DNA from: Acidobacteriota bacterium
Lineage (GTDB): Bacteria > Acidobacteriota > Terriglobia > Terriglobales > Acidobacteriaceae
Length of the DNA: 64,000 bases
Assembly (NCBI GenBank): GCA_013289875.1
Contig: JABCZC010000010.1
Location: 1 to 64,000, forward strand
Direction of reading: 5' to 3'
A model generated the notes under the pieces. It saw nothing but the letters and a program-made list of their open reading frames with translations, made no database searches and was not told where the DNA came from. Positions 1 to 64,000 of this stretch are shown here, piece after piece (positions within the stretch are counted from its first letter, which is position 1; every line of letters begins with the position of its first letter). Position numbers and translations under genes: made by a program.

Positions 1-1
1 C

Positions 2-1396
2 ACTCCCTTCCCGCATTTCTGGGAGCAGATGTTCGGTTCGGGACGCGCCATTCTCACGCTTCGCGAGAGCTACCGTGAGGATTTGCGCGCGGTAAAGCAG
101 GTCGCCGATTTTCGCTATGTGCGCTTTCACGCCATTCTGCACGATGAGGTGGGAGTGTACAACGAGGATGAACACGGCGAGCCTGTGTATAACTTCGCCT
201 ATGTCGATCAGATATACGACGGGTTACTCGAAAACGGCGTCCGTCCTTTCGTCGAGATCAGCTTCATGCCAAAGAAGCTGGCGTTTAATCCCGATGCGCT
301 GCATCCCTTCTGGTACAAGCAAAATGTGTCTCCACCCAAAAGCATGGAGAGGTGGGATGCGTTGATGACTCATTTCGCGCAGCATCTTGTCGACCGATAC
401 GGCATTGATGAAGTCTCGCAGTGGTACTTCGAAGTCTGGAACGAGCCGAACATCGATTTCTGGGGTGGCATTCCCCGCAAGCAGTCCTACTTCGACCTCT
501 ACGCTCACACTGCGCGTGCTCTGAAGGCTGTAAACCAGCGTCTGCGTGTAGGCGGTCCTGCCACTGCCGCCGCTGCGTGGGTGCCTGATTTCCTGAAATA
601 CGCCTCTGCCAATCACGTGTCCATTGATTTCGTCTCCACACATGGATACGCCGACGACACCGTCGAAAATCTCTTCGGCACCAATGAAGACATCCCGATG
701 GACGATCGCGTCGCGCGCGCCATCGCGATGGTTCGCGGGCAGATTCAAGCTTCAGCCATGCCGAACCTGCCGTTGATGTGGACGGAGTGGAATGTTCAGG
801 GTATGAACGAATCGCGCGACACCATTTTCGTTGGCCCCGCCCTGGCCAACACAATTCGCCAATGCCATGGCGTCGACATGTTGTCATTCTGGACTTTCTC
901 CGACGTCTTCGAAGAGGGCGGCCCGATTCCTCAACCATTCGAGGGCCACTTTGGACTCCGCGCGAAAGGCGGAATCAACAAGCCCAGCTACTATGCCTAT
1001 GGTCTGCTGCATCAGCTGGGCGATCAGCGCATCGCCAGCACATCGAACGACATCATCGCGACGAAAAGCACCGATGGATCGATTGAAATCGCTGCGTGGA
1101 ACCTGGTCGACCCCGACAAGCAGGGAACTGCCCGCACGATGGAACTGACATTTCGTGATGTGTCGCCAAATGCAAAGATCACCTTCCAGCGCGTCGATAG
1201 CGATCACGGCAATGTGCTTCCACATTACGCCGCAATGGGTAAACCACTCGATCCCACGCCAGAGCAGGTAGATCAACTAAACCGCGAAACAGCGCTGCCA
1301 CCCCCGGAAACGTCTGCGTTGAAGGACGGCAAACTTGAGTTATCACTGACTCCGAATGCGTTGGTATTAGTCAAGGTAGAAGCGAGATCTAAGTAG
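2..1396 (+). CDS. Glycoside hydrolase family 39 (beta-xylosidase-like), 5' partial
   Basis: In-frame codons before the listed ATG read TPFPHFWEQ-MFGSGRAILTLRESYRED, so the CDS continues off the left edge; FEVWNEPNIDFWGG acid/base motif and MWTEWN typical of GH39. Confidence 0.85.
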   Translation, partial: TPFPHFWEQMFGSGRAILTLRESYREDLRAVKQVADFRYVRFHAILHDEVGVYNEDEHGEPVYNFAYVDQIYDGLLENGVRPFVEISFMPKKLAFNPDALHPFWYKQNVSPPKSMERWDALMTHFAQHLVDRYGIDEVSQWYFEVWNEPNIDFWGGIPRKQSYFDLYAHTARALKAVNQRLRVGGPATAAAAWVPDFLKYASANHVSIDFVSTHGYADDTVENLFGTNEDIPMDDRVARAIAMVRGQIQASAMPNLPLMWTEWNVQGMNESRDTIFVGPALANTIRQCHGVDMLSFWTFSDVFEEGGPIPQPFEGHFGLRAKGGINKPSYYAYGLLHQLGDQRIASTSNDIIATKSTDGSIEIAAWNLVDPDKQGTARTMELTFRDVSPNAKITFQRVDSDHGNVLPHYAAMGKPLDPTPEQVDQLNRETALPPPETSALKDGKLELSLTPNALVLVKVEARSK

Positions 1397-1420
1397 CTAT
1401 AAGTTACTCGCAACAAGCCT

Positions 1421-2689
1421 ATGCCAACTACTCCACATGTTGACGTTGTCGTTCTCGGAGCTGGCATCGCCGGACTTGCTGCTGCCCGCAAACTCGCCGA
1501 AGCCGGTCTGAGCGTCGTCCTGCTCGAAGCTCGCAGTCGCATCGGTGGCCGCATCTTCACCACGCGCACTCCCGCAACCGGCCTTCCAGTCGAACTCGGA
1601 GCGGAGTTCGTTCACGGCCGTCCGCCTGAACTGCTCGACCTCATTCATGAGGCGGGGCTCACCCTGTTCGAGCGCAAAGGCGAATTCCTTTGCTACGATG
1701 ACGGTCGGATCGGCGACTGCGGCTTCTTTGACGAAGCCTTTCGCTTGCTCGACAACCTGCCCGCTTCTCCCGACATGACCTTCGCCGAATTCCTCGCTCA
1801 AAAGCAGTCCTCCGAACACGTGGCCGCGCGCGCCAAAGGATACGTCGAGGGTTTCAACGCAGCAGACGCAGCCATCATAGGCACTGCCGCGTTGCTGAAA
1901 CAACAGCAGGCTGAGGAAGCCATCGCGGGCGACTGCTCCTTCCGCATCGTTGAGGGATACGATCGTCTCCCTGCTTACCTCCTCAACCGCTTCGTCACCG
2001 CCGGAGGCCAGGTCCATCTCGACACACCCGCTACGGCCATTCACTGGAAGCGGCGCGAAGTCGGCATTGAAACCGGCAATCCCAGCCTGCCCGAGATCCA
2101 TGCGCCCCGCGCCATCATCGCCTTACCCCTTGGCGTCATGCAAGGCGACGTCGTCACCATCGAACCCGCACCGTCCGGCGCGCTTGCCGCCATCCGCAAA
2201 CTCGCCATGGGCAATGCGACCCGAATCACCCTCGTATTCCGCGAGCGCTTCTGGGAGACCTCCACGCCCGACCTCAGCTTCCTGATCGCGCTGGAGAAAA
2301 CGCCGCCAACATGGTGGACAGCGGCCCCGAATCCATCTCCCACGCTGACTGGCTGGATCGCTGGCCCTCGTGCTCTCTACGCCCCGACCGGCTCGGGGCT
2401 GAAAGACGCGGCGCTCTCTGCGTTATCCACAATCTTCCAGCGCGCCGACCTCGAATCACTTTTCGTCGGTTTTCACTCACACGACTGGCAGGCCGACCCT
2501 TTCAGCCTCGGCGCATACAGCTACGCGCCCCAGGGTGCGCTTCACGCATCCGACGAGCTGGCTACCCCGGTCGAGAACACGCTCTACTTCGCCGGCGAAC
2601 ACACCGACACCACCGGACATTGGGGAACAGTCCACGCCGCCTTGCGCTCTGGCCTGCGCGCCGCCGAGCAAGTAATTACCTCAACCTGA
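1421..2689 (+). CDS. Flavin monoamine oxidase family protein (FAD-dependent)
   Basis: N-terminal VVVLGAGIAGLAAARKLAEAGLSVVLLEARSRIGGRI dinucleotide-binding motif; C-terminal LYFAGEHTDTTGHWGTVHAALRSG. Confidence 0.9.
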   Translation: MPTTPHVDVVVLGAGIAGLAAARKLAEAGLSVVLLEARSRIGGRIFTTRTPATGLPVELGAEFVHGRPPELLDLIHEAGLTLFERKGEFLCYDDGRIGDCGFFDEAFRLLDNLPASPDMTFAEFLAQKQSSEHVAARAKGYVEGFNAADAAIIGTAALLKQQQAEEAIAGDCSFRIVEGYDRLPAYLLNRFVTAGGQVHLDTPATAIHWKRREVGIETGNPSLPEIHAPRAIIALPLGVMQGDVVTIEPAPSGALAAIRKLAMGNATRITLVFRERFWETSTPDLSFLIALEKTPPTWWTAAPNPSPTLTGWIAGPRALYAPTGSGLKDAALSALSTIFQRADLESLFVGFHSHDWQADPFSLGAYSYAPQGALHASDELATPVENTLYFAGEHTDTTGHWGTVHAALRSGLRAAEQVITST

Positions 2690-2722
2690 TAGCTAATAGC
2701 TAATCGCTAATGGCTGTCTTTC

Positions 2723-3964
2723 ATGTACACTTCGCAACGACCGATTTTTCGTTCTTCGAGGAGCCCTGAAAAAGCCATGTCTCGACCAAAATTTCCAGTT
2801 GCCATCGCACTTCTCGTAACCGCTTACATCCTGCCCGCCGTCTTTGCCCAGACCACCACGCTCGCCGCCACGCCACCCATGGGTTGGAACAGTTGGAACC
2901 ACTTCGCAGGCAAGGTCAGCGATGCCGATGTACGCGCCGCGGCGGATGCGCTCGTTTCAACCGGCATGCGCGACGCCGGCTATATCTACGTCAACATCGA
3001 CGACACATGGCAGGGCGAACGCGACGCGCAGGGAGTCATCCACGCCAACAATAAGTTTCCCGACATGAAAGCCCTTGCCGATTACGTTCACTCGAAGGGC
3101 CTCAAAATAGGTATTTACTCCTCGCCCGGTCCCCTCACCTGCGCTCACTACGCCGGCAGCTACCTGCATGAAGAACAGGACGCGAAGACCTACGCCGAAT
3201 GGGGCTTCGACTTTCTCAAGTACGATCTGTGCGGGTTCCGCGAGATCATGAGGAAAGAGGCGCCCAACGACCCGCAGAAAGCCTTTGCCATGCAGAAAGA
3301 CGCCTACGAAAAGATGCACAAGGCGCTCATCGCCACCGGACGTCCCATCCTATACAGCCTCTGCCAGTACGGATTGAACGATGTGTGGAAGTGGGGTACC
3401 GATGTTGGCGGCAACTCGTGGCGCACTACCGGAGACATCTCCGACCGCTACAGTCGCATGGCTGAAATCGGATTCTCCCAGGCGGGCCTCGCCAAATACG
3501 CAGGTCCCGGCCATTGGAACGATCCCGACATGCTTGAGATCGGCAACGGCGGAATGACTGAGGATCAGTACCGACAGCACATGACCCTTTGGGTCATCCT
3601 CGCCGCGCCCTTGCTCGCCGGTAACGACCTCAGCAAGATGACGCCCTCAACTCTGGCCCTCCTCATAAACAGGGAAGTCATCGCCGTCGACCAGGACCCG
3701 CTTGGCAAACAGGGCGACCGCGTCTCGGCGGTTGGTCCCACGGAGATCTGGTCCAAGCCTCTCTCGAACGGCGCATTGGTGGTCGGTCTGTTCAACCGCG
3801 CAGACGCTCCGTCGCCCATCACCCTCAAACTTCAGGATGTCGGCTTCGACAACAACGCCAAGCTCCGCGATCTGTGGAAGGGCAGCGAAGTCACCCCTAA
3901 GAACGGCGCGTATACCGTTACCGTTCCAGCCTATGGAGCCGTGCTGCTCAAGGTCAGCCGCTAG
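2723..3964 (+). CDS. Alpha-galactosidase, GH27, secreted (start may be internal at about 2777)
   Basis: ATPPMGWNSWNHF, FDFLKYDLCG, GPGHWNDPDMLEIGNGGMT motifs of GH27; signal peptide-like N-terminus. Confidence 0.92.
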   Translation: MYTSQRPIFRSSRSPEKAMSRPKFPVAIALLVTAYILPAVFAQTTTLAATPPMGWNSWNHFAGKVSDADVRAAADALVSTGMRDAGYIYVNIDDTWQGERDAQGVIHANNKFPDMKALADYVHSKGLKIGIYSSPGPLTCAHYAGSYLHEEQDAKTYAEWGFDFLKYDLCGFREIMRKEAPNDPQKAFAMQKDAYEKMHKALIATGRPILYSLCQYGLNDVWKWGTDVGGNSWRTTGDISDRYSRMAEIGFSQAGLAKYAGPGHWNDPDMLEIGNGGMTEDQYRQHMTLWVILAAPLLAGNDLSKMTPSTLALLINREVIAVDQDPLGKQGDRVSAVGPTEIWSKPLSNGALVVGLFNRADAPSPITLKLQDVGFDNNAKLRDLWKGSEVTPKNGAYTVTVPAYGAVLLKVSR

Positions 3965-4368
3965 GGCATTTCGCCGACAGGCATATACCGCAGCCAATAC
4001 CCTCAGGTTGCTCTTCCTTAAGAACAGCAACCTGGCGCGATTTATTGAGGCAGGCCATAACCGCGACCGCCAACAGCGTCGCAATCACACCGAAGAAGAC
4101 CTGAATACCACTGTGATGGAACGAGCGGAGGTTGTCTCCGGCGCTTTTCCTGTCGTCTGTGCATCTTTGCCACAGACAGTGATCTCGTAGCGATCGCGAA
4201 AAACGATCCGGATGTGTTCCACGCGATCTCCTCGCTGGAAACAGAGATCGGGCACACAATGCGGCCGAACGAAACCCTGATTCAAATCGTGACGCGCAGA
4301 CTCAGGGCGCAAAATGCGAGCGAAGAACAGCTGGGTTTCGAGTTATTGCCTTCCGAGTAGAGCTCGTC

Positions 4369-6654
4369 CTATGGCGGGTTGACGCCCGTGCCACTGAGAT
4401 TGATGGTTTCGTAATTGGAAAGAGCGTCTTCGTCGCTCTGGTCAAGGATTGTCACTGGATAGGGTCCAAAGGTGCCAACGGCAGTAGGCATAAAACCCAA
4501 AGTTATCTCAGTCAGAGCTCCAGTAAATATTGACTGATTTGGCAGGAAAGGGCCGCCACCGCATACGGTGATACAAAAGATCGCGCCGGCGCTTGCAGGG
4601 CCCTTCGCGAACGCACTCGATCCAACCCCCACCGCACTCAGTGTGATCGAGCGACTGCTACCCACCACAACCTTTCCGAAGTCATAGGAGTAAACATATA
4701 CGCTGTTGGTTGGCGCTACAACAAACTGCCCGCCCGCGATTCCAGGGTCTTGTCCACTTATCGTGCCGCCCTCTGCACATTGGAGATTGGTTGGATCGGT
4801 GAGGCCGAACCCGATGACTTTTTCTAGTTTGTAGCCCGGAACTACGGCGACAGTCCCGCGCTCCGCATCCGCAAAAAAGAGAGCGCCGCATGGATAGACG
4901 GCAAGGCCGGTCGGCTGTTTTGTATCTGTCGGGACCAGACTGTGCGCGCCTGCAGGAGAGAACTTCAGTATGGCCCCGTGGGTAGCATTCGGGCTCGTGC
5001 CATAGCCGGCATAGACGTTGTTGAACAGGTCAGTAGCAACCGAGAGCAGCGAAGTATAGCCGCCATTGGTCACGGGGGTAGCAAAGACAGCTTCGCTGTC
5101 ATCCGGCGCTACTCTCACGATGTCGTCCCCGTTGAGGACGTAGAGATTGCCCAGGCCATCCATCGCCGAACCGATCGGGTCGGCAATGTCAGTGGCGATG
5201 CGGGAAGTCGAGCCATCCGCAGCGACGCGCAGAGTCCCCGCGACGCCTCGTTGCGTCACATAGAGATTTCCCTGTGCGTCCACGTCGGCTCCGCGGACGT
5301 TCTGCAAGCCGGAGACGATCTCGTTTCCGTTGTGAGTTACGCTGCCCGTCTTGCTGTTAAGAGCGAAAGTTCCGCATGGGCAGCGCGAGGTCACCGTCTG
5401 TGCGGCGGTCTGTGCAGCGGGCTGAAAGATGGGATGCGCCCTCAGATCCGGTGCGGGCAGGTAATAGGACGAGTATCCTCCGTCTGTGGCAGTTGCAACC
5501 AGAGGGATGCTCAGCGTTGTTACGTTGTTCTGGTCAGTGAGATTGAGGGTGCCACTCGCGTAGCCCAGAAAGAAAACAGGCCAGAAGTAGAGATAGAGCT
5601 GGGCCTGGTCCACCAATGGACCGCTGCCGGACTGTATGTCACCTTCAACGAACGGGCCGGCGGGCTCTTGCGAAAGCACCCAAGTTATGTTAGGCGTTGC
5701 GCCGAAGTTGAGCGTAAATTGAGGAGGATAAAATCCGAAATAGCCCGCCTGATCCAGCACGCCGAAATTCACAGTGCCGAGCTGAATCTGAATCAAGCTT
5801 GGGCCGTCGACGTAGTAAAGACTGCCGAGGGCATCCTGAGCGATGGGCACGGTGGGTATGCCGGCAGTGTAGAGGGCGTGCTTGTATCCACTGGTTGAGC
5901 TGATGACGACCTTTCCATGTCCAGCGATGTTGGCCTCAACAATGGGGTTGCCCTGCGGGTCCACGAAAAAGCCTTCAAGAACTGCGCTTCCCAGATCGGG
6001 CAGGAAGTTGCGCAACGGGGCGGAAAGCGTGCCTGCGCTGATGCCGCTGGTGCTGTAGCTATAGAGTTGCGCCGAGTAAGCGCCGTTTTGCACGCTGAGG
6101 ATATAGAGATGCGCAGTGCCTGGCGATCCCGGGCCGAATCCCAGCAAAGCGGCGCCGGGGATTGTCGCCATGACGGCGGGCACACCGTTGTCGGGAATCT
6201 CGACGAGCTGATCTCCGCTGAGCAGGAACAGATTATTCCCATTATCAAGTGCGATAGCGTGCTGCTTGCTCACCGACGCTAATACCGTTGTAGTGCGCGT
6301 CGGCCAGGCGGCAATTTTGAGCAGGCGTCCCGTTCCGATGTCGGCCACAAAAACATCGCCGAGGAAATCGACTGCAATGAGCGGCTGGCTGAGGCTGGAT
6401 GCGATAGTTGTGCTGGTTCCGGAGGGTGTGACCTCAATAACGCGACCAGCGACTGCGTCAGCGTAATACTGGTTGCCATCGGCATCGACGCCAATGCCGC
6501 TGATATTCGCCATAGGAACGGGTACCTTACCGATAGCTACAGGGTTTGTTCCCAGGAAGACTGGACCAGCCGAGTGCGCGATAGCCGGTGCCATGAGAAG
6601 ACTGGTGAGAACGAGAAAGAATCCGGAACGGAACCTGGAGGTGGGCGAGGGCAT
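4369..6654 (-). CDS. Secreted NHL-repeat / beta-propeller protein with C-terminal Ig-like (choice-of-anchor type) domain
   Basis: Signal peptide-like N-terminus; repeated GVDADGNQYYAD / DAQGNLYVTQRG / DGLGNLYVLNG motifs; C-terminal DFGKVVVGSSRSITLSAVG. Confidence 0.75.
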   Translation of the reverse strand: MPSPTSRFRSGFFLVLTSLLMAPAIAHSAGPVFLGTNPVAIGKVPVPMANISGIGVDADGNQYYADAVAGRVIEVTPSGTSTTIASSLSQPLIAVDFLGDVFVADIGTGRLLKIAAWPTRTTTVLASVSKQHAIALDNGNNLFLLSGDQLVEIPDNGVPAVMATIPGAALLGFGPGSPGTAHLYILSVQNGAYSAQLYSYSTSGISAGTLSAPLRNFLPDLGSAVLEGFFVDPQGNPIVEANIAGHGKVVISSTSGYKHALYTAGIPTVPIAQDALGSLYYVDGPSLIQIQLGTVNFGVLDQAGYFGFYPPQFTLNFGATPNITWVLSQEPAGPFVEGDIQSGSGPLVDQAQLYLYFWPVFFLGYASGTLNLTDQNNVTTLSIPLVATATDGGYSSYYLPAPDLRAHPIFQPAAQTAAQTVTSRCPCGTFALNSKTGSVTHNGNEIVSGLQNVRGADVDAQGNLYVTQRGVAGTLRVAADGSTSRIATDIADPIGSAMDGLGNLYVLNGDDIVRVAPDDSEAVFATPVTNGGYTSLLSVATDLFNNVYAGYGTSPNATHGAILKFSPAGAHSLVPTDTKQPTGLAVYPCGALFFADAERGTVAVVPGYKLEKVIGFGLTDPTNLQCAEGGTISGQDPGIAGGQFVVAPTNSVYVYSYDFGKVVVGSSRSITLSAVGVGSSAFAKGPASAGAIFCITVCGGGPFLPNQSIFTGALTEITLGFMPTAVGTFGPYPVTILDQSDEDALSNYETINLSGTGVNPP

Positions 6655-7144
6655 AGCAGCCTCCTTGCGTTGTGAGACGTGATCTTTCGATATCTGCCCA
6701 GTCTTCAGGGCTCAGGTTGTGGGGCCAGGGCTAAACCTTGCTGAAGGGACTGCGGATTCCAATGCGAGGTTGCCGAACAGCCAACGGCATGATAGCGCGG
6801 TTCTGTTTCTGTTGCTATGAGTTTTCAAAAGTCCTTGAAAATAAAGCCGGCGAAATGGCAGGGGTGGCTCAGTGATCCATTATTGTCGTGACTGCTGTTG
6901 CGATAGCCCGAGTATGATCGTGGCGTCGAGTCATCTCTTTTCCGTAGGGGGGTGCCGGCTAATTTTGAGCGGGTACTTCTACACTTTTCCAATCAGCACC
7001 GGACGTAACCCAGAACTTCTCACCCGACACAAACTTGCGCTGCGAGCAGTCCAGTAAGTTCCCCGATTGGCTGATCATTTCCGCATAATCAGCGAGCGCG
7101 GCGGCCTACACCGGGCGCGCAATCCGCGCCCTGTACAATGCACT

Positions 7145-7414
7145 ATGACGAAACGGGTTGCCCGTCACGAAGCGCCAAAACCCAAGCCTGCCGCGCACGG
7201 GAAAGATGTCTCATTTAGCGAGCTTTATGTTCAGCTCTCCCGCAGGCTCGACGACATTGCGGTCAAACTGGAAAAGCGACGTCAGCGTGGATTGCTATCA
7301 ACCAAGCCCTTAATCGAAGAACTTCACGTTATCGCCGCGACTCTAAAGTTTATCGACGCGTACGTTAAGTGTGTTTACACCGTTCCAAAAACCCGCCCCC
7401 CGGAGCTCCTATAG
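7145..7414 (+). CDS. Conserved small hypothetical protein
   Basis: 89 aa ORF from ATG at 7145 (MTKRVARHEAPKPK...); good coding character, no recognised domain. Confidence 0.5.
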   Translation: MTKRVARHEAPKPKPAAHGKDVSFSELYVQLSRRLDDIAVKLEKRRQRGLLSTKPLIEELHVIAATLKFIDAYVKCVYTVPKTRPPELL

Positions 7415-7604
7415 GCGCCTGAGTCGTCGATCCGTCGGAAGTGATTAGGTGAAGCGGCAGAGAGGGAGCAGTTGTGCAAGGCCTCGATCATCGCACCGCC
7501 AGCGGCGCGAAATAGAGGCTGTGCGTCGGGTGCGCAGTTGTTGTGCTATCGCTCGTGTCGGCGTATCAGGTTTTCTGACCGGTGACTGAAAAAGTGCGCG
7601 GCTT

Positions 7605-8804
7605 TTAAAAGATGACGGGGAGTTCGGTAAGGCCGCGCAGTTCGACGGCTGGCCGCCATTGCAGAGTTTCGGGCGGCACTGCGAGTTGCAAATTCGGCAA
7701 ACGATTAAGTAAGGTTTCAAACGCAATTTCACCCTCCAATCGCGCTAGTGGCGCTCCCAAACAGTAGTGAATACCTTGACCGAACGCGACGTGTTTCGCG
7801 TCGTCTCGCACGAGGTTTAATTGCTCTGGATTGCTTGTGCAAAAAGGATCGTGGTTGGCGGCTCCCAGCACCAACAGAAGGTGACTGCCGGACGGAATCT
7901 CCTGTCCGGCAATTCGGAGTTTTTCGGCTGCGTACCGATTTACCATCTGCACCGGATTCACGAAACGCAGAAGCTCTTCGATTGTGGGCTTGATCAGCGC
8001 CGGGTCCTGCTTTAGCTTTTCGAGCTGCTCGGGATTCAGCAGCAGGGCCAACAAGCCATTGCCAATCAGATTCGCCGTGGTTTCATGTCCGGCAACAAGC
8101 AGCAGCACCAGCGTGCTGACCACTTCGGCATCGCTCAAGCGGTCGCCCTTATCCTCCGCCTCAATCAACTGCGTGACGACGTCCGGCCGCGGATTTTTGC
8201 GGTGGTCATCTACCACCTTGCGTATGTACTGAACCAATTGAGCCAGATGGGGAGTGATAACCGTATGTTCACTGCTGAGGGCGCCCGAGTTGATGAGATC
8301 GCCGGACCACTTGCGGACTTTATCTTGATCCTTCTCCGCTACGCCTAGCATCTCGCTGATGACGCGGACCGGCATCGGAAAAGCAAACTCGGAGATGAAC
8401 TCCATTTTCCCCTTCGCCTGGACTTTGTCGATCAATTCATCGGCAATCTGCTGAATGCGGCCGCGCAGCTCGCGAACATACTTGGGCTTAAATGCTTCGT
8501 TGGCGAGCGAACGCAGTCGGCCATGCTCCGGGGGATCGGCGCGAAGCATGTTTTTGCCACGGACACCGCCGATTCCCAGCAGCTCCCAAAAACTTTTCCC
8601 GCGCGCGTTGCGGATATCCTTCACCAGCCGAGTGTCCTTCAGGCCGGCGATCACGTCCTCGTAGCGGCTGACCACGTACACTTCGGTTCCATTCGGGAGA
8701 GAGGTTTTATAGACCGGCATATCGCGCCGGAGTTTTTCGTAGGAAACGTATGGGTTTGCCCTGTACTCGGCCGTCGCAAAGGGACCAGACGATTTCTTTC
8801 TCAT
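7605..8804 (-). CDS. Cytochrome P450
   Basis: I-helix LLVAGHETTANLIGNG, ELLRF, heme-binding HVAFGQGIHYCLGAPLARLEGEIAFETLLNRLP. Confidence 0.95.
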   Translation of the reverse strand: MRKKSSGPFATAEYRANPYVSYEKLRRDMPVYKTSLPNGTEVYVVSRYEDVIAGLKDTRLVKDIRNARGKSFWELLGIGGVRGKNMLRADPPEHGRLRSLANEAFKPKYVRELRGRIQQIADELIDKVQAKGKMEFISEFAFPMPVRVISEMLGVAEKDQDKVRKWSGDLINSGALSSEHTVITPHLAQLVQYIRKVVDDHRKNPRPDVVTQLIEAEDKGDRLSDAEVVSTLVLLLVAGHETTANLIGNGLLALLLNPEQLEKLKQDPALIKPTIEELLRFVNPVQMVNRYAAEKLRIAGQEIPSGSHLLLVLGAANHDPFCTSNPEQLNLVRDDAKHVAFGQGIHYCLGAPLARLEGEIAFETLLNRLPNLQLAVPPETLQWRPAVELRGLTELPVIF

Positions 8805-8939
8805 GACCGCTCAATTCTAATCGCGTGGAGTATTTTCCAAGCATTCTCCGCGAGCTCGCCGCTCTAGCATTTGTCCGCATCTTCGGCAGCTCGCTATGCC
8901 GGTGAAACGTCAGAGGAAGCGCACACGCGAACTTGAGGT

Positions 8940-11573
8940 TCAGGCCTCATGGCGCAGCGCCGCGACCGGATCCAGATTACCGGCCCTGGAGGCCGGCAGC
9001 CACGCGGCCAACATGGCAGTACCAGCAAGAACGATAACCACCATCGCCAGGGAGGTCGCGTCAAACGACGCTTTCGCGAACACCTGGAACCGCACAATCC
9101 GCTCGAGCGCAATACTTCCAGACAATCCGATCACGAGGCCGAGCGCCGCCACTTTTGCGACCATCAGCAGGACTAATTTCAGAATGTCGCCTCGCTTCGC
9201 GCCCAACGCCATCCGCACGCCGATTTCATGCACCCTCTGCGATACGTTGTAAGAGATAACACTATAAATTCCAATCGCCGCGAGCGATAGGCCCAGGGCT
9301 GCGAACCCGGTAAGAAGGGCCATAGTGAAGCGTGGCTGCTGCGTCTCGTCGCCCAAGACCTCGTCGAGAGTGACGGGCCGACCAAGCGCGAGATCCTTGT
9401 CCAGTTCACGGACCTTCTCTCGCACACCATTCAGGGCCGTCATCGGGTCTCCAAATGTGCGCACGGCCAGCTGGCGGTCGGGAGGTCCAAACATCGTATA
9501 CGGCAGATAGATTGCCGGCACGGTTGCGTCGCCGAGTCCAGCGTTCTTTATATCGCCGACCACGCCCACGATCGTGACATCGGGAGTAATTCCCGCCGCT
9601 TTGAACACAGACTCTGGCGTGGGCCCTATGAGAGCGTCAATCTGCATATGCCTGCCGGTGGGATCTTCTCCGGAAGGCCAGAGCCTCGCCGCGCTCTCAT
9701 TAATGAGCGCCACGTGCATTCCGTTCTCCAGTTCCGCTTCGGTGAATTCGCGGCCACGTTTCAAGGGAATACCAAGGGTTTGCGGATACTGGCTGCTAAT
9801 CAGTGAGACGATGATCTTCCGGTCATCGCTGGATGGCTGCCCTTCGAACGAATATGAGGACCGCCAGTTACTATATGGCATGCCGCCGTTTCCCAGGGCG
9901 GCTGACTCCACGCCTGGCAGGCTCATGACACTTTGCAACAGATTCCGGTCGAACATATTCCGCTGCTCGAGGCTCGTGTATTGCTTCGGCGGAAGGGTCA
10001 GGTCCATTCGCAGCACTCTCTCGGGTTGAAATCCGGGATCGGTGCGAAGCACCTGAACAAAGCTGCGAATGGCAAGGCTGGCGCCTGCCAGTAGGAACAC
10101 TGAGAGAGAGATTTCGGCAATCACCAGCCAGTTGCGCAGGGTTTGTGCGCGAGCGCTCCCGGTGGCGCCACCTCCGCCATCTTTCAAGGTTTCGACCAGG
10201 TCGGGCCGTGAAGAACGAAGAGCAGGAGCTAGACCGAAAAGGATGCCGGTCAACATGGATACGGCAAGGGAGAACAGTAGGACATATTCGTTGATGGTGA
10301 TGCGCGCCTCGTTGGGCACATAGTCAGGCGGAATCAGGGCGACAACGATACGCGTAGACGCAACCGCAAACATGACGCCTAACGCGCCGCCCAGGACCGA
10401 TAAGATTACGCTTTCCGTCAGCAGTAGACGCACCAGGCGTGCCCTGCCGGCTCCAATGGCCAGGCGCATTGCAATTTCTCTCGCTCTTGCAGTCGTGCGC
10501 GCCAGTTGCAGGTTGGCAACGTTCACGCAGGCGATGAGCAGGAGCAGACCTACGGCAACCAGCAGCAGATGCAGGCTCGCGCTCATCTGGCCGCTGGCTT
10601 GCGTGATATCCATGTAATTCAGCAGCACCGTGCGTAAATGGCCCTTGGGAAACTCTCGCGGGTATTGAGCGGCCAAACGAATGTTCAATTCGTTCAATTG
10701 CTGCTCCGCAACTTGTTTCGTGATCCCGGGCCGGAGCCGCATGATGACGTGAACAAATGTGTCGTCCGCCATATGCATCGGCAACGGCAACCAGAACGAA
10801 TCATTAGTCCACCATCCGAATCTCGGCGGCATTACACCGATGACGGTATACGGAACGTCATTCACCACAATTTTCTTGCCCAGCGCGTGCACATCGCTGT
10901 TGAAGACGCGCTGCCAGAAACTGTAGGTGAGCACTACAACCGCATCGGGCTCACCGCCGGCATGGATGTCGAAGGGTTGAATCGTTCGCCCGATAACGGG
11001 TTTTACTCCGATAAAGTTGAAAGCCCCACCCGTCAAATACACTCCATTGACGCTCTCCGGGTTGGTGCCGCCGGTTAACAGCACCGGTCTTGGGCTGGTG
11101 GCCATTACCTCAGCGAATGAAGATAGTTTCTGAATCTCGACAAATTCGCGCAGCGGATAAGGATGCCAGAAGCGTGCAGAGTCGTTGGCCCCAAGCACGG
11201 CCGGTGCCCATATCTCATTTGGTCTGCTGTAGGGATAGGGCGCGATAAGCACCCCATAAACAACACTGAACAACGAGATGCTGGTCCCAATGCCCAACAT
11301 CAACGACAGCAGGGCTACAACCGTAAATCCGGGGCTCTTTTTCAAGCCGCGCAGCGCGTAGCGCACGTCCTGCCATAACCGCTCCGGCCATAGCCAGCCC
11401 CAGACTTCGCGGGATTTGTCGACCGCGAGCGGAACATTGCCGAACTTCCTCATCGCCGCCTGGCGGGCGGCCTCAGTGGACATACCGGCTTCGATATTTT
11501 CCTGAGTTTCGAAGTCAATGTGGGTCTGGATTTCCTTCTCTAACCGGCCGCCACGTCTTTTCCACCAGATCAT
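8940..11573 (-). CDS. ABC transporter permease of the ADOP type (MacB-like FtsX domains)
   Basis: MIWWKRRGGRLEKEIQTHIDFETQENIEAGMS N-terminal ADOP motif; two MacB/FtsX blocks (ARTTARAREIAMRLAIGAGRARLVRLLLTES; ISYNVSQRVHEIGVRMALGAKRGDILKLV). Start taken at internal Met (11573) rather than 11666. Confidence 0.9.
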   Translation of the reverse strand: MIWWKRRGGRLEKEIQTHIDFETQENIEAGMSTEAARQAAMRKFGNVPLAVDKSREVWGWLWPERLWQDVRYALRGLKKSPGFTVVALLSLMLGIGTSISLFSVVYGVLIAPYPYSRPNEIWAPAVLGANDSARFWHPYPLREFVEIQKLSSFAEVMATSPRPVLLTGGTNPESVNGVYLTGGAFNFIGVKPVIGRTIQPFDIHAGGEPDAVVVLTYSFWQRVFNSDVHALGKKIVVNDVPYTVIGVMPPRFGWWTNDSFWLPLPMHMADDTFVHVIMRLRPGITKQVAEQQLNELNIRLAAQYPREFPKGHLRTVLLNYMDITQASGQMSASLHLLLVAVGLLLLIACVNVANLQLARTTARAREIAMRLAIGAGRARLVRLLLTESVILSVLGGALGVMFAVASTRIVVALIPPDYVPNEARITINEYVLLFSLAVSMLTGILFGLAPALRSSRPDLVETLKDGGGGATGSARAQTLRNWLVIAEISLSVFLLAGASLAIRSFVQVLRTDPGFQPERVLRMDLTLPPKQYTSLEQRNMFDRNLLQSVMSLPGVESAALGNGGMPYSNWRSSYSFEGQPSSDDRKIIVSLISSQYPQTLGIPLKRGREFTEAELENGMHVALINESAARLWPSGEDPTGRHMQIDALIGPTPESVFKAAGITPDVTIVGVVGDIKNAGLGDATVPAIYLPYTMFGPPDRQLAVRTFGDPMTALNGVREKVRELDKDLALGRPVTLDEVLGDETQQPRFTMALLTGFAALGLSLAAIGIYSVISYNVSQRVHEIGVRMALGAKRGDILKLVLLMVAKVAALGLVIGLSGSIALERIVRFQVFAKASFDATSLAMVVIVLAGTAMLAAWLPASRAGNLDPVAALRHEA

Positions 11574-11602
11574 GACGAGAATCCTTTCGTGGGAATCCGT
11601 TG

Positions 11603-11962
11603 CTACTTGCTTTCCTCGGCGAGGGGAGCGAGGATGCGCGCAACGGCATCCGAGAACCGCTGCCATTTCGAAGTCTCGGCAAAGAGTTTCTTCCGGCCCT
11701 TTGCAGTGAGTCTGTAGAACCGCGCTTTGCGGTTGTTTTCAGATATCCCATCCTCCGCCACGATCAGGCCTTGCTTAAGAAGCCGCTGCAGCGCCGGATA
11801 TAAAGATCCGTGGCCCACCTGCAGCACCTCCTCGGACCTGCGTTCAATAGACCGCGCTATGGCATGCCCATGCGCATGCCCGAACGCAAGCGTCTGCAGG
11901 ATCAGCAAGTCAAGGGTGCCTTGCAGAAGTTCCAGCTCGTTATCTATTTCTCTAGTCGTCAT
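11603..11962 (-). CDS. PadR family transcriptional regulator
   Basis: [29 protein letters not shown]...[19 protein letters not shown]...[13 protein letters not shown] typical PadR winged helix; directly upstream of the ADOP permease. Confidence 0.93.
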
Positions 11963-12195
11963 TCGACCTGAGCCTAACCAACTCTTCGGCCGAATGTCAA
12001 GGGGAATGGCAGATTGCTTGGGGCATACGCATGCGCTACTACACGCTGGCCGCGGGGGCGCCGATTCGAGTTGCGGGAGCTGTGGAAGAATCCAGGAATC
12101 TCAGCGACGACCATTTGGATTCTGGCGCGGGTGAATATTATCCCGAGACAGAACTGATCTTCGATCCAGAGCCCATGTTCATTCCCCGGTTATTT

Positions 12196-13689
12196 TCATT
12201 CCACGATTTGGTGCTGAAGATGATCAGGGACCGGTACATCGACAGGTGCCGATGGCAAAGGCGCAGACGAGAATAATGGGCCTAGCCCTTCCACCAGAGT
12301 CGGGTGGGCCCAAATGGCATCGCGGAGCGCGGTGTAAGGCAATCCCGCAATCATGGCAGCCTGCACCGATGCCATAATCTCTCCACCATCCACGGCCAGG
12401 GCTGTGAAACCAAGGATACGATCGCCGTTTACCTCGACCAGCGCCTTTAAGAATCCACGCGTTTCAGAGAGCGTGCGCGCTCGGAGCACCCGTTCCATCG
12501 GGATCTTGAATAAGCGGTAAGTGATTCCTTGCGCTTTTGCTTCCTTCTCAGTCAGGCCTACACGCGCAAGTTCCGGATCGGTAAAAAGGGTGTAGGGAAT
12601 CAGCCTGCTTGTTGTTACGTGATTGCCTCCGGTGAGGTTGTCACGAACCACACGAAAGTCATCAACGCTGACGTGCGTAAACTGAGGACTTCCCGCTGCT
12701 TCGCCGATGGCCCAAACGCCGGGCGCAGTTGTCTCGAGCCGTTCGTTGACCTTGATGTAGCCGCGATCGGTTACTTGAATGCCGGCCAATTCCAGTCCGA
12801 TGTTCTCCGTGTTTGGCCGTCGCCCCCCCGCGACAAGCAGATGACTGCCTGCAAGAATTTTTTCCTTCCCGTCTTGTTCAATCGCGACAGTCACTGAATC
12901 GCCTGATTGTCCCGAAATCCGTTTCACACGTGCATTCAAGATCGTGTCGATCTCCTCGTCCCGGAACAAATTGGCAAGAGCTTCCGTCACGTCATCGTCT
13001 TCTCTGTGCAGCAAACGGTCATTTCGATCAATGACGGTAACCTTGCTGCCGAACCGGCGCATCCCTTGCGATAGTTCCAGGCCGACATAGCCGCCGCCGA
13101 TCACAATAAGGTGCGTGGGAATCTGATCCAATTCGAGTGCCTCGATATGCGTGAGTGGCTGCGCCTCGGCCATGCCCGGAGTCGATTCCAATGCAGCCCG
13201 CGTACCGGTGCTGACGATGACATTCGCTCCGCGGAGGCGGCGAATAGTTCCGTCAAGGAGAGTGACTTCCAGAGTCTTAGGGCTTACGAAGCGCCCCGAT
13301 CCCAGGATGAATTCCGCTCCGGTCTGCTTGTAGTTGTCGAGGTATATATTATTCAAGCCCGATACCATCGCGCGTTTTCGGGCGCGTACCGCCGACATGT
13401 CAACATGGAAGCCGTCTGCGACGAGACCGAATTCTTTGCCTCGACGAAAGTACGACGCTACCCTCGCACTGTGGAGAATGTTCTTACTCGGTAGACAGGC
13501 AATGTTCGGGCATGATCCTCCTATGTACTTGCGCTCGATCACCGCAACTCGCTGTCCTTCACTCGCAAATGTCCATGCGGCAACCGTGGATCCAGTGCCG
13601 CCGCCGAGAATCACCAGATCGTACTCTTCCAAAGCTGGGGCCTGGCTTGTATGGGTTGAAGAAAGTGTTTCGCTCCGATTCATGTGCAT
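12196..13689 (-). CDS. FAD-dependent pyridine nucleotide-disulfide oxidoreductase (mercuric reductase/dihydrolipoamide dehydrogenase-like)
   Basis: DLVILGGGTGSTVAAW, redox-active GGSCPNIACLPSKN, VIGGGYVGLELSQGMRRFGSKVTVI, C-terminal WAHPTLVEGL. Confidence 0.9.
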   Translation of the reverse strand: MHMNRSETLSSTHTSQAPALEEYDLVILGGGTGSTVAAWTFASEGQRVAVIERKYIGGSCPNIACLPSKNILHSARVASYFRRGKEFGLVADGFHVDMSAVRARKRAMVSGLNNIYLDNYKQTGAEFILGSGRFVSPKTLEVTLLDGTIRRLRGANVIVSTGTRAALESTPGMAEAQPLTHIEALELDQIPTHLIVIGGGYVGLELSQGMRRFGSKVTVIDRNDRLLHREDDDVTEALANLFRDEEIDTILNARVKRISGQSGDSVTVAIEQDGKEKILAGSHLLVAGGRRPNTENIGLELAGIQVTDRGYIKVNERLETTAPGVWAIGEAAGSPQFTHVSVDDFRVVRDNLTGGNHVTTSRLIPYTLFTDPELARVGLTEKEAKAQGITYRLFKIPMERVLRARTLSETRGFLKALVEVNGDRILGFTALAVDGGEIMASVQAAMIAGLPYTALRDAIWAHPTLVEGLGPLFSSAPLPSAPVDVPVPDHLQHQIVE

Positions 13690-13730
13690 TTCCTCCGGTT
13701 TGCAGGTTTGTCATGGTTGGAGTGGGATAT

Positions 13731-14501
13731 CTAGATGCCCTTGACCTCGCCACCGTCTATTCGTACCGACGTGCCGGTCATCCATTTCGCCGCCGGCGAG
13801 ACCATGAAGGCCATAAGGTCAGCAATTTCTTCCGGCTTGCCGTAACGACTGATGCCTGCTTCCTCTGGAAACTTCTGGGTCGCCTCTTCGACGCTCATTT
13901 TGTGTGCCCGCGCCCATTTCTCCAGAAAGGAGCGCCGTCGTCCCGTCATGACCGCGCCGGGCACAATGCTGTTGACCTGAACGCCGTCCTTGATCCCTTG
14001 CTCTGCGAATGCTTTTGCGAGTGCGATGATCGCTGCATTGGTCGCCGCTACGGCGGCGAAAGCGGGTTTTGGGTCGAGAGCAGCACTTCCCGACATGAAC
14101 ACTACTGAACCCTTTGACTCCTTGAGTGCCTCCCAGGCATGAATCGTTAGACGGCGAGCGCCATGGAGTTTCAACTCCATACCTGCTTGCCATTGCTCGT
14201 CCGTCATTTCGAACAAATCGATCTGCGGCACCGCACCTGCGATATTCAACAACGCATCGATCTTGCCGAACCGGGCAAGAGCTGCCTGGACAAGGATCTG
14301 GGCAGATTCGGGTTTGCTCAAGTCGAGATCGCAGACAAGGGATTCTGCTCCCATGGTCTTCACAGCGGCAGCTACCTCAGATAACTCGTCGGCGCTTCGC
14401 GCAGCGAGTACAACCGCAGAAAAGTCGCGAGCCAGACGAATAGCAGTCGAACGGCCTATTCCTTGGCTCGCTCCGGTGACAATCGCAACGGAATTGCTCA
14501 T
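13731..14501 (-). CDS. SDR family oxidoreductase
   Basis: AIVTGASQGIGRSTAIRLA nucleotide-binding motif; C-terminal GTSVRIDGGEVKGI. Confidence 0.88.
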   Translation of the reverse strand: MSNSVAIVTGASQGIGRSTAIRLARDFSAVVLAARSADELSEVAAAVKTMGAESLVCDLDLSKPESAQILVQAALARFGKIDALLNIAGAVPQIDLFEMTDEQWQAGMELKLHGARRLTIHAWEALKESKGSVVFMSGSAALDPKPAFAAVAATNAAIIALAKAFAEQGIKDGVQVNSIVPGAVMTGRRRSFLEKWARAHKMSVEEATQKFPEEAGISRYGKPEEIADLMAFMVSPAAKWMTGTSVRIDGGEVKGI

Positions 14502-14525
14502 GAAATTATCCTCTTTTTGTCTCCT

Positions 14526-14792
14526 TCAGAGCCTTACGACCATCTTTCCGTTCGCTTCATTGGCTTCCATAACGCGATGGGCTTCTCGAATGTCCTCAAA
14601 GCGGAAGACTCTCGATGGCTTTGCGTTGAATTTGCCCGCCGCCACCTTCTGCGCAATGGCCTGGAGCGGAACATCCGAGAGCCATGCCTTCACCTGAATG
14701 ACTACGTGACCTGGCTTCGGCTCAGGCTCGGGAATCTCCTTGATGACTAAACTGTCCAAACCACCGAAATGGTCGAGTACGATGGCTCGCAT
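14526..14792 (-). pseudogene. Internally deleted zinc-type alcohol dehydrogenase/quinone oxidoreductase (MDR) remnant, in frame
   Basis: 88 aa ORF joins an MDR N-terminus (MRAIVLDHFGGLDSLVIKEIPEPEPKPGHVVIQVKA) directly to an MDR C-terminus (LSDVPLQAIAQKVAAGKFNAKPSRVFRFEDIREAHRVMEANEANGKMVVRL); the catalytic and Rossmann core are absent. Confidence 0.75.
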
Positions 14793-14859
14793 GTGACTCT
14801 CCTTTTTCTCAAACTCTTAATTGGAATGCCCGGCAAGCTCTTGAGCCTTCTGTCACGCG

Positions 14860-15588
14860 CTATGGAGCACGCGTCCCAGCTTTGGTGCCGTATGAGAGCG
14901 TTGCTTTGGCGGCTTCCAGGATGATGTTCGCTACCTCATCTGGAGCTGTGAGCAAAGGGGTGTGGTCGACCTTGAGGGCGTGGATGGTCGCATCCATGCG
15001 CTCAGCCATGAAATGCTGTGTTTTGGGGTTAATCATGCGGTCTTCTTCCGCAATCAGGAACCATGAAGGCCTTGATTTCCACGCAGGTTTGGGAGCTGGT
15101 TCCTGGATGCTCTTCAGCGCGATCGGTCTCTGTACCGCTTTGGACAATGCGATTTGCTCTGCTGTCGCATTTTGTGCGAAGGCATTGGCAAACCCGTCTT
15201 CCGGCATCCAGATCAAGCCGTCGGCATCTGGCGCAAGCTTAGGGGCCTTGGCGTGCGGTTCATCACGATAAAAGACCTGAGCCACGGTTTCTCCTTCATC
15301 TGGGGCGAGGGCAGCGATGAACACTAACGCCTTCACTTGTTCCTCCGTAGCGGTTGCAATAACAGCGCCCGCATAAGCATGGGCAGCCAGGATCACCGGC
15401 CCTTTTGTTCGTGCAACCGTACGTTTAAGCGCGGCAGCGTCGTCGCTGAGAGATGTCAAAGGAATCTGCGCGGCAACAACCTGGAGTCCCTGTTGTTCAA
15501 GGGCGAGGATAACTTCGGCCCAACTCGAACCGTCGGCCCACGCTCCGTGAACCAGCACGACCGTACCGTTTTGAAGAGAGGAATTCAT
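14860..15588 (-). CDS. Alpha/beta hydrolase with degenerate nucleophile elbow
   Basis: VVLVHGAWADGSSWAEV; elbow position reads AHAYAG instead of GHSYGG; overlaps the upstream hydrolase by 4 nt. Confidence 0.85.
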   Translation of the reverse strand: MNSSLQNGTVVLVHGAWADGSSWAEVILALEQQGLQVVAAQIPLTSLSDDAAALKRTVARTKGPVILAAHAYAGAVIATATEEQVKALVFIAALAPDEGETVAQVFYRDEPHAKAPKLAPDADGLIWMPEDGFANAFAQNATAEQIALSKAVQRPIALKSIQEPAPKPAWKSRPSWFLIAEEDRMINPKTQHFMAERMDATIHALKVDHTPLLTAPDEVANIILEAAKATLSYGTKAGTRAP

Positions 15589-16541
15589 CTCGATACCGCC
15601 CCATCTGCGCCGCGCGAGAGGCCGTTTTCCTCAAGAAACTCCCTCATCGCGGCGGCAATCTCCACGACATGCGTTTCTGTAGCAAAATGCCCGGTATCGA
15701 GGAACTGGACCTGTGCATTCGGCAAATCTTTTCGAAATGCCTCTGCTCCGGCCGGGATGAAGAATGGATCGTTCTTGCCCCAGATCGCCAGCAAAGGTGG
15801 CTGCGATTTGCGAAAATACTCCTGAAACTTCGGATAAAGCTTCACATTCGAGGCGTAATCCAGAAACAAATCGAGTTGAATTTCTATATTCCCCGGACGC
15901 TGGAACAAAGCCGTATCCAATGTGTAGGACTCCGGCGCTACGCTTTGAGGATTCGCCACTCCGTGCGTGTATTGCCAGCGAGTTGTTTCCAGCGTCATGA
16001 TGTTTTGCCGGAGCACCTCCCTGTTTTCCGCCGTGGGCTCAGACCAATATTTTCTTATCGGTCCCCAAGCATCGCCGAGGCCGTCTTCGTAGGCGTTGCC
16101 ATTCTGTGAAACGATCGCTGTAACTCGTCTTGGATGGGCCATCGCCAGACGCAGGCCTGTCGGGGCTCCGTAGTCAAAGATATAGATTGCATAGCGGTTG
16201 AGACCGAGCGCATCAGTGAAGGCCTCGATCGTATGGGCGAGTGCATCGAATGTGTACGTATACTTCCGCTCGGCTGGTACCTCTGTGAATCCAAACCCGG
16301 GCAAGTCGGGCGCGATCACGCGATAGCGATCAGCAAGTCGGGGAATGAGTTCGCGAAACATGAATGATGATGTCGGGAACCCATGGAGCAGGAGAATCAC
16401 CGGCGCACTCGGATCGCCTGCGGCTCGGTAGAAGACTTGCACGCCGTCCGCTTTGACCTTCTGAATACATGTCAAAGGGATCGAAAGCTCCCGCCCTGAC
16501 GGGGCGCGTTGCGCGGTTTGCGTTGAAAGAACCTGGCTCAT
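15585..16541 (-). CDS. Alpha/beta hydrolase (epoxide hydrolase/dehalogenase-like)
   Basis: ILLLHGFPTSSFMFRELIPRLADRYRVIAPDLPGFG; nucleophile region FDYGAPTG; start at ATG 16541 preceded by GAGGAGG. Confidence 0.88.
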   Translation of the reverse strand: MSQVLSTQTAQRAPSGRELSIPLTCIQKVKADGVQVFYRAAGDPSAPVILLLHGFPTSSFMFRELIPRLADRYRVIAPDLPGFGFTEVPAERKYTYTFDALAHTIEAFTDALGLNRYAIYIFDYGAPTGLRLAMAHPRRVTAIVSQNGNAYEDGLGDAWGPIRKYWSEPTAENREVLRQNIMTLETTRWQYTHGVANPQSVAPESYTLDTALFQRPGNIEIQLDLFLDYASNVKLYPKFQEYFRKSQPPLLAIWGKNDPFFIPAGAEAFRKDLPNAQVQFLDTGHFATETHVVEIAAAMREFLEENGLSRGADGAVSR

Positions 16542-16734
16542 AAAATTCCTCCTCACTTTTGCTGGTTAGATTGCTGCCTCGTCCTACTTCTGCGAAATCG
16601 TCTGATTCACCGTGGTTGAGTTAGGCTCGCCGTTCCATCTACTTCGCCTAAATACGTGAAAGGGCCTGGCTCATGAGAATCGCTCTCGTATCCGGTGCCT
16701 CATCGTGAGGCGTCGTCAAACACTTCGTCTCTGG

Positions 16735-16750
16735 TGCATTCGAACTGCCA
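16735..16750 (-). promoter_or_regulatory. Putative sigma-54 -24/-12 promoter of the 16541->12196 operon
   Basis: Minus strand reads TGGCAGTTCGAATGCA: invariant GG and GC dinucleotides with 10-nt spacing versus TGGCACRNNNNTTGCW. Confidence 0.45.
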
Positions 16751-16856
16751 AATGGGCACAAATCTTGCTCGGAAGCATGCTGTCGAGGTAAACCGTTCTG
16801 GCTTTTCAAGTTCTCTTTAGAGGGAGATTTGGAAATGTCGAACCCCAACTGACGAA

Positions 16857-16907
16857 TTCGCGACGGATGTCTGACTCTGGTGAATTTTGGTCGCGAACTT
16901 CCGTCGC
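16857..16907. promoter_or_regulatory. Overlapping inverted-repeat cluster, candidate upstream activator site
   Basis: TTCGCGAC (16857-16864) pairs with GTCGCGAA (16890-16897); GCGACGGA (16860-16867) pairs with TCCGTCGC (16900-16907); lies about 110-160 bp upstream of the -24 element. Confidence 0.4.
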
Positions 16908-17060
16908 ACAAATGCCCGTCCGCAACGACAGCCGTTGGAACGCTCACTGCTAGCCTGCGCACTTAAGCGAATCCACAGCGCGACGGGCGTCAAATATCCG
17001 AGAGTAGGTAGTCATGCCGATGAGGATTGCTTGGACTGCCAAACGTATCCCGGTGATGGT

Positions 17061-19202
17061 TCACGACAACGCTTTTTCTGGTGAGGGTTTCGGACGGCTT
17101 ATGCGCAGCTTTCGCATTCTGTAGACTAACGAGGTGCGCTGCATTCCCAGTCGCGCTGCGGCGCCATTTCGACCGCCGACTACCCAATTGCTCGCATCGA
17201 GCGCACGGAGAATATGGTCTCGTTCTACCTCTTCAAGGCCTGTCATCGGGACGTTGACTCTCTTTTGAGCGCTGAACGGTTCCAGTTCGGAAATTGGAGC
17301 GCGCAATACCGTGTGAGGGGAAAGAATCACTGCTCGTTCTACGAAATTCTGCAACTCACGCACATTCCCTGGCCAGCGATATCGTACTAGAGCATCCATC
17401 GTCTCTATAGGAATTTGGTCGATACTCTTGTTCATTCGTCGAGCGTAGTGGGCTATAAAATGCCGCACAAGCTGCGGGATGTCCTCGCTGCGTTGCCGCA
17501 AGGGCGGGACGTGGATGGGAAACACCTTCAGCCGATAATAGAGGTCCTCGCGAAATGTCAGCTGCTTCACCATACTGGCCAAATCACGATGCGTGGCAGC
17601 GATCAGACGGACGTCAACCTTGTGCGTGCGGTTGCTGCCGAGCCTTTCGAATTCCTGCTCTTGCAGGACGCGCAGTAATTTCGCTTGAAGTTCCAGAGGG
17701 ATGTCGCCGACTTCGTCCAGAAAGAGTGTTCCCTTATTCGCAAGTTCGAAGCGTCCGATTTTCTGCGCGATCGCTCCGGTAAATGCTCCCTTTTCATGGC
17801 CGAACAGTTCGCTTTCCAGAAGCCCGAGGGGAATTGCGGCGCAGTTGAGTTTGACAAATGCCCTTTGCCGGCGGCCACTCAGATTGTGAATTGCGCGCGC
17901 AATGAGCTCTTTACCGGTTCCCGTCTCGCCCAGGATCAGCACGCTCGAATCCGTCGGTGCCACCACTGACACCAGGTCCAACGCGGTCTTCAAAGCGGGA
18001 CTCTCGCCAACAATTGCTCCGAATTCAGCGCGGATCTCCTCCTCGAGATACAGTCTCTGTTCCGCCTCTTTGTCTCTGTCCTTTATCGCAATTTCGTACT
18101 CCAGCGCATTCTCAACGGCAGTGGCAACCTGGCGGGCCACCTGTTCCAGAAAGGCAAACTCATCCTCGGCGAAAGCTCTTTCCGAGCGGCTGAAAGCACC
18201 CAAAACACCGATCACGCCCTTTCGACCGATGAGTGGTAGTTCGCATCCGGACTTCAGGCCCTCCGCCAGCACTTGCTCGAAGAAGATTTGCCCTTCGCTG
18301 TTTCCAAAACTCTCAGGGTCATGTTCGAGGTCCTCGAGTCTATTTATTAGTTGATTCTTGCCGGACAAGAAGGCTTTACCACAGGTCGAGCCCTTGATCG
18401 GAACAAGCGTGCCGTCGTGGATTGCGCCTCGACCTTCCGGGTTGTAAAGAATGGTCACCCGCAATTGGCCACCATCGGCGTGTGGCAAGAGCAAGGCGCA
18501 AAAATCACATCGCGTTACGCTAAGCAAATTTGTGGAAAGTGCCTCAAGCAAATGGCCGAGATCAAGCTTGGATGTCATGCTGTTCGTAATTCCAAGAAGC
18601 AAGCGCAGTCGATCGCGTTCATGCCGCAGCTTTTGTTCATTCATGTGCCGCTCAATTGCGATTTTCGCAATGTGACTGGCATTCTCGATCAACTGCAGAT
18701 CGGGAGCGCCAGGGCTACGCGCTTCGCGATAATGAATGGCGAAAGTCCCCAGGACTTTACCATCGCTCGTAAACAGGGGTCGCGACCACACTGCACGAAT
18801 TCCATAGGGCAAGAGCAGGTGACGATAATGATCCCAGATGGGGTCTTTGAGGATATCTGTCGCATATACCGGCTCCCTTCGATAAACAGCTGTTCCGCAG
18901 GATCCCCCTTTTGGACCAATAAGCATTGACCCTACGTGAGTGCTGAATCCGGGAAGACTGGGAGCCGCCGCGCAATGGAGTTGCCTTCCATCCTCATGAG
19001 GAAGCCAGATGCTACACAAAGTGCCTTCGCCTTGAGATTCAACCAATTGAGCAATGATCGTCAGAACTTCGGACAGGGGAGATCCAGCAAGAATCAACTT
19101 CAGAATGTTAAGTACAGACTCGCTGGAAAAGAGGGCCGACTCGTTCTGCGCCTGTTCAACTATCGATGAAAATTGTGCGGGAGACTGCGTTGCTCTCTCC
19201 AT
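17061..19202 (-). CDS. Sigma-54-dependent transcriptional activator (GAF-GAF-AAA+-Fis HTH, FhlA-like)
   Basis: Two GAF-like regions; Walker [22 protein letters not shown] motif in [24 protein letters not shown]-terminal Fis-type HTH. Confidence 0.95.
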
Positions 19203-19362
19203 GAGCTTTCCTTTCTCGGCGACACCTCCAGAAAGGAGGATGCTCCACAGCCGGGCGAGGGATCGCTGAAATATATTGGTCTGCCGATCGCTCTAACAGA
19301 TCCCAGCCTGCTGCATCTTCAAATTGTAGGACCCGGTGTCAAGTTAGATGCTCGACCAGGTC

Positions 19363-19413
19363 GGCTGGGATTCGAACCTCAGAACGGGAAGCTGAGTTCG
19401 GAAATTCCAGCCC
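19363..19413. repeat. Imperfect ~20-bp inverted repeat (hairpin/cruciform)
   Basis: Left arm ggctgggattcgaacctcag; right arm ctgagttcggaaattccagcc (reverse complement ggctggaatttccgaactcag). Confidence 0.6.
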
Positions 19414-19630
19414 CCCTTGAGCGTATTCTGCAAGATCGAGTTGACCGATCGCACAGAAATCCCGGCCAAGCCTGCGATCTGTGTCGCCGTCATATTCCGG
19501 GGGGCCAAACCAACGCAAGGAGAATGACTAATATGGAAGTCTGGTGAGAGCGAGTCGCAGCCGAGGTCCGCTGGTCTCCTTTTGCCCGGCGGCGTACACT
19601 GCGAGTTACGCAAGGTAAGGGAGGCGAGAC

Positions 19631-20767
19631 ATGGACGCTGCGACAATGGCCTCCTTCGAAAAGACCCGTAGTCTCTCGCATCAGGCAGTCCGATCTCTCT
19701 GCTACGCGCCCTTCGTTAATCTTTTCTTTGACCGGCTCGGCGACGCTCGCGTGTGCTGCTGGAACTGGAAGGTTCCGGTGGGAAATGTTCTCAGGAACAC
19801 TATGGATGAGATATGGAACGGTCCTGAGATCAATCAGCTCAGAGAAAAGCTTGCTGCCTATGAGCTTGCAAAGGGCTGTGAGTTCTGTGAGTTTCAGACC
19901 GCGGACGGCGTCCTCGGCGGCGCCAAGATGACGCAATTCGATCGCTTCCAAGTTTCTGCCCCCTCGCCGGCATGGCCAAAACAAATCGAATTCTCCATCA
20001 GCAACGCATGCAACCTCGAATGCGTTATGTGCGATGGCAATCACTCGTCGGCCATTCGCGCGCATCGAGAGAATCGCCCACCAATGCCACGTCTCTATTC
20101 CGACGCCTTTCTCGAGTCGATGCGCCCCTACCTGGCGCACCTCGCGCACGCCAAGTTCCTGGGTGGGGAACCTTTTCTGGTGACTGAGCACTTTCGCATC
20201 TGGGACATGATGCTCGAGGACGGCCTGACCACAACCTGTCATGTGACGACCAATGGAACTCAATACAACGATCGCATCCAGCGCTATCTGGATCGGCTCC
20301 GCTTTGCATTCGCCATATCGTTGGACGCTGCCACCAAGGAAACCTATGAGGTTATCCGTGTGAACGCCTCGTTTGACGAAGTCATGGCCAACAGTCGGCG
20401 ATTCAGGCAGTATGCCCGAGAACGGAAAACCGCATTCGGATTTACTTTTTGCCTCATGCGATCGAATTGGCATGAGTTCGGCCAGTTGTGCATGATGGCG
20501 GATGAGTGGGATGCGAATATGTCCGTCAATACCGTTCATAAGCCCGCCTCGCTCGGAATCTACACGCTGCCTGTGGCGGAACTTCGATTGGTCCTCGACG
20601 GACTGGAGCGTCAGGCCGGCGACCTAGACCGGCGACTGGTCCGTAACAAGAAAGTCTGGTTCGATGAGGTCGAGCGGATTCGCGCAAGAGTGCGCTCCGG
20701 CGACCGGCCGACCGGTCTGATCGTGATTGAGCCCGCTTCTCCTCGCGCGCAATCCGTCTCTGCTTAG
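19631..20767 (+). CDS. Radical SAM protein with N-terminal SPASM/twitch-like cysteine region
   Basis: CNLECVMC (CX3CX2C) plus upstream SPASM-like CYAPFVNLFF...ARVCCWNW..GNVLRNTMDEIWN...GCEFC. Confidence 0.85.
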   Translation: MDAATMASFEKTRSLSHQAVRSLCYAPFVNLFFDRLGDARVCCWNWKVPVGNVLRNTMDEIWNGPEINQLREKLAAYELAKGCEFCEFQTADGVLGGAKMTQFDRFQVSAPSPAWPKQIEFSISNACNLECVMCDGNHSSAIRAHRENRPPMPRLYSDAFLESMRPYLAHLAHAKFLGGEPFLVTEHFRIWDMMLEDGLTTTCHVTTNGTQYNDRIQRYLDRLRFAFAISLDAATKETYEVIRVNASFDEVMANSRRFRQYARERKTAFGFTFCLMRSNWHEFGQLCMMADEWDANMSVNTVHKPASLGIYTLPVAELRLVLDGLERQAGDLDRRLVRNKKVWFDEVERIRARVRSGDRPTGLIVIEPASPRAQSVSA

Positions 20768-20808
20768 CCGCACCCCGCTCGGTGATACGATTGGACCGCG
20801 GAGGGGCG

Positions 20809-21048
20809 ATGGTTACAACATTGGCCGTGAATATCATGGACGGCGACAAAGTCGTCGCTTCCCGGGAGATCAATTTCCTCGACGGCCCCCCGGACCCGTT
20901 GCCGTTTGTCGGAGACCTCATCGCTATTACTGTAGAAGGCACTGTCTTCCGCGGAAAAGTCAGCGACCGGAACTTCGATTACACCCAGTTTCAGGAAGGC
21001 AACGACGATCCCGGATTCGTCCTCACCGTGTGGGCCGACGTCCAATAG
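20809..21048 (+). CDS. Small hypothetical protein downstream of the radical SAM gene
   Basis: Internal ATG 20809 (MVTTLAVNIMDGDKVVASREINFLDGPPDPLPFVGD...); 79 aa; no recognised domain. Confidence 0.5.
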   Translation: MVTTLAVNIMDGDKVVASREINFLDGPPDPLPFVGDLIAITVEGTVFRGKVSDRNFDYTQFQEGNDDPGFVLTVWADVQ

Positions 21049-21078
21049 GCAAGGCATCTGCGGCATGATTCTGAGAGG

Positions 21079-21624
21079 ATGATGCCTATGCCCAACTCAG
21101 AAGCTCCCGAGGTCGCCGTTTCCTGGTGGCGCAGGTGGAATATCCGCAGCCGTGCCATCGACGCTTTCAAAACCGGTCTCGCCGCCGTACTTTGCTTGTG
21201 GCTTGGGCAGATTTTCAGGCTGGAGCACGGCTACTGGGCCGCCGTTACGGCCATCGTTGTTATGGGTTCCGACGCTGCGATCACCCTTGCCACAAGCCGC
21301 GACCGCATCATCGGTACCGCCATCGGAGCCACTCTGGGCTGGATCACCTGGTATCTCTGGCATGGCCACTACCTGATCTATGGACTGGCAGTGATGCTCT
21401 GCGTCTTCGTTTGCAGCACCCTGGCTTTCGAAAAAGCGGGACGCCTCGCCGCCGTGACCCTCACCATCGTCGCCCTCATCAGCATCGACGATGGTCCTGC
21501 TCAGGCTGCGCTCGCGAGATTTTTGGAGGTTGGCTTAGGAATCGTTGTTGCTTTCGCCGTCACCCTGCTCGTCTTCCCATCCCCACCCGCTAAGACGGAC
21601 GCGAAAACCCCCGCCGCCGTTTGA
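21079..21624 (+). CDS. FUSC/aromatic acid exporter-like membrane protein
   Basis: ALKTGLAAVLCLWLGQ-like segment AFKTGLAAVLCLWLGQIFRLEHGYWAAVTAIVVMGSD and several hydrophobic helices. Confidence 0.75.
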   Translation: MMPMPNSEAPEVAVSWWRRWNIRSRAIDAFKTGLAAVLCLWLGQIFRLEHGYWAAVTAIVVMGSDAAITLATSRDRIIGTAIGATLGWITWYLWHGHYLIYGLAVMLCVFVCSTLAFEKAGRLAAVTLTIVALISIDDGPAQAALARFLEVGLGIVVAFAVTLLVFPSPPAKTDAKTPAAV

Positions 21625-21661
21625 TAAGTCTGGTACATACTCTGATGTGAGGGAAACTCAT

Positions 21662-21952
21662 ATGGTCTTCGGAATCGTTTATTTAGGACTGTGGCTTGTC
21701 GCGGCATGGGTGATCAAGTCGTGGGCTGAAGCCTGGGACAAGCCCGGCCTACCCTACTTCGTCTGTTCTCTCTCCTTCACACCGCTTATGCCAGCCTTTG
21801 TGCTCCTGTTCCATGGGCCGGATCAGGAGTGGGTCGAAGGGCATGCGATTGCAGCAGGGAAGTTGAAGCGATGCTTTCGTTGCAAGGAAGCAATCCGATT
21901 CGGGGCCGTGATGTGCCGGTTCTGCGGGTCGGCGCAACCGTCGGCTGAGTAG
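21662..21952 (+). CDS. Small membrane protein with C-terminal zinc ribbon
   Basis: Two hydrophobic helices, then CFRCKEAIRFGAVMCRFCG (CX2C...CX2C). Confidence 0.6.
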   Translation: MVFGIVYLGLWLVAAWVIKSWAEAWDKPGLPYFVCSLSFTPLMPAFVLLFHGPDQEWVEGHAIAAGKLKRCFRCKEAIRFGAVMCRFCGSAQPSAE

Positions 21953-21996
21953 AGCGAACACCTCCCAAACTCTCCCAACAGGAGTAAACTGTCTTC

Positions 21997-22719
21997 ATGA
22001 GGCGCTTCGCCGCCATCGCGCTGCTCGTCGCTGGACTCGCGCTGCCCGCCTGCGCTCAGCGGGGCGGATCCCGCGGCGGATTCTCGGGACATTCTTCCTC
22101 GGGCTTTCACGGTGGATTCACCGGCTCCGCTCCTTCGGGCTTTTCCGGCAATCGCTTCACCGCTCCTCAGCGCTATACCGCCGGGCCGTCCTTACGCAGT
22201 GCGCCGTCTTTTGCGAGACCTGGATTCGGCGGATCGTATGCCCGCTCGCCGTACTACGGTGCCGGCCGCTATTCAGGAGCCCCCTATCGCAGGGTCTACG
22301 TCTGGCGTTACGGAGCCTGGTCCTCCTATCTTGTTCCCGGTTGGATTGGCCCCGGTTACCTGGGATATCCGGATACTGGCTACTATGACGATTCATCAAC
22401 CTCTGCCGGCTACGCCGCTCCCGCGTACGACGTCCAAGCAGACCAGCAGGATCAATCGCAACCTCGGGAGCCTTACTACCCCTCAATTGGCCCATCGAAT
22501 TCATCTCCCGTCCCGCAAAGCGAGGACGCGGTGATGCTCGTTTTCAAGGACGGGCGGACTCCGCTGGAGATTCACAACTACGCCCTCACCCCGACTACCC
22601 TCTATGTCCTGGACCAGCAACGCCGCGAGATCTCGGTCGAAGAAATCGATCTCGCCGCGACTCAGAAAGTGAATCGCGACGCAGGCATCGACTTTCAATT
22701 TCCTGTGACCTCGAACTAG
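21997..22719 (+). CDS. Secreted Gly/Ser/Tyr-rich hypothetical protein
   Basis: Signal peptide-like MRRFAAIALLVAGLALPACAQ; GGSRGGFSGHSSSGFHGG low-complexity N-terminal half; structured C-terminus. Confidence 0.7.
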   Translation: MRRFAAIALLVAGLALPACAQRGGSRGGFSGHSSSGFHGGFTGSAPSGFSGNRFTAPQRYTAGPSLRSAPSFARPGFGGSYARSPYYGAGRYSGAPYRRVYVWRYGAWSSYLVPGWIGPGYLGYPDTGYYDDSSTSAGYAAPAYDVQADQQDQSQPREPYYPSIGPSNSSPVPQSEDAVMLVFKDGRTPLEIHNYALTPTTLYVLDQQRREISVEEIDLAATQKVNRDAGIDFQFPVTSN

Positions 22720-22955
22720 CTGGGTAAACGTGCAAAATCGCTGAGAGCGATTCCGTACCATATCTTAGACCTGATCCCCGAAGACTGAACCATTCATAAT
22801 TTGGAAGGCTCGTAGTGAAAAAGGAGCTTTTCGAGGTGAATAAGACGAAGTACACGGCAAAGAGGATCGTAGCGGCGGTCAGGCGGAAGGAGGGTGGCCG
22901 GGCGACGAAGGGCTCTGCATTTGTAACACAGTAGTACCAAGCCTCGATCGGGAAT

Positions 22956-24737
22956 CTATGTATACGTATAGACGTCTGCCGCCGATTTCACGGTCGTGCC
23001 CACGTCCGTGTAGAGAGTGACGTCGACAGCTCCCGCCGCGTTTGGTGGGGCGTTCACGGTGATCTCAGAATCGCTGACGATCGTAAAAGTGTTCGTGTAC
23101 GCCGTGCCAAAGTCGACTGCGATAATTCCAACTCCCTGAAAGCCTGTTCCGGTGATCGTGACTAATGTGCCCCCGGCAGCCGGGCCGGACGTCGGCGAGA
23201 CGGCAGTAATCGCCGGGAACGTCGCAAACCTGAATTGTTGGGTTGCGTTCTCAACCACCGAGGTGCCCGCGAGTGCCGTAACCGTGACGCCCACGATCCC
23301 GGCCGGGTGAGCGGGCGTGATGACGTCGATTTCAGAATCGGAGACGACCTTCATTTGCGGCGCCGGTGTACTGCCAAAGTTGACGACCGCCGCCGTGGCG
23401 AGGTGAGTGCCACTGATCGTCACCGCGTCTCCGCCGGTTGCCACGCCGCCGGGCGGCGATATGCCCGTAATCGTCGGCACCTCGGGCGGATTCGCCGCAG
23501 CGGCGTAACAGGATTCCAGATTATCGAGGTTGTTGGCCAGGGAATTATCGGCGACGGTGGTGAGGTACCAGTTTTGCTCGATGACGTTGGCGCGCACGCC
23601 ATCGGCTTCCGTATAGAACGAGTTCTGTCCGCCATTAATCAGGTCGATGACGTCCGATTCGGTGAGCAGCCACCGGCCATCGGTAGCGGCGTTGCCTGGG
23701 CCGCCGACATGCGTGATATAGGGATTGCCGCTTTCGTCGCGGCCCTTGAGGACGCAATCGATCTGGAAGTCGCCAGCGGGCAGGAGTGGCGGCGGGGGCG
23801 GCGGCGGCGTTGGGATTACACAGGACTGATCCGACTGCGACCAGTATGACGTGACGGTAGTTCCGTTGACGACACCGCCTGAGGCGCAGACGTCGCAGAT
23901 TTCATTCCAGCTGGTGGAGTTGCGCGGGTTGACCTGCCAGGCGGTGCCGGCAATATCTGTCATGGATTCAATGAGCTCGTGTGTGTAGACGAAGGTGATT
24001 TGCTGAAGTGTGCCGTAGCTGATGTAAGCGAAGGCCCACTGATTTCCATACTGATCGGACGTGACAGAATGCTCACCGAATGGGCCAGTGGTGGTGTAGC
24101 CGGGCGGCATGAAGACGACGATCAGGGCGTTAATTATTCCGCCAGTGATAGATGATTCAGACCCGGGCAACGCGGGATAGGCCTTGAAGAGAGGGTCGTT
24201 GAGGTAATTGCTGACCTCGTTGGCAACATCGCTGAGGGAGAACGGGTTGTTCGGAGGATTGGCAGGTATGACGAGCGGTCCGATGGATGAAGAGAAGCCG
24301 CCGGAAAAGGGAGCCGAACCACCGGGACCGCCGACCCCGTACTGTTGGAGTTTCGAGAAGTAGTTCGTCGTGGGGTTGTTGAATCGGTCGTCGAGTTTGC
24401 TGAGTGCCAGATAGATGGCGCCTAAGCTGGGATTGAGGCTGCTACTGTTCCAGGCCGATCCCCAGAAGAGGTAGATCACATCCGCATAGGGATTCGTCGG
24501 GCCACCGTTGTTTGAGGTCGTGGTGCTGGCGGGAGCGTCGCCGGGGTTGTGGTAGTTCGTGCCCCCGCCGGAGACATCTATTGCGTCCGGAGGAGGGGGC
24601 GTGACGCCGCTCGCAGGCGTTGCGGGCACTGCGGGTGAAGCCGGGGTGAGATGCACCTGGCGATAAGGGGGGCGCGCCAGGTGATAACGCTGAGGAACGG
24701 GGTGTTTCGGATCGGGTGCGACCGGAGGTTTCGGCAT
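22956..24737 (-). CDS. IPT/TIG domain-containing protein with C-terminal tandem IPT repeats
   Basis: VPTITGISPPGGVATGGDAVTISGTHL and PAITAVSPTSGPAAGGTLVTITGTGF repeats; upstream THELIESMTDIAG resembles a metalloprotease-type site. Confidence 0.75.
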   Translation of the reverse strand: MPKPPVAPDPKHPVPQRYHLARPPYRQVHLTPASPAVPATPASGVTPPPPDAIDVSGGGTNYHNPGDAPASTTTSNNGGPTNPYADVIYLFWGSAWNSSSLNPSLGAIYLALSKLDDRFNNPTTNYFSKLQQYGVGGPGGSAPFSGGFSSSIGPLVIPANPPNNPFSLSDVANEVSNYLNDPLFKAYPALPGSESSITGGIINALIVVFMPPGYTTTGPFGEHSVTSDQYGNQWAFAYISYGTLQQITFVYTHELIESMTDIAGTAWQVNPRNSTSWNEICDVCASGGVVNGTTVTSYWSQSDQSCVIPTPPPPPPPLLPAGDFQIDCVLKGRDESGNPYITHVGGPGNAATDGRWLLTESDVIDLINGGQNSFYTEADGVRANVIEQNWYLTTVADNSLANNLDNLESCYAAAANPPEVPTITGISPPGGVATGGDAVTISGTHLATAAVVNFGSTPAPQMKVVSDSEIDVITPAHPAGIVGVTVTALAGTSVVENATQQFRFATFPAITAVSPTSGPAAGGTLVTITGTGFQGVGIIAVDFGTAYTNTFTIVSDSEITVNAPPNAAGAVDVTLYTDVGTTVKSAADVYTYT

Positions 24738-25167
24738 AAGTTTGTCCCTTGAAAAATTCGGTTCGGTCCCGCTGCTTAAGAGATTCTCGAACTAGTCGCG
24801 TCGACCGCCTTATCATTTTGCTAATCGGCAGTGTGAAAAGGGCCTTCCGTTTCCAGAGGGCCCCTTCTTCTGTCCGTCGATCTTGCAGTCGTGCGATTAG
24901 TATCTCCTGGTTGGTCTATCGCCGACAACGACGTCGCGATCGTCCACAACACGCTCACTGATTCGTTCATTCTCCAGGGTGCGGTCGGACGTGAGGTCCG
25001 AAAATCGAGTTGTCCTCGCAAGTACGATGCTTGTTCCACAAACCCTATGAACACAACCAAGCCCTGGGTGCGAGGATCTAGCCGTATCGCAGGCAAGGGG
25101 GATAGGCCAGTTTGTCGGGGTAACTTCTAACTTGCAGATACATCGATAAGCTTGCGACGGCAACGAC

Positions 25168-25935
25168 TCAGGTTCGTTTGCCTAGCAGGCGTTCGACGGC
25201 GTCGCGCTGGTAACGCGACATTCGCAGCTCTTCTCCGCTGTGCAAAAGCACGATATGGCTGCCTTGAAACCACGGTTGCACTTCGCGAATACGATGCAGA
25301 TTGACGATAGTGGAGCGGTGGATGCGGACGAAGTCGCGCGGGTCGAGTTTTTCCATCAGCGCCTGAAGGGTTTCTCGCACGTCGTAAACACGGCGTGACA
25401 CATGGAGCCGGGCATAGTTGTCTTCGGCTTCTATCCAGTCGATATCGGCGACAGGAACGAAAAGAATGCGGCCCCGCGTGGAGACGGTAAGACGCTGCGC
25501 ATAGTCGGATTGAGACCGCGTGCGATCGAGCAGAGAGAAGAGGCGCTGTGCGGCTTCCTTGTCCAGTCGGCCGAGGGAGCGGTCACGAGCACGCGCCAGA
25601 GCCCGTGAGAGCCGGTCTGCGGCAAAGGGCTTAAGCAGATAGTCGACCGCATTGGCATCAAATGCATGGAGCGCATAACGATCAAATGCAGTTACAAATA
25701 TCGTCATTGGCATCTGCTCGACACCGATGGTTTCAACCACGCGAAAGCCGTCCATCTCGGGCATCTGCACATCGAGAAAGACCAGATCGGGTTGGGTGCG
25801 GCGGATGGCGTCGATGGCGGATTCTCCGTCGCCGCACTGGCCGATGACGCTGACGCCGGATTCGCTCCTGAGCAGGCGCAACAACGCCTTGCGGGCGAGG
25901 ACTTCGTCGTCGACAATGAGGGCTCGCAGACTCAT
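25168..25935 (-). CDS. LytTR-family response regulator
   Basis: REC domain LIVDDEVLARKALLRLL...DLVFLDVQMPEMDGF; C-terminal LytTR IDWIEAEDNYARLHV...RIHRSTIVN. Confidence 0.95.
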   Translation of the reverse strand: MSLRALIVDDEVLARKALLRLLRSESGVSVIGQCGDGESAIDAIRRTQPDLVFLDVQMPEMDGFRVVETIGVEQMPMTIFVTAFDRYALHAFDANAVDYLLKPFAADRLSRALARARDRSLGRLDKEAAQRLFSLLDRTRSQSDYAQRLTVSTRGRILFVPVADIDWIEAEDNYARLHVSRRVYDVRETLQALMEKLDPRDFVRIHRSTIVNLHRIREVQPWFQGSHIVLLHSGEELRMSRYQRDAVERLLGKRT

Positions 25936-27110
25936 GGGACAGCTTCGACGGTGGGTCTCGACATTGTCGTCTGGTCGCGCCGCGCGGGAATAAAGATGCG
26001 TGCGACAGCACCCCGAGGCCCGCGTGAATGGAGAATTAGCAAGGCACCGACGCCGTAGAGTTGCTCAAGGCGGGCTTTGGTGTTACGAAGACCGACGCCG
26101 CGAAGAAAGAGCCGTTCACCGGTGTCATCGACGACGCTGTTCGCGTTCCTCACTTCGAGTTCCAGGCCGCCATTTTCGGTGCGCGCATGGATTTCGATGG
26201 AGTCTCCGCCTTTATGCTTGCCGATACCGTGACGAATGGCGTTTTCGACGAGCGGCTGCAGCAGCAGCGGGGGCACCTGATAATTGAGAGTAGAGGCATC
26301 GGCGTGGATTTCGACAGTAAGGCGATCGCCAAAGCGCTGACGCTGAATGCCGACGTAGAGATCGAGAAATTCAAGTTCGCGCGAAAGAGAGATTTCGTTT
26401 GTTCCCATCTGGTCAAGCGAGATGCGTAGTAACTCGCTTAGACGAAGGAGCACATCTTCGGCTGCGCGCGGATCCTCCTGCACGAGCGTAATGGCGGCCT
26501 GGAGGGTGTTGAAAAGGAAGTGGGGCTGGAGTTGCATGCGCAGCATCTCGAGCTCGGCCGAAGCGAGGCGCATTTCCAGCTGCGCCTGACGCAGGTCGCG
26601 CAGACGGATTTGCTCGCGCAGATGGAGGAAGCCCGCGATGGCAATGATGATCCAGTAGGCAAGTATGCCTAGCCGGCCTCGATTCTCGAGAGAGCCGAAG
26701 ATCAGAGACAACAGCGGCGAATGCACCTCGTGATCGAGCGTGTAGATCCATCCGGCCACGCCACGAAATACAACTTGAATGAACACGCAGGCAAGGCATG
26801 CGAACGCGTGGGGAACGAAAATGCGTCTCGGCCAGTTCGTTCTATTGATGGGATGGTGGCGCGCCAAAGCGAGAACGGCAGGCGTGAGGAACGCCCACGA
26901 ATACCAGTTGAACGCAGCCCAGGTCAGGTAGTGAGAGAGCGGGAGAATGTAGCCTTGCATCGCATCCGCGATGAAAACCAATCCGCTCTCAAGGACGACA
27001 ACCCCCGTCCAGCAGCCGATGGAGATGGGCAGCTGCGCCAGGTAGGCGTCAATGCCCAGAGTTCTGAAACGCCACTCTTTGTTTGGCGCGATGGATGGAG
27101 ATTGTTGCAC
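25932..27110 (-). CDS. Sensor histidine kinase, LytS/YehU type
   Basis: LRMQLQPHFLFNTLQAA phosphoacceptor motif; LLLQPLVENAIRHG; GVGLRNTKARLEQLYG; 4-nt overlap with the response regulator. Confidence 0.95.
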   Translation of the reverse strand: MQQSPSIAPNKEWRFRTLGIDAYLAQLPISIGCWTGVVVLESGLVFIADAMQGYILPLSHYLTWAAFNWYSWAFLTPAVLALARHHPINRTNWPRRIFVPHAFACLACVFIQVVFRGVAGWIYTLDHEVHSPLLSLIFGSLENRGRLGILAYWIIIAIAGFLHLREQIRLRDLRQAQLEMRLASAELEMLRMQLQPHFLFNTLQAAITLVQEDPRAAEDVLLRLSELLRISLDQMGTNEISLSRELEFLDLYVGIQRQRFGDRLTVEIHADASTLNYQVPPLLLQPLVENAIRHGIGKHKGGDSIEIHARTENGGLELEVRNANSVVDDTGERLFLRGVGLRNTKARLEQLYGVGALLILHSRGPRGAVARIFIPARRDQTTMSRPTVEAVP

Positions 27111-27318
27111 CGTTTTTCCCGTCTCTTCTTTCCCGATTGCTTCTTTATAGACCCTTCGGTGAGCGATCGGCGCGCGGAATTGCAGCGCATGAGAACGGTC
27201 TTACGATTCGCCCTATCTCTTGGACGATTCGCCCCAACAAATACCGATTGGACATTTTGGAGTGTGGCCAGAAGCGCCTCTCTGCGTAATCTCATGCCAG
27301 TCAGGGAGGCGTTAAAAC

Positions 27319-28266
27319 ATGCGAAACAGGTGGAGATTCCTGGTGGCGTTGGGGCTCGGTCTTGTATTGGTGAACGCTCCCGCCTGGGCACAAAACACGA
27401 CGACAACGGCACTCGATAGTGAGATTCACGATTATGAGCGCTTCGTGCGCAATCAAGTGGTGCAGCAGAATGGAGCGGTATGGTGGCATCTGGCAATGCT
27501 CTATCAGGATGCGGCGCGATATGAAGATGCGGAGCACGCTTATAGCACGGCTCTGCAGTTGTTAGAGTCCGGAGACCGCAAGACGTTTGCGAATGCAATG
27601 GACGAAATGGGCACGATGTACGTGGAGACAGGGAGCTATGCTAAGGCCGAACCCCTCGAGCGGCAAGCGCTCGCGATGCGTGAGGCGGACAAGGATTCCG
27701 TTGCCGTAGGGCGCAGTTGGATGCATCTGGCAATGCTTTCGCTCGGCAAACATGAAATCGCGGAGGCCGCAACGTATGCTGAGTTGGCGGCGGACCGGCT
27801 CGTGCCTGAGCGCACCGGCCACCCCGCCGAGAAAGGAGCGACTCCGGAAGAAAAGATGACCGCGCTGATATATCTATCGCTGGCGCGCTGCGCACAAGGC
27901 GTTTGTGCAGCGGCCCTTCCTGACCTGAAGTTGGCTGGCAGTATGGCTCATACCAGTTATGGGCCAGGTGATTTTCCAGCTGCTTTTATGGATTTTCTGA
28001 CAGGCTATGCGTATTGGAAGAGCGGGGACAACAGCTCGGCCGCGGAGTTGATGAAGAATGGCACGGCAGGCATGGAGGCGCAGCTCGGATGGGGACATCC
28101 AACGTACATCTCGTCAATGAAGGAGTACGAGGTCTTTCTTGAACAGACTCATCGGCCCTCCGAGGCAGCTGCGGTGAGAGCGAAACTTGCACGTGTACAA
28201 GTCTCGCGCAAGCCGGTGAACGTAGCCCAGGGAGTATCCCTGTCTGATCTGCTTGCGCCCCGCTGA
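27319..28266 (+). CDS. Tetratricopeptide repeat protein, secreted
   Basis: Signal peptide-like N-terminus; TPR-like repeats (WHLAMLYQDAARYEDAEHAYSTALQLLE). Confidence 0.7.
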   Translation: MRNRWRFLVALGLGLVLVNAPAWAQNTTTTALDSEIHDYERFVRNQVVQQNGAVWWHLAMLYQDAARYEDAEHAYSTALQLLESGDRKTFANAMDEMGTMYVETGSYAKAEPLERQALAMREADKDSVAVGRSWMHLAMLSLGKHEIAEAATYAELAADRLVPERTGHPAEKGATPEEKMTALIYLSLARCAQGVCAAALPDLKLAGSMAHTSYGPGDFPAAFMDFLTGYAYWKSGDNSSAAELMKNGTAGMEAQLGWGHPTYISSMKEYEVFLEQTHRPSEAAAVRAKLARVQVSRKPVNVAQGVSLSDLLAPR

Positions 28267-28321
28267 CGGGCTTGGGATTATTCCGTCAGCCAAAATGACG
28301 CTTTGCTGCTGCGACAAATAA

Positions 28322-28349
28322 GGGAGACATGGCCACTGCCACGTCTCCC
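28322..28349. terminator. Hairpin between convergent genes
   Basis: GGGAGAC (28322-28328) pairs with GTCTCCC (28343-28349), with inner TGGC/GCCA; no clear T-tract. Confidence 0.4.
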
Positions 28350-28388
28350 ACTGTATGCCTATTGCGATTTATCCGTGGTTAGCGAAGA

Positions 28389-28550
28389 CTACTTGCGGCC
28401 AGTGTCTCCACTCTGCTGTCCGGGCTTGTGGGTGCCGCCCTGCTGCCCGGATTTCTGTGGATCTTGCTGCTGCTGCTGTTGGCCGCCGCCCGGATTGTCT
28501 TTATGCGTACCCTGTCCGTGCTGTGAGCCTTGCTGTGGATTGTTTGACAT
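28389..28550 (-). CDS. Small Gln/Gly-rich hydrophilic protein
   Basis: ATG at 28550 preceded by GGAGG; MSNNPQQGSQHGQGTHKDNPGGGQQQQQQDPQKSGQQGG... Confidence 0.5.
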   Translation of the reverse strand: MSNNPQQGSQHGQGTHKDNPGGGQQQQQQDPQKSGQQGGTHKPGQQSGDTGRK

Positions 28551-28708
28551 TTGAAAATCCTCCAGGGATGTTCCCTCTTGAGTTAGGTTCGTTGTCCCTG
28601 GGAAAAGGTTGCTCCGTGTTGCCAACCCCGTGTAAGGCGGAAGAGAGTCTCAGAGGGTTAGTGACTTGGTTCGAGCCATTCACAGCAGAGTACGGCCATA
28701 CTTTCCAA

Positions 28709-29575
28709 TCAGATCGGGTGCACGGGTACTGAAACATCCTGCTGAAGTGTGAATTCGAGCAGGGTCTCACTTGGCACCCTTATCTGATCTCCCTTTGTGA
28801 TTGTTTGCGATCCGGCGCCTGCGGCCGCGCCGACTCCCGCGCCGATCGCCGCTCCTTCGCCGCCGCCCGCAGCGGCGCCGATAATCGATCCCAACGCCGC
28901 TCCGGTCACCGTTCTCTCCGCAGTGCTTGCGCCGCGCGACTTGCCGGTCATGTCATATTCTTCTGTCACCACCCGGACAGTGCGCCCATTCACCACAATC
29001 CCCGTCAACTCCAGCCGCAGTTGCGATCTACCCGTGAACGTTCCCGACTCCCTCGACTCAATCAGCCGGCCATAGACATCCGCGTCCTTGGCAACGATTA
29101 CGTTGCCCTCGACCACCAGCGGTTCAACCAGAGAAGCCTGGAAAGGATCGCCCGCCTGCTTCTCAGTGGTGTCGATCACATCGAGGGTGCGCACAGAAAT
29201 ACGCGTCCCTGCCGGAATGGTGACCTTTCCCGACGTTGAGATTTCGTCCTGCTTTACTGTCTCCGGTGCGTCGGGAAGGGAACTCTCCGGCGCCGCCGGC
29301 TTGCCACTCTCTGGTGCCCCCGGCTTGTCACTGGCTGAAGACGCCGGCTTGTCACTGGCAATCCCTTGGGAATCAAATTCCAGCGAAACGATGTCGGTGA
29401 TGTTGTACTTCTGCACAGAAGAACCGACCTGGAAGCTGATCTCACTCTCCGTGCCGCCCAGGAACTTGCCGTGAATCAGGCTGCCATTCTTCAACTTCAA
29501 AGTATCGGCCCCTGCTATCGAAGCCACCAGACAGAGTGCAACGACCAGTGCGCAATTCAGCCTGAACTTCCTCAT
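28709..29575 (-). CDS. Secreted protein with glycine-zipper C-terminus
   Basis: Signal peptide; TLKLKNGSLIHGKFLGGTESEISFQV; short tandem repeat DKPxxxxSG/SDKP; GAALGSIIGAAAGGGEGAAIGAGVGAAAGAG glycine zipper. Confidence 0.7.
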   Translation of the reverse strand: MRKFRLNCALVVALCLVASIAGADTLKLKNGSLIHGKFLGGTESEISFQVGSSVQKYNITDIVSLEFDSQGIASDKPASSASDKPGAPESGKPAAPESSLPDAPETVKQDEISTSGKVTIPAGTRISVRTLDVIDTTEKQAGDPFQASLVEPLVVEGNVIVAKDADVYGRLIESRESGTFTGRSQLRLELTGIVVNGRTVRVVTEEYDMTGKSRGASTAERTVTGAALGSIIGAAAGGGEGAAIGAGVGAAAGAGSQTITKGDQIRVPSETLLEFTLQQDVSVPVHPI

Positions 29576-29758
29576 GACTGCACCTCTGCGACGTGCTCCA
29601 CAACAGCAGCACTTCTTTGGACAGGTTCAATTCCCGTCGAATCTGAATAAGTAGATCCGATTTCTCTCGTTGCGATCCACTTTTTTCAGCATCCCGAAGC
29701 AGATGTCCGAGAAGCCCGTTTATCTGGCGCGACGCTGGATTAGCTTTGACCCTCTCAA

Positions 29759-30037
29759 TCAAGCGTTCGGGGGGACAGCCTTCTCGGCCCTCGTCATGGG
29801 AAGGATGACAAAGACGCATATGAGCACTGGAAGAGACGCTGGAACCAAAACCGTCCATGGGAAAGGTTTGCGGGCGAATTGGCCGACCAAGCCGTCTGCC
29901 ACCACGACCAGCAGAATAAGTAAGATCAGCCTTACTGCCCACTTCCGATTCTGGCGATTTATCTGCAAGAGTCTCCTCCGCGCGGCAGCCCTGCAAATTC
30001 TGCACAATATCCGTACAGGAGTTTGTTTACCTGGCAC
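29759..30037 (-). CDS. Small membrane protein (putative)
   Basis: Two hydrophobic segments WAVRLILLILLVVVADGLVG and WTVLVPASLPVLICVFVILPMT; start uncertain. Confidence 0.4.
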   Translation of the reverse strand: MPGKQTPVRILCRICRAAARRRLLQINRQNRKWAVRLILLILLVVVADGLVGQFARKPFPWTVLVPASLPVLICVFVILPMTRAEKAVPPNA

Positions 30038-30107
30038 TTCACTCTATACCCCTTAAACCCGATGAGTCGACTCCCCGTCATAGGAGGAGGTGGGGGCATA
30101 TGTGTTC

Positions 30108-30593
30108 TCACTTCGAGTTGAATTCATAAACCTGATCATAAAGTTCCATCTCTTCCGATGTCGGCACCTGAAATATCTCAAGCCATCGCAACATAGCATC
30201 CTGTCCAATTGGCGGTTCTTCTCTTCCTCGTCGTTGAATCCGGTCGAAAAGCACATCGACAGGCGCAGAAAGATAGTGCAATTCAACAGCAGCGCCAAGG
30301 GTCCGCGCTTTCAGACGCAACGTATCTCGCTCGGACTTTGCCCACGTGCCCCATTCGATAATTACAACGAGCCCGAGCGCCAGGAGTCTTTGACCGAACT
30401 GCCATTGCAACATCTCGACTTTCCCGCGGCTGTCTTCGTCGTACAAGTCGATAGCAAGTGCCGTCATCCACTCGTCGGGAGCCAGACGGACGGCTCGAAG
30501 GTTCTCCTCCAGATCCATCGCATATGTGGTTTTGCCAGAACCTGGAAGGCCGCAGACGATAATCAACCTGGCTCCCTCTTTAGATGCGTCCAT
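30108..30593 (-). CDS. P-loop kinase (AAA/zeta-toxin-like nucleotide/small-molecule kinase family)
   Basis: LIIVCGLPGSGKTTYAMDLEENLRAVRLAPDEWM Walker A; VIIEWGTWAKSERD; no antitoxin-like partner gene recognised next to it. Confidence 0.8.
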   Translation of the reverse strand: MDASKEGARLIIVCGLPGSGKTTYAMDLEENLRAVRLAPDEWMTALAIDLYDEDSRGKVEMLQWQFGQRLLALGLVVIIEWGTWAKSERDTLRLKARTLGAAVELHYLSAPVDVLFDRIQRRGREEPPIGQDAMLRWLEIFQVPTSEEMELYDQVYEFNSK

Positions 30594-30917
30594 GGAGTCA
30601 TTATTCAGCCAATGACAAGCTGCCGTATGATTGGCTATTTTTACAAGTCACTTTGCCGACCCGACTGACTGCCGAGTCCCCCAAGTGTCCGACATGCCCG
30701 TTTTTCGGACAAGCGGAATAGCGCTCGGTAAACAGAAGGCGACTTTTCGCTATTCATCCTTGAACGGAAAGCGAACCCACATGTGGCAACTAGCAAATCT
30801 ACGAGAAGGGTTCCGGAATCAAATCCGGTTGATCAACGCGCAGAAGGAGTTACGATCCGAGAGATCATTTGGCGTGATCAGAACGACGAAGTAGCCAAGG
30901 GCGATTGGCACAGGCGC

Positions 30918-31463
30918 TTAGCGTTGCCTGTTTACCAGCGCCTTGAGAAACGGAGCGCCCCATGCCGCAATTGCAAGCAGACCGCCAAACAACAGAACAG
31001 CATCAATACTCTCGCGGCCTTCCGGCGAAGCATAGACGTTTCGCAGGTTCAGCCACAGCGCGAACTCATCGAGCGTCAAAGCCGCGCCAACCCCATACAT
31101 GATCGAGATCAGCCGGCTCACGAAGATCGACGTCGGTGTTGTCTCTTCACCTACTTCAACCAGCCAGGCGTAGCCCACAACCAGCAGAATCAAAATTCCC
31201 CACACCAGATGATGAATGTGCCGCCCGCCAACCACCACCCATCCAAACGGTCCAATGTTGTGAAGAATGGCCAGGACCAGCAATCGCGCGCCCAGGAAAG
31301 TTAGAAAGAAACTTACCGAGGCCAGGAACAATCTCCGGCGTGGACGGTCGCGGATATGCTCGTGCATCAGGATGCCGAGTTGTGTCAGGTGCAAAAGCAG
31401 GAGCATGGTCGCGGTTCCCAAAACCGCACAAATCAGCAGAATCCACGCGCCAGTCAAATGCAT
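30918..31463 (-). CDS. Integral membrane protein, unknown function
   Basis: Multiple hydrophobic helices (AWILLICAVLGTATMLLLLHLT; FFLTFLGARLLVLAIL; LVWGILILLVVGYAWLV). Confidence 0.65.
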   Translation of the reverse strand: MHLTGAWILLICAVLGTATMLLLLHLTQLGILMHEHIRDRPRRRLFLASVSFFLTFLGARLLVLAILHNIGPFGWVVVGGRHIHHLVWGILILLVVGYAWLVEVGEETTPTSIFVSRLISIMYGVGAALTLDEFALWLNLRNVYASPEGRESIDAVLLFGGLLAIAAWGAPFLKALVNRQR

Positions 31464-31505
31464 GCTTCCCCAATCCCCTCTTAACGATCACTCGCGCCGC
31501 ATAAA

Positions 31506-32252
31506 TCAACCGCCCAACGAGGGCAGGTGGTCCGACGCCCCAAGCAGAAAAATCACGCCAATCGCAAAGCTATACACCGCACCTGCAACCGCAACCCATC
31601 GATAGAAGCCGGGCCGATGGAGCCCCATCCCAAAAATTCCCCCCAGTGACGCCGTCATCAGCGTGTTCATCGCCACAAGGCCAACCGCGAAAGCCAGCAG
31701 TCCCATGAATCCCCTCGCTGTACCGCCCAGGCTGGCTGCCAGCAGAAACAGCATCAGTTGACTCGGCGTCTCCGCGCCCAATCCGTGCAGAACGCCAATC
31801 GCAAAAACCGATCCGCCGCTGTAATTCCACGCGAAAGGCACAGGCCGGGGCGTCTGTGGTTTGAAAAAGTTCACCGTGCGCCACCATGCATATTGGCAGC
31901 CGGTAATAAGAATCGCCCACCGGCTTCTGACCGCCTGATGCGAATGCGAATGTCGGATCAGGTTCGCCACCACCCCAATTCCCAGTACGATCAGTGTTGC
32001 GCCGATGAGCCGTTCCGTCCAGTTGTCCAGCCTCGCCGGTAGCGGAATATGCAGCATCACCACTAGCGAACCCAGTGCCACCACTGTCAGTGCATGGCCC
32101 ATGGCATAAGTAATCCCCAGCCGCATCCCCTGTTTCCAGCTTTTCTGCACAGCAGTGATATCGGAAATGGCTGCAAGGTGGTCATAATCGAAACCATGCC
32201 GCAGACCAAGCACGGCGCAGGAGAAGAGAGCGAGTTCGAGCTTCCAATTCAT
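31506..32252 (-). CDS. NicO/NiCoT-like nickel/cobalt transporter or urease-accessory-like membrane protein
   Basis: RHGFDYDHLAAISD (HX4DH-like metal motif), ITYAMGHALTVVALG, LHGLGAETPSQLMLFLLAASLGG. Confidence 0.75.
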   Translation of the reverse strand: MNWKLELALFSCAVLGLRHGFDYDHLAAISDITAVQKSWKQGMRLGITYAMGHALTVVALGSLVVMLHIPLPARLDNWTERLIGATLIVLGIGVVANLIRHSHSHQAVRSRWAILITGCQYAWWRTVNFFKPQTPRPVPFAWNYSGGSVFAIGVLHGLGAETPSQLMLFLLAASLGGTARGFMGLLAFAVGLVAMNTLMTASLGGIFGMGLHRPGFYRWVAVAGAVYSFAIGVIFLLGASDHLPSLGG

Positions 32253-32370
32253 CCGTTAATTGAGATGTGGCCGCTCGATCGCTCGCGCCGTCACCCAAAC
32301 GCCAATTGTAACGAGGAATTGGATTTCAGTGAGCCAGGACTGTTTGGGGAGTCGATATCGGCCTTGCAAG

Positions 32371-32878
32371 CTAGCCCGAAATCCGCACCAACTGCTCGGC
32401 CTCGACGCGCGGGCCGAGGATCGAAATTCTGGGCACCTGTCCCCGCGCCATCGCAACTTCATCGCAGCGATAAAGCCGTGGGCAATTCTGGCAATCCTTA
32501 AAAATCTTGTCCGGCAGGGCCGTGCGATCTTCCACCTCGCGGAACCCATAGCGGAAAAAGAAATCCGGGATCCGCGTAAACAGGCACACGCACCCGATTC
32601 CGTGATCCTCGGCCTCTTCCAGAAGAGAAAACAGGAGTCTACCGCCAACTCCCTGGCTCTTCGCTTCCGGCTTGACCACGATCGATCTCACCTCCGCCAG
32701 ATGTGGTCCGTAGAGATGCAGTGCGCCACATCCGAGAAACACGCCAGCCTCGCTCTCGGCGACAGTAAAATCGCGCACGTTCTCGCATATCTCCGCGAAG
32801 ACGCGCCGCAGCAGAGTGCCATCCTGAGAGAGACTGTTCACCAGCTCATAGATGTTTGTCGCATCCTGAAGGCGGGCC

Positions 32879-32892
<14 letters not shown>
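32371..32892 (-). CDS. GNAT N-acetyltransferase, candidate short-form N-acetylglutamate synthase
   Basis: VRSIVVKPEAKSQGVGGRLLFSLLEEAEDHGI acetyl-CoA motif; FTRIPDFFFRYGFREVEDRTALPDKIFKDC resembles the ArgA acetyltransferase domain; overlaps the argH 3' end by 14 nt. Confidence 0.75.
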
Positions 32893-36890
<3,998 letters not shown>

Positions 36891-36898
<8 letters not shown>

Positions 36899-38159
36899 CG
36901 TTTTTGCCCCCCGTCGTTGGAGCGCCCGCCGTCTGCGGCGCATGCTCGGTAAGAATTGAGTCGAGGGCATCGATGGCATGATCCACATGGTCTTTGCCCA
37001 GAATGAACGGCGGCAGGAATCGCAGCACCGTCTCGCTTGTCCGGTTTATTAGGATGCGCTGTTCCAGCATTGCGCCCGCTACCTGTTTGGCCAGATCGGC
37101 CGAATCAAGCTCGGCTGCAAGCATCAATCCCATTCCGCGCACATCCACGATGGCGGCATGTTTTTCAGCCAACTCATCCAGTCGTCCGTGAAAATATGTG
37201 CCTACTTCAGTTACATGTTGCAGAAGATTCTCTTCCTCGATCGTCTCAATTACCGCCAGAGCTACCGCGCATGCCAGGGGACCGCCGCCAAAAGTGGTCC
37301 CGTGCATGCCCGGATGAATAGCGCGGGCTGCCTCCTCTGTGCACAACATCGCACCGAGCGGAAGCCCGCCAGCCAGAGGTTTTGCAATCGTCATAACATC
37401 TGGCTGAACGTCGTAATGCTGGTACCCGAACCACTTGCCCGTTCGTCCCAGCCCTGCCTGAATTTCATCGCAAATCAACAGCGCTCCAGTAGAGAGCGTC
37501 AGGTCGCGCGCCGCTGCCATAAACTCCTTCGACACCGGACGAATTCCGCCCTCGCCCTGAATCGCCTCGATCAGCACTCCGCAAACATCGCTCGAAAACT
37601 TCGCCTTCAAATCCGCGACATCGTTGAAAACCACAAACTCCACACCCGGCATTACCGGAGCGAAAGGCTCTCGATACTTCGCCTTGTGCGTCGTCGCAAC
37701 CGATCCCATCGTGCGGCCGTGAAAGCTGTTCTCAAGCGCCAGAAACTTCGTCCCGATCGCCTTGCCTTCGCTGCACTGTAATCCTGCATGGGCCCGAGCC
37801 AGCTTCAGCGCCGCTTCCCACGCTTCCGTGCCGCTGTTCGAAAAGAAGGCGCGATCCATGCCGCTCATCTTCGTCAATCGCAGCGCGAGCTCCGCCTGTC
37901 CTTCATGAAAATAGAGATTCGAAATATGGATCAGCTTCCTACTCTGCTCCGCAATTGCCTTCTCGATCGCGGGATGACCATACCCCAGCGCATTCACGCC
38001 AATCCCACTCAGCAGATCGAGATACCGTTCACCCTTCTCGTCGATGAGATGCACACCCTCACCCCCGACAAAATGAATCGGATTCCGCTCATACGTGGGA
38101 AGCAGCAGCTTCGCTTCCGCTGCCCTGATCTCATCTAACCTCATTACTGCTCCCTCCAA
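36891..38159 (-). CDS. argD: Acetylornithine aminotransferase
   Basis: Class III aminotransferase motifs: LDLLSGIGVNALGYGHPAI, FFSNSGTEAWEAALKLAR, LLICDEIQAGLGRTG. Confidence 0.95.
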
Positions 38160-38186
38160 AAGAGCACAGCGTTCAGAGCACAGAGC

Positions 38187-38534
38187 TCAGATTTTCTTCA
38201 TCAACGCCCAGAGCATTTTTCCTGCTTCATCTGCAAGTCCCTCTGCAGCCTGCATCTGAACTACTTTCCCGAAACCAAGTTGTTTGGCGATCACCAACTG
38301 CGTCTGAAGCTCCAGGATGGAGCCCCGTGCAATTCCAACGAATTGCCGGAACTCACCTTTCGATCCTCTCCCATATCCCTCTGCAACATTGCTGGCGACC
38401 GACACTGCCGCGCGTCGAAGCTGTGAGGTAAGGCCCTAGAGTTCCTCCTTTGGAAACTCAGCAGTCAGCTTGTAAATTGCTACCGATAGCTCAATAGCGC
38501 GCTGCCAAACCTTTAACTCTCGATACGATCCCAA
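38187..38534 (-). pseudogene. Four-helix bundle protein gene interrupted by an in-frame TAG
   Basis: Minus-strand reading [64 protein letters not shown]...; single TAG at 38436-38438 with homology-like continuity on both sides in the same frame. Confidence 0.85.
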
Positions 38535-38579
38535 TCATCTGCCTTTCTGAGCGCTGCGCTCTGAGCCCTGTACTCTGTT

Positions 38580-39362
38580 TCACGCAACTAAAACTTCTGT
38601 CCCATGCAGCACCCGCGAGCTGCACAGATCCGGCAGCACCGCCGCCACTTCCGCGGGAAGAATGCGCACGCGCTTCACGCCCTGCAGCAGAGCCTCGCGG
38701 CACGCGCTCAATTTTGGAAGCATTCCGCCGCTGATCACCGCGTCTCTCGTCAGAGACGCAATCTGGCCTACGCTCAACCACCGCATCACTTCGCCATCCG
38801 CGCCGCGCACACCAGGCACATCGGTCAGAAACACCAGGGCATCGGCCTTGCACGCCGCCGCGCACGCTGCAGCCATCTCGTCTGCATTCACGTTGTAGTA
38901 CTCGCCGTCGAAGCCCAGCGCAATGCTTGAAATCACCGGCACCGCGCCCATCTTCCAGATCGCATCCAGCCAGCGCGGATCCGACGCGACAATCTCGCCC
39001 ACATATCCCAGGTCTGGAGCAGTTCTTTTCTTCCGCGCGCGAAACACTAGACCATCGCCACCGGAAAGTCCCATCCCTGCCTGCCCGTGCGCTCCCAGAG
39101 CCGCTACGAGTGCCTTGTTCACTTGACCGCCCAGCACCATCACCGCCGCATCGCGCGTCTCTGCATCGGTCACACGCAGCCCCGCGACAAACTCGCTCTG
39201 TTTGCCCATCAGCTTCAGAGTCCGCGTCAGCTGCACGCCGCCTCCATGCACCAGTGCAACCTGATTGCCATCCTTCACCAGCTCCGCAATGGCCTGCGCA
39301 CATTTATGCAGCAGCTCCGTATTCTCGAGGGTGGCTCCTCCCAGCTTGACAACAAATTTCAT
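38580..39362 (-). CDS. argB: Acetylglutamate kinase
   Basis: MKFVVKLGGATLE, ALVHGGGVQ, VFLTDVPGV; start at 39362 overlapping the argC stop (ATGA). Confidence 0.95.
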   Translation of the reverse strand: MKFVVKLGGATLENTELLHKCAQAIAELVKDGNQVALVHGGGVQLTRTLKLMGKQSEFVAGLRVTDAETRDAAVMVLGGQVNKALVAALGAHGQAGMGLSGGDGLVFRARKKRTAPDLGYVGEIVASDPRWLDAIWKMGAVPVISSIALGFDGEYYNVNADEMAAACAAACKADALVFLTDVPGVRGADGEVMRWLSVGQIASLTRDAVISGGMLPKLSACREALLQGVKRVRILPAEVAAVLPDLCSSRVLHGTEVLVA

Positions 39363-40432
39363 GCCAGTCCCTCCGCTTCTCCCCACCCGCACATCAGGTT
39401 CAAATTCTCCACCGCTTGTCCGGCCGCGCCTTTGAGCAAATTGTCTAGGCACGAAACAATCACGCATCGCCGCCCATCCTTGTTTAAAACAAATCCGATA
39501 TCGCAATAATTCGTCCGCACCGAATACTGAATTTGCGGCAATTGTCCGGCGCTGAAAATCCGCACCAGCGGACTGCTCGCATAGAACTCCCGAAACCGCG
39601 CCTCTATCTCTTGAGGATCGCGCTTTTCCGTGAACCGCAAATAAATGGTCGACAAAATTCCTCGTGGAATGGGCAGCAGATGTGGCGTAAACACGATCTG
39701 CTCATCGGTCAACTCAAGCTGCTCCAGCAACTCGCCCGTGTGCCGATGCTCGAAGACCCCATATGCCGACAAGTTGTCGGCCGCATACATATAGTGCGTT
39801 TTCTCCGTGGGAGCCTTGCCCGCACCTGACACGCCCGACTTCGCATCGCAGATGATGCCATGCTCCAGATCCACCCAGCCGGCCGCCACCAGCGGTTTCA
39901 GTGCGAGGATGATCGACGTCGCATAGCAGCCGGGATTCGCCACCAGTTGCGCCCCGCGAATCTCTTCGCAATGCAACTCGGGACTGCCATACACAGCCTT
40001 TGTCTGCACTGCGACTGCGTGGCAGTGCCCCTCGTCTGTCTGGTTCCCGTCGTCGAATTGATACACTGCTCGATTCGACGCTGCCTTCAATCGCCAGGCG
40101 CCGCTTAGATCGATCACCCGCAGCCCCTGCTCCAATGCTTTTGGAGCCCACTCGCGCGACTGCTCATGTGGAGTCGCAAGAAACAGTACTTCCACTCCGC
40201 GCGCCTTCAGCAGTTCCCACGAAAACGGCTCGATTTTTAGCGACCCGGCCCCGTTGTTATTCATCAACTGCGGATGCATCGCGGTCAGCAAAGCCTCACC
40301 CGTCGCGTCAGGGCGCCCGAGAAACACCGGCGGCGTACCATTCAGCCGGGGATGATGCAGCAATAGCCGCGCCAGCTCCAAGCCGGCATACCCGCTCACT
40401 CCCATCACCGCCGTTTGTACTGAATTTGCCAT
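39359..40432 (-). CDS. argC: N-acetyl-gamma-glutamyl-phosphate reductase
   Basis: VMGVSGYAGLELARLLLHHP; LVANPGCYATSIILALKPL. Confidence 0.96.
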   Translation of the reverse strand: MANSVQTAVMGVSGYAGLELARLLLHHPRLNGTPPVFLGRPDATGEALLTAMHPQLMNNNGAGSLKIEPFSWELLKARGVEVLFLATPHEQSREWAPKALEQGLRVIDLSGAWRLKAASNRAVYQFDDGNQTDEGHCHAVAVQTKAVYGSPELHCEEIRGAQLVANPGCYATSIILALKPLVAAGWVDLEHGIICDAKSGVSGAGKAPTEKTHYMYAADNLSAYGVFEHRHTGELLEQLELTDEQIVFTPHLLPIPRGILSTIYLRFTEKRDPQEIEARFREFYASSPLVRIFSAGQLPQIQYSVRTNYCDIGFVLNKDGRRCVIVSCLDNLLKGAAGQAVENLNLMCGWGEAEGLA

Positions 40433-40489
40433 TTACCTCTTCTCGCCCAGCTTTTTTGCGCGAAGCGCCTTTGCCTGGACGGCCAGTCC

Positions 40490-40933
40490 TTACCCAATTA
40501 TCTCTTCCAACCGTGCGCGCAGCGTCGCGGCCCGCTTGTGGTCAGGACAGATAATCAGAATCGTGTCGTCGCCCGCGATGGTGCCTACTACTTCTTCCCA
40601 GTCCTCGTGGTCGATCGCCAACGCCACCGGTTGCGCGCCGCCATTGGTGGTTATGAGCACCAGCTGGTTCTGAGCCTGTTTCACCTTCAACCCAAAACTC
40701 GCCAACACCTCGCGGATCGACGGCAGATCGTCGTCTTCCTCATTCACGCCATTCGGTAGAGCGTACCCATTCGGGCCTTTATAAAGCCGCATCTCGTGGA
40801 TATCCCGTGAGAGCGTGGCCTGCGTTACGTCGAATCCGAGACGCACCAGCTTGCGCCGCAATTCATCCTGACTGGTCACGCCCGCGCTGCCCACCAGCTC
40901 TCGAATGGCATTGTGTCGATCGTATTTCGTCAC
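40490..40933 (-). CDS. argR: Arginine repressor
   Basis: RHNAIRELVGSAGVTSQDELRRKLVRLGFDVTQATLSRDIHEMRL; C-terminal VGTIAGDDTILIICPD. Confidence 0.96.
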   Translation of the reverse strand: MTKYDRHNAIRELVGSAGVTSQDELRRKLVRLGFDVTQATLSRDIHEMRLYKGPNGYALPNGVNEEDDDLPSIREVLASFGLKVKQAQNQLVLITTNGGAQPVALAIDHEDWEEVVGTIAGDDTILIICPDHKRAATLRARLEEIIG

Positions 40934-41000
40934 AGAAAGAACCGCATTTCGTCAAAATAGAAAATCGCGGCATGGGTTAGAATAAAAACCACACCGCGAA

Positions 41001-41034
41001 TGCATAAACATGCACTTTAATGTATAAATATACA
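41001..41034. promoter_or_regulatory. Tandem ArgR-box-like palindromes between argR and gltB
   Basis: TGCATAAACATGCA (41001-41014) and TGTATAAATATACA (41021-41034), both dyads, centres 20 bp apart, resembling TGAATWWWWATTCA. Confidence 0.7.
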
Positions 41035-41169
41035 GAGCCCACTCTGTCAAGCGGTTGCGAATAAATCTTATTAATCGCGTTTATCGCACTTTTTTATGAT
41101 GCGCGGTCCGACCGCGCCGGTGCTGAACTTTCTTAATGTCAGTGATCAAAGGAGGTCGTATAGTAGGCC

Positions 41170-44100
41170 ATGGGCAGCATAACTTTTTCTGATTCGTCGC
41201 GATTCCCCGAGCGCCCGCAGAGCTCCCATACCTCATTGGCCGATCCCCGCTTCGAGCATGAATCCTGTGGCGTAGGCTTCGTTGCGACACTCACGAACGT
41301 TCCTTCGCATGACATTCTTGAAAAAGTACTTACCGCGCTCGCCCGCCTCGAGCATCGCGGAGCCGTAGCCGCCGACGGCAAATCCAGCGACGGTATCGGC
41401 ATTACGACTGCGATCCCGCGCGACTACCTGCTCGCCTCGACCGGCGTCTCTCTCGATCCCTCCCAGCCTTTGGCCGTCGGCGTTGTCTTTTTTCCGCCCG
41501 AAACCACTGAGTCGCATACCGAGTTTGAACAGGCCCTCGCCGCCCAGAACCTCACAGTCCTCGCCTGGCGCGATGTGCCCAGTTGCCCGGAGATCCTCGG
41601 CGAGATCGCCCTGTCCACCCTCCCCATCATCCGCCACGTACTGATCACGACGGACGATGCAGCTCACCTCAACCACCGGCTCTTTCTGGCTCGCAAGCAA
41701 TTTGAGCGCAGCCACGCCGAAGGATACATTTGTTCGCTGTCTTCTTCCAACATGGTCTACAAGGCCATGTGCGCCGGCCGCCTGCTCGCCGACTTCTATC
41801 CGGACCTCGCCGATCCAGCCTTCACCACGCCCTTTGCCCTCTTTCACCAGCGCTACGCCACCAACGTCGCGCCTTCGTGGGACCGTGCCCAGCCGCTCCG
41901 CATGCTGGCGCACAACGGTGAAATCAACACCGTATGGGGCAATCGGGCCCGCATGGACGCCCGCGCCGCAACCTTTCCGGAAAGCCTCAAGCCGATCATC
42001 ACCCCCGACGGGTCTGACTCCACCAGCCTCGACGAAGCCGTCGAGTTGCTCGCCCGCAACGGACGCACCGTCGCCGAAGCCGTCCGCATGCTCATTCCGC
42101 CCGCCGGAAATCTGGGCCGCTCAGCCTTCTTTTCCTACGCCAGCGACTGCGCCGAGCCGTGGGACGGTCCAGCCGCCGTAGCCTTTACCGACGGCAACCT
42201 CGTCGGAGCCGTGCTTGATCGCAACGGCCTGCGTCCCTGTCGATTCTTCGTGACTGAAGATAACCTGGTGGTCCTGGGTTCCGAGGCCGGCCTTGTCGAC
42301 CTCGACCCGGAAACCATCGTCCATAGTGGCCGGCTCGGCCCAGGACAAATGCTGGTCGTCGATCTTGGCGACCACGTCCTCCTCGAAGACGAACAGATTC
42401 AGGCCATCTTCGACGCGGCCGCACCCGAATACGAAAAGCTCCTTGAAGACAGCACACTCGAAGACCATGTTCCCGGCCCCGTTCTCGAGCCGGCGGAGCT
42501 TACCCGTCTGCAGCTTGCCTTCGGATACACCCGCGAAGACGTGAACATGATCCTCAAGCCGATGGCCATGGATGGCAAGGATGCCGTCTGGTCCATGGGC
42601 GACGACACGCCGCTCGCGCCCCTGGCACGTTCTCCGCGCCCCATCTACGCCTTTTTCCGCCAGCGTTTCGCGCAGGTCACCAATCCGCCTACCGATTCGC
42701 TGCGTGAAGCCCGTGTTCTGCAACTGCACACTCGTCTAGGCCCATGGCCGCACATGCTCAACAAGCATGCTCCGCTCTCTGGCCTGTCGCTTTCATCGCC
42801 CTTTCTGTCGCTGGCGCAGACGGATGACCTCCGCGCCCGTCACCATGCGCTCGCCGGGAATCTGCCGTTGGCTGTGCTCGAATGCGTCTTCAGTCCGTTC
42901 TGCAATCTGGTGACCGCCCTCGACGATCTATGTGCGAAGGCCATCGACCTGGTGCGAGGCGGTGCTGCGGTGCTGCTGCTCACCGACCGCAATTCCAACG
43001 GAGAGACCATTCCCATCCCCATGGCTATGGCCACTGGAGCCGTCCATCACGCCCTTACCCGCGCTGGTGTGCGCACCTTCGCCGGCCTCGCCGTCGAGGC
43101 CGGAGATTGCCGCGACCTGCACCACGCTGCAGTTCTCCTCGGCATGGGCGCTGGCGCAGTCTGTCCGTGGCTAGCTCTGGAAACTGCCCGCGGTCTCAAC
43201 CCTGAAAAGGGTGAGGCCAACCTCCTCCATGCTTTCGATCTCGGTCTTGCCAAGATCATGTCGAAGATGGGTATCTCCGTCGTCGACAGCTATCGTGGCG
43301 CGCATCTCTTCGATTGCATCGGACTTAGCCCCGAAGTCGTCGACCGCTGCTTCTTCGGAACCCCCGCCCCGCTCGGCGGCATCGGCTTCTCCGAGATCGA
43401 AGCCAACATCCGTCAGGTCTGGACGAACAGCCAGAATCCGCCCGCCGAGCCCTCGGAGGAGGGAACCCCGGCGCCCGTTGTCACCATCACGCCCACTACG
43501 ACAAAAGATCTTCCCGATTATGGCTGGGTCCGCTTCCGCAAGGCCGATAAAGCTGAGCCGCACTCCTGGCAGCCGCAAACCGTCAAGGCTCTTCAGACCG
43601 TTGTCGGAAGTGCGCGCGGCGTCGCCGCCGTAGCCGAGCCCGCCGTCGCCTGGGCTGCTTTCTCGACGCAGGCCATTGAAAAAGAACCCACCGTCCTCCG
43701 CGATCTCCTCGAGATTCGCCCCGCCGGCGCGCCGCTCGCTCTCGAACACGTCGAAGCTCCGGCGCACATGTACAAGCGCTTCATCGCCAGCGCCATGTCG
43801 CTCGGCTCGCTCAGCCCCGAGGCCCACCAGACCATTACCGCCGCCATGAACATGATCGGCGCGCGCTCCAACACCGGCGAAGGCGGAGAAGACCCCGCCG
43901 TTTACCAGCCCAACGTTGACATCGATCTGCTTGGCAAGCCGACGCCCTCGCACCTGCTCAACAACAAGGTCAAGCAGGTCGCCTCCGGTCGCTTTGGAGT
44001 CACCGCCGAATACCTGATGCACGCCGAGGAAATCGAAATCAAGATCGCCCAGGGCTCCAAGCCCGGTGAGGGCGGCCAGCTCCCCGGCCATAAGGTTACC

Positions 44101-45642
44101 GAGCTGATCGCGCGCCTGCGCCACGCACAGCCCGGCGTTCAGCTCATCTCGCCGCCGCCGCATCACGACATTTATTCGATCGAGGACCTCGCCCAGCTCA
44201 TCTACGACCTCAAGCGCGTCAATCCTCGCGCCGCTATCGGCGTCAAGCTCGTATCTGAGTATGGAGTCGGCACCATCGCTGCAGGTGTCGCCAAGGCCTA
44301 CGCCGACTACATCGTCATCGCCGGCCACGCAGGTGGCACCGGCGCATCGCCACTCTCCAGCATCAAGTACGCCGGCAATCCTTGGGAGCTCGGCCTCGCT
44401 GAAGCGCAACAGGTACTGTTACAAAATGGCCTGCGCGGCCGGGTCCGTCTCCGCTGCGACGGAGGCCTCCGCACCGCCCGCGACATCCTCATCGCCGCGC
44501 TCCTCGGAGCCGACGAGTACGCCTTCGGCACCGCGGTTCTCGTCGCGCTCGGCTGCGACATGGCCCGGCAGTGTCATCTCAACACCTGCCCCACCGGCAT
44601 TGCCACGCAGCGCGCCGATCTCCGCGCCAAATTTCGCGGCCGTCCAGAGCATGTGATCCGCTTCTTCGAGGAGCTGACCCGCGACATCCAGGTCCTACTC
44701 TCGAAAATCGGCCTGCCATCGCTCGAAGCCGCCATCGGCCGCACCGATCTGCTCGAGCAGGTCCGCTTCGACGGATCCCTGAACCTGGCGCCACTCCTGG
44801 CGGCTCCGCACGCCGGCCAGACCCATTGGCAGGGCCGCCGCAACATGCGCCCATCCCTTCACGCTCCCATCGACGACGCCTGGGTCGAACCCGCCCTCGC
44901 CGCTTACCGCGACGGGCAACACTTCGCCCTCGACGCTCTTATTGCCAACGAAGACCGCACCCTCGGCGCGCGCCTCGCCGGCGAGATCGCGATGCTCAAC
45001 ACCAACGGCACCTATTCCGACCAGCCGCTCACCTTCAAAATGACCGGCGTCGCCGGCCAGTCCTTTGGAGCCTTCGCCGTTCCCGGCATGCAGCTCATCC
45101 TCAAGGGCCTCGCCAACGACTTCGTCGGCAAGGGCCTCTCCGGCGGAGAAATCATCCTTCGCGGACAAGGCCGCGCCGCCCTCCAGTCCGAGCTGCACGT
45201 CATCCTCGGCAACGTCGCCCTCTACGGAGCCACCAGCGGAGCACTCTTTGCCGCCGGCCGCGCTGGCGAGCGATTCGCCGTCCGCAACTCCGGAGCCCTC
45301 GCCATCGTCGAAGGCGTTGGCGACCACGGCTGCGAATACATGACCGGCGGCCTCGCCGTCATCCTCGGCGCCACCGGCTTCAATTTCGGAGCAGGCATGA
45401 CCGGCGGCCTCGCCTGGGTCTTCGATGAGGACGGCACGTTTATGGCAGACGAGCTCTACCACGCCGACTTCCTCCAGGCCGAGCCCTACGATACCCTTGA
45501 TGCCGAGGCCCGCGAGAAAATCCACGGCCTCGTCCAGCTCCACGCCGAAAAGACCTTCAGCAACCGCGCATACCATCTGCTCGCCGCCTGGGACGAACTC
45601 GCGCCGCGCTTCATCCGCCTCACCCCGAAGCCGCAGGCGTAA
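41170..45642 (+). CDS. gltB: Glutamate synthase large subunit
   Basis: ESCGVGFVATL amidotransferase N-terminus, SLSPEAHQTITAAMNMIGARSNTGEGGEDP, IVIAGHAGGTGASPLSSIKYAG, CNTCPTGIATQ-type HLNTCPTGIATQ. Confidence 0.97.
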   Translation: MGSITFSDSSRFPERPQSSHTSLADPRFEHESCGVGFVATLTNVPSHDILEKVLTALARLEHRGAVAADGKSSDGIGITTAIPRDYLLASTGVSLDPSQPLAVGVVFFPPETTESHTEFEQALAAQNLTVLAWRDVPSCPEILGEIALSTLPIIRHVLITTDDAAHLNHRLFLARKQFERSHAEGYICSLSSSNMVYKAMCAGRLLADFYPDLADPAFTTPFALFHQRYATNVAPSWDRAQPLRMLAHNGEINTVWGNRARMDARAATFPESLKPIITPDGSDSTSLDEAVELLARNGRTVAEAVRMLIPPAGNLGRSAFFSYASDCAEPWDGPAAVAFTDGNLVGAVLDRNGLRPCRFFVTEDNLVVLGSEAGLVDLDPETIVHSGRLGPGQMLVVDLGDHVLLEDEQIQAIFDAAAPEYEKLLEDSTLEDHVPGPVLEPAELTRLQLAFGYTREDVNMILKPMAMDGKDAVWSMGDDTPLAPLARSPRPIYAFFRQRFAQVTNPPTDSLREARVLQLHTRLGPWPHMLNKHAPLSGLSLSSPFLSLAQTDDLRARHHALAGNLPLAVLECVFSPFCNLVTALDDLCAKAIDLVRGGAAVLLLTDRNSNGETIPIPMAMATGAVHHALTRAGVRTFAGLAVEAGDCRDLHHAAVLLGMGAGAVCPWLALETARGLNPEKGEANLLHAFDLGLAKIMSKMGISVVDSYRGAHLFDCIGLSPEVVDRCFFGTPAPLGGIGFSEIEANIRQVWTNSQNPPAEPSEEGTPAPVVTITPTTTKDLPDYGWVRFRKADKAEPHSWQPQTVKALQTVVGSARGVAAVAEPAVAWAAFSTQAIEKEPTVLRDLLEIRPAGAPLALEHVEAPAHMYKRFIASAMSLGSLSPEAHQTITAAMNMIGARSNTGEGGEDPAVYQPNVDIDLLGKPTPSHLLNNKVKQVASGRFGVTAEYLMHAEEIEIKIAQGSKPGEGGQLPGHKVTELIARLRHAQPGVQLISPPPHHDIYSIEDLAQLIYDLKRVNPRAAIGVKLVSEYGVGTIAAGVAKAYADYIVIAGHAGGTGASPLSSIKYAGNPWELGLAEAQQVLLQNGLRGRVRLRCDGGLRTARDILIAALLGADEYAFGTAVLVALGCDMARQCHLNTCPTGIATQRADLRAKFRGRPEHVIRFFEELTRDIQVLLSKIGLPSLEAAIGRTDLLEQVRFDGSLNLAPLLAAPHAGQTHWQGRRNMRPSLHAPIDDAWVEPALAAYRDGQHFALDALIANEDRTLGARLAGEIAMLNTNGTYSDQPLTFKMTGVAGQSFGAFAVPGMQLILKGLANDFVGKGLSGGEIILRGQGRAALQSELHVILGNVALYGATSGALFAAGRAGERFAVRNSGALAIVEGVGDHGCEYMTGGLAVILGATGFNFGAGMTGGLAWVFDEDGTFMADELYHADFLQAEPYDTLDAEAREKIHGLVQLHAEKTFSNRAYHLLAAWDELAPRFIRLTPKPQA

Positions 45643-45756
45643 GCATTATCGCCGGTTGCCGGAGGAATCATCCTGTCCTCCCCTCGCACCGCTGAGATCG
45701 AATTCCGGTACTCACAACGGGCGATCTCCTGCCCCCGATGTGCTAGACTCCCCGCT

Positions 45757-46569
45757 ATGCCCGGCCCGGATGCAGAATCGTCCGGCTTCAGGACGGTCCA
45801 ATTTGCGCTTAAGGTTCAGGACACGCGCATCGACGTCAAGGCGCAGCTTCCCGAAGGTCCCATCCGTCCGGCCGTCCTGCTCCCCATCATTCAAAACCTC
45901 TCCAACTCCCTCTCTGAGATCGCCGAACGCCGCGCCGAACTCCTGGGCCGGCACGTTAGCTGCCGCGAGGGCTGCGGAGCCTGCTGCCGCCAGGCCGTAC
46001 CTATCACGCCAGTGGAAGCGGGCATGTTGTCCGAATGGATCGCCGCGCAGCCCGAAGAGCGAAAGGCAATTCTCCGCGCTCGCTTCCGCCATGCCGCCGA
46101 ACGGTTGGAGGGGAGCGGCATCGCGCAAAGCATCCGCGAGGCCTCGCTGCCTCTCGATAAAGGGCAGATTCACGTGCTGGGCCTAAAGTACTTTGCTCTT
46201 GGCATTCCGTGCCCATTCCTCGAAGAAGAGCGTTGCACCATCCACCCGATCCGGCCTCTTCGCTGTCGCGAATACATGGTGGTTTCGGCGGCCGAGCACT
46301 GCGCGCATCCGGAATCGAAACAGGTCGTCGGCATCAAGCCGCCGGTGCTGCTTTCGCAGGTCCTGGGCAAATGGAGCGCCAGCGGAGAGGCGCAGCCCTT
46401 CGAGTTCATCCTTCTTACCATGCTCGATGAGTGGGAGGCTGCCCACCCCGCCATCGAGGACCGGGCCATTCGCGGCGTGCCGGAGCTCTTGCACGAATTT
46501 CTGCACGCCTTCGCCAGCAAAAATGCGGCGAGTCCGGCACCCAATCCAAATGAAGAGTTGTCATTGTGA
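45757..46569 (+). CDS. YkgJ family cysteine cluster protein
   Basis: HVSCREGCGACCRQAVPITPVEA; GIPCPFLEEERCTIHPIRPLRCREY. Confidence 0.88.
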   Translation: MPGPDAESSGFRTVQFALKVQDTRIDVKAQLPEGPIRPAVLLPIIQNLSNSLSEIAERRAELLGRHVSCREGCGACCRQAVPITPVEAGMLSEWIAAQPEERKAILRARFRHAAERLEGSGIAQSIREASLPLDKGQIHVLGLKYFALGIPCPFLEEERCTIHPIRPLRCREYMVVSAAEHCAHPESKQVVGIKPPVLLSQVLGKWSASGEAQPFEFILLTMLDEWEAAHPAIEDRAIRGVPELLHEFLHAFASKNAASPAPNPNEELSL

Positions 46570-46694
46570 GCGAAGTTTCTATCCTTCGCGCAGCGAAGGA
46601 TAGGATGCAGGAAACTCGATTGCTAGAAGCTGATGGCTAATGGCCAACGGTATTCCAACCCCTGCTAATCTATCCGTCGAACAAGGAGAGTCCC

Positions 46695-47654
46695 ATGAAC
46701 GCCGCCGTTGTCGAAGCCTTCGATCGTCCTCCGCGCTACAAGTCTTTCGCCGATCCCATCCCCGCTGACGGAGAAATCCTCATCGAAGTCCGGGCCGCCG
46801 GTCTGCACCCGATCGTGAAAGCCCGGGCCAGCGGCGCGCACTACAGCAGTACTGGAGATTTGCCCCAAATCCCTGGAGTCGACGGAGTCGGGCGCCTCCC
46901 CGATGGCAGCCGCGTTTACTTCGGCGTTACGCGGCCTCTCTATGGCACTTTCGCCGAGCGCGCCATCACGCAGCCGTGGTTGACGCTGCCCCTGCCTGAT
47001 TCCATCGATGATGTCACCGCTGCTGCCATGATGAACCCGGGCATGTCTTCGCGCGTCGCACTCGCCCGTGCAAAATTCATCGCCGGCGAGAGCGTCCTCA
47101 TCCTTGGAGCCACCGGGGTCGCCGGACATCTCGCCGTGCAGATCGCCCGTCGTCTCGGCGCAGCGCGCGTCATCGCCGCCGGACGCAATCCCGAAGCTCT
47201 CCAGCAGGCCGCCGCCCTCGGCGCCGACGCCATCATCCCCCTCGAGCAAGACCGCGACACCCTCGTCGCCGACTTTCGCAGGCATCTGTCCGAGTCAAAA
47301 ATTGACGTTGTCCTCGATTATCTCTGGGGTCCTCCCGCGGAAAGCCTGCTCGCCGCCGTTGCGCAAAAGGGCCTTTCTCACGCCTCACACCGCATCCGCT
47401 ATGTCCAGATCGGCGGCATCGCCGGACCAACCATCTCGCTGTCCGCAGCTGTCTTGCGCAGCTCCGACCTCGAACTCCTCGGCAGCGGATTCGGCAGCGC
47501 CTCGCTTCAGGAGATCATGAAGTCCGTCGGCGAGTTTATTCAAGAAGCCGCCAAGTCGCCCTTCCAGATCCCGACGAAAGCAGTCTCGCTGCGCGACGTC
47601 GAAGCGCTCTGGAACAGTCCCCACAAAGGTGCGCGGTTAGTCTTCCAGCCGTGA
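46695..47654 (+). CDS. Zinc-binding/quinone oxidoreductase (MDR family)
   Basis: PADGEILIEVRAAGLHPIVKARASG; ESVLILGATGVAGHLAVQIARRLGA. Confidence 0.9.
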   Translation: MNAAVVEAFDRPPRYKSFADPIPADGEILIEVRAAGLHPIVKARASGAHYSSTGDLPQIPGVDGVGRLPDGSRVYFGVTRPLYGTFAERAITQPWLTLPLPDSIDDVTAAAMMNPGMSSRVALARAKFIAGESVLILGATGVAGHLAVQIARRLGAARVIAAGRNPEALQQAAALGADAIIPLEQDRDTLVADFRRHLSESKIDVVLDYLWGPPAESLLAAVAQKGLSHASHRIRYVQIGGIAGPTISLSAAVLRSSDLELLGSGFGSASLQEIMKSVGEFIQEAAKSPFQIPTKAVSLRDVEALWNSPHKGARLVFQP

Positions 47655-47805
47655 CTAGGTACGAGCAGTTGAGACATTTCCTTTAAGCGTCGAGTGTGTC
47701 CGCGTAGCCTTCACTAGCCTTGGGTGGTGCGATACTATCTTTCTACCGTGTGAGCCTGCGAAACACGCACATCTGATAACAGGGGAGCTATTTGGAAGGG
47801 CGGAG

Positions 47806-48822
47806 ATGAGGATCGCGGTGCTCGGCAGTTGGCGTGAGAGCGACGCGCACTACACAGTTCGGGGATCGAAGAAAGAATTTGAAGCCGCGTGTCGCGAAAT
47901 TGGTCGGGAATTTGCTAGCCGGCAACAAGTCATTGTTGTTGGCGCCCAATCGGATAGCACTGCGGACGCCCATGTTGTAAATGGATACATCAGTGTTACG
48001 GGCAATAATGCTGAACGACCATTGATCCAAATCGTTCGCCCGGACGACGATTCCAACTCATACCGAGATCTCGCGTCTAAGTATCCAAGGTTATTTTCCT
48101 TCCCACCCTCAATGCAGCATAAGTGGGGAGACGTTCACCTAATCCAGATCCGCGACGCAGACGCCATCCTGGTAATAGGAGGAGCGTCGGGAACGTATCA
48201 AGCGGGTTTGGCAGCGATTGTGGCAAAAAAGCGATTAATCCCGATTGGGTCATTCGGTGGTGCGGCGGGTAAACTTTCGAATTCCTTGCATTCGCCCGAC
48301 GTGCCGTTTGCAACTGAGTTAGGCATTCTCAATGGACCGTGGAACAGCCATACGTTGGATACTGCAATGAGTTTGCTCGGAGTCAATCGCAAACCGAAAA
48401 TTCTCATAATTCATGGCCATGGTTCTGATCGCTACAAACTAACGGAGTGGCTTCGCACTACACTTGGTCTAACAGATTTGCTGATCATGCAACAGGAGTT
48501 CGGAGCGGGTCGTGCCCTACCGGATAAATTCGAAAGTATCGCTGAGCAGGCTGACGGCGCCATCGCGGTGGCTACACCGGACGACGTGGGGGGCATTGTA
48601 GGAAGTACGCCGGAGTTGTTGCGAGCGCGCCAAAATGTTTGGATTGAGATTGGCTGGACTTGGGGTCGTTTAGGTCGCAATAAGCTTATTTTACTTTGCA
48701 AAGGAGGCATCGAAGTTCCAAGCGATCTGCACGGGATGGAGTATTACCGCTACAACGATTCACCTCTCGAAGTCACCGAGAGCATCCGAGCCTTCATACA
48801 CCAACTGGCTGGGCGTGAGTAA
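47806..48822 (+). CDS. SLOG-like + C-terminal TIR-like (CAP12/PCTIR type) nucleotide-binding protein
   Basis: N-terminal Rossmann-like half MRIAVLGSWRESD...DADAILVIGGASGTYQAGLAAIVAKKRLIPIGSFGG; C-terminal KILIIHGHGSDRYKLTEWLRTTLGLTDLLIMQQEFGAGRALPDKFE...VATPDDVGG...LLRARQNVWIEIGWTWGRLGRNKLILLCKGGIEVPSDLHGMEYYRYND matches the predicted TIR-like nucleotide-binding family. Confidence 0.82.
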   Translation: MRIAVLGSWRESDAHYTVRGSKKEFEAACREIGREFASRQQVIVVGAQSDSTADAHVVNGYISVTGNNAERPLIQIVRPDDDSNSYRDLASKYPRLFSFPPSMQHKWGDVHLIQIRDADAILVIGGASGTYQAGLAAIVAKKRLIPIGSFGGAAGKLSNSLHSPDVPFATELGILNGPWNSHTLDTAMSLLGVNRKPKILIIHGHGSDRYKLTEWLRTTLGLTDLLIMQQEFGAGRALPDKFESIAEQADGAIAVATPDDVGGIVGSTPELLRARQNVWIEIGWTWGRLGRNKLILLCKGGIEVPSDLHGMEYYRYNDSPLEVTESIRAFIHQLAGRE

Positions 48823-48940
48823 AAGTACTTGGCGCGATCTTCGCACAGGTTAAGTACGGATATGAACGTGAGCAAAACCTGCCCGGAGGCCGCCGGGTGC
48901 CCCACGTCCGGATAATTCCTATAAAAGTCGTTTGACATTT

Positions 48941-49438
48941 ATGCACGTCGAAGTGATCGCCGCCGCACCCGACCGAAAGTCGACCCTTGCGAACATGCTT
49001 GAGTTGTACGGACACGACTTCAGCGAGTTCCTCGATCTGGAGATCGGGTTGGACGGCCGATTCGGCTACGTCGATCTCCCGCTTTACTGGACGGAGCCCG
49101 GCCGGCATCCCTTTCTTATCCACGTGAACGGCAAGCTGGCCGGTTTTGTGTTTGTTAAAGAAGAATCGGCAGCCTCAGGCCAGCAGCCGCTCTGGGACAT
49201 GGCGGAGTTCTTCGTTGTTCGTGCATATCGCAGGCGCGGGATCGGTATTCAGGCAGCGCACGAAGTGTGGAGGCGATTCCCCGGGCCATGGCAGGTGCGC
49301 GTAATGCAGTCGAATGCATCGGCGGTTGAATTCTGGTCGCGTGCCATTTCGACCTTTACCCGCGAGCCAATCCAACCTGTTTCAATCGAGAACGGCGGCA
49401 AAATTTGGCACAGCTTCTCATTTGTATCCAAGCCCTAG
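48941..49438 (+). CDS. GNAT family N-acetyltransferase
   Basis: DMAEFFVVRAYRRRGIGIQAAHEVWRRFPGPWQVRVMQSNASAVEFWSRAI. Confidence 0.82.
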   Translation: MHVEVIAAAPDRKSTLANMLELYGHDFSEFLDLEIGLDGRFGYVDLPLYWTEPGRHPFLIHVNGKLAGFVFVKEESAASGQQPLWDMAEFFVVRAYRRRGIGIQAAHEVWRRFPGPWQVRVMQSNASAVEFWSRAISTFTREPIQPVSIENGGKIWHSFSFVSKP

Positions 49439-50376
49439 CTGGACACAAAATAAGCAGTCGTATATCGAGCGCCCGTTGCCATGAGATTCTCAATTGACTC
49501 AATAGACTCGATCCCGCCTCTCGCTCCAACCGCCACGCAATTCAAAGCGGCCGCAGCGCAGGCGAAATCGAGCTGCCGCTGGAGAGGCCACTCCTGAAGC
49601 ATTCCATAGATAAATCCCGCATGAAAGATATCGCCCGCCCCGGTCGTATCGACCACCGGCACACAAAAAGCCGACGCGTAATGAAACTGCTTGCCGTCCC
49701 ACGCCACCACGCCGTCCGCACCAAGGGTCGCCGCGGTCAGCAGACATCCGTAGCGGTGATGCATCTGCCGTAGCGCCTCTTCGAGGTCGGGCTCCGCCAT
49801 CAGCCGGCAAGGGAAGTCCCGGCTCACAATCAGGTAATCAATCTTCTCCAGCAGCTCTTCCACGCCCGGATAAACCTCATCGATATCCGCAATCACGCGC
49901 ACGCCGGCAGCGCGAGCCCACTCCGCCGCAACCGTCGCTGCCGCCGTATCGTGCCCATCGACGTGAAGCGCTCGCGCATTCACGATCCAGTCGCGCTCGA
50001 GCTCTTCTGCCTGCAGGACAAGCCGCTCATCGCGCCTGCAGAGCACCGTCCGCTCCCCTCCGCCGTCGACGATGATCAGCGACTGCGGGCTGGCGCAGCC
50101 TGCGACCGTCACCAGCTGCGTCTCTACGCCCGCGCGCGCAAACTCCCTGCGATGGAGCGCCGCAGCGTCATCGTCGCCCAGCTTCCCCACATAGCGCGTG
50201 CGCATTCCCCAGTGCTGGCACGCAACCACGGTGGTCGCGACCTGCCCTCCCGGCAGCACGTTCGCCGTGCGGTACTCTACCTTGGAACCGGCCACCGGGA
50301 AACTTTCGAGAGGAATCAGCGTGTCCGTGGCATTCAGCCCCACGCCGACCAGATCAACCTTCGACAACTCCGTCAT
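49435..50376 (-). CDS. PfkB family carbohydrate kinase
   Basis: LPGGQVATTVVACQHWGMRTRYVGKLGDD; DTTGAGDIFHAGFIYGM. Confidence 0.92.
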   Translation of the reverse strand: MTELSKVDLVGVGLNATDTLIPLESFPVAGSKVEYRTANVLPGGQVATTVVACQHWGMRTRYVGKLGDDDAAALHRREFARAGVETQLVTVAGCASPQSLIIVDGGGERTVLCRRDERLVLQAEELERDWIVNARALHVDGHDTAAATVAAEWARAAGVRVIADIDEVYPGVEELLEKIDYLIVSRDFPCRLMAEPDLEEALRQMHHRYGCLLTAATLGADGVVAWDGKQFHYASAFCVPVVDTTGAGDIFHAGFIYGMLQEWPLQRQLDFACAAAALNCVAVGARGGIESIESIENLMATGARYTTAYFVSS

Positions 50377-50458
50377 ATTGTCACTGTAAATGGAGTATTA
50401 GCCCTCCGTCCCCCCTCTCTGTCATATACTCGCTACGGTTAAATTGAGAGGTTAGCGA

Positions 50459-52150
50459 ATGTCGCTTGTCAGATGCCTTCTCTTGGCTGGAATCACTCTC
50501 GGAACCAATCTGCTTGCCCAACCCTCCGGCCCCGGCCAAAAAGACGACTGGTGGAAGCATGCCGTCATCTACGAGATCTACCCGCGCAGTTTCCAGGACT
50601 CCAACGGCGACGGCATCGGAGACATCAACGGCATCACCTCGCGCCTCGACTATCTCCACGACCTCGGCGTCGGCGCCATCTGGATCACGCCCATGTATCC
50701 CTCGCCCGGCGTCGACTATGGCTACGACATCTCCAACTACACCGCTCTCGATCCCGAATATGGCACGATGGCCGACTTCGACCACATGGTTGCCGAGGCC
50801 AAGCAGCGCGGCATCCGCGTCATCATGGACTACGTCATCAACCACACCTCCGACCAGAGCCCGTGGTTCATCGAGTCGCGCTCTTCGCGGACCAACCCCA
50901 AGCGCGACTGGTACATCTGGCGAGATGGCAAGGGTCCTGGCCTTCCGCCCAACAACTGGCAGTCCTGGTTCGGCCACTCCGCCTGGACCTACGACGAGAA
51001 GACCGGCCAGTGGTACTACCACTACTTCTACAAGCAGCAGCCCGACCTCAACTGGCGCAATCCTGAGGTCGAGAAAGCCATGAGCGACGTCCTCCGCTTC
51101 TGGATGGACAAAGGAGTCGACGGCTTCCGCATCGACGCCGTATCCCGCCTCTTCGAAGACCCCAACCTCCACGACGACCCCTACCGGCCCGGATACAACG
51201 CCTACGGCGACCGCAATATCGAGCACAAATACACCGACAACTACCCCGAGGTGAACGACGTCCTCAAGCGCCTGCGCAAAGTCGTCGGCAAATATCCCGG
51301 AGACCCCGTCCTCATCACCGAGGCCGACGAGCCCAACATCACCGAGCTCACCAAGCTCTACGGCCAGGGAGACGAGGTCCAGCTACCCATGGACTTCCAG
51401 ATCGCCGATCTCAACAAGCTTTCCGCGCCCGACTTCCGCCTCCTCTTCGACCAGGTCGAGAACAACACCGCGCACGGACAGCCCGAGCTCTTCTTTAGTA
51501 ATCACGACCAGCGCCGCCAGTGGGACCGCTACGGAGACGGCGTCCACAACGACGAAATCGCCAAACTCATGGCCGCGCTCCTGCTCACCACTCGCGGAAC
51601 CCCGCAGATGTACTACGGCGAAGAAATCGGCATGCGCACCACGGACCCCGCCCGCATCGAAGACGTCCACGACCCCATCGGCAAGCTCGGCTGGCCCAAG
51701 GAGAAAGGACGCGACGGCGAGCGCACCCCCATGCAGTGGGATAACTCCCCTAACTCCGGCTTTACTACCTCGCCTAAGCCCTGGCTGCCCATCCCGCCCT
51801 CCGCTGCTACCTATAATGTCGAGACGGAAAAGAAAGACCCCAACTCCATCTTCAACGCCTACAAGACACTCCTCGCCCTGCGCCAGTCTGAGCCAGCACT
51901 GCGTGACGGTTCCTACCAGGCCCTCGACGAGGAGAACCCATACGTCTTCTCTTTCATTCGCGTGCGCGAAGGATCGACGGTACTCGTCTCTCTGAACATG
52001 AGCGCCGAGCCTCGGACTATTTCAGTGAAGGGTCTGAAAGGAACCACCGCTGGCCCGCTCTACAGCTCACCTGCCTCCGGAGACGAAGCTATCCCCCTCG
52101 ACAAGATCCAACTCGCACCTTTCGGAGTGTTGGTGGCCAAGGTGCAGTAG
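50459..52150 (+). CDS. GH13 alpha-glucosidase/oligo-1,6-glucosidase-like, with signal peptide
   Basis: WWKHAVIYEIYPRSFQDSNGDGIGDINGI, GFRIDAVSRLFED, FFSNHDQRRQWDR. Confidence 0.93.
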   Translation: MSLVRCLLLAGITLGTNLLAQPSGPGQKDDWWKHAVIYEIYPRSFQDSNGDGIGDINGITSRLDYLHDLGVGAIWITPMYPSPGVDYGYDISNYTALDPEYGTMADFDHMVAEAKQRGIRVIMDYVINHTSDQSPWFIESRSSRTNPKRDWYIWRDGKGPGLPPNNWQSWFGHSAWTYDEKTGQWYYHYFYKQQPDLNWRNPEVEKAMSDVLRFWMDKGVDGFRIDAVSRLFEDPNLHDDPYRPGYNAYGDRNIEHKYTDNYPEVNDVLKRLRKVVGKYPGDPVLITEADEPNITELTKLYGQGDEVQLPMDFQIADLNKLSAPDFRLLFDQVENNTAHGQPELFFSNHDQRRQWDRYGDGVHNDEIAKLMAALLLTTRGTPQMYYGEEIGMRTTDPARIEDVHDPIGKLGWPKEKGRDGERTPMQWDNSPNSGFTTSPKPWLPIPPSAATYNVETEKKDPNSIFNAYKTLLALRQSEPALRDGSYQALDEENPYVFSFIRVREGSTVLVSLNMSAEPRTISVKGLKGTTAGPLYSSPASGDEAIPLDKIQLAPFGVLVAKVQ

Positions 52151-52463
52151 CTACGGCTCGGAGCTGCGCTTTCGGCAGGACAAGCCGCGACGATCGTATT
52201 TTTCGCCCGGCTTTACCGCGAGCTTATTCAGGAGCTCCGACAATGATCCCATTGACGTCTTAGGTTCCCTTACTGGTGCGAATGGGGGATGGTAGAACCT
52301 AAGAGTGTGTGTTAGAACCACGCTATCGAATGTTCCCGTTCCGACCTCCCATGTTGACCCTCACCACATTGCTTTCACTGCAATAGCGCCCACCTGGCTG
52401 GATACCCATCCATTTTTCACAAAATCCATCCTCTTCTAATTTGCCAGGAGATAGGGGGATTTC

Positions 52464-52667
52464 TTGCCGACCCGTTCTTCCGATTTCCACTCTGCCCCTC
52501 GACGTGATCACCAATCGCATGATCCGCTCTGGGTTAAGACGTTAATGACCGTTCCCATTCTTGGGGCGTCGCTATTCGTAATTCTTTCCGCACACTACTC
52601 CCCACCTGAGAAAAACTGGGCGTTTGGGGTTGCGGGAACAATGCTCGGTTACTGGTTAAGAAAATGA
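52464..52667 (+). CDS. Small single-pass membrane protein (putative; TTG start)
   Basis: GGAGATAGGGGG upstream; hydrophobic TLMTVPILGASLFVILSAHY. Confidence 0.35.
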   Translation: MPTRSSDFHSAPRRDHQSHDPLWVKTLMTVPILGASLFVILSAHYSPPEKNWAFGVAGTMLGYWLRK

Positions 52668-52674
52668 GGCGGTG

Positions 52675-52747
52675 GACGGGTGGCCCACCCTTAATTCGCC
52701 ATGAATGAGGGTGCCCCATCCTGAGCGCGTTCTTCGCGCGAAGGGTG
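52675..52747. repeat. REP-like element, short variant
   Basis: gggtggcccacccttaattcgccatgaatgagggtgccccatcctgagcg...gaagggtgg shares both ends with the copies at 53164 and 55011. Confidence 0.7.
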
Positions 52748-52807
52748 GAAAGCGATCATCCCGCCCCGCAACCTCCAGCCTCGCACCGCGAAGGGCCCGA
52801 TGTGTGG

Positions 52808-52836
52808 CCCACTCAAGCTTCCTTTGCTTGAGTGGG
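52808..52836. repeat. Perfect 11-bp hairpin
   Basis: CCCACTCAAGC-ttccttt-GCTTGAGTGGG. Confidence 0.8.
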
Positions 52837-53163
52837 GAGTTCTCCGATGCACATCTAATGTGACAAACAGGCTACAACTCCATGACACAGGTCAGGGTTT
52901 GCCTCTGATTAACTGGGCTTAGTTGGTGATACCCCGGACGATTATGCGGGAACTCAAATTGCTCAGTCTCCGCATCGCAAATGTGAGGAGTGGATATGGA
53001 TGCTGCGGAACTAATTGATCCCCGACCGAACGATGACGCCCCGCTTGCTTTCTGGCACGACCGGCTCGTGCTGAGTGTGCATCACGACGGAGCGGGTGCG
53101 ATGCCCACAGAGTCGAAAATCATGACCGGCCACCTTGTTCACAGCATTATTTTCCGACTGACG

Positions 53164-53254
53164 GGCGAGTGGCCCACCCTTTCTCGGAATTGCCCGCTAT
53201 TGACCACGAATGAGGGTGCCCCATCCTGAGCGAAACATAGGGTGGGAGGCACAT
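53164..53254. repeat. REP-like element copy 1
   Basis: ggcgagtggcccaccctttctcggaattgcccgctattgaccacgaatgagggtgccccatcctgagcgaa... nearly identical to 55011-55099. Confidence 0.85.
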
Positions 53255-53370
53255 GCACGCGATTGTCCCCCAGTTCGGCGCCAATATTTGTACAGCATGA
53301 AAGCGGCCGCCTCTACCCGTAATCAGCCAGCCAGCCGGTGATATATTGGGCGCTGTTGGAGGGCCAGTCG

Positions 53371-54930
53371 ATGCCGAACTATGAACTAATCGTCATTGGC
53401 GTTGGTACGAGCGCGCTCAACTACCTCTATGCTCTGCTGAAAACCGGGGCACCGAAGACTTATTCGATTGCCGAAGCAGAAAAGGCCTTTGGCAAAGGCA
53501 ACGTCCCTCCATCCGTCATGCAGAAACTGTCAGGAAATTTCCCCAAGAGCACTCTGGTGATCGGAGAGTCCGACCTGTGGGAGAGGGCCGGTACCTCCAA
53601 CCCGGGTTACAGAGTGGGACAGACCTCGGATCACGTCCGCACGCCGGATTCGCCTCGCCCGGTCGGCAGCGACTCGAGCTTCCGGCCGGTGAGTGAGTAT
53701 GTCTCGGAGATGAAAAGTCTGCGTGGAACAGTGGAGAAGGACGCCAAGAGTATTGGCGCTTCCATTAGTTTTCTTCGCGGCCAGGTCCAGAAGGTCAGTG
53801 AGGACGTGGCTGGTTATAGCGTCAAGGTGCTAGCCAGCCCCGTTGCTTACACATGTGCGAAAGTGGTCGTGGCGTCGGGAGCCGGTCCTACCTCTTTGCC
53901 GGATCCATTGAAGTTGGAAAACATCAAGAACAAGGATCTTCTGAAGAACAGGCGCGATTACGAGGAATTGATCGGTGGCACCGAGTATCTCTATTCTCAT
54001 GCGCCTAAGTACAAGCAGGTCTTGGTCTATGGCGGTGCGCCAACCTCCGCGTGGGTAGTGGCCCGCGCCCGGCAGCACTACTGCAAGGTCCTGTGGGTGT
54101 CGCGGAGCGGGTGGGACGGTGCCAATCCCGCCGGCCGGAACAAGGAGGTCATAGAGTGGGCTGCTAAAAATAAGGTCATGGTCAAGGCCGACATCGCCAG
54201 CGTTGAAGTGATTGTGCCACCGCTCTCCGGCTACCCCCGAATCCTCGTACACCTCACCGACCGCAAGAATTACACACTCGACCAGGTTATTTACGCGACA
54301 GGTGCGGACCCGCTCGGAAATGGGGGGCCCGGACAAATTCTGGAATCCAAGCTGCGTGACAAACTCGTTCCCCGCTTCGACCCCAATTACCGCTTCTCCC
54401 CGACCGACGACGTTCCGGTGGCATGGGCGACCGACAACGAAACCTGCTGGGTGGTGGGTGCCCCGGTCTTCCGCGCCGTCGGTAAGCTGGGAGACCCCAC
54501 GTCGAACTTGTTGAAAGAATTCCAGGCAAAATATCGGAAGATTGCGGCGATTATGGGCGAGGCCGGCACTCCGGACGAGGGCGTGGCGGTGGTCACTGCG
54601 TCCATCAAAGCCACGACCGGTTACACACAAACAGGCGACAACTTTAACTGGAATACGGCGGATCTGCTGGAGCTGCGAGCCTTTCTTACGCGCGCGTATG
54701 GTAATGCCTTTACCGAGAACGAGCGCAACGAACTGGCACAAAAAATCGTCGCAGAACGCAGCAAAAAGGGCGCGTATCCACTACAGTTTCCACAACAGGA
54801 CTTTGTAAAGATCATCCAGGACTACGGGAACACGAAAAATCTGAAACTGCCCAGTCCGTTCTCGGAGGATATTAAGAAATTCTCAGGACAATACGAGTGG
54901 CTGCAGAATAATTCCGCCAGGCGAACCTAA
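53371..54930 (+). CDS. FAD/NAD(P)-binding flavoprotein of unclear function
   Basis: LIVIGVGTSALNYLYALL dinucleotide-binding motif; VLVYGGAPTSAWVVARARQHYCKVLWVSR second Rossmann motif; QVIYATGADPLG. Start at ATG 53371 preceded by GGAGGG. Confidence 0.7.
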   Translation: MPNYELIVIGVGTSALNYLYALLKTGAPKTYSIAEAEKAFGKGNVPPSVMQKLSGNFPKSTLVIGESDLWERAGTSNPGYRVGQTSDHVRTPDSPRPVGSDSSFRPVSEYVSEMKSLRGTVEKDAKSIGASISFLRGQVQKVSEDVAGYSVKVLASPVAYTCAKVVVASGAGPTSLPDPLKLENIKNKDLLKNRRDYEELIGGTEYLYSHAPKYKQVLVYGGAPTSAWVVARARQHYCKVLWVSRSGWDGANPAGRNKEVIEWAAKNKVMVKADIASVEVIVPPLSGYPRILVHLTDRKNYTLDQVIYATGADPLGNGGPGQILESKLRDKLVPRFDPNYRFSPTDDVPVAWATDNETCWVVGAPVFRAVGKLGDPTSNLLKEFQAKYRKIAAIMGEAGTPDEGVAVVTASIKATTGYTQTGDNFNWNTADLLELRAFLTRAYGNAFTENERNELAQKIVAERSKKGAYPLQFPQQDFVKIIQDYGNTKNLKLPSPFSEDIKKFSGQYEWLQNNSARRT

Positions 54931-55010
54931 GGCTGGGCCTACAGCAAAGGTATCTGCTTGCCGCGTACATCTCGCTTTTGAGATGTAGGACCGGACCACC
55001 GGGCCATCAG

Positions 55011-55099
55011 GGCGGGTGGCCCACCCTTTCTCGGAATTGCCCGATATTGACCACGAATGGGGTGCCCCATCCTGAGCGAAGCGAAGGACGGGAGGCACA
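55011..55099. repeat. REP-like element copy 2
   Basis: ggcgggtggcccaccctttctcggaattgcccgatattgaccacgaatggggtgccccatcctgagcgaagcg... Confidence 0.85.
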
Positions 55100-55124
55100 A
55101 TGGTTGCTGACCGCCGTCTGAGCG

Positions 55125-55200
55125 CTTGGCCGACAATTTCCCCCAATCCGGTACAATAAAAATAGAGACAAAGAAGCCTGGCCGCCCTTGCAGCCGGGCT
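55125..55200 (+). repeat. Promoter-like/terminator cassette copy A
   Basis: CTTGGCCGACAATTTCCCCCAATCCGGTACAATAAAAATAGAGACAAAG then AGCCTGGC...GCCGGGCT-TTTCGTTT; paralogous to 56883-56960. Confidence 0.6.
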
Positions 55201-55399
55201 TTTCGTTTCCGCGAGCAGTCATTCCCAAAACGGGAACCGACCCCTCGTAAGTCATTGATTCGTTGTTAAGTAGCGTAAGTCATTCATAACATGGTACATG
55301 CGGCCCACGTATACCCTAACCCCAACGGAATGTGGTAGGAACCAATCGAGGGGGGAGGGGGGTAGGGGGCTTATGCCGCGAAATCAGAACCTCCCGGAC

Positions 55400-55465
55400 G
55401 GGTGGCCATATCTGGCCGCCACTGCAACGGGGTGCCCCGCAGGTAAGGTCAGATATGGGCCACCC
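55400..55465. repeat. Long imperfect inverted repeat
   Basis: gggtggccatatctggcc (55400-55417) pairs with ggtcagatatgggccaccc (55447-55465). Confidence 0.75.
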
Positions 55466-55703
55466 AGCCCACCGTGCTTTGTCGCTGAAATGCGGTTCGG
55501 CTAAGATGGCGGCTACGAAGAATTTAGATTCCGTACAGGCAACCTCAACGAACGCAACATCCTCCGAGCAGAAGGGTCACAATCAAGGTCCGGACCGGGG
55601 GAGTTTCCCACTCGCGGACGGAATGGAGCCCATCACTCCTCGAAGCCCCACGCAACGGAGAGTAACGCAGGGTAGCGAAGGACGATCGGCAAGGGATAGA
55701 CAG

Positions 55704-56873
55704 ATGAGTGTTCTTCGTTCGTTCCGTAAATTGACTTTGGCGGCGCTCCTGTTCGCGTTGCCGTGCGCGTCTTACTCGCAGGTTTCGATTGGTGTCTCAA
55801 TCAACATAGCCCCTCCTGTACTTCCGATTTATGTGCAGCCCGTTTGTCCTGCACCCAACTACATCTGGACACCCGGCTACTGGGCGTGGGGGGAGTTTGG
55901 CTACTACTGGGTGCCCGGCACCTGGGTTTTGGCTCCGCAACCCGGCTATCTCTGGACACCTGGCTACTGGGGTTGGGGTGCAGGCGGCGTGTATGTCTTT
56001 AACCCCGGTTACTGGGGCCTCCACGTTGGGTTTTACGGCGGCGTCAATTACGGCTTCGGTTATGGCGGAGTCGGTTTTGTTGGCGGTGAATGGCGTGGCG
56101 GTTCGTTTGCCTACAACACGGCCGTGGTGAACGTGAACACTACCGTCATTCACAACACCTACATCAACAAAACCGTCATTAACAACACCACGATCATCAA
56201 CAACAATCGGACCAGCTTCAACGGTGGCCCGAATGGCATTGCCGCGCGGCCAACAGCGCAGGAACAGGCTTACTCCAATGAGAGGCACATCCCGCCGACT
56301 CAGGCTCAGGTGCAGCATGTGAACCTGGCGAAGCAGGATCGTGCCAACTATGCGACGGTCAACCATGGCATGCCGGCACATGCAGCATTACCGAAACCGG
56401 CAGCGTCTACGGCGGACTTCGCCCGCGCAGTTCCGGCCCGCGGCGCCACGGCGGCTCCGTTCACTCCGGCCAAGGCTGGCACGATACCGAAGCCTGCTGC
56501 CGAAGCGAAGCCTGCTGAGTCGACGGCGGCAACACGGCCAGCGCCCGCAGCCAGGCCGGCTCCGGCAACGAAACCTGCGCCCGAGGCCAAGCCGGCAACG
56601 AAACCTGCGCCCGAGGCCAAGCCTGCAACGAAACCTGCGCCCGAGGCAAAGCCTGCAACGAGACCTGCACCCGAGGCAAAGCCTGCTCCCGCAGCTAAAC
56701 CAGCTCCGAGACCTGCACCCGAGGCAAAGCCTGCTCCCGCAGCTAAACCAGCTCCGAGACCTGCACCCGAGGCAAAGCCTGCGCCCGCAGCTAAACCCGC
56801 GCCCGAGGCACACCCTCAGGCCAAGCCTGCACCCAAACCCGCGCCCAAGCCTGAAGAAAAGCGCCCTGAGTAA
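55704..56873 (+). CDS. Secreted YXWGX-like repeat protein with Lys/Pro/Ala-rich repetitive C-terminus
   Basis: MSVLRSFRKLTLAALLFALPCASYSQ signal; YIWTPGYWAWGEFGYYWVPGTWVLAPQPGYLWTPGYWGWG; (EAKPAPAAKPAPRPAP)n. Confidence 0.85.
   Translation: MSVLRSFRKLTLAALLFALPCASYSQVSIGVSINIAPPVLPIYVQPVCPAPNYIWTPGYWAWGEFGYYWVPGTWVLAPQPGYLWTPGYWGWGAGGVYVFNPGYWGLHVGFYGGVNYGFGYGGVGFVGGEWRGGSFAYNTAVVNVNTTVIHNTYINKTVINNTTIINNNRTSFNGGPNGIAARPTAQEQAYSNERHIPPTQAQVQHVNLAKQDRANYATVNHGMPAHAALPKPAASTADFARAVPARGATAAPFTPAKAGTIPKPAAEAKPAESTAATRPAPAARPAPATKPAPEAKPATKPAPEAKPATKPAPEAKPATRPAPEAKPAPAAKPAPRPAPEAKPAPAAKPAPRPAPEAKPAPAAKPAPEAHPQAKPAPKPAPKPEEKRPE
56562..56840 (+). repeat. Tandem coding repeats (30-bp then 48-bp units)
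   Basis: Four ~30-bp units (ccggcaacgaaacctgcgcccgaggccaag) then 48-bp units (cctgctcccgcagctaaaccagctccgagacctgcacccgaggcaaag). Confidence 0.85.
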
Positions 56874-56928
56874 CAGAGAATACTTGGCTGAGAATTTCCC
56901 CGAAGCCGCTACAATAGAAATAGAAGAC

Positions 56929-56960
56929 AAAGGCCCGGTTGCATCACAGCCGGGCCTTTT
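56929..56960 (+). terminator. Rho-independent terminator after the 55704-56873 gene (within cassette copy B)
   Basis: AAAGGCCCGG-ttgcatcacag-CCGGGCCTTTT followed by CTTTT. Confidence 0.8.
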
Positions 56961-57218
56961 CTTTTGGCGCAAAACCCTCCGACAAGTAAGTCATTTCGAA
57001 TCAATCACTCCCAGGTTTCTCTTTTATAATCAATGAGTCTCAGGCATTTGCAGCGGAAGCCGCTTGGAATCAATGAGTCTCAAAATCGCCACAGACCGAG
57101 GGGGAGGGGTAATCCCCTCATTGAAGCACCACCAAAATCGCCGCCACACTGGTCAGCGAAAAGGCGCATACTAACGTCTAACGAAGCAGAGATCGGCCCT
57201 GTTTCGGGAGACGTCCAA

Positions 57219-58601
57219 ATGCGAATCCACAGCTTTGTTCCTCGCTTGCCAGCGACGCTCGCGCTGGGAGCTGCTCTTGCGCTCGCTCCAGCCGTGATCC
57301 TCGCCCAGTCGAGCACCCCGCAAACAGCGCCGCCAGATTCCCAGACGCAGACCCAAACCCAGACACAGACGCCGCCCGCGCAGCCTCCTGCGTCGACCCA
57401 GCCATCAACCTCCGGAAAGTCCGCCGGCTCCGTCCCGCTTCCGCCTCCGGACGCCAAGCCCAGCGGCGCGCCGGCCAATCCCGATGACGCCACGAATGCC
57501 GTGCCTCCCAGTGCAACGTCGAGTTCCACGGCATCTCCCTCAGTGAACCCTGACGGCAGCGTTGCCGGAGTGAAGAAGGGAAGCATCAACGACGTAAGCG
57601 CAGTGGGCACACGCGATATCGGCGCCCGGGGCGTAGGCAACTGGTATTCGACCGAATCCGAAATCAAGATGGGCAAGTCCTACGCGGCCATGATCGAGAA
57701 GAGCACCAAGTTCATCACCGATCCCGTGGTGGTCGAATACGTGAACCGCGTTGGGCAGAACATCGTCAAGAACTCCGACTGCAAGGTGCCCTTCACCATC
57801 AAGGTGATCGACTCCGACGAGATCAACGCCATGGCGCTGCCCGGCGGATTCTTCTACGTCAACTCCGGCCTGGTTCTCGCTGCCGACGAAGAGGCCGAAC
57901 TGGCCGGTGTAATGGCGCACGAGACCGCCCACGTCTGCGCGCACCATGCCGCCCGCGAGATGACCCGCGCCAACTACGCCCAGCTGGGCACCATTCCCCT
58001 GATCTTTATCGGGGGGTGGGCTGGTTACGGCATTTACGAAGCCGCCAGCATCGCGATTCCGATGACTTTCCTCGAATTTTCGCGTGAGTTCGAGGCGCAG
58101 GCCGACTACCTTGGCGTTCAATATATGTATCGCGCCGGCTACGATCCCCAAGCCTTTGTAACCTTCTTCGAGAAGATTCAGGATCTCCAGAAGCACAAGC
58201 CCGGCGCGGTGGCTCGAGCCTTCTCCGACCATCCGCAGACTCCCGACCGTATCGCGCATTCGCAGGAAGAGATCGCGAGGATTCTGCCTCCGCGCGACGA
58301 ATATCTGGTGACCACCTCAGAGTTCGACGACGTCAAGGCGCGGCTGGCGCGCATCGAGAACAAGCGCAAGCTGACCGACGGCAAGAACGGCCAGAAGCCG
58401 ACGCTGCGGCGTGTGAGCAATACTTCGGACCCGAACAACCCGAGCAGCAGTACGGACGACCGGCCGACGCTGCATCGCCGCGACGACTCCGGCACCAGCA
58501 CGACCGGAGGCAGTACCACGGGGGGCGGCAGCACTTCTCCGTCCGGCGGCGGCAGCACTTCTCCGTCCAGCGGAGGCAGCACTTCTCCGACCAGCAATTA
58601 A
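57219..58601 (+). CDS. M48 family zinc metalloprotease, secreted
   Basis: GVMAHETAHVCAHHA (HEXXH); signal peptide from ATG 57219; Ser/Gly-rich C-terminus. Confidence 0.92.
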   Translation: MRIHSFVPRLPATLALGAALALAPAVILAQSSTPQTAPPDSQTQTQTQTQTPPAQPPASTQPSTSGKSAGSVPLPPPDAKPSGAPANPDDATNAVPPSATSSSTASPSVNPDGSVAGVKKGSINDVSAVGTRDIGARGVGNWYSTESEIKMGKSYAAMIEKSTKFITDPVVVEYVNRVGQNIVKNSDCKVPFTIKVIDSDEINAMALPGGFFYVNSGLVLAADEEAELAGVMAHETAHVCAHHAAREMTRANYAQLGTIPLIFIGGWAGYGIYEAASIAIPMTFLEFSREFEAQADYLGVQYMYRAGYDPQAFVTFFEKIQDLQKHKPGAVARAFSDHPQTPDRIAHSQEEIARILPPRDEYLVTTSEFDDVKARLARIENKRKLTDGKNGQKPTLRRVSNTSDPNNPSSSTDDRPTLHRRDDSGTSTTGGSTTGGGSTSPSGGGSTSPSSGGSTSPTSN

Positions 58602-58672
58602 CGGATCCGGCGATCAGATTTGGTTCGAAGATTGACGGCTGAGGGCGGTCCTCGATTGCACGGTGAACTCGC

Positions 58673-58906
58673 TCAACACTTCTTGCACTTGGCCAGGATG
58701 GCCTTCTGCAGCCGGTCGCGTAGTTCGTTCGGCAATTCGTAGATCACGTGCTTGCGGTAGATTTCGATGGTTTTGCGGGTCGTGCTGAGGGTGATCACGC
58801 AGTGCTCACAGCCGTGGAGATGCTCTTCCAGGTCAGCCCGCATCCGGACGCTTACTTTGTCGTCGATGAGATCGTCCAATTGCGCCAAAAACTCAGAGCA
58901 CGTCAC
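58673..58906 (-). CDS. Anti-sigma factor-like zinc-finger (zf-HC2) protein
   Basis: MTCSEFLAQLDDLIDDKVSVRMRADLEEHLHGCEHC; 4-nt overlap with the sigma factor gene. Confidence 0.85.
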   Translation of the reverse strand: MTCSEFLAQLDDLIDDKVSVRMRADLEEHLHGCEHCVITLSTTRKTIEIYRKHVIYELPNELRDRLQKAILAKCKKC

Positions 58907-59529
58907 TTCACACCATCCTTATTTCGATTGCGGAAGTAGCGGTTGAGCCGCTCCCGCAATTGAAGCCGCGCCCGCAGCAGGCGCGACTTGACCGCTGGAA
59001 TACTTAAACCCAAAGTCTCGGCCGTTTCCTCGGTCGAGAGACCTTCTACATCTCGCAGGACGAAAACCACGCGAAAGCCTGGAGGCAACCCCTGGATCGT
59101 CTTACGCAGAATATCGGCCATTTCTGACTGGCCATATTGCTCTTCCGGGTCAGGACCCCAATCCGCCAGATCGCGCGGCATGGAGCCTTCCTCGGTCTCG
59201 ACATCTTCGTCGATCGATACCATGCGGCCAGTGCGCCGTTTGCGCAGCCGCATCAACGATTCGTTCACTGCAATCCGCACCAGCCAGGTATAAAACTTCG
59301 AGTTACCCTGAAACTGGTTCAGCTTCTCGTAGGCTTTGAGGAACGCATCCTGGACCACATCCTCCGCATCTTCGCGGTTCTGGGTGATGTGCTGGGCGAT
59401 CCGGAAAACCTGGCGGTCATACTGCCGCACAAGCTTCTCGAATGCCTCGACATCGCCCGCGCGCGCGCGATTGACGAGCAGAATATCGGGATGTATTTCT
59501 TCAGTGCCTTGTGTTTGGATCGTTGACAT
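58903..59529 (-). CDS. ECF-type RNA polymerase sigma factor
   Basis: VRQYDRQVFRIAQHITQNREDAEDVVQDAFLKAYEKL; GLSTEETAETLGLSIPAVKSRLLRARLQLRE. Confidence 0.95.
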   Translation of the reverse strand: MSTIQTQGTEEIHPDILLVNRARAGDVEAFEKLVRQYDRQVFRIAQHITQNREDAEDVVQDAFLKAYEKLNQFQGNSKFYTWLVRIAVNESLMRLRKRRTGRMVSIDEDVETEEGSMPRDLADWGPDPEEQYGQSEMADILRKTIQGLPPGFRVVFVLRDVEGLSTEETAETLGLSIPAVKSRLLRARLQLRERLNRYFRNRNKDGVK

Positions 59530-59772
59530 GGCAGATAGTTTCAGAAAAAGGGCCGTTCGAAGAGAGACAGCCGGTCCGTTCCTGTCCCTTCATCCTAAAT
59601 GGCAGGACAGGCGCGAGTAAAACGGCTCATCCTGCTCCGGTTCCGCAAACTTCATCGCTATCGTTTTGATCCGGGAAGTATCCAATGGGGAAACACTCCG
59701 CGATTTGTTCGCGGTTTCTGTGGCACGCAGGGAGCGCTTTCGGCATACAGTAAAGGTGGGAGCTGGACGAAC

Positions 59773-62220
59773 GTGACGCGCGCGGAATCAAAGAGGATAA
59801 ACCGGACGGGATGGTATGTCTCTGTCCTTGGGGCAGTGATAACTTGTGCGGGTTTTTGTGTGCTTGGGGCACAGACGGCGTCGTCTCCGAAGTCCAGCAC
59901 AGCCTCGACATCCGCGCACAAGAAATCGAGCAGCGCGAAGAAGACCATCCCGAATAGCCATACCTCGGGTTCTCATTCAACTGCGCACGTAGCTTCTGCA
60001 AGCGCGCACTCTGCAACCCACACATCGAAGACGAAGCACAAGCAGCTTACCGCAAAGCAACTCGCCAGGAGCCAGAAGCTGCACCAGGCCTTCGTAGCGT
60101 CGTCACAGCTTCGACCTATGGCGCAGCAGTTGGCATCCACTCGATCGCCGGCGGCTTACGCCGGGGTTTCAGCCTATGCGCATGCGCATACGGGCGAGGC
60201 TGCAGCAGCGGCATATCTTGCGCTGGGGCATGCCTATCTGCTGGACCATAAATATCCGGAAGCGGTCAGCGCTTTTCACTCGGCAAACCAGGCGGGACAG
60301 TCGCTCGACGACTACGCGGACTATCTCACCGCGCAGGTCTATTTGCAGGACAACAAGCTGGGTGATGCAGAGCCTATTCTGAGCACTTTCATACAGAAGC
60401 ATCCGGATTCAATTTTCGTTCGCAGCGTGCCCGTACTGGAGGCCAACCTGTTTCTGCAGGAGGGCGATCCCCAGGCTGCGTTGCGGATACTCGACGCGCA
60501 TCGCACCGAGCCGATTGCCGGCAAAGCGGATTTTCAGCTCGCTCAGGCGAAAGCGAACCTGATGGCTGGCCACACGTCCGAAGCGCAGCAGCAGTTCCGG
60601 CGTGTGTATCTAAATTTCCCGCTTAGTCAGGAGGCGGCTCAGGCGCGGGCACAGCTGGTGTCTTCCGGAGAGATCGCGTCACTGCCGCCGGAGGAGCGCC
60701 GCCACCACGCCGACGCTCTGTACGCCGCGGGCCGGTACAGCGATGCGGAGGACGAGTATCGCTCCCTTGCCGGCGATTCGGCTCTCGGTGAGAACGCGCG
60801 CAATGGATTGCTCGTCGCAGCGGCTGCCTGTGATTGGAAGCTGAAGCGGCTGAACAAGCAGGAGCTGGATCGTTTGCCGGACAGCGACGATGACACGGGT
60901 GCACGCAGGCAGTATCTCCTGATGGAACTGGCGCGTAATAAGGATGACGGCGATACCCAGCGGACCATCGTCGAGCAGATGATGACGCGCTTTCCCGAGA
61001 GCCCCTGGCTGGCCGAGGCGCTCTACTCGAGCGGCAATATGTATCTGCTGCGCAAGGATTTCCCGAACGCGATCAAATATTACGGCGAGCTGACGACACG
61101 ATTTCCGAAATCGTGCGAGTCGCCTCACAGCGGACCCTGTTCGAACTATTCACCCAGCAGCCACTGGCGCGCTGCGTGGCTGAACTATCGGCTTGGCCAA
61201 TACGCCGAAGCGGCTCGGCTCTTCGACGAGCAGATCGCCAACTTTGCCGGAGGGAAAGAAATACCCGCGGCCCTGTACTGGCGAGGGCGTCTTTACGAAA
61301 CCGAGGATCATCAGCCAACCAAGGCGGCTGGCTACTATCGCACCGTGGCTCGCGTTTATCGGCACTATTACTATGCGGCCCTGGCGCAGGAACGGCTGGA
61401 GCAACTTGGTCAAGTAACGCCGGTGAGCTTTTCCGTGCTTGAAGCTCTGCACCCGGAGCCGATACCGGAGCTGAGCGACGATGTGCCGGAAGACGATCCC
61501 CACGTGGTGAAAGCGAAGCTCCTGGCTAACGCGGGGTTGAACGAGTACATCGCCCCGGAAATTCAGGCGGCCGACGGAAGCGAAGAGTGGGGAGCCTTCG
61601 CCGAGGCTGAAATTTTTGCCTCCTACGGTGAAACGTGGCACGCCATGCGGCTGCTGAAGCACGCGTTGCCGTTCTACACCTCAGCGCCTGTCGAATCGAT
61701 CCCGATGGGCTATTGGCGGATTCTCTTTCCTCAGCCGTATTGGCCTGACATCAAGGAGAACGCCGCCAGCAATGGCCTTGATCCGTACATGGTGGCTTCA
61801 CTGATTCGCCAGGAGTCGGAATTCAATCCCGGCGCAGTTTCAAATAAGAGCGCCTATGGCCTGATGCAGTTGTTGCCCAGCGTTGGAAAGAGCATGGCCA
61901 AACAAGAGGGAATTCACCACTTCGAGACCAACCAGTTGCTCGATCCCTCGACGAATATCCGTCTGGGAACGCTGTACCTCAAGCACACGCTGGACAAATT
62001 CGGCGGCCGTCCGGAGTATGCCTTTGCCGCATACAATGCAGGCGATGAACGCGTCGTCGACTGGCAATCGATCGGCCACTATCGCGATATGGACGAGTTC
62101 GTGGAGTCGATCCCGTTCACCGAAACTCGGGAGTATGTTCAGGCCATCGTTCGCAACCAGCAAATCTATCGCGAACTGGATAAAGTAAGCTCGCAACGCG
62201 CTTCCAGCAACCCGCACTGA
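59773..62220 (+). CDS. Lytic murein transglycosylase (Slt70-like) with TPR-type N-terminal superhelix; GTG start proposed (ORF track begins at 59599)
   Basis: SLIRQESEFNPGAVSNKSAYGLMQLLPSVGK; YAFAAYNAGDERV; signal-like segment TGWYVSVLGAVITCAGFCVLG. Confidence 0.92.
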   Translation: MTRAESKRINRTGWYVSVLGAVITCAGFCVLGAQTASSPKSSTASTSAHKKSSSAKKTIPNSHTSGSHSTAHVASASAHSATHTSKTKHKQLTAKQLARSQKLHQAFVASSQLRPMAQQLASTRSPAAYAGVSAYAHAHTGEAAAAAYLALGHAYLLDHKYPEAVSAFHSANQAGQSLDDYADYLTAQVYLQDNKLGDAEPILSTFIQKHPDSIFVRSVPVLEANLFLQEGDPQAALRILDAHRTEPIAGKADFQLAQAKANLMAGHTSEAQQQFRRVYLNFPLSQEAAQARAQLVSSGEIASLPPEERRHHADALYAAGRYSDAEDEYRSLAGDSALGENARNGLLVAAAACDWKLKRLNKQELDRLPDSDDDTGARRQYLLMELARNKDDGDTQRTIVEQMMTRFPESPWLAEALYSSGNMYLLRKDFPNAIKYYGELTTRFPKSCESPHSGPCSNYSPSSHWRAAWLNYRLGQYAEAARLFDEQIANFAGGKEIPAALYWRGRLYETEDHQPTKAAGYYRTVARVYRHYYYAALAQERLEQLGQVTPVSFSVLEALHPEPIPELSDDVPEDDPHVVKAKLLANAGLNEYIAPEIQAADGSEEWGAFAEAEIFASYGETWHAMRLLKHALPFYTSAPVESIPMGYWRILFPQPYWPDIKENAASNGLDPYMVASLIRQESEFNPGAVSNKSAYGLMQLLPSVGKSMAKQEGIHHFETNQLLDPSTNIRLGTLYLKHTLDKFGGRPEYAFAAYNAGDERVVDWQSIGHYRDMDEFVESIPFTETREYVQAIVRNQQIYRELDKVSSQRASSNPH

Positions 62221-62238
62221 CGCGACACACCTTCGCCG

Positions 62239-63375
62239 ATGAGCGAAAATAAAGGCATGGAGTTCATCGACCTCAAGACGCAGTATCGCCGCCTGAAGCC
62301 GGCGATCGATGCGCGTATTCAGGCTGTACTCGACCACGGTCAATACATCCTGGGACCCGAAGTTCGCGAACTGGAAGGGCGGCTCGCCACACGCACCGAA
62401 GCGAAATACTGTATCACCTGCGCAAGTGGGACTGACGCCCTCCTGCTGGCAATGATGACCATCGGAATCGGCCCTGGCGATGAGGTCATCACCCCGCCTT
62501 TCACATTTTTCGCTACCGGCGAAATGATCGCCCTGCTCGGCGCGGTTCCTGTTTTCGCGGATATCGACCCAACCACCTATAACATCGATCCTGAAAAAAT
62601 CGAAGCGGCGATCACGCCCCGCACACGCGCCATCATGCCGGTGAGCCTCTATGGGCAACCCGCGGCGATGGACGCGATCAACGCCATCGCCGCACGCCAA
62701 AATCTGCCTGTGATTGAGGACGCGGCGCAGAGCTTTGGCGCCCTCTACAACGGCCGCCACTCCGGGAACCTGAGCACCATCGGTTGTACTAGCTTTTTCC
62801 CCTCCAAGCCGCTGGGCTGCTATGGCGATGGTGGCGCGTGCTTCACCAGCGACGACGCTCTGGCCACTGCTATGTTCGAGCTGCGTAACCACGGGCAGGA
62901 TCGCCGCTATCATCACACGCGCATCGGCATCAACGGACGCATGGACACTCTTCAGGCTGCGGTGCTGCTGGCCAAACTCGATGCCTTCGATGCGGAATTG
63001 CTGGCACGCAACGAGGCGGCGGATTGCTACACGTCAATGCTCAAAGGCGCAGTCCAGACTCCGTCCGTTGCCCCGCGCTGCTCGAGCGTCTGGGCGCAAT
63101 ACACGATCGAAGTAGACGACCGCGAAGCCGTCGAATCGGCCATGCGCGAAGCCGGCATACCGGCGACAGTGCATTATCCTGTCGCGCTTCACTTGCAGCC
63201 GGTCTTCTCGTCTCTTCGACAACAGTTCGGACTCGGCACAGGCAGCTTTCCCCATGCCGAGCGTGCCGCCGCCCGTGTTCTCAGTCTGCCTATGCACCCC
63301 TATCTTTCGCCAGGAGACATTCAGCGTGTAACCGACGCCGTCAAAGCCGCGTTGCATCAGGCTTCCGTCAGATGA
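62239..63375 (+). CDS. DegT/DnrJ/EryC1/StrS family PLP-dependent aminotransferase
   Basis: ASGTDALLLAMMTIGIGPGDEVITPPFTFFATGE; IEDAAQSFGA; SFFPSKPLGCYGDGGACFT. Confidence 0.95.
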   Translation: MSENKGMEFIDLKTQYRRLKPAIDARIQAVLDHGQYILGPEVRELEGRLATRTEAKYCITCASGTDALLLAMMTIGIGPGDEVITPPFTFFATGEMIALLGAVPVFADIDPTTYNIDPEKIEAAITPRTRAIMPVSLYGQPAAMDAINAIAARQNLPVIEDAAQSFGALYNGRHSGNLSTIGCTSFFPSKPLGCYGDGGACFTSDDALATAMFELRNHGQDRRYHHTRIGINGRMDTLQAAVLLAKLDAFDAELLARNEAADCYTSMLKGAVQTPSVAPRCSSVWAQYTIEVDDREAVESAMREAGIPATVHYPVALHLQPVFSSLRQQFGLGTGSFPHAERAAARVLSLPMHPYLSPGDIQRVTDAVKAALHQASVR

Positions 63376-63421
63376 ATCCGAAGAGTCAATTGTCTTTCTG
63401 GGTTTGTGTCAACGATAGGGA

Positions 63422-63481
63422 TTGACAGGCCGCCTCGCTCCGGCAAGAATGGCCTCAAACATTTCGGTTACGAAATGTTTG
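63422..63481 (+). promoter_or_regulatory. Sigma-70-like promoter plus 11-bp operator-like dyad upstream of the MerR gene
   Basis: TTGACA (63422-63427), 17-nt spacer, AAGAAT (63445-63450), then CAAACATTTCG-gtta-CGAAATGTTTG (63456-63481). Confidence 0.55.
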
Positions 63482-63500
63482 GAGCGGGAACCCGCCAGAA

Positions 63501-64000
63501 ATGTTGAAAGACTGCTTCAGCACACGCGATGTCCTTGAGTTGACAGGCGTGACTGCCCGGCAACTCCAGTGGTGGGACGAGCGGCGGATCGTGGTTCCAG
63601 CGCGGAATGGCCGAAATCGCGTGTACTCCGGGGCAGACCTACTCGACATTCTTGTCATCGAACAGCTCAGGCAAAGAAGTATTTCGCTCGCGCGAGTACG
63701 GCGCGTTCTGCGTCTCTTGCGTGCGGAGTTGAACATCCGGCTGGCCGACCTTGTATCTGGGAAATTTGAGTTCCACCTTTTGCTGGCTGGTAGACGGATA
63801 TTTCTCGAAACGGATTCGAAGGAAGTGATCGAGCTATTGCGGAACACAATGCAGCCGATGCTCTTGATAAGTCTCACCGACGCAGTGAAACCGCTGCGCG
63901 TCGAGTTGAAGAATGTATTGCAGAAGTCTGCGGCCAAGAAGCCGGCCGGTCAAACAACAGCCGGCCAAGCCAGGAGGGCAGCGAAACAACGCGTGACGGC
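63501..64000 (+). CDS. MerR family transcriptional regulator, 3' partial (not in the ORF track)
   Basis: ATG 63501: MLKDCFSTRDVLELTGVTARQLQWWDERRIVVPARNGRNRVYSGADLLDILVIEQLRQRSISLARVRRVLRLLR...; open to the window edge. Confidence 0.9.
   Translation, partial: MLKDCFSTRDVLELTGVTARQLQWWDERRIVVPARNGRNRVYSGADLLDILVIEQLRQRSISLARVRRVLRLLRAELNIRLADLVSGKFEFHLLLAGRRIFLETDSKEVIELLRNTMQPMLLISLTDAVKPLRVELKNVLQKSAAKKPAGQTTAGQARRAAKQRVT

Follow-up and report, generated by a model that had tools for sequence, protein, structure and literature searches.

Both SLOG sensors and TIR NADases are familiar, either separately or as a pair split across two genes in Thoeris, and an association between SLOG and TIR domains has been described earlier in reviews (PMC9503650; PMC7824862). 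The Pfam name of STALD (PF18185), "Sir2- and TIR-associating SLOG family," likewise records the association with TIR; therefore, the novelty seen by a first-pass annotation in a SLOG-TIR fusion within the window (the whole stretch of 64,000 nucleotides that was analyzed) was overstated. No description of this single-chain SLOG-TIR was found in the open-access literature, an absence that carries little weight.

The closest described relatives each share a part of the protein. Like the type I Thoeris effector ThsA (SIR2-SLOG), it joins a SLOG sensor to a predicted NAD-destroying enzyme. However, the effector is a TIR here and a SIR2 in ThsA (no SIR2 match was found here), the SLOG is N-terminal here and C-terminal in ThsA, the pocket Arg and Glu of ThsA (R371 and E403, by motif) correspond to His111 and Ala133, and the adjoining genes are an alcohol dehydrogenase (ADH) and a GNAT acetyltransferase, with no ThsB TIR gene among them. 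With the CBASS effector Cap12/TIR-STING (SfSTING), it shares the TIR family (PF10137) and the same R/N/E/D residue set. In contrast to Cap12, its TIR is C-terminal, its sensor is a SLOG and not a STING domain, and no CD-NTase lies nearby; the NCBIfam Cap12 models score 32.5 bits, far below their cut-off of 450. The Pycsar effector PycTIR also carries a C-terminal TIR of the same Pfam family, and its structure is the best PDB sequence match of the protein (8jsj, E = 1.9e-5). The N-terminal part of PycTIR binds a cyclic nucleotide through another domain, and no pyrimidine cyclase gene was seen adjoining the SLOG-TIR gene. The best PADLOC match is PDC-S35, a candidate single-gene system (E = 6.9e-28), on which no paper was found in the open-access literature. 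This match covers the TIR half only (profile positions 116 to 238 of 264) and does not extend over the full profile, as the N-terminal part differs; the remaining PADLOC matches are to generic TIR effectors, again in the TIR half only. Finally, the SLOG half is homologous to STALD and to SLOG cluster 4 (PF18306) by hhalign (99%), although it scores under both cut-offs. The parts of the protein are known and their combination is scarce; it is not ThsA, Cap12, or PDC-S35 as such.

The gene and its predicted TIR active site

The open reading frame, the VIGGASGT stretch (residues 123 to 130), and E281 in WIEIG are as first described. The features used below are as follows.

47794 to 47799, plus strand: Shine-Dalgarno-like GGAAGG, 6 nt 5' of the ATG, as read in the sequence
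47806 to 48822, plus strand: SLOG-TIR gene, 338 aa, complete open reading frame with ATG start and full-length relatives L022 (52%) and L050 (38%)
47806 to 48393, plus strand: N-terminal SLOG domain, residues 1 to 196 (PF18306 below cut-off; hhalign; Foldseek)
48124 to 48138, plus strand: WGDVH, residues 107 to 111, with His111 at the conserved Arg place of a ThsA-like STALD protein (hhalign alignment to L120)
48178 to 48195, plus strand: GGASGT glycine loop, residues 125 to 130, with the Glu of the LOG motif GGxGTxxE replaced by Ala133
48397 to 48756, plus strand: C-terminal CAP12/PCTIR-type TIR, residues 198 to 317 (PF10137)
48628 to 48648, plus strand: RQNVWIE (R275, N277, E281), aligned with SfSTING R78, N80, and E84
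48724 to 48726, plus strand: D307, aligned with SfSTING D110, which is supplied to the active site by the dimer mate

The GGAAGG ahead of the start codon would be a plausible ribosome-binding site, and a terminator/promoter scan gave nothing above chance. The gene is indeed AT-richer than its neighbors, with a GC content of 0.520 and a GC3 of 0.522 compared to 0.57 to 0.64 and 0.69 to 0.82 in the adjacent genes. Its GC3 is the fifth lowest among 52 open reading frames, and of the four below it several are short, doubtful frames. Recent acquisition had been proposed from this and from the position between unrelated metabolic genes; composition as proof of recent transfer was rejected, because GC3 is low yet codon usage is ordinary (rank 8th of 36, no outlier). 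By itself, composition is weak evidence for transfer, and the argument is carried by the patchy distribution described below.

The assignment of the C-terminal half to the CAP12/PCTIR type was confirmed by PF10137 (E = 4.5e-23, 81.9 bits against a cut-off of 24.7; E = 3.2e-23 in the genome search). In SfSTING, E84 is the catalytic residue and D110 comes from the dimer mate (PMC9402430). In a phmmer alignment counted on the printout, R275, N277, E281, and D307 fall on positions 86, 88, 92, and 118 of the 7un8 chain, which correspond to SfSTING R78, N80, E84, and D110 with a constant offset of 8, so that E281 does take the place of the catalytic Glu. Among 66 aligned TIR stretches, the Asn and Glu are invariant (66/66) and the Arg is present in 56, while the Asp place holds Asp in 48 and Asn in 16; all four residues are invariant across the three SLOG-TIR proteins known to us. 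The best Foldseek matches of the TIR half, taken from low-confidence AlphaFold models, were TIR-STING/SfSTING at a probability of 1.00. On paper, the predicted NADase active site is therefore complete.

The SLOG half and its pocket

Recognition of the N-terminal half depended on the type of search. With the full protein, SLOG cluster 4 (PF18306) reached E = 7e-4 and 19.7 bits, under its cut-off of 26.3; with the isolated domain, PF18306 (E = 1.8e-4) and STALD (E = 0.22) both remained under cut-off, and no named Pfam SLOG family was matched above it. The profile-profile comparison was firm: a five-member N-terminal family aligned by hhalign with a STALD/cluster-4 SLOG alignment, which includes one SIR2-STALD (ThsA-like) protein, at a probability of 99% and E = 3.6e-18. 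The N-terminal profile also matched the TM1055 structure 1rcu (E = 1.1e-5). Two AlphaFold models, one from 2 sequences (mean pLDDT 56.7) and one from 28 rows (mean pLDDT 65.5, residues 43 to 111 below 50), have low confidence in the SLOG half and were used for fold matching only, with no reading of the pocket. By Foldseek, the SLOG half of the first matched the BcThsA SLOG with 3'cADPR (7uxs) at a probability of 1.00 and that of the second matched 1rcu at 0.99. Matches of the low-confidence model to UDP-GlcNAc epimerase were dismissed (rmsd 17 to 20). Because the hhalign, 1rcu profile, and Foldseek results agree, the N-terminal half is a SLOG, of a divergent branch outside any named Pfam family. 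The checks proposed with the original annotation (SLOG and PF10137 searches and structure comparison with ThsA-SLOG and TIR) thus support both domains.

In catalytic LOG proteins and in the ThsA pocket, the helix that precedes the strand of the glycine loop supplies an Arg, and GGxGTxxE supplies a Glu. In ThsA, R371, K388, and E403 coordinate 3'cADPR (PMC10022894; for the STALD family, PMC7272460). In the hhalign alignment to the ThsA-like SIR2-STALD protein L120, the Arg place is His, His, and Lys and the Glu place is Ala in all three SLOG-TIR proteins, the places being assigned to ThsA numbering by motif (R371/E403) and not by direct alignment to ThsA. The loss of both residues bears on two readings. 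First, binding of cADPR isomers in the manner of ThsA is not established, as the pocket Arg and Glu are not conserved. Second, both halves could be enzymes, the TIR making an ADP-ribose derivative that the SLOG cleaves, either to switch the response off or to process the product. Phosphoribohydrolase activity is found in some SLOG domains, the LOG type (PMC9503650), and the GGASGT loop resembles the one kept by LOG. However, since the LOG/STALD Arg has become His or Lys and the Glu has become Ala, we regard a second enzyme as quite unlikely. With these catalytic residues replaced, the SLOG half is probably a non-enzymatic sensor, and its ligand need not be 3'cADPR.

Distribution and genomic context

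A scan of 85,488 species genomes, made with short exact-type peptide patterns that more distant members would escape, found a full-length relative in an uncultured Schlesneria, a planctomycete (L022; 52% identity over residues 1 to 331). A profile of this first pair added a third full-length member from another family of the same phylum as the window (L050 in genome G201; E = 3e-81, 38% identity). By profile search, the full-length form occurs in 2 of 396 genomes of a phylum sample, one being the window's own; it is absent from eight same-genus genomes, some of them incomplete, and among 300 planctomycete-phylum genomes it was seen in the query genome only. No relative turned up on viral contigs, whether these were scanned with the full protein, with the alignment of the three members, or with that of the SLOG, and plasmids searched with the SLOG half of the planctomycete protein gave no match. 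The TIR domain alone is present on viral contigs: 29 viral or proviral IMG/VR contigs (L125 to L153) encode PF10137-like TIRs, and the SLOG half was not found there by scans.

The TIRs of the three SLOG-TIR proteins form one clade (support 100/99) that is present in 100% of bootstrap trees, so a single origin of the fusion, with later movement as a unit, is most likely. As the window's copy is more similar to that of the planctomycete than to the other one in its own phylum, the identities point to movement between phyla. The gene is patchily distributed and probably acquired. Patchiness agrees with the proposed acquisition. A search for a clean empty site found the ADH gene kept in five same-genus genomes, but what lies downstream of it there is not the same or the contig stops, and no precise insertion could be drawn. 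A functionless fusion, decayed or formed by chance, for which rarity might speak, is barely credible: three lineages, at identities as low as 38%, retain the domain order and the full length, the active-site residues are invariant, and the TIRs form one clade. Conservation of both halves largely refutes it.

The gene order in the window is gltB, a CxxCxxCC protein, a zinc-type ADH, SLOG-TIR, a GNAT acetyltransferase, and a PfkB kinase, so that the gene stands between unrelated genes, as annotated; none of nine nearby genes tested against PADLOC matches. The neighbors of the planctomycete copy look ordinary by reading. In G201, a CapV-like patatin (PADLOC phospholipase effector, E = 4e-45) is encoded directly alongside SLOG-TIR in divergent orientation, and genes for a CHAT protein and a subtilase come next. 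No conserved partner gene or signal-making enzyme adjoins any of the three genes. Restriction of homologues to housekeeping neighborhoods had been named as a refuting observation, and it describes two of the three members (window and planctomycete) and not the third. A housekeeping regulator of NAD or nucleotides with no tie to phage defense would suit the metabolic neighbors in the window's genome and the planctomycete. We consider this unlikely, however, given the extreme patchiness (no copy in 8 same-genus genomes, and 2 copies among the 396 genomes of the phylum sample with the window's own counted) and a TIR family found otherwise in defense models and on proviral contigs. As a separate observation, L050 4490 to 11443 reads as a row of CHAT, CapV-like patatin, SLOG-TIR, and subtilase adjoining lysine/dap genes, a defense-like island.

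Proposed mechanism, ligand source, and effectors

Our favored reading, held with moderate confidence, is that SLOG-TIR works in a single chain as an immune-type NADase gated by a ligand and would act as a compact antiphage self-destruct switch. It draws on features computed here, namely both domains (PF10137 and SLOG homology), the kept active-site residues, the common ancestry of the unit in one clade, and effector swapping, together with the patchiness and the defense-like neighbors in G201. Counting against it are the housekeeping neighbors, which are the only ones in two of the three members, the lack of an adjoining signal maker, the low-confidence SLOG models, and PADLOC matches confined to the TIR half. 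We infer ligand sensing, oligomerization, NAD+ cleavage, and an antiphage role as follows: (i) the SLOG would sense a nucleotide-derived ligand, either an ADP-ribose derivative produced by a TIR or a different nucleotide appearing on infection; (ii) ligand on the SLOG would shift the oligomeric state, by analogy with ThsA and TIR-STING; (iii) the TIR domains would pair, one chain contributing E281 and the other D307 to the active site; and (iv) NAD+ would be destroyed, leading to growth arrest and a stop to phage replication.

The source of the ligand is a distinct question. The earlier idea of a self-contained switch is not established: no partner adjoins, but the window's own 5 Mb assembly (G000) holds 14 TIR_2 (PF13676) matches (L154 to L161) that could make the signal, and this rich set may include signal makers. 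The genome has no PF05014 match, but its 14 TIR_2 matches make supply of the ligand in trans a live alternative, in which another TIR protein would produce the ligand and SLOG-TIR would read it, the NADase output being shared with our favored reading but not the self-contained switch. A Rhodococcus opacus plasmid (pRho-G13) offers further support. There, a nucleoside deoxyribosyltransferase-like gene (PF05014) ends touching the start of a gene for a SLOG relative with 2TM-like segments (L016, 3507 to 5041), a candidate two-gene pair of signal maker and membrane effector, and the enzyme is of the DrHyd type, thought to make or process nucleotide signals (PMC9503650). This coupling is a hint that the SLOG family reads products of nucleotide-processing enzymes. 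In contrast, none of the three SLOG-TIR genes has a conserved adjoining partner, the enzyme and effector of known Thoeris pairs are encoded in one operon (PMC12847820), and PF05014 is absent from the window's genome; we hold supply in trans as tentative and less likely than our favored reading. A true one-protein loop, in which the TIR would make an ADP-ribose-type ligand sensed by its own SLOG, self-amplifying and with no separate messenger enzyme, appears improbable. SLOG-TIR lets one ask if sensing and NAD+ destruction can close in one protein and, as a single chain whose SLOG lacks the ThsA pocket residues, provides a compact system for asking what nucleotide is recognized by SLOGs of this kind.

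The same SLOG family occurs on other effectors. In the SLOG-only relatives L016 and L052 (G424), hydrophobic segments come after it that look by eye like a 2TM region and have no Pfam match. In L119 6221 to 7750 (G619), an N-terminal extension precedes it and a KAP-family NTPase comes after it, with a truncation at the end of the contig. In L118 7452 to 8588 (G413), it is joined to a canonical TIR_2, apparently an independent SLOG-TIR pairing with another TIR family. In G394, N-terminal and pair profile searches found a STALD SLOG plus DUF4062. The 2TM-like, KAP NTPase, and canonical TIR partners are as expected of a putative sensor with swappable effectors, and they offer swappable readouts for its ligand. 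Other domain arrangements were noted by reading or by eye: a PF10137-type TIR behind an apparent response-regulator receiver domain (L003 868 to 1935, G095), and a large open reading frame in which a formylglycine-generating-enzyme-like domain comes after a SLOG-like stretch (L091, G210).
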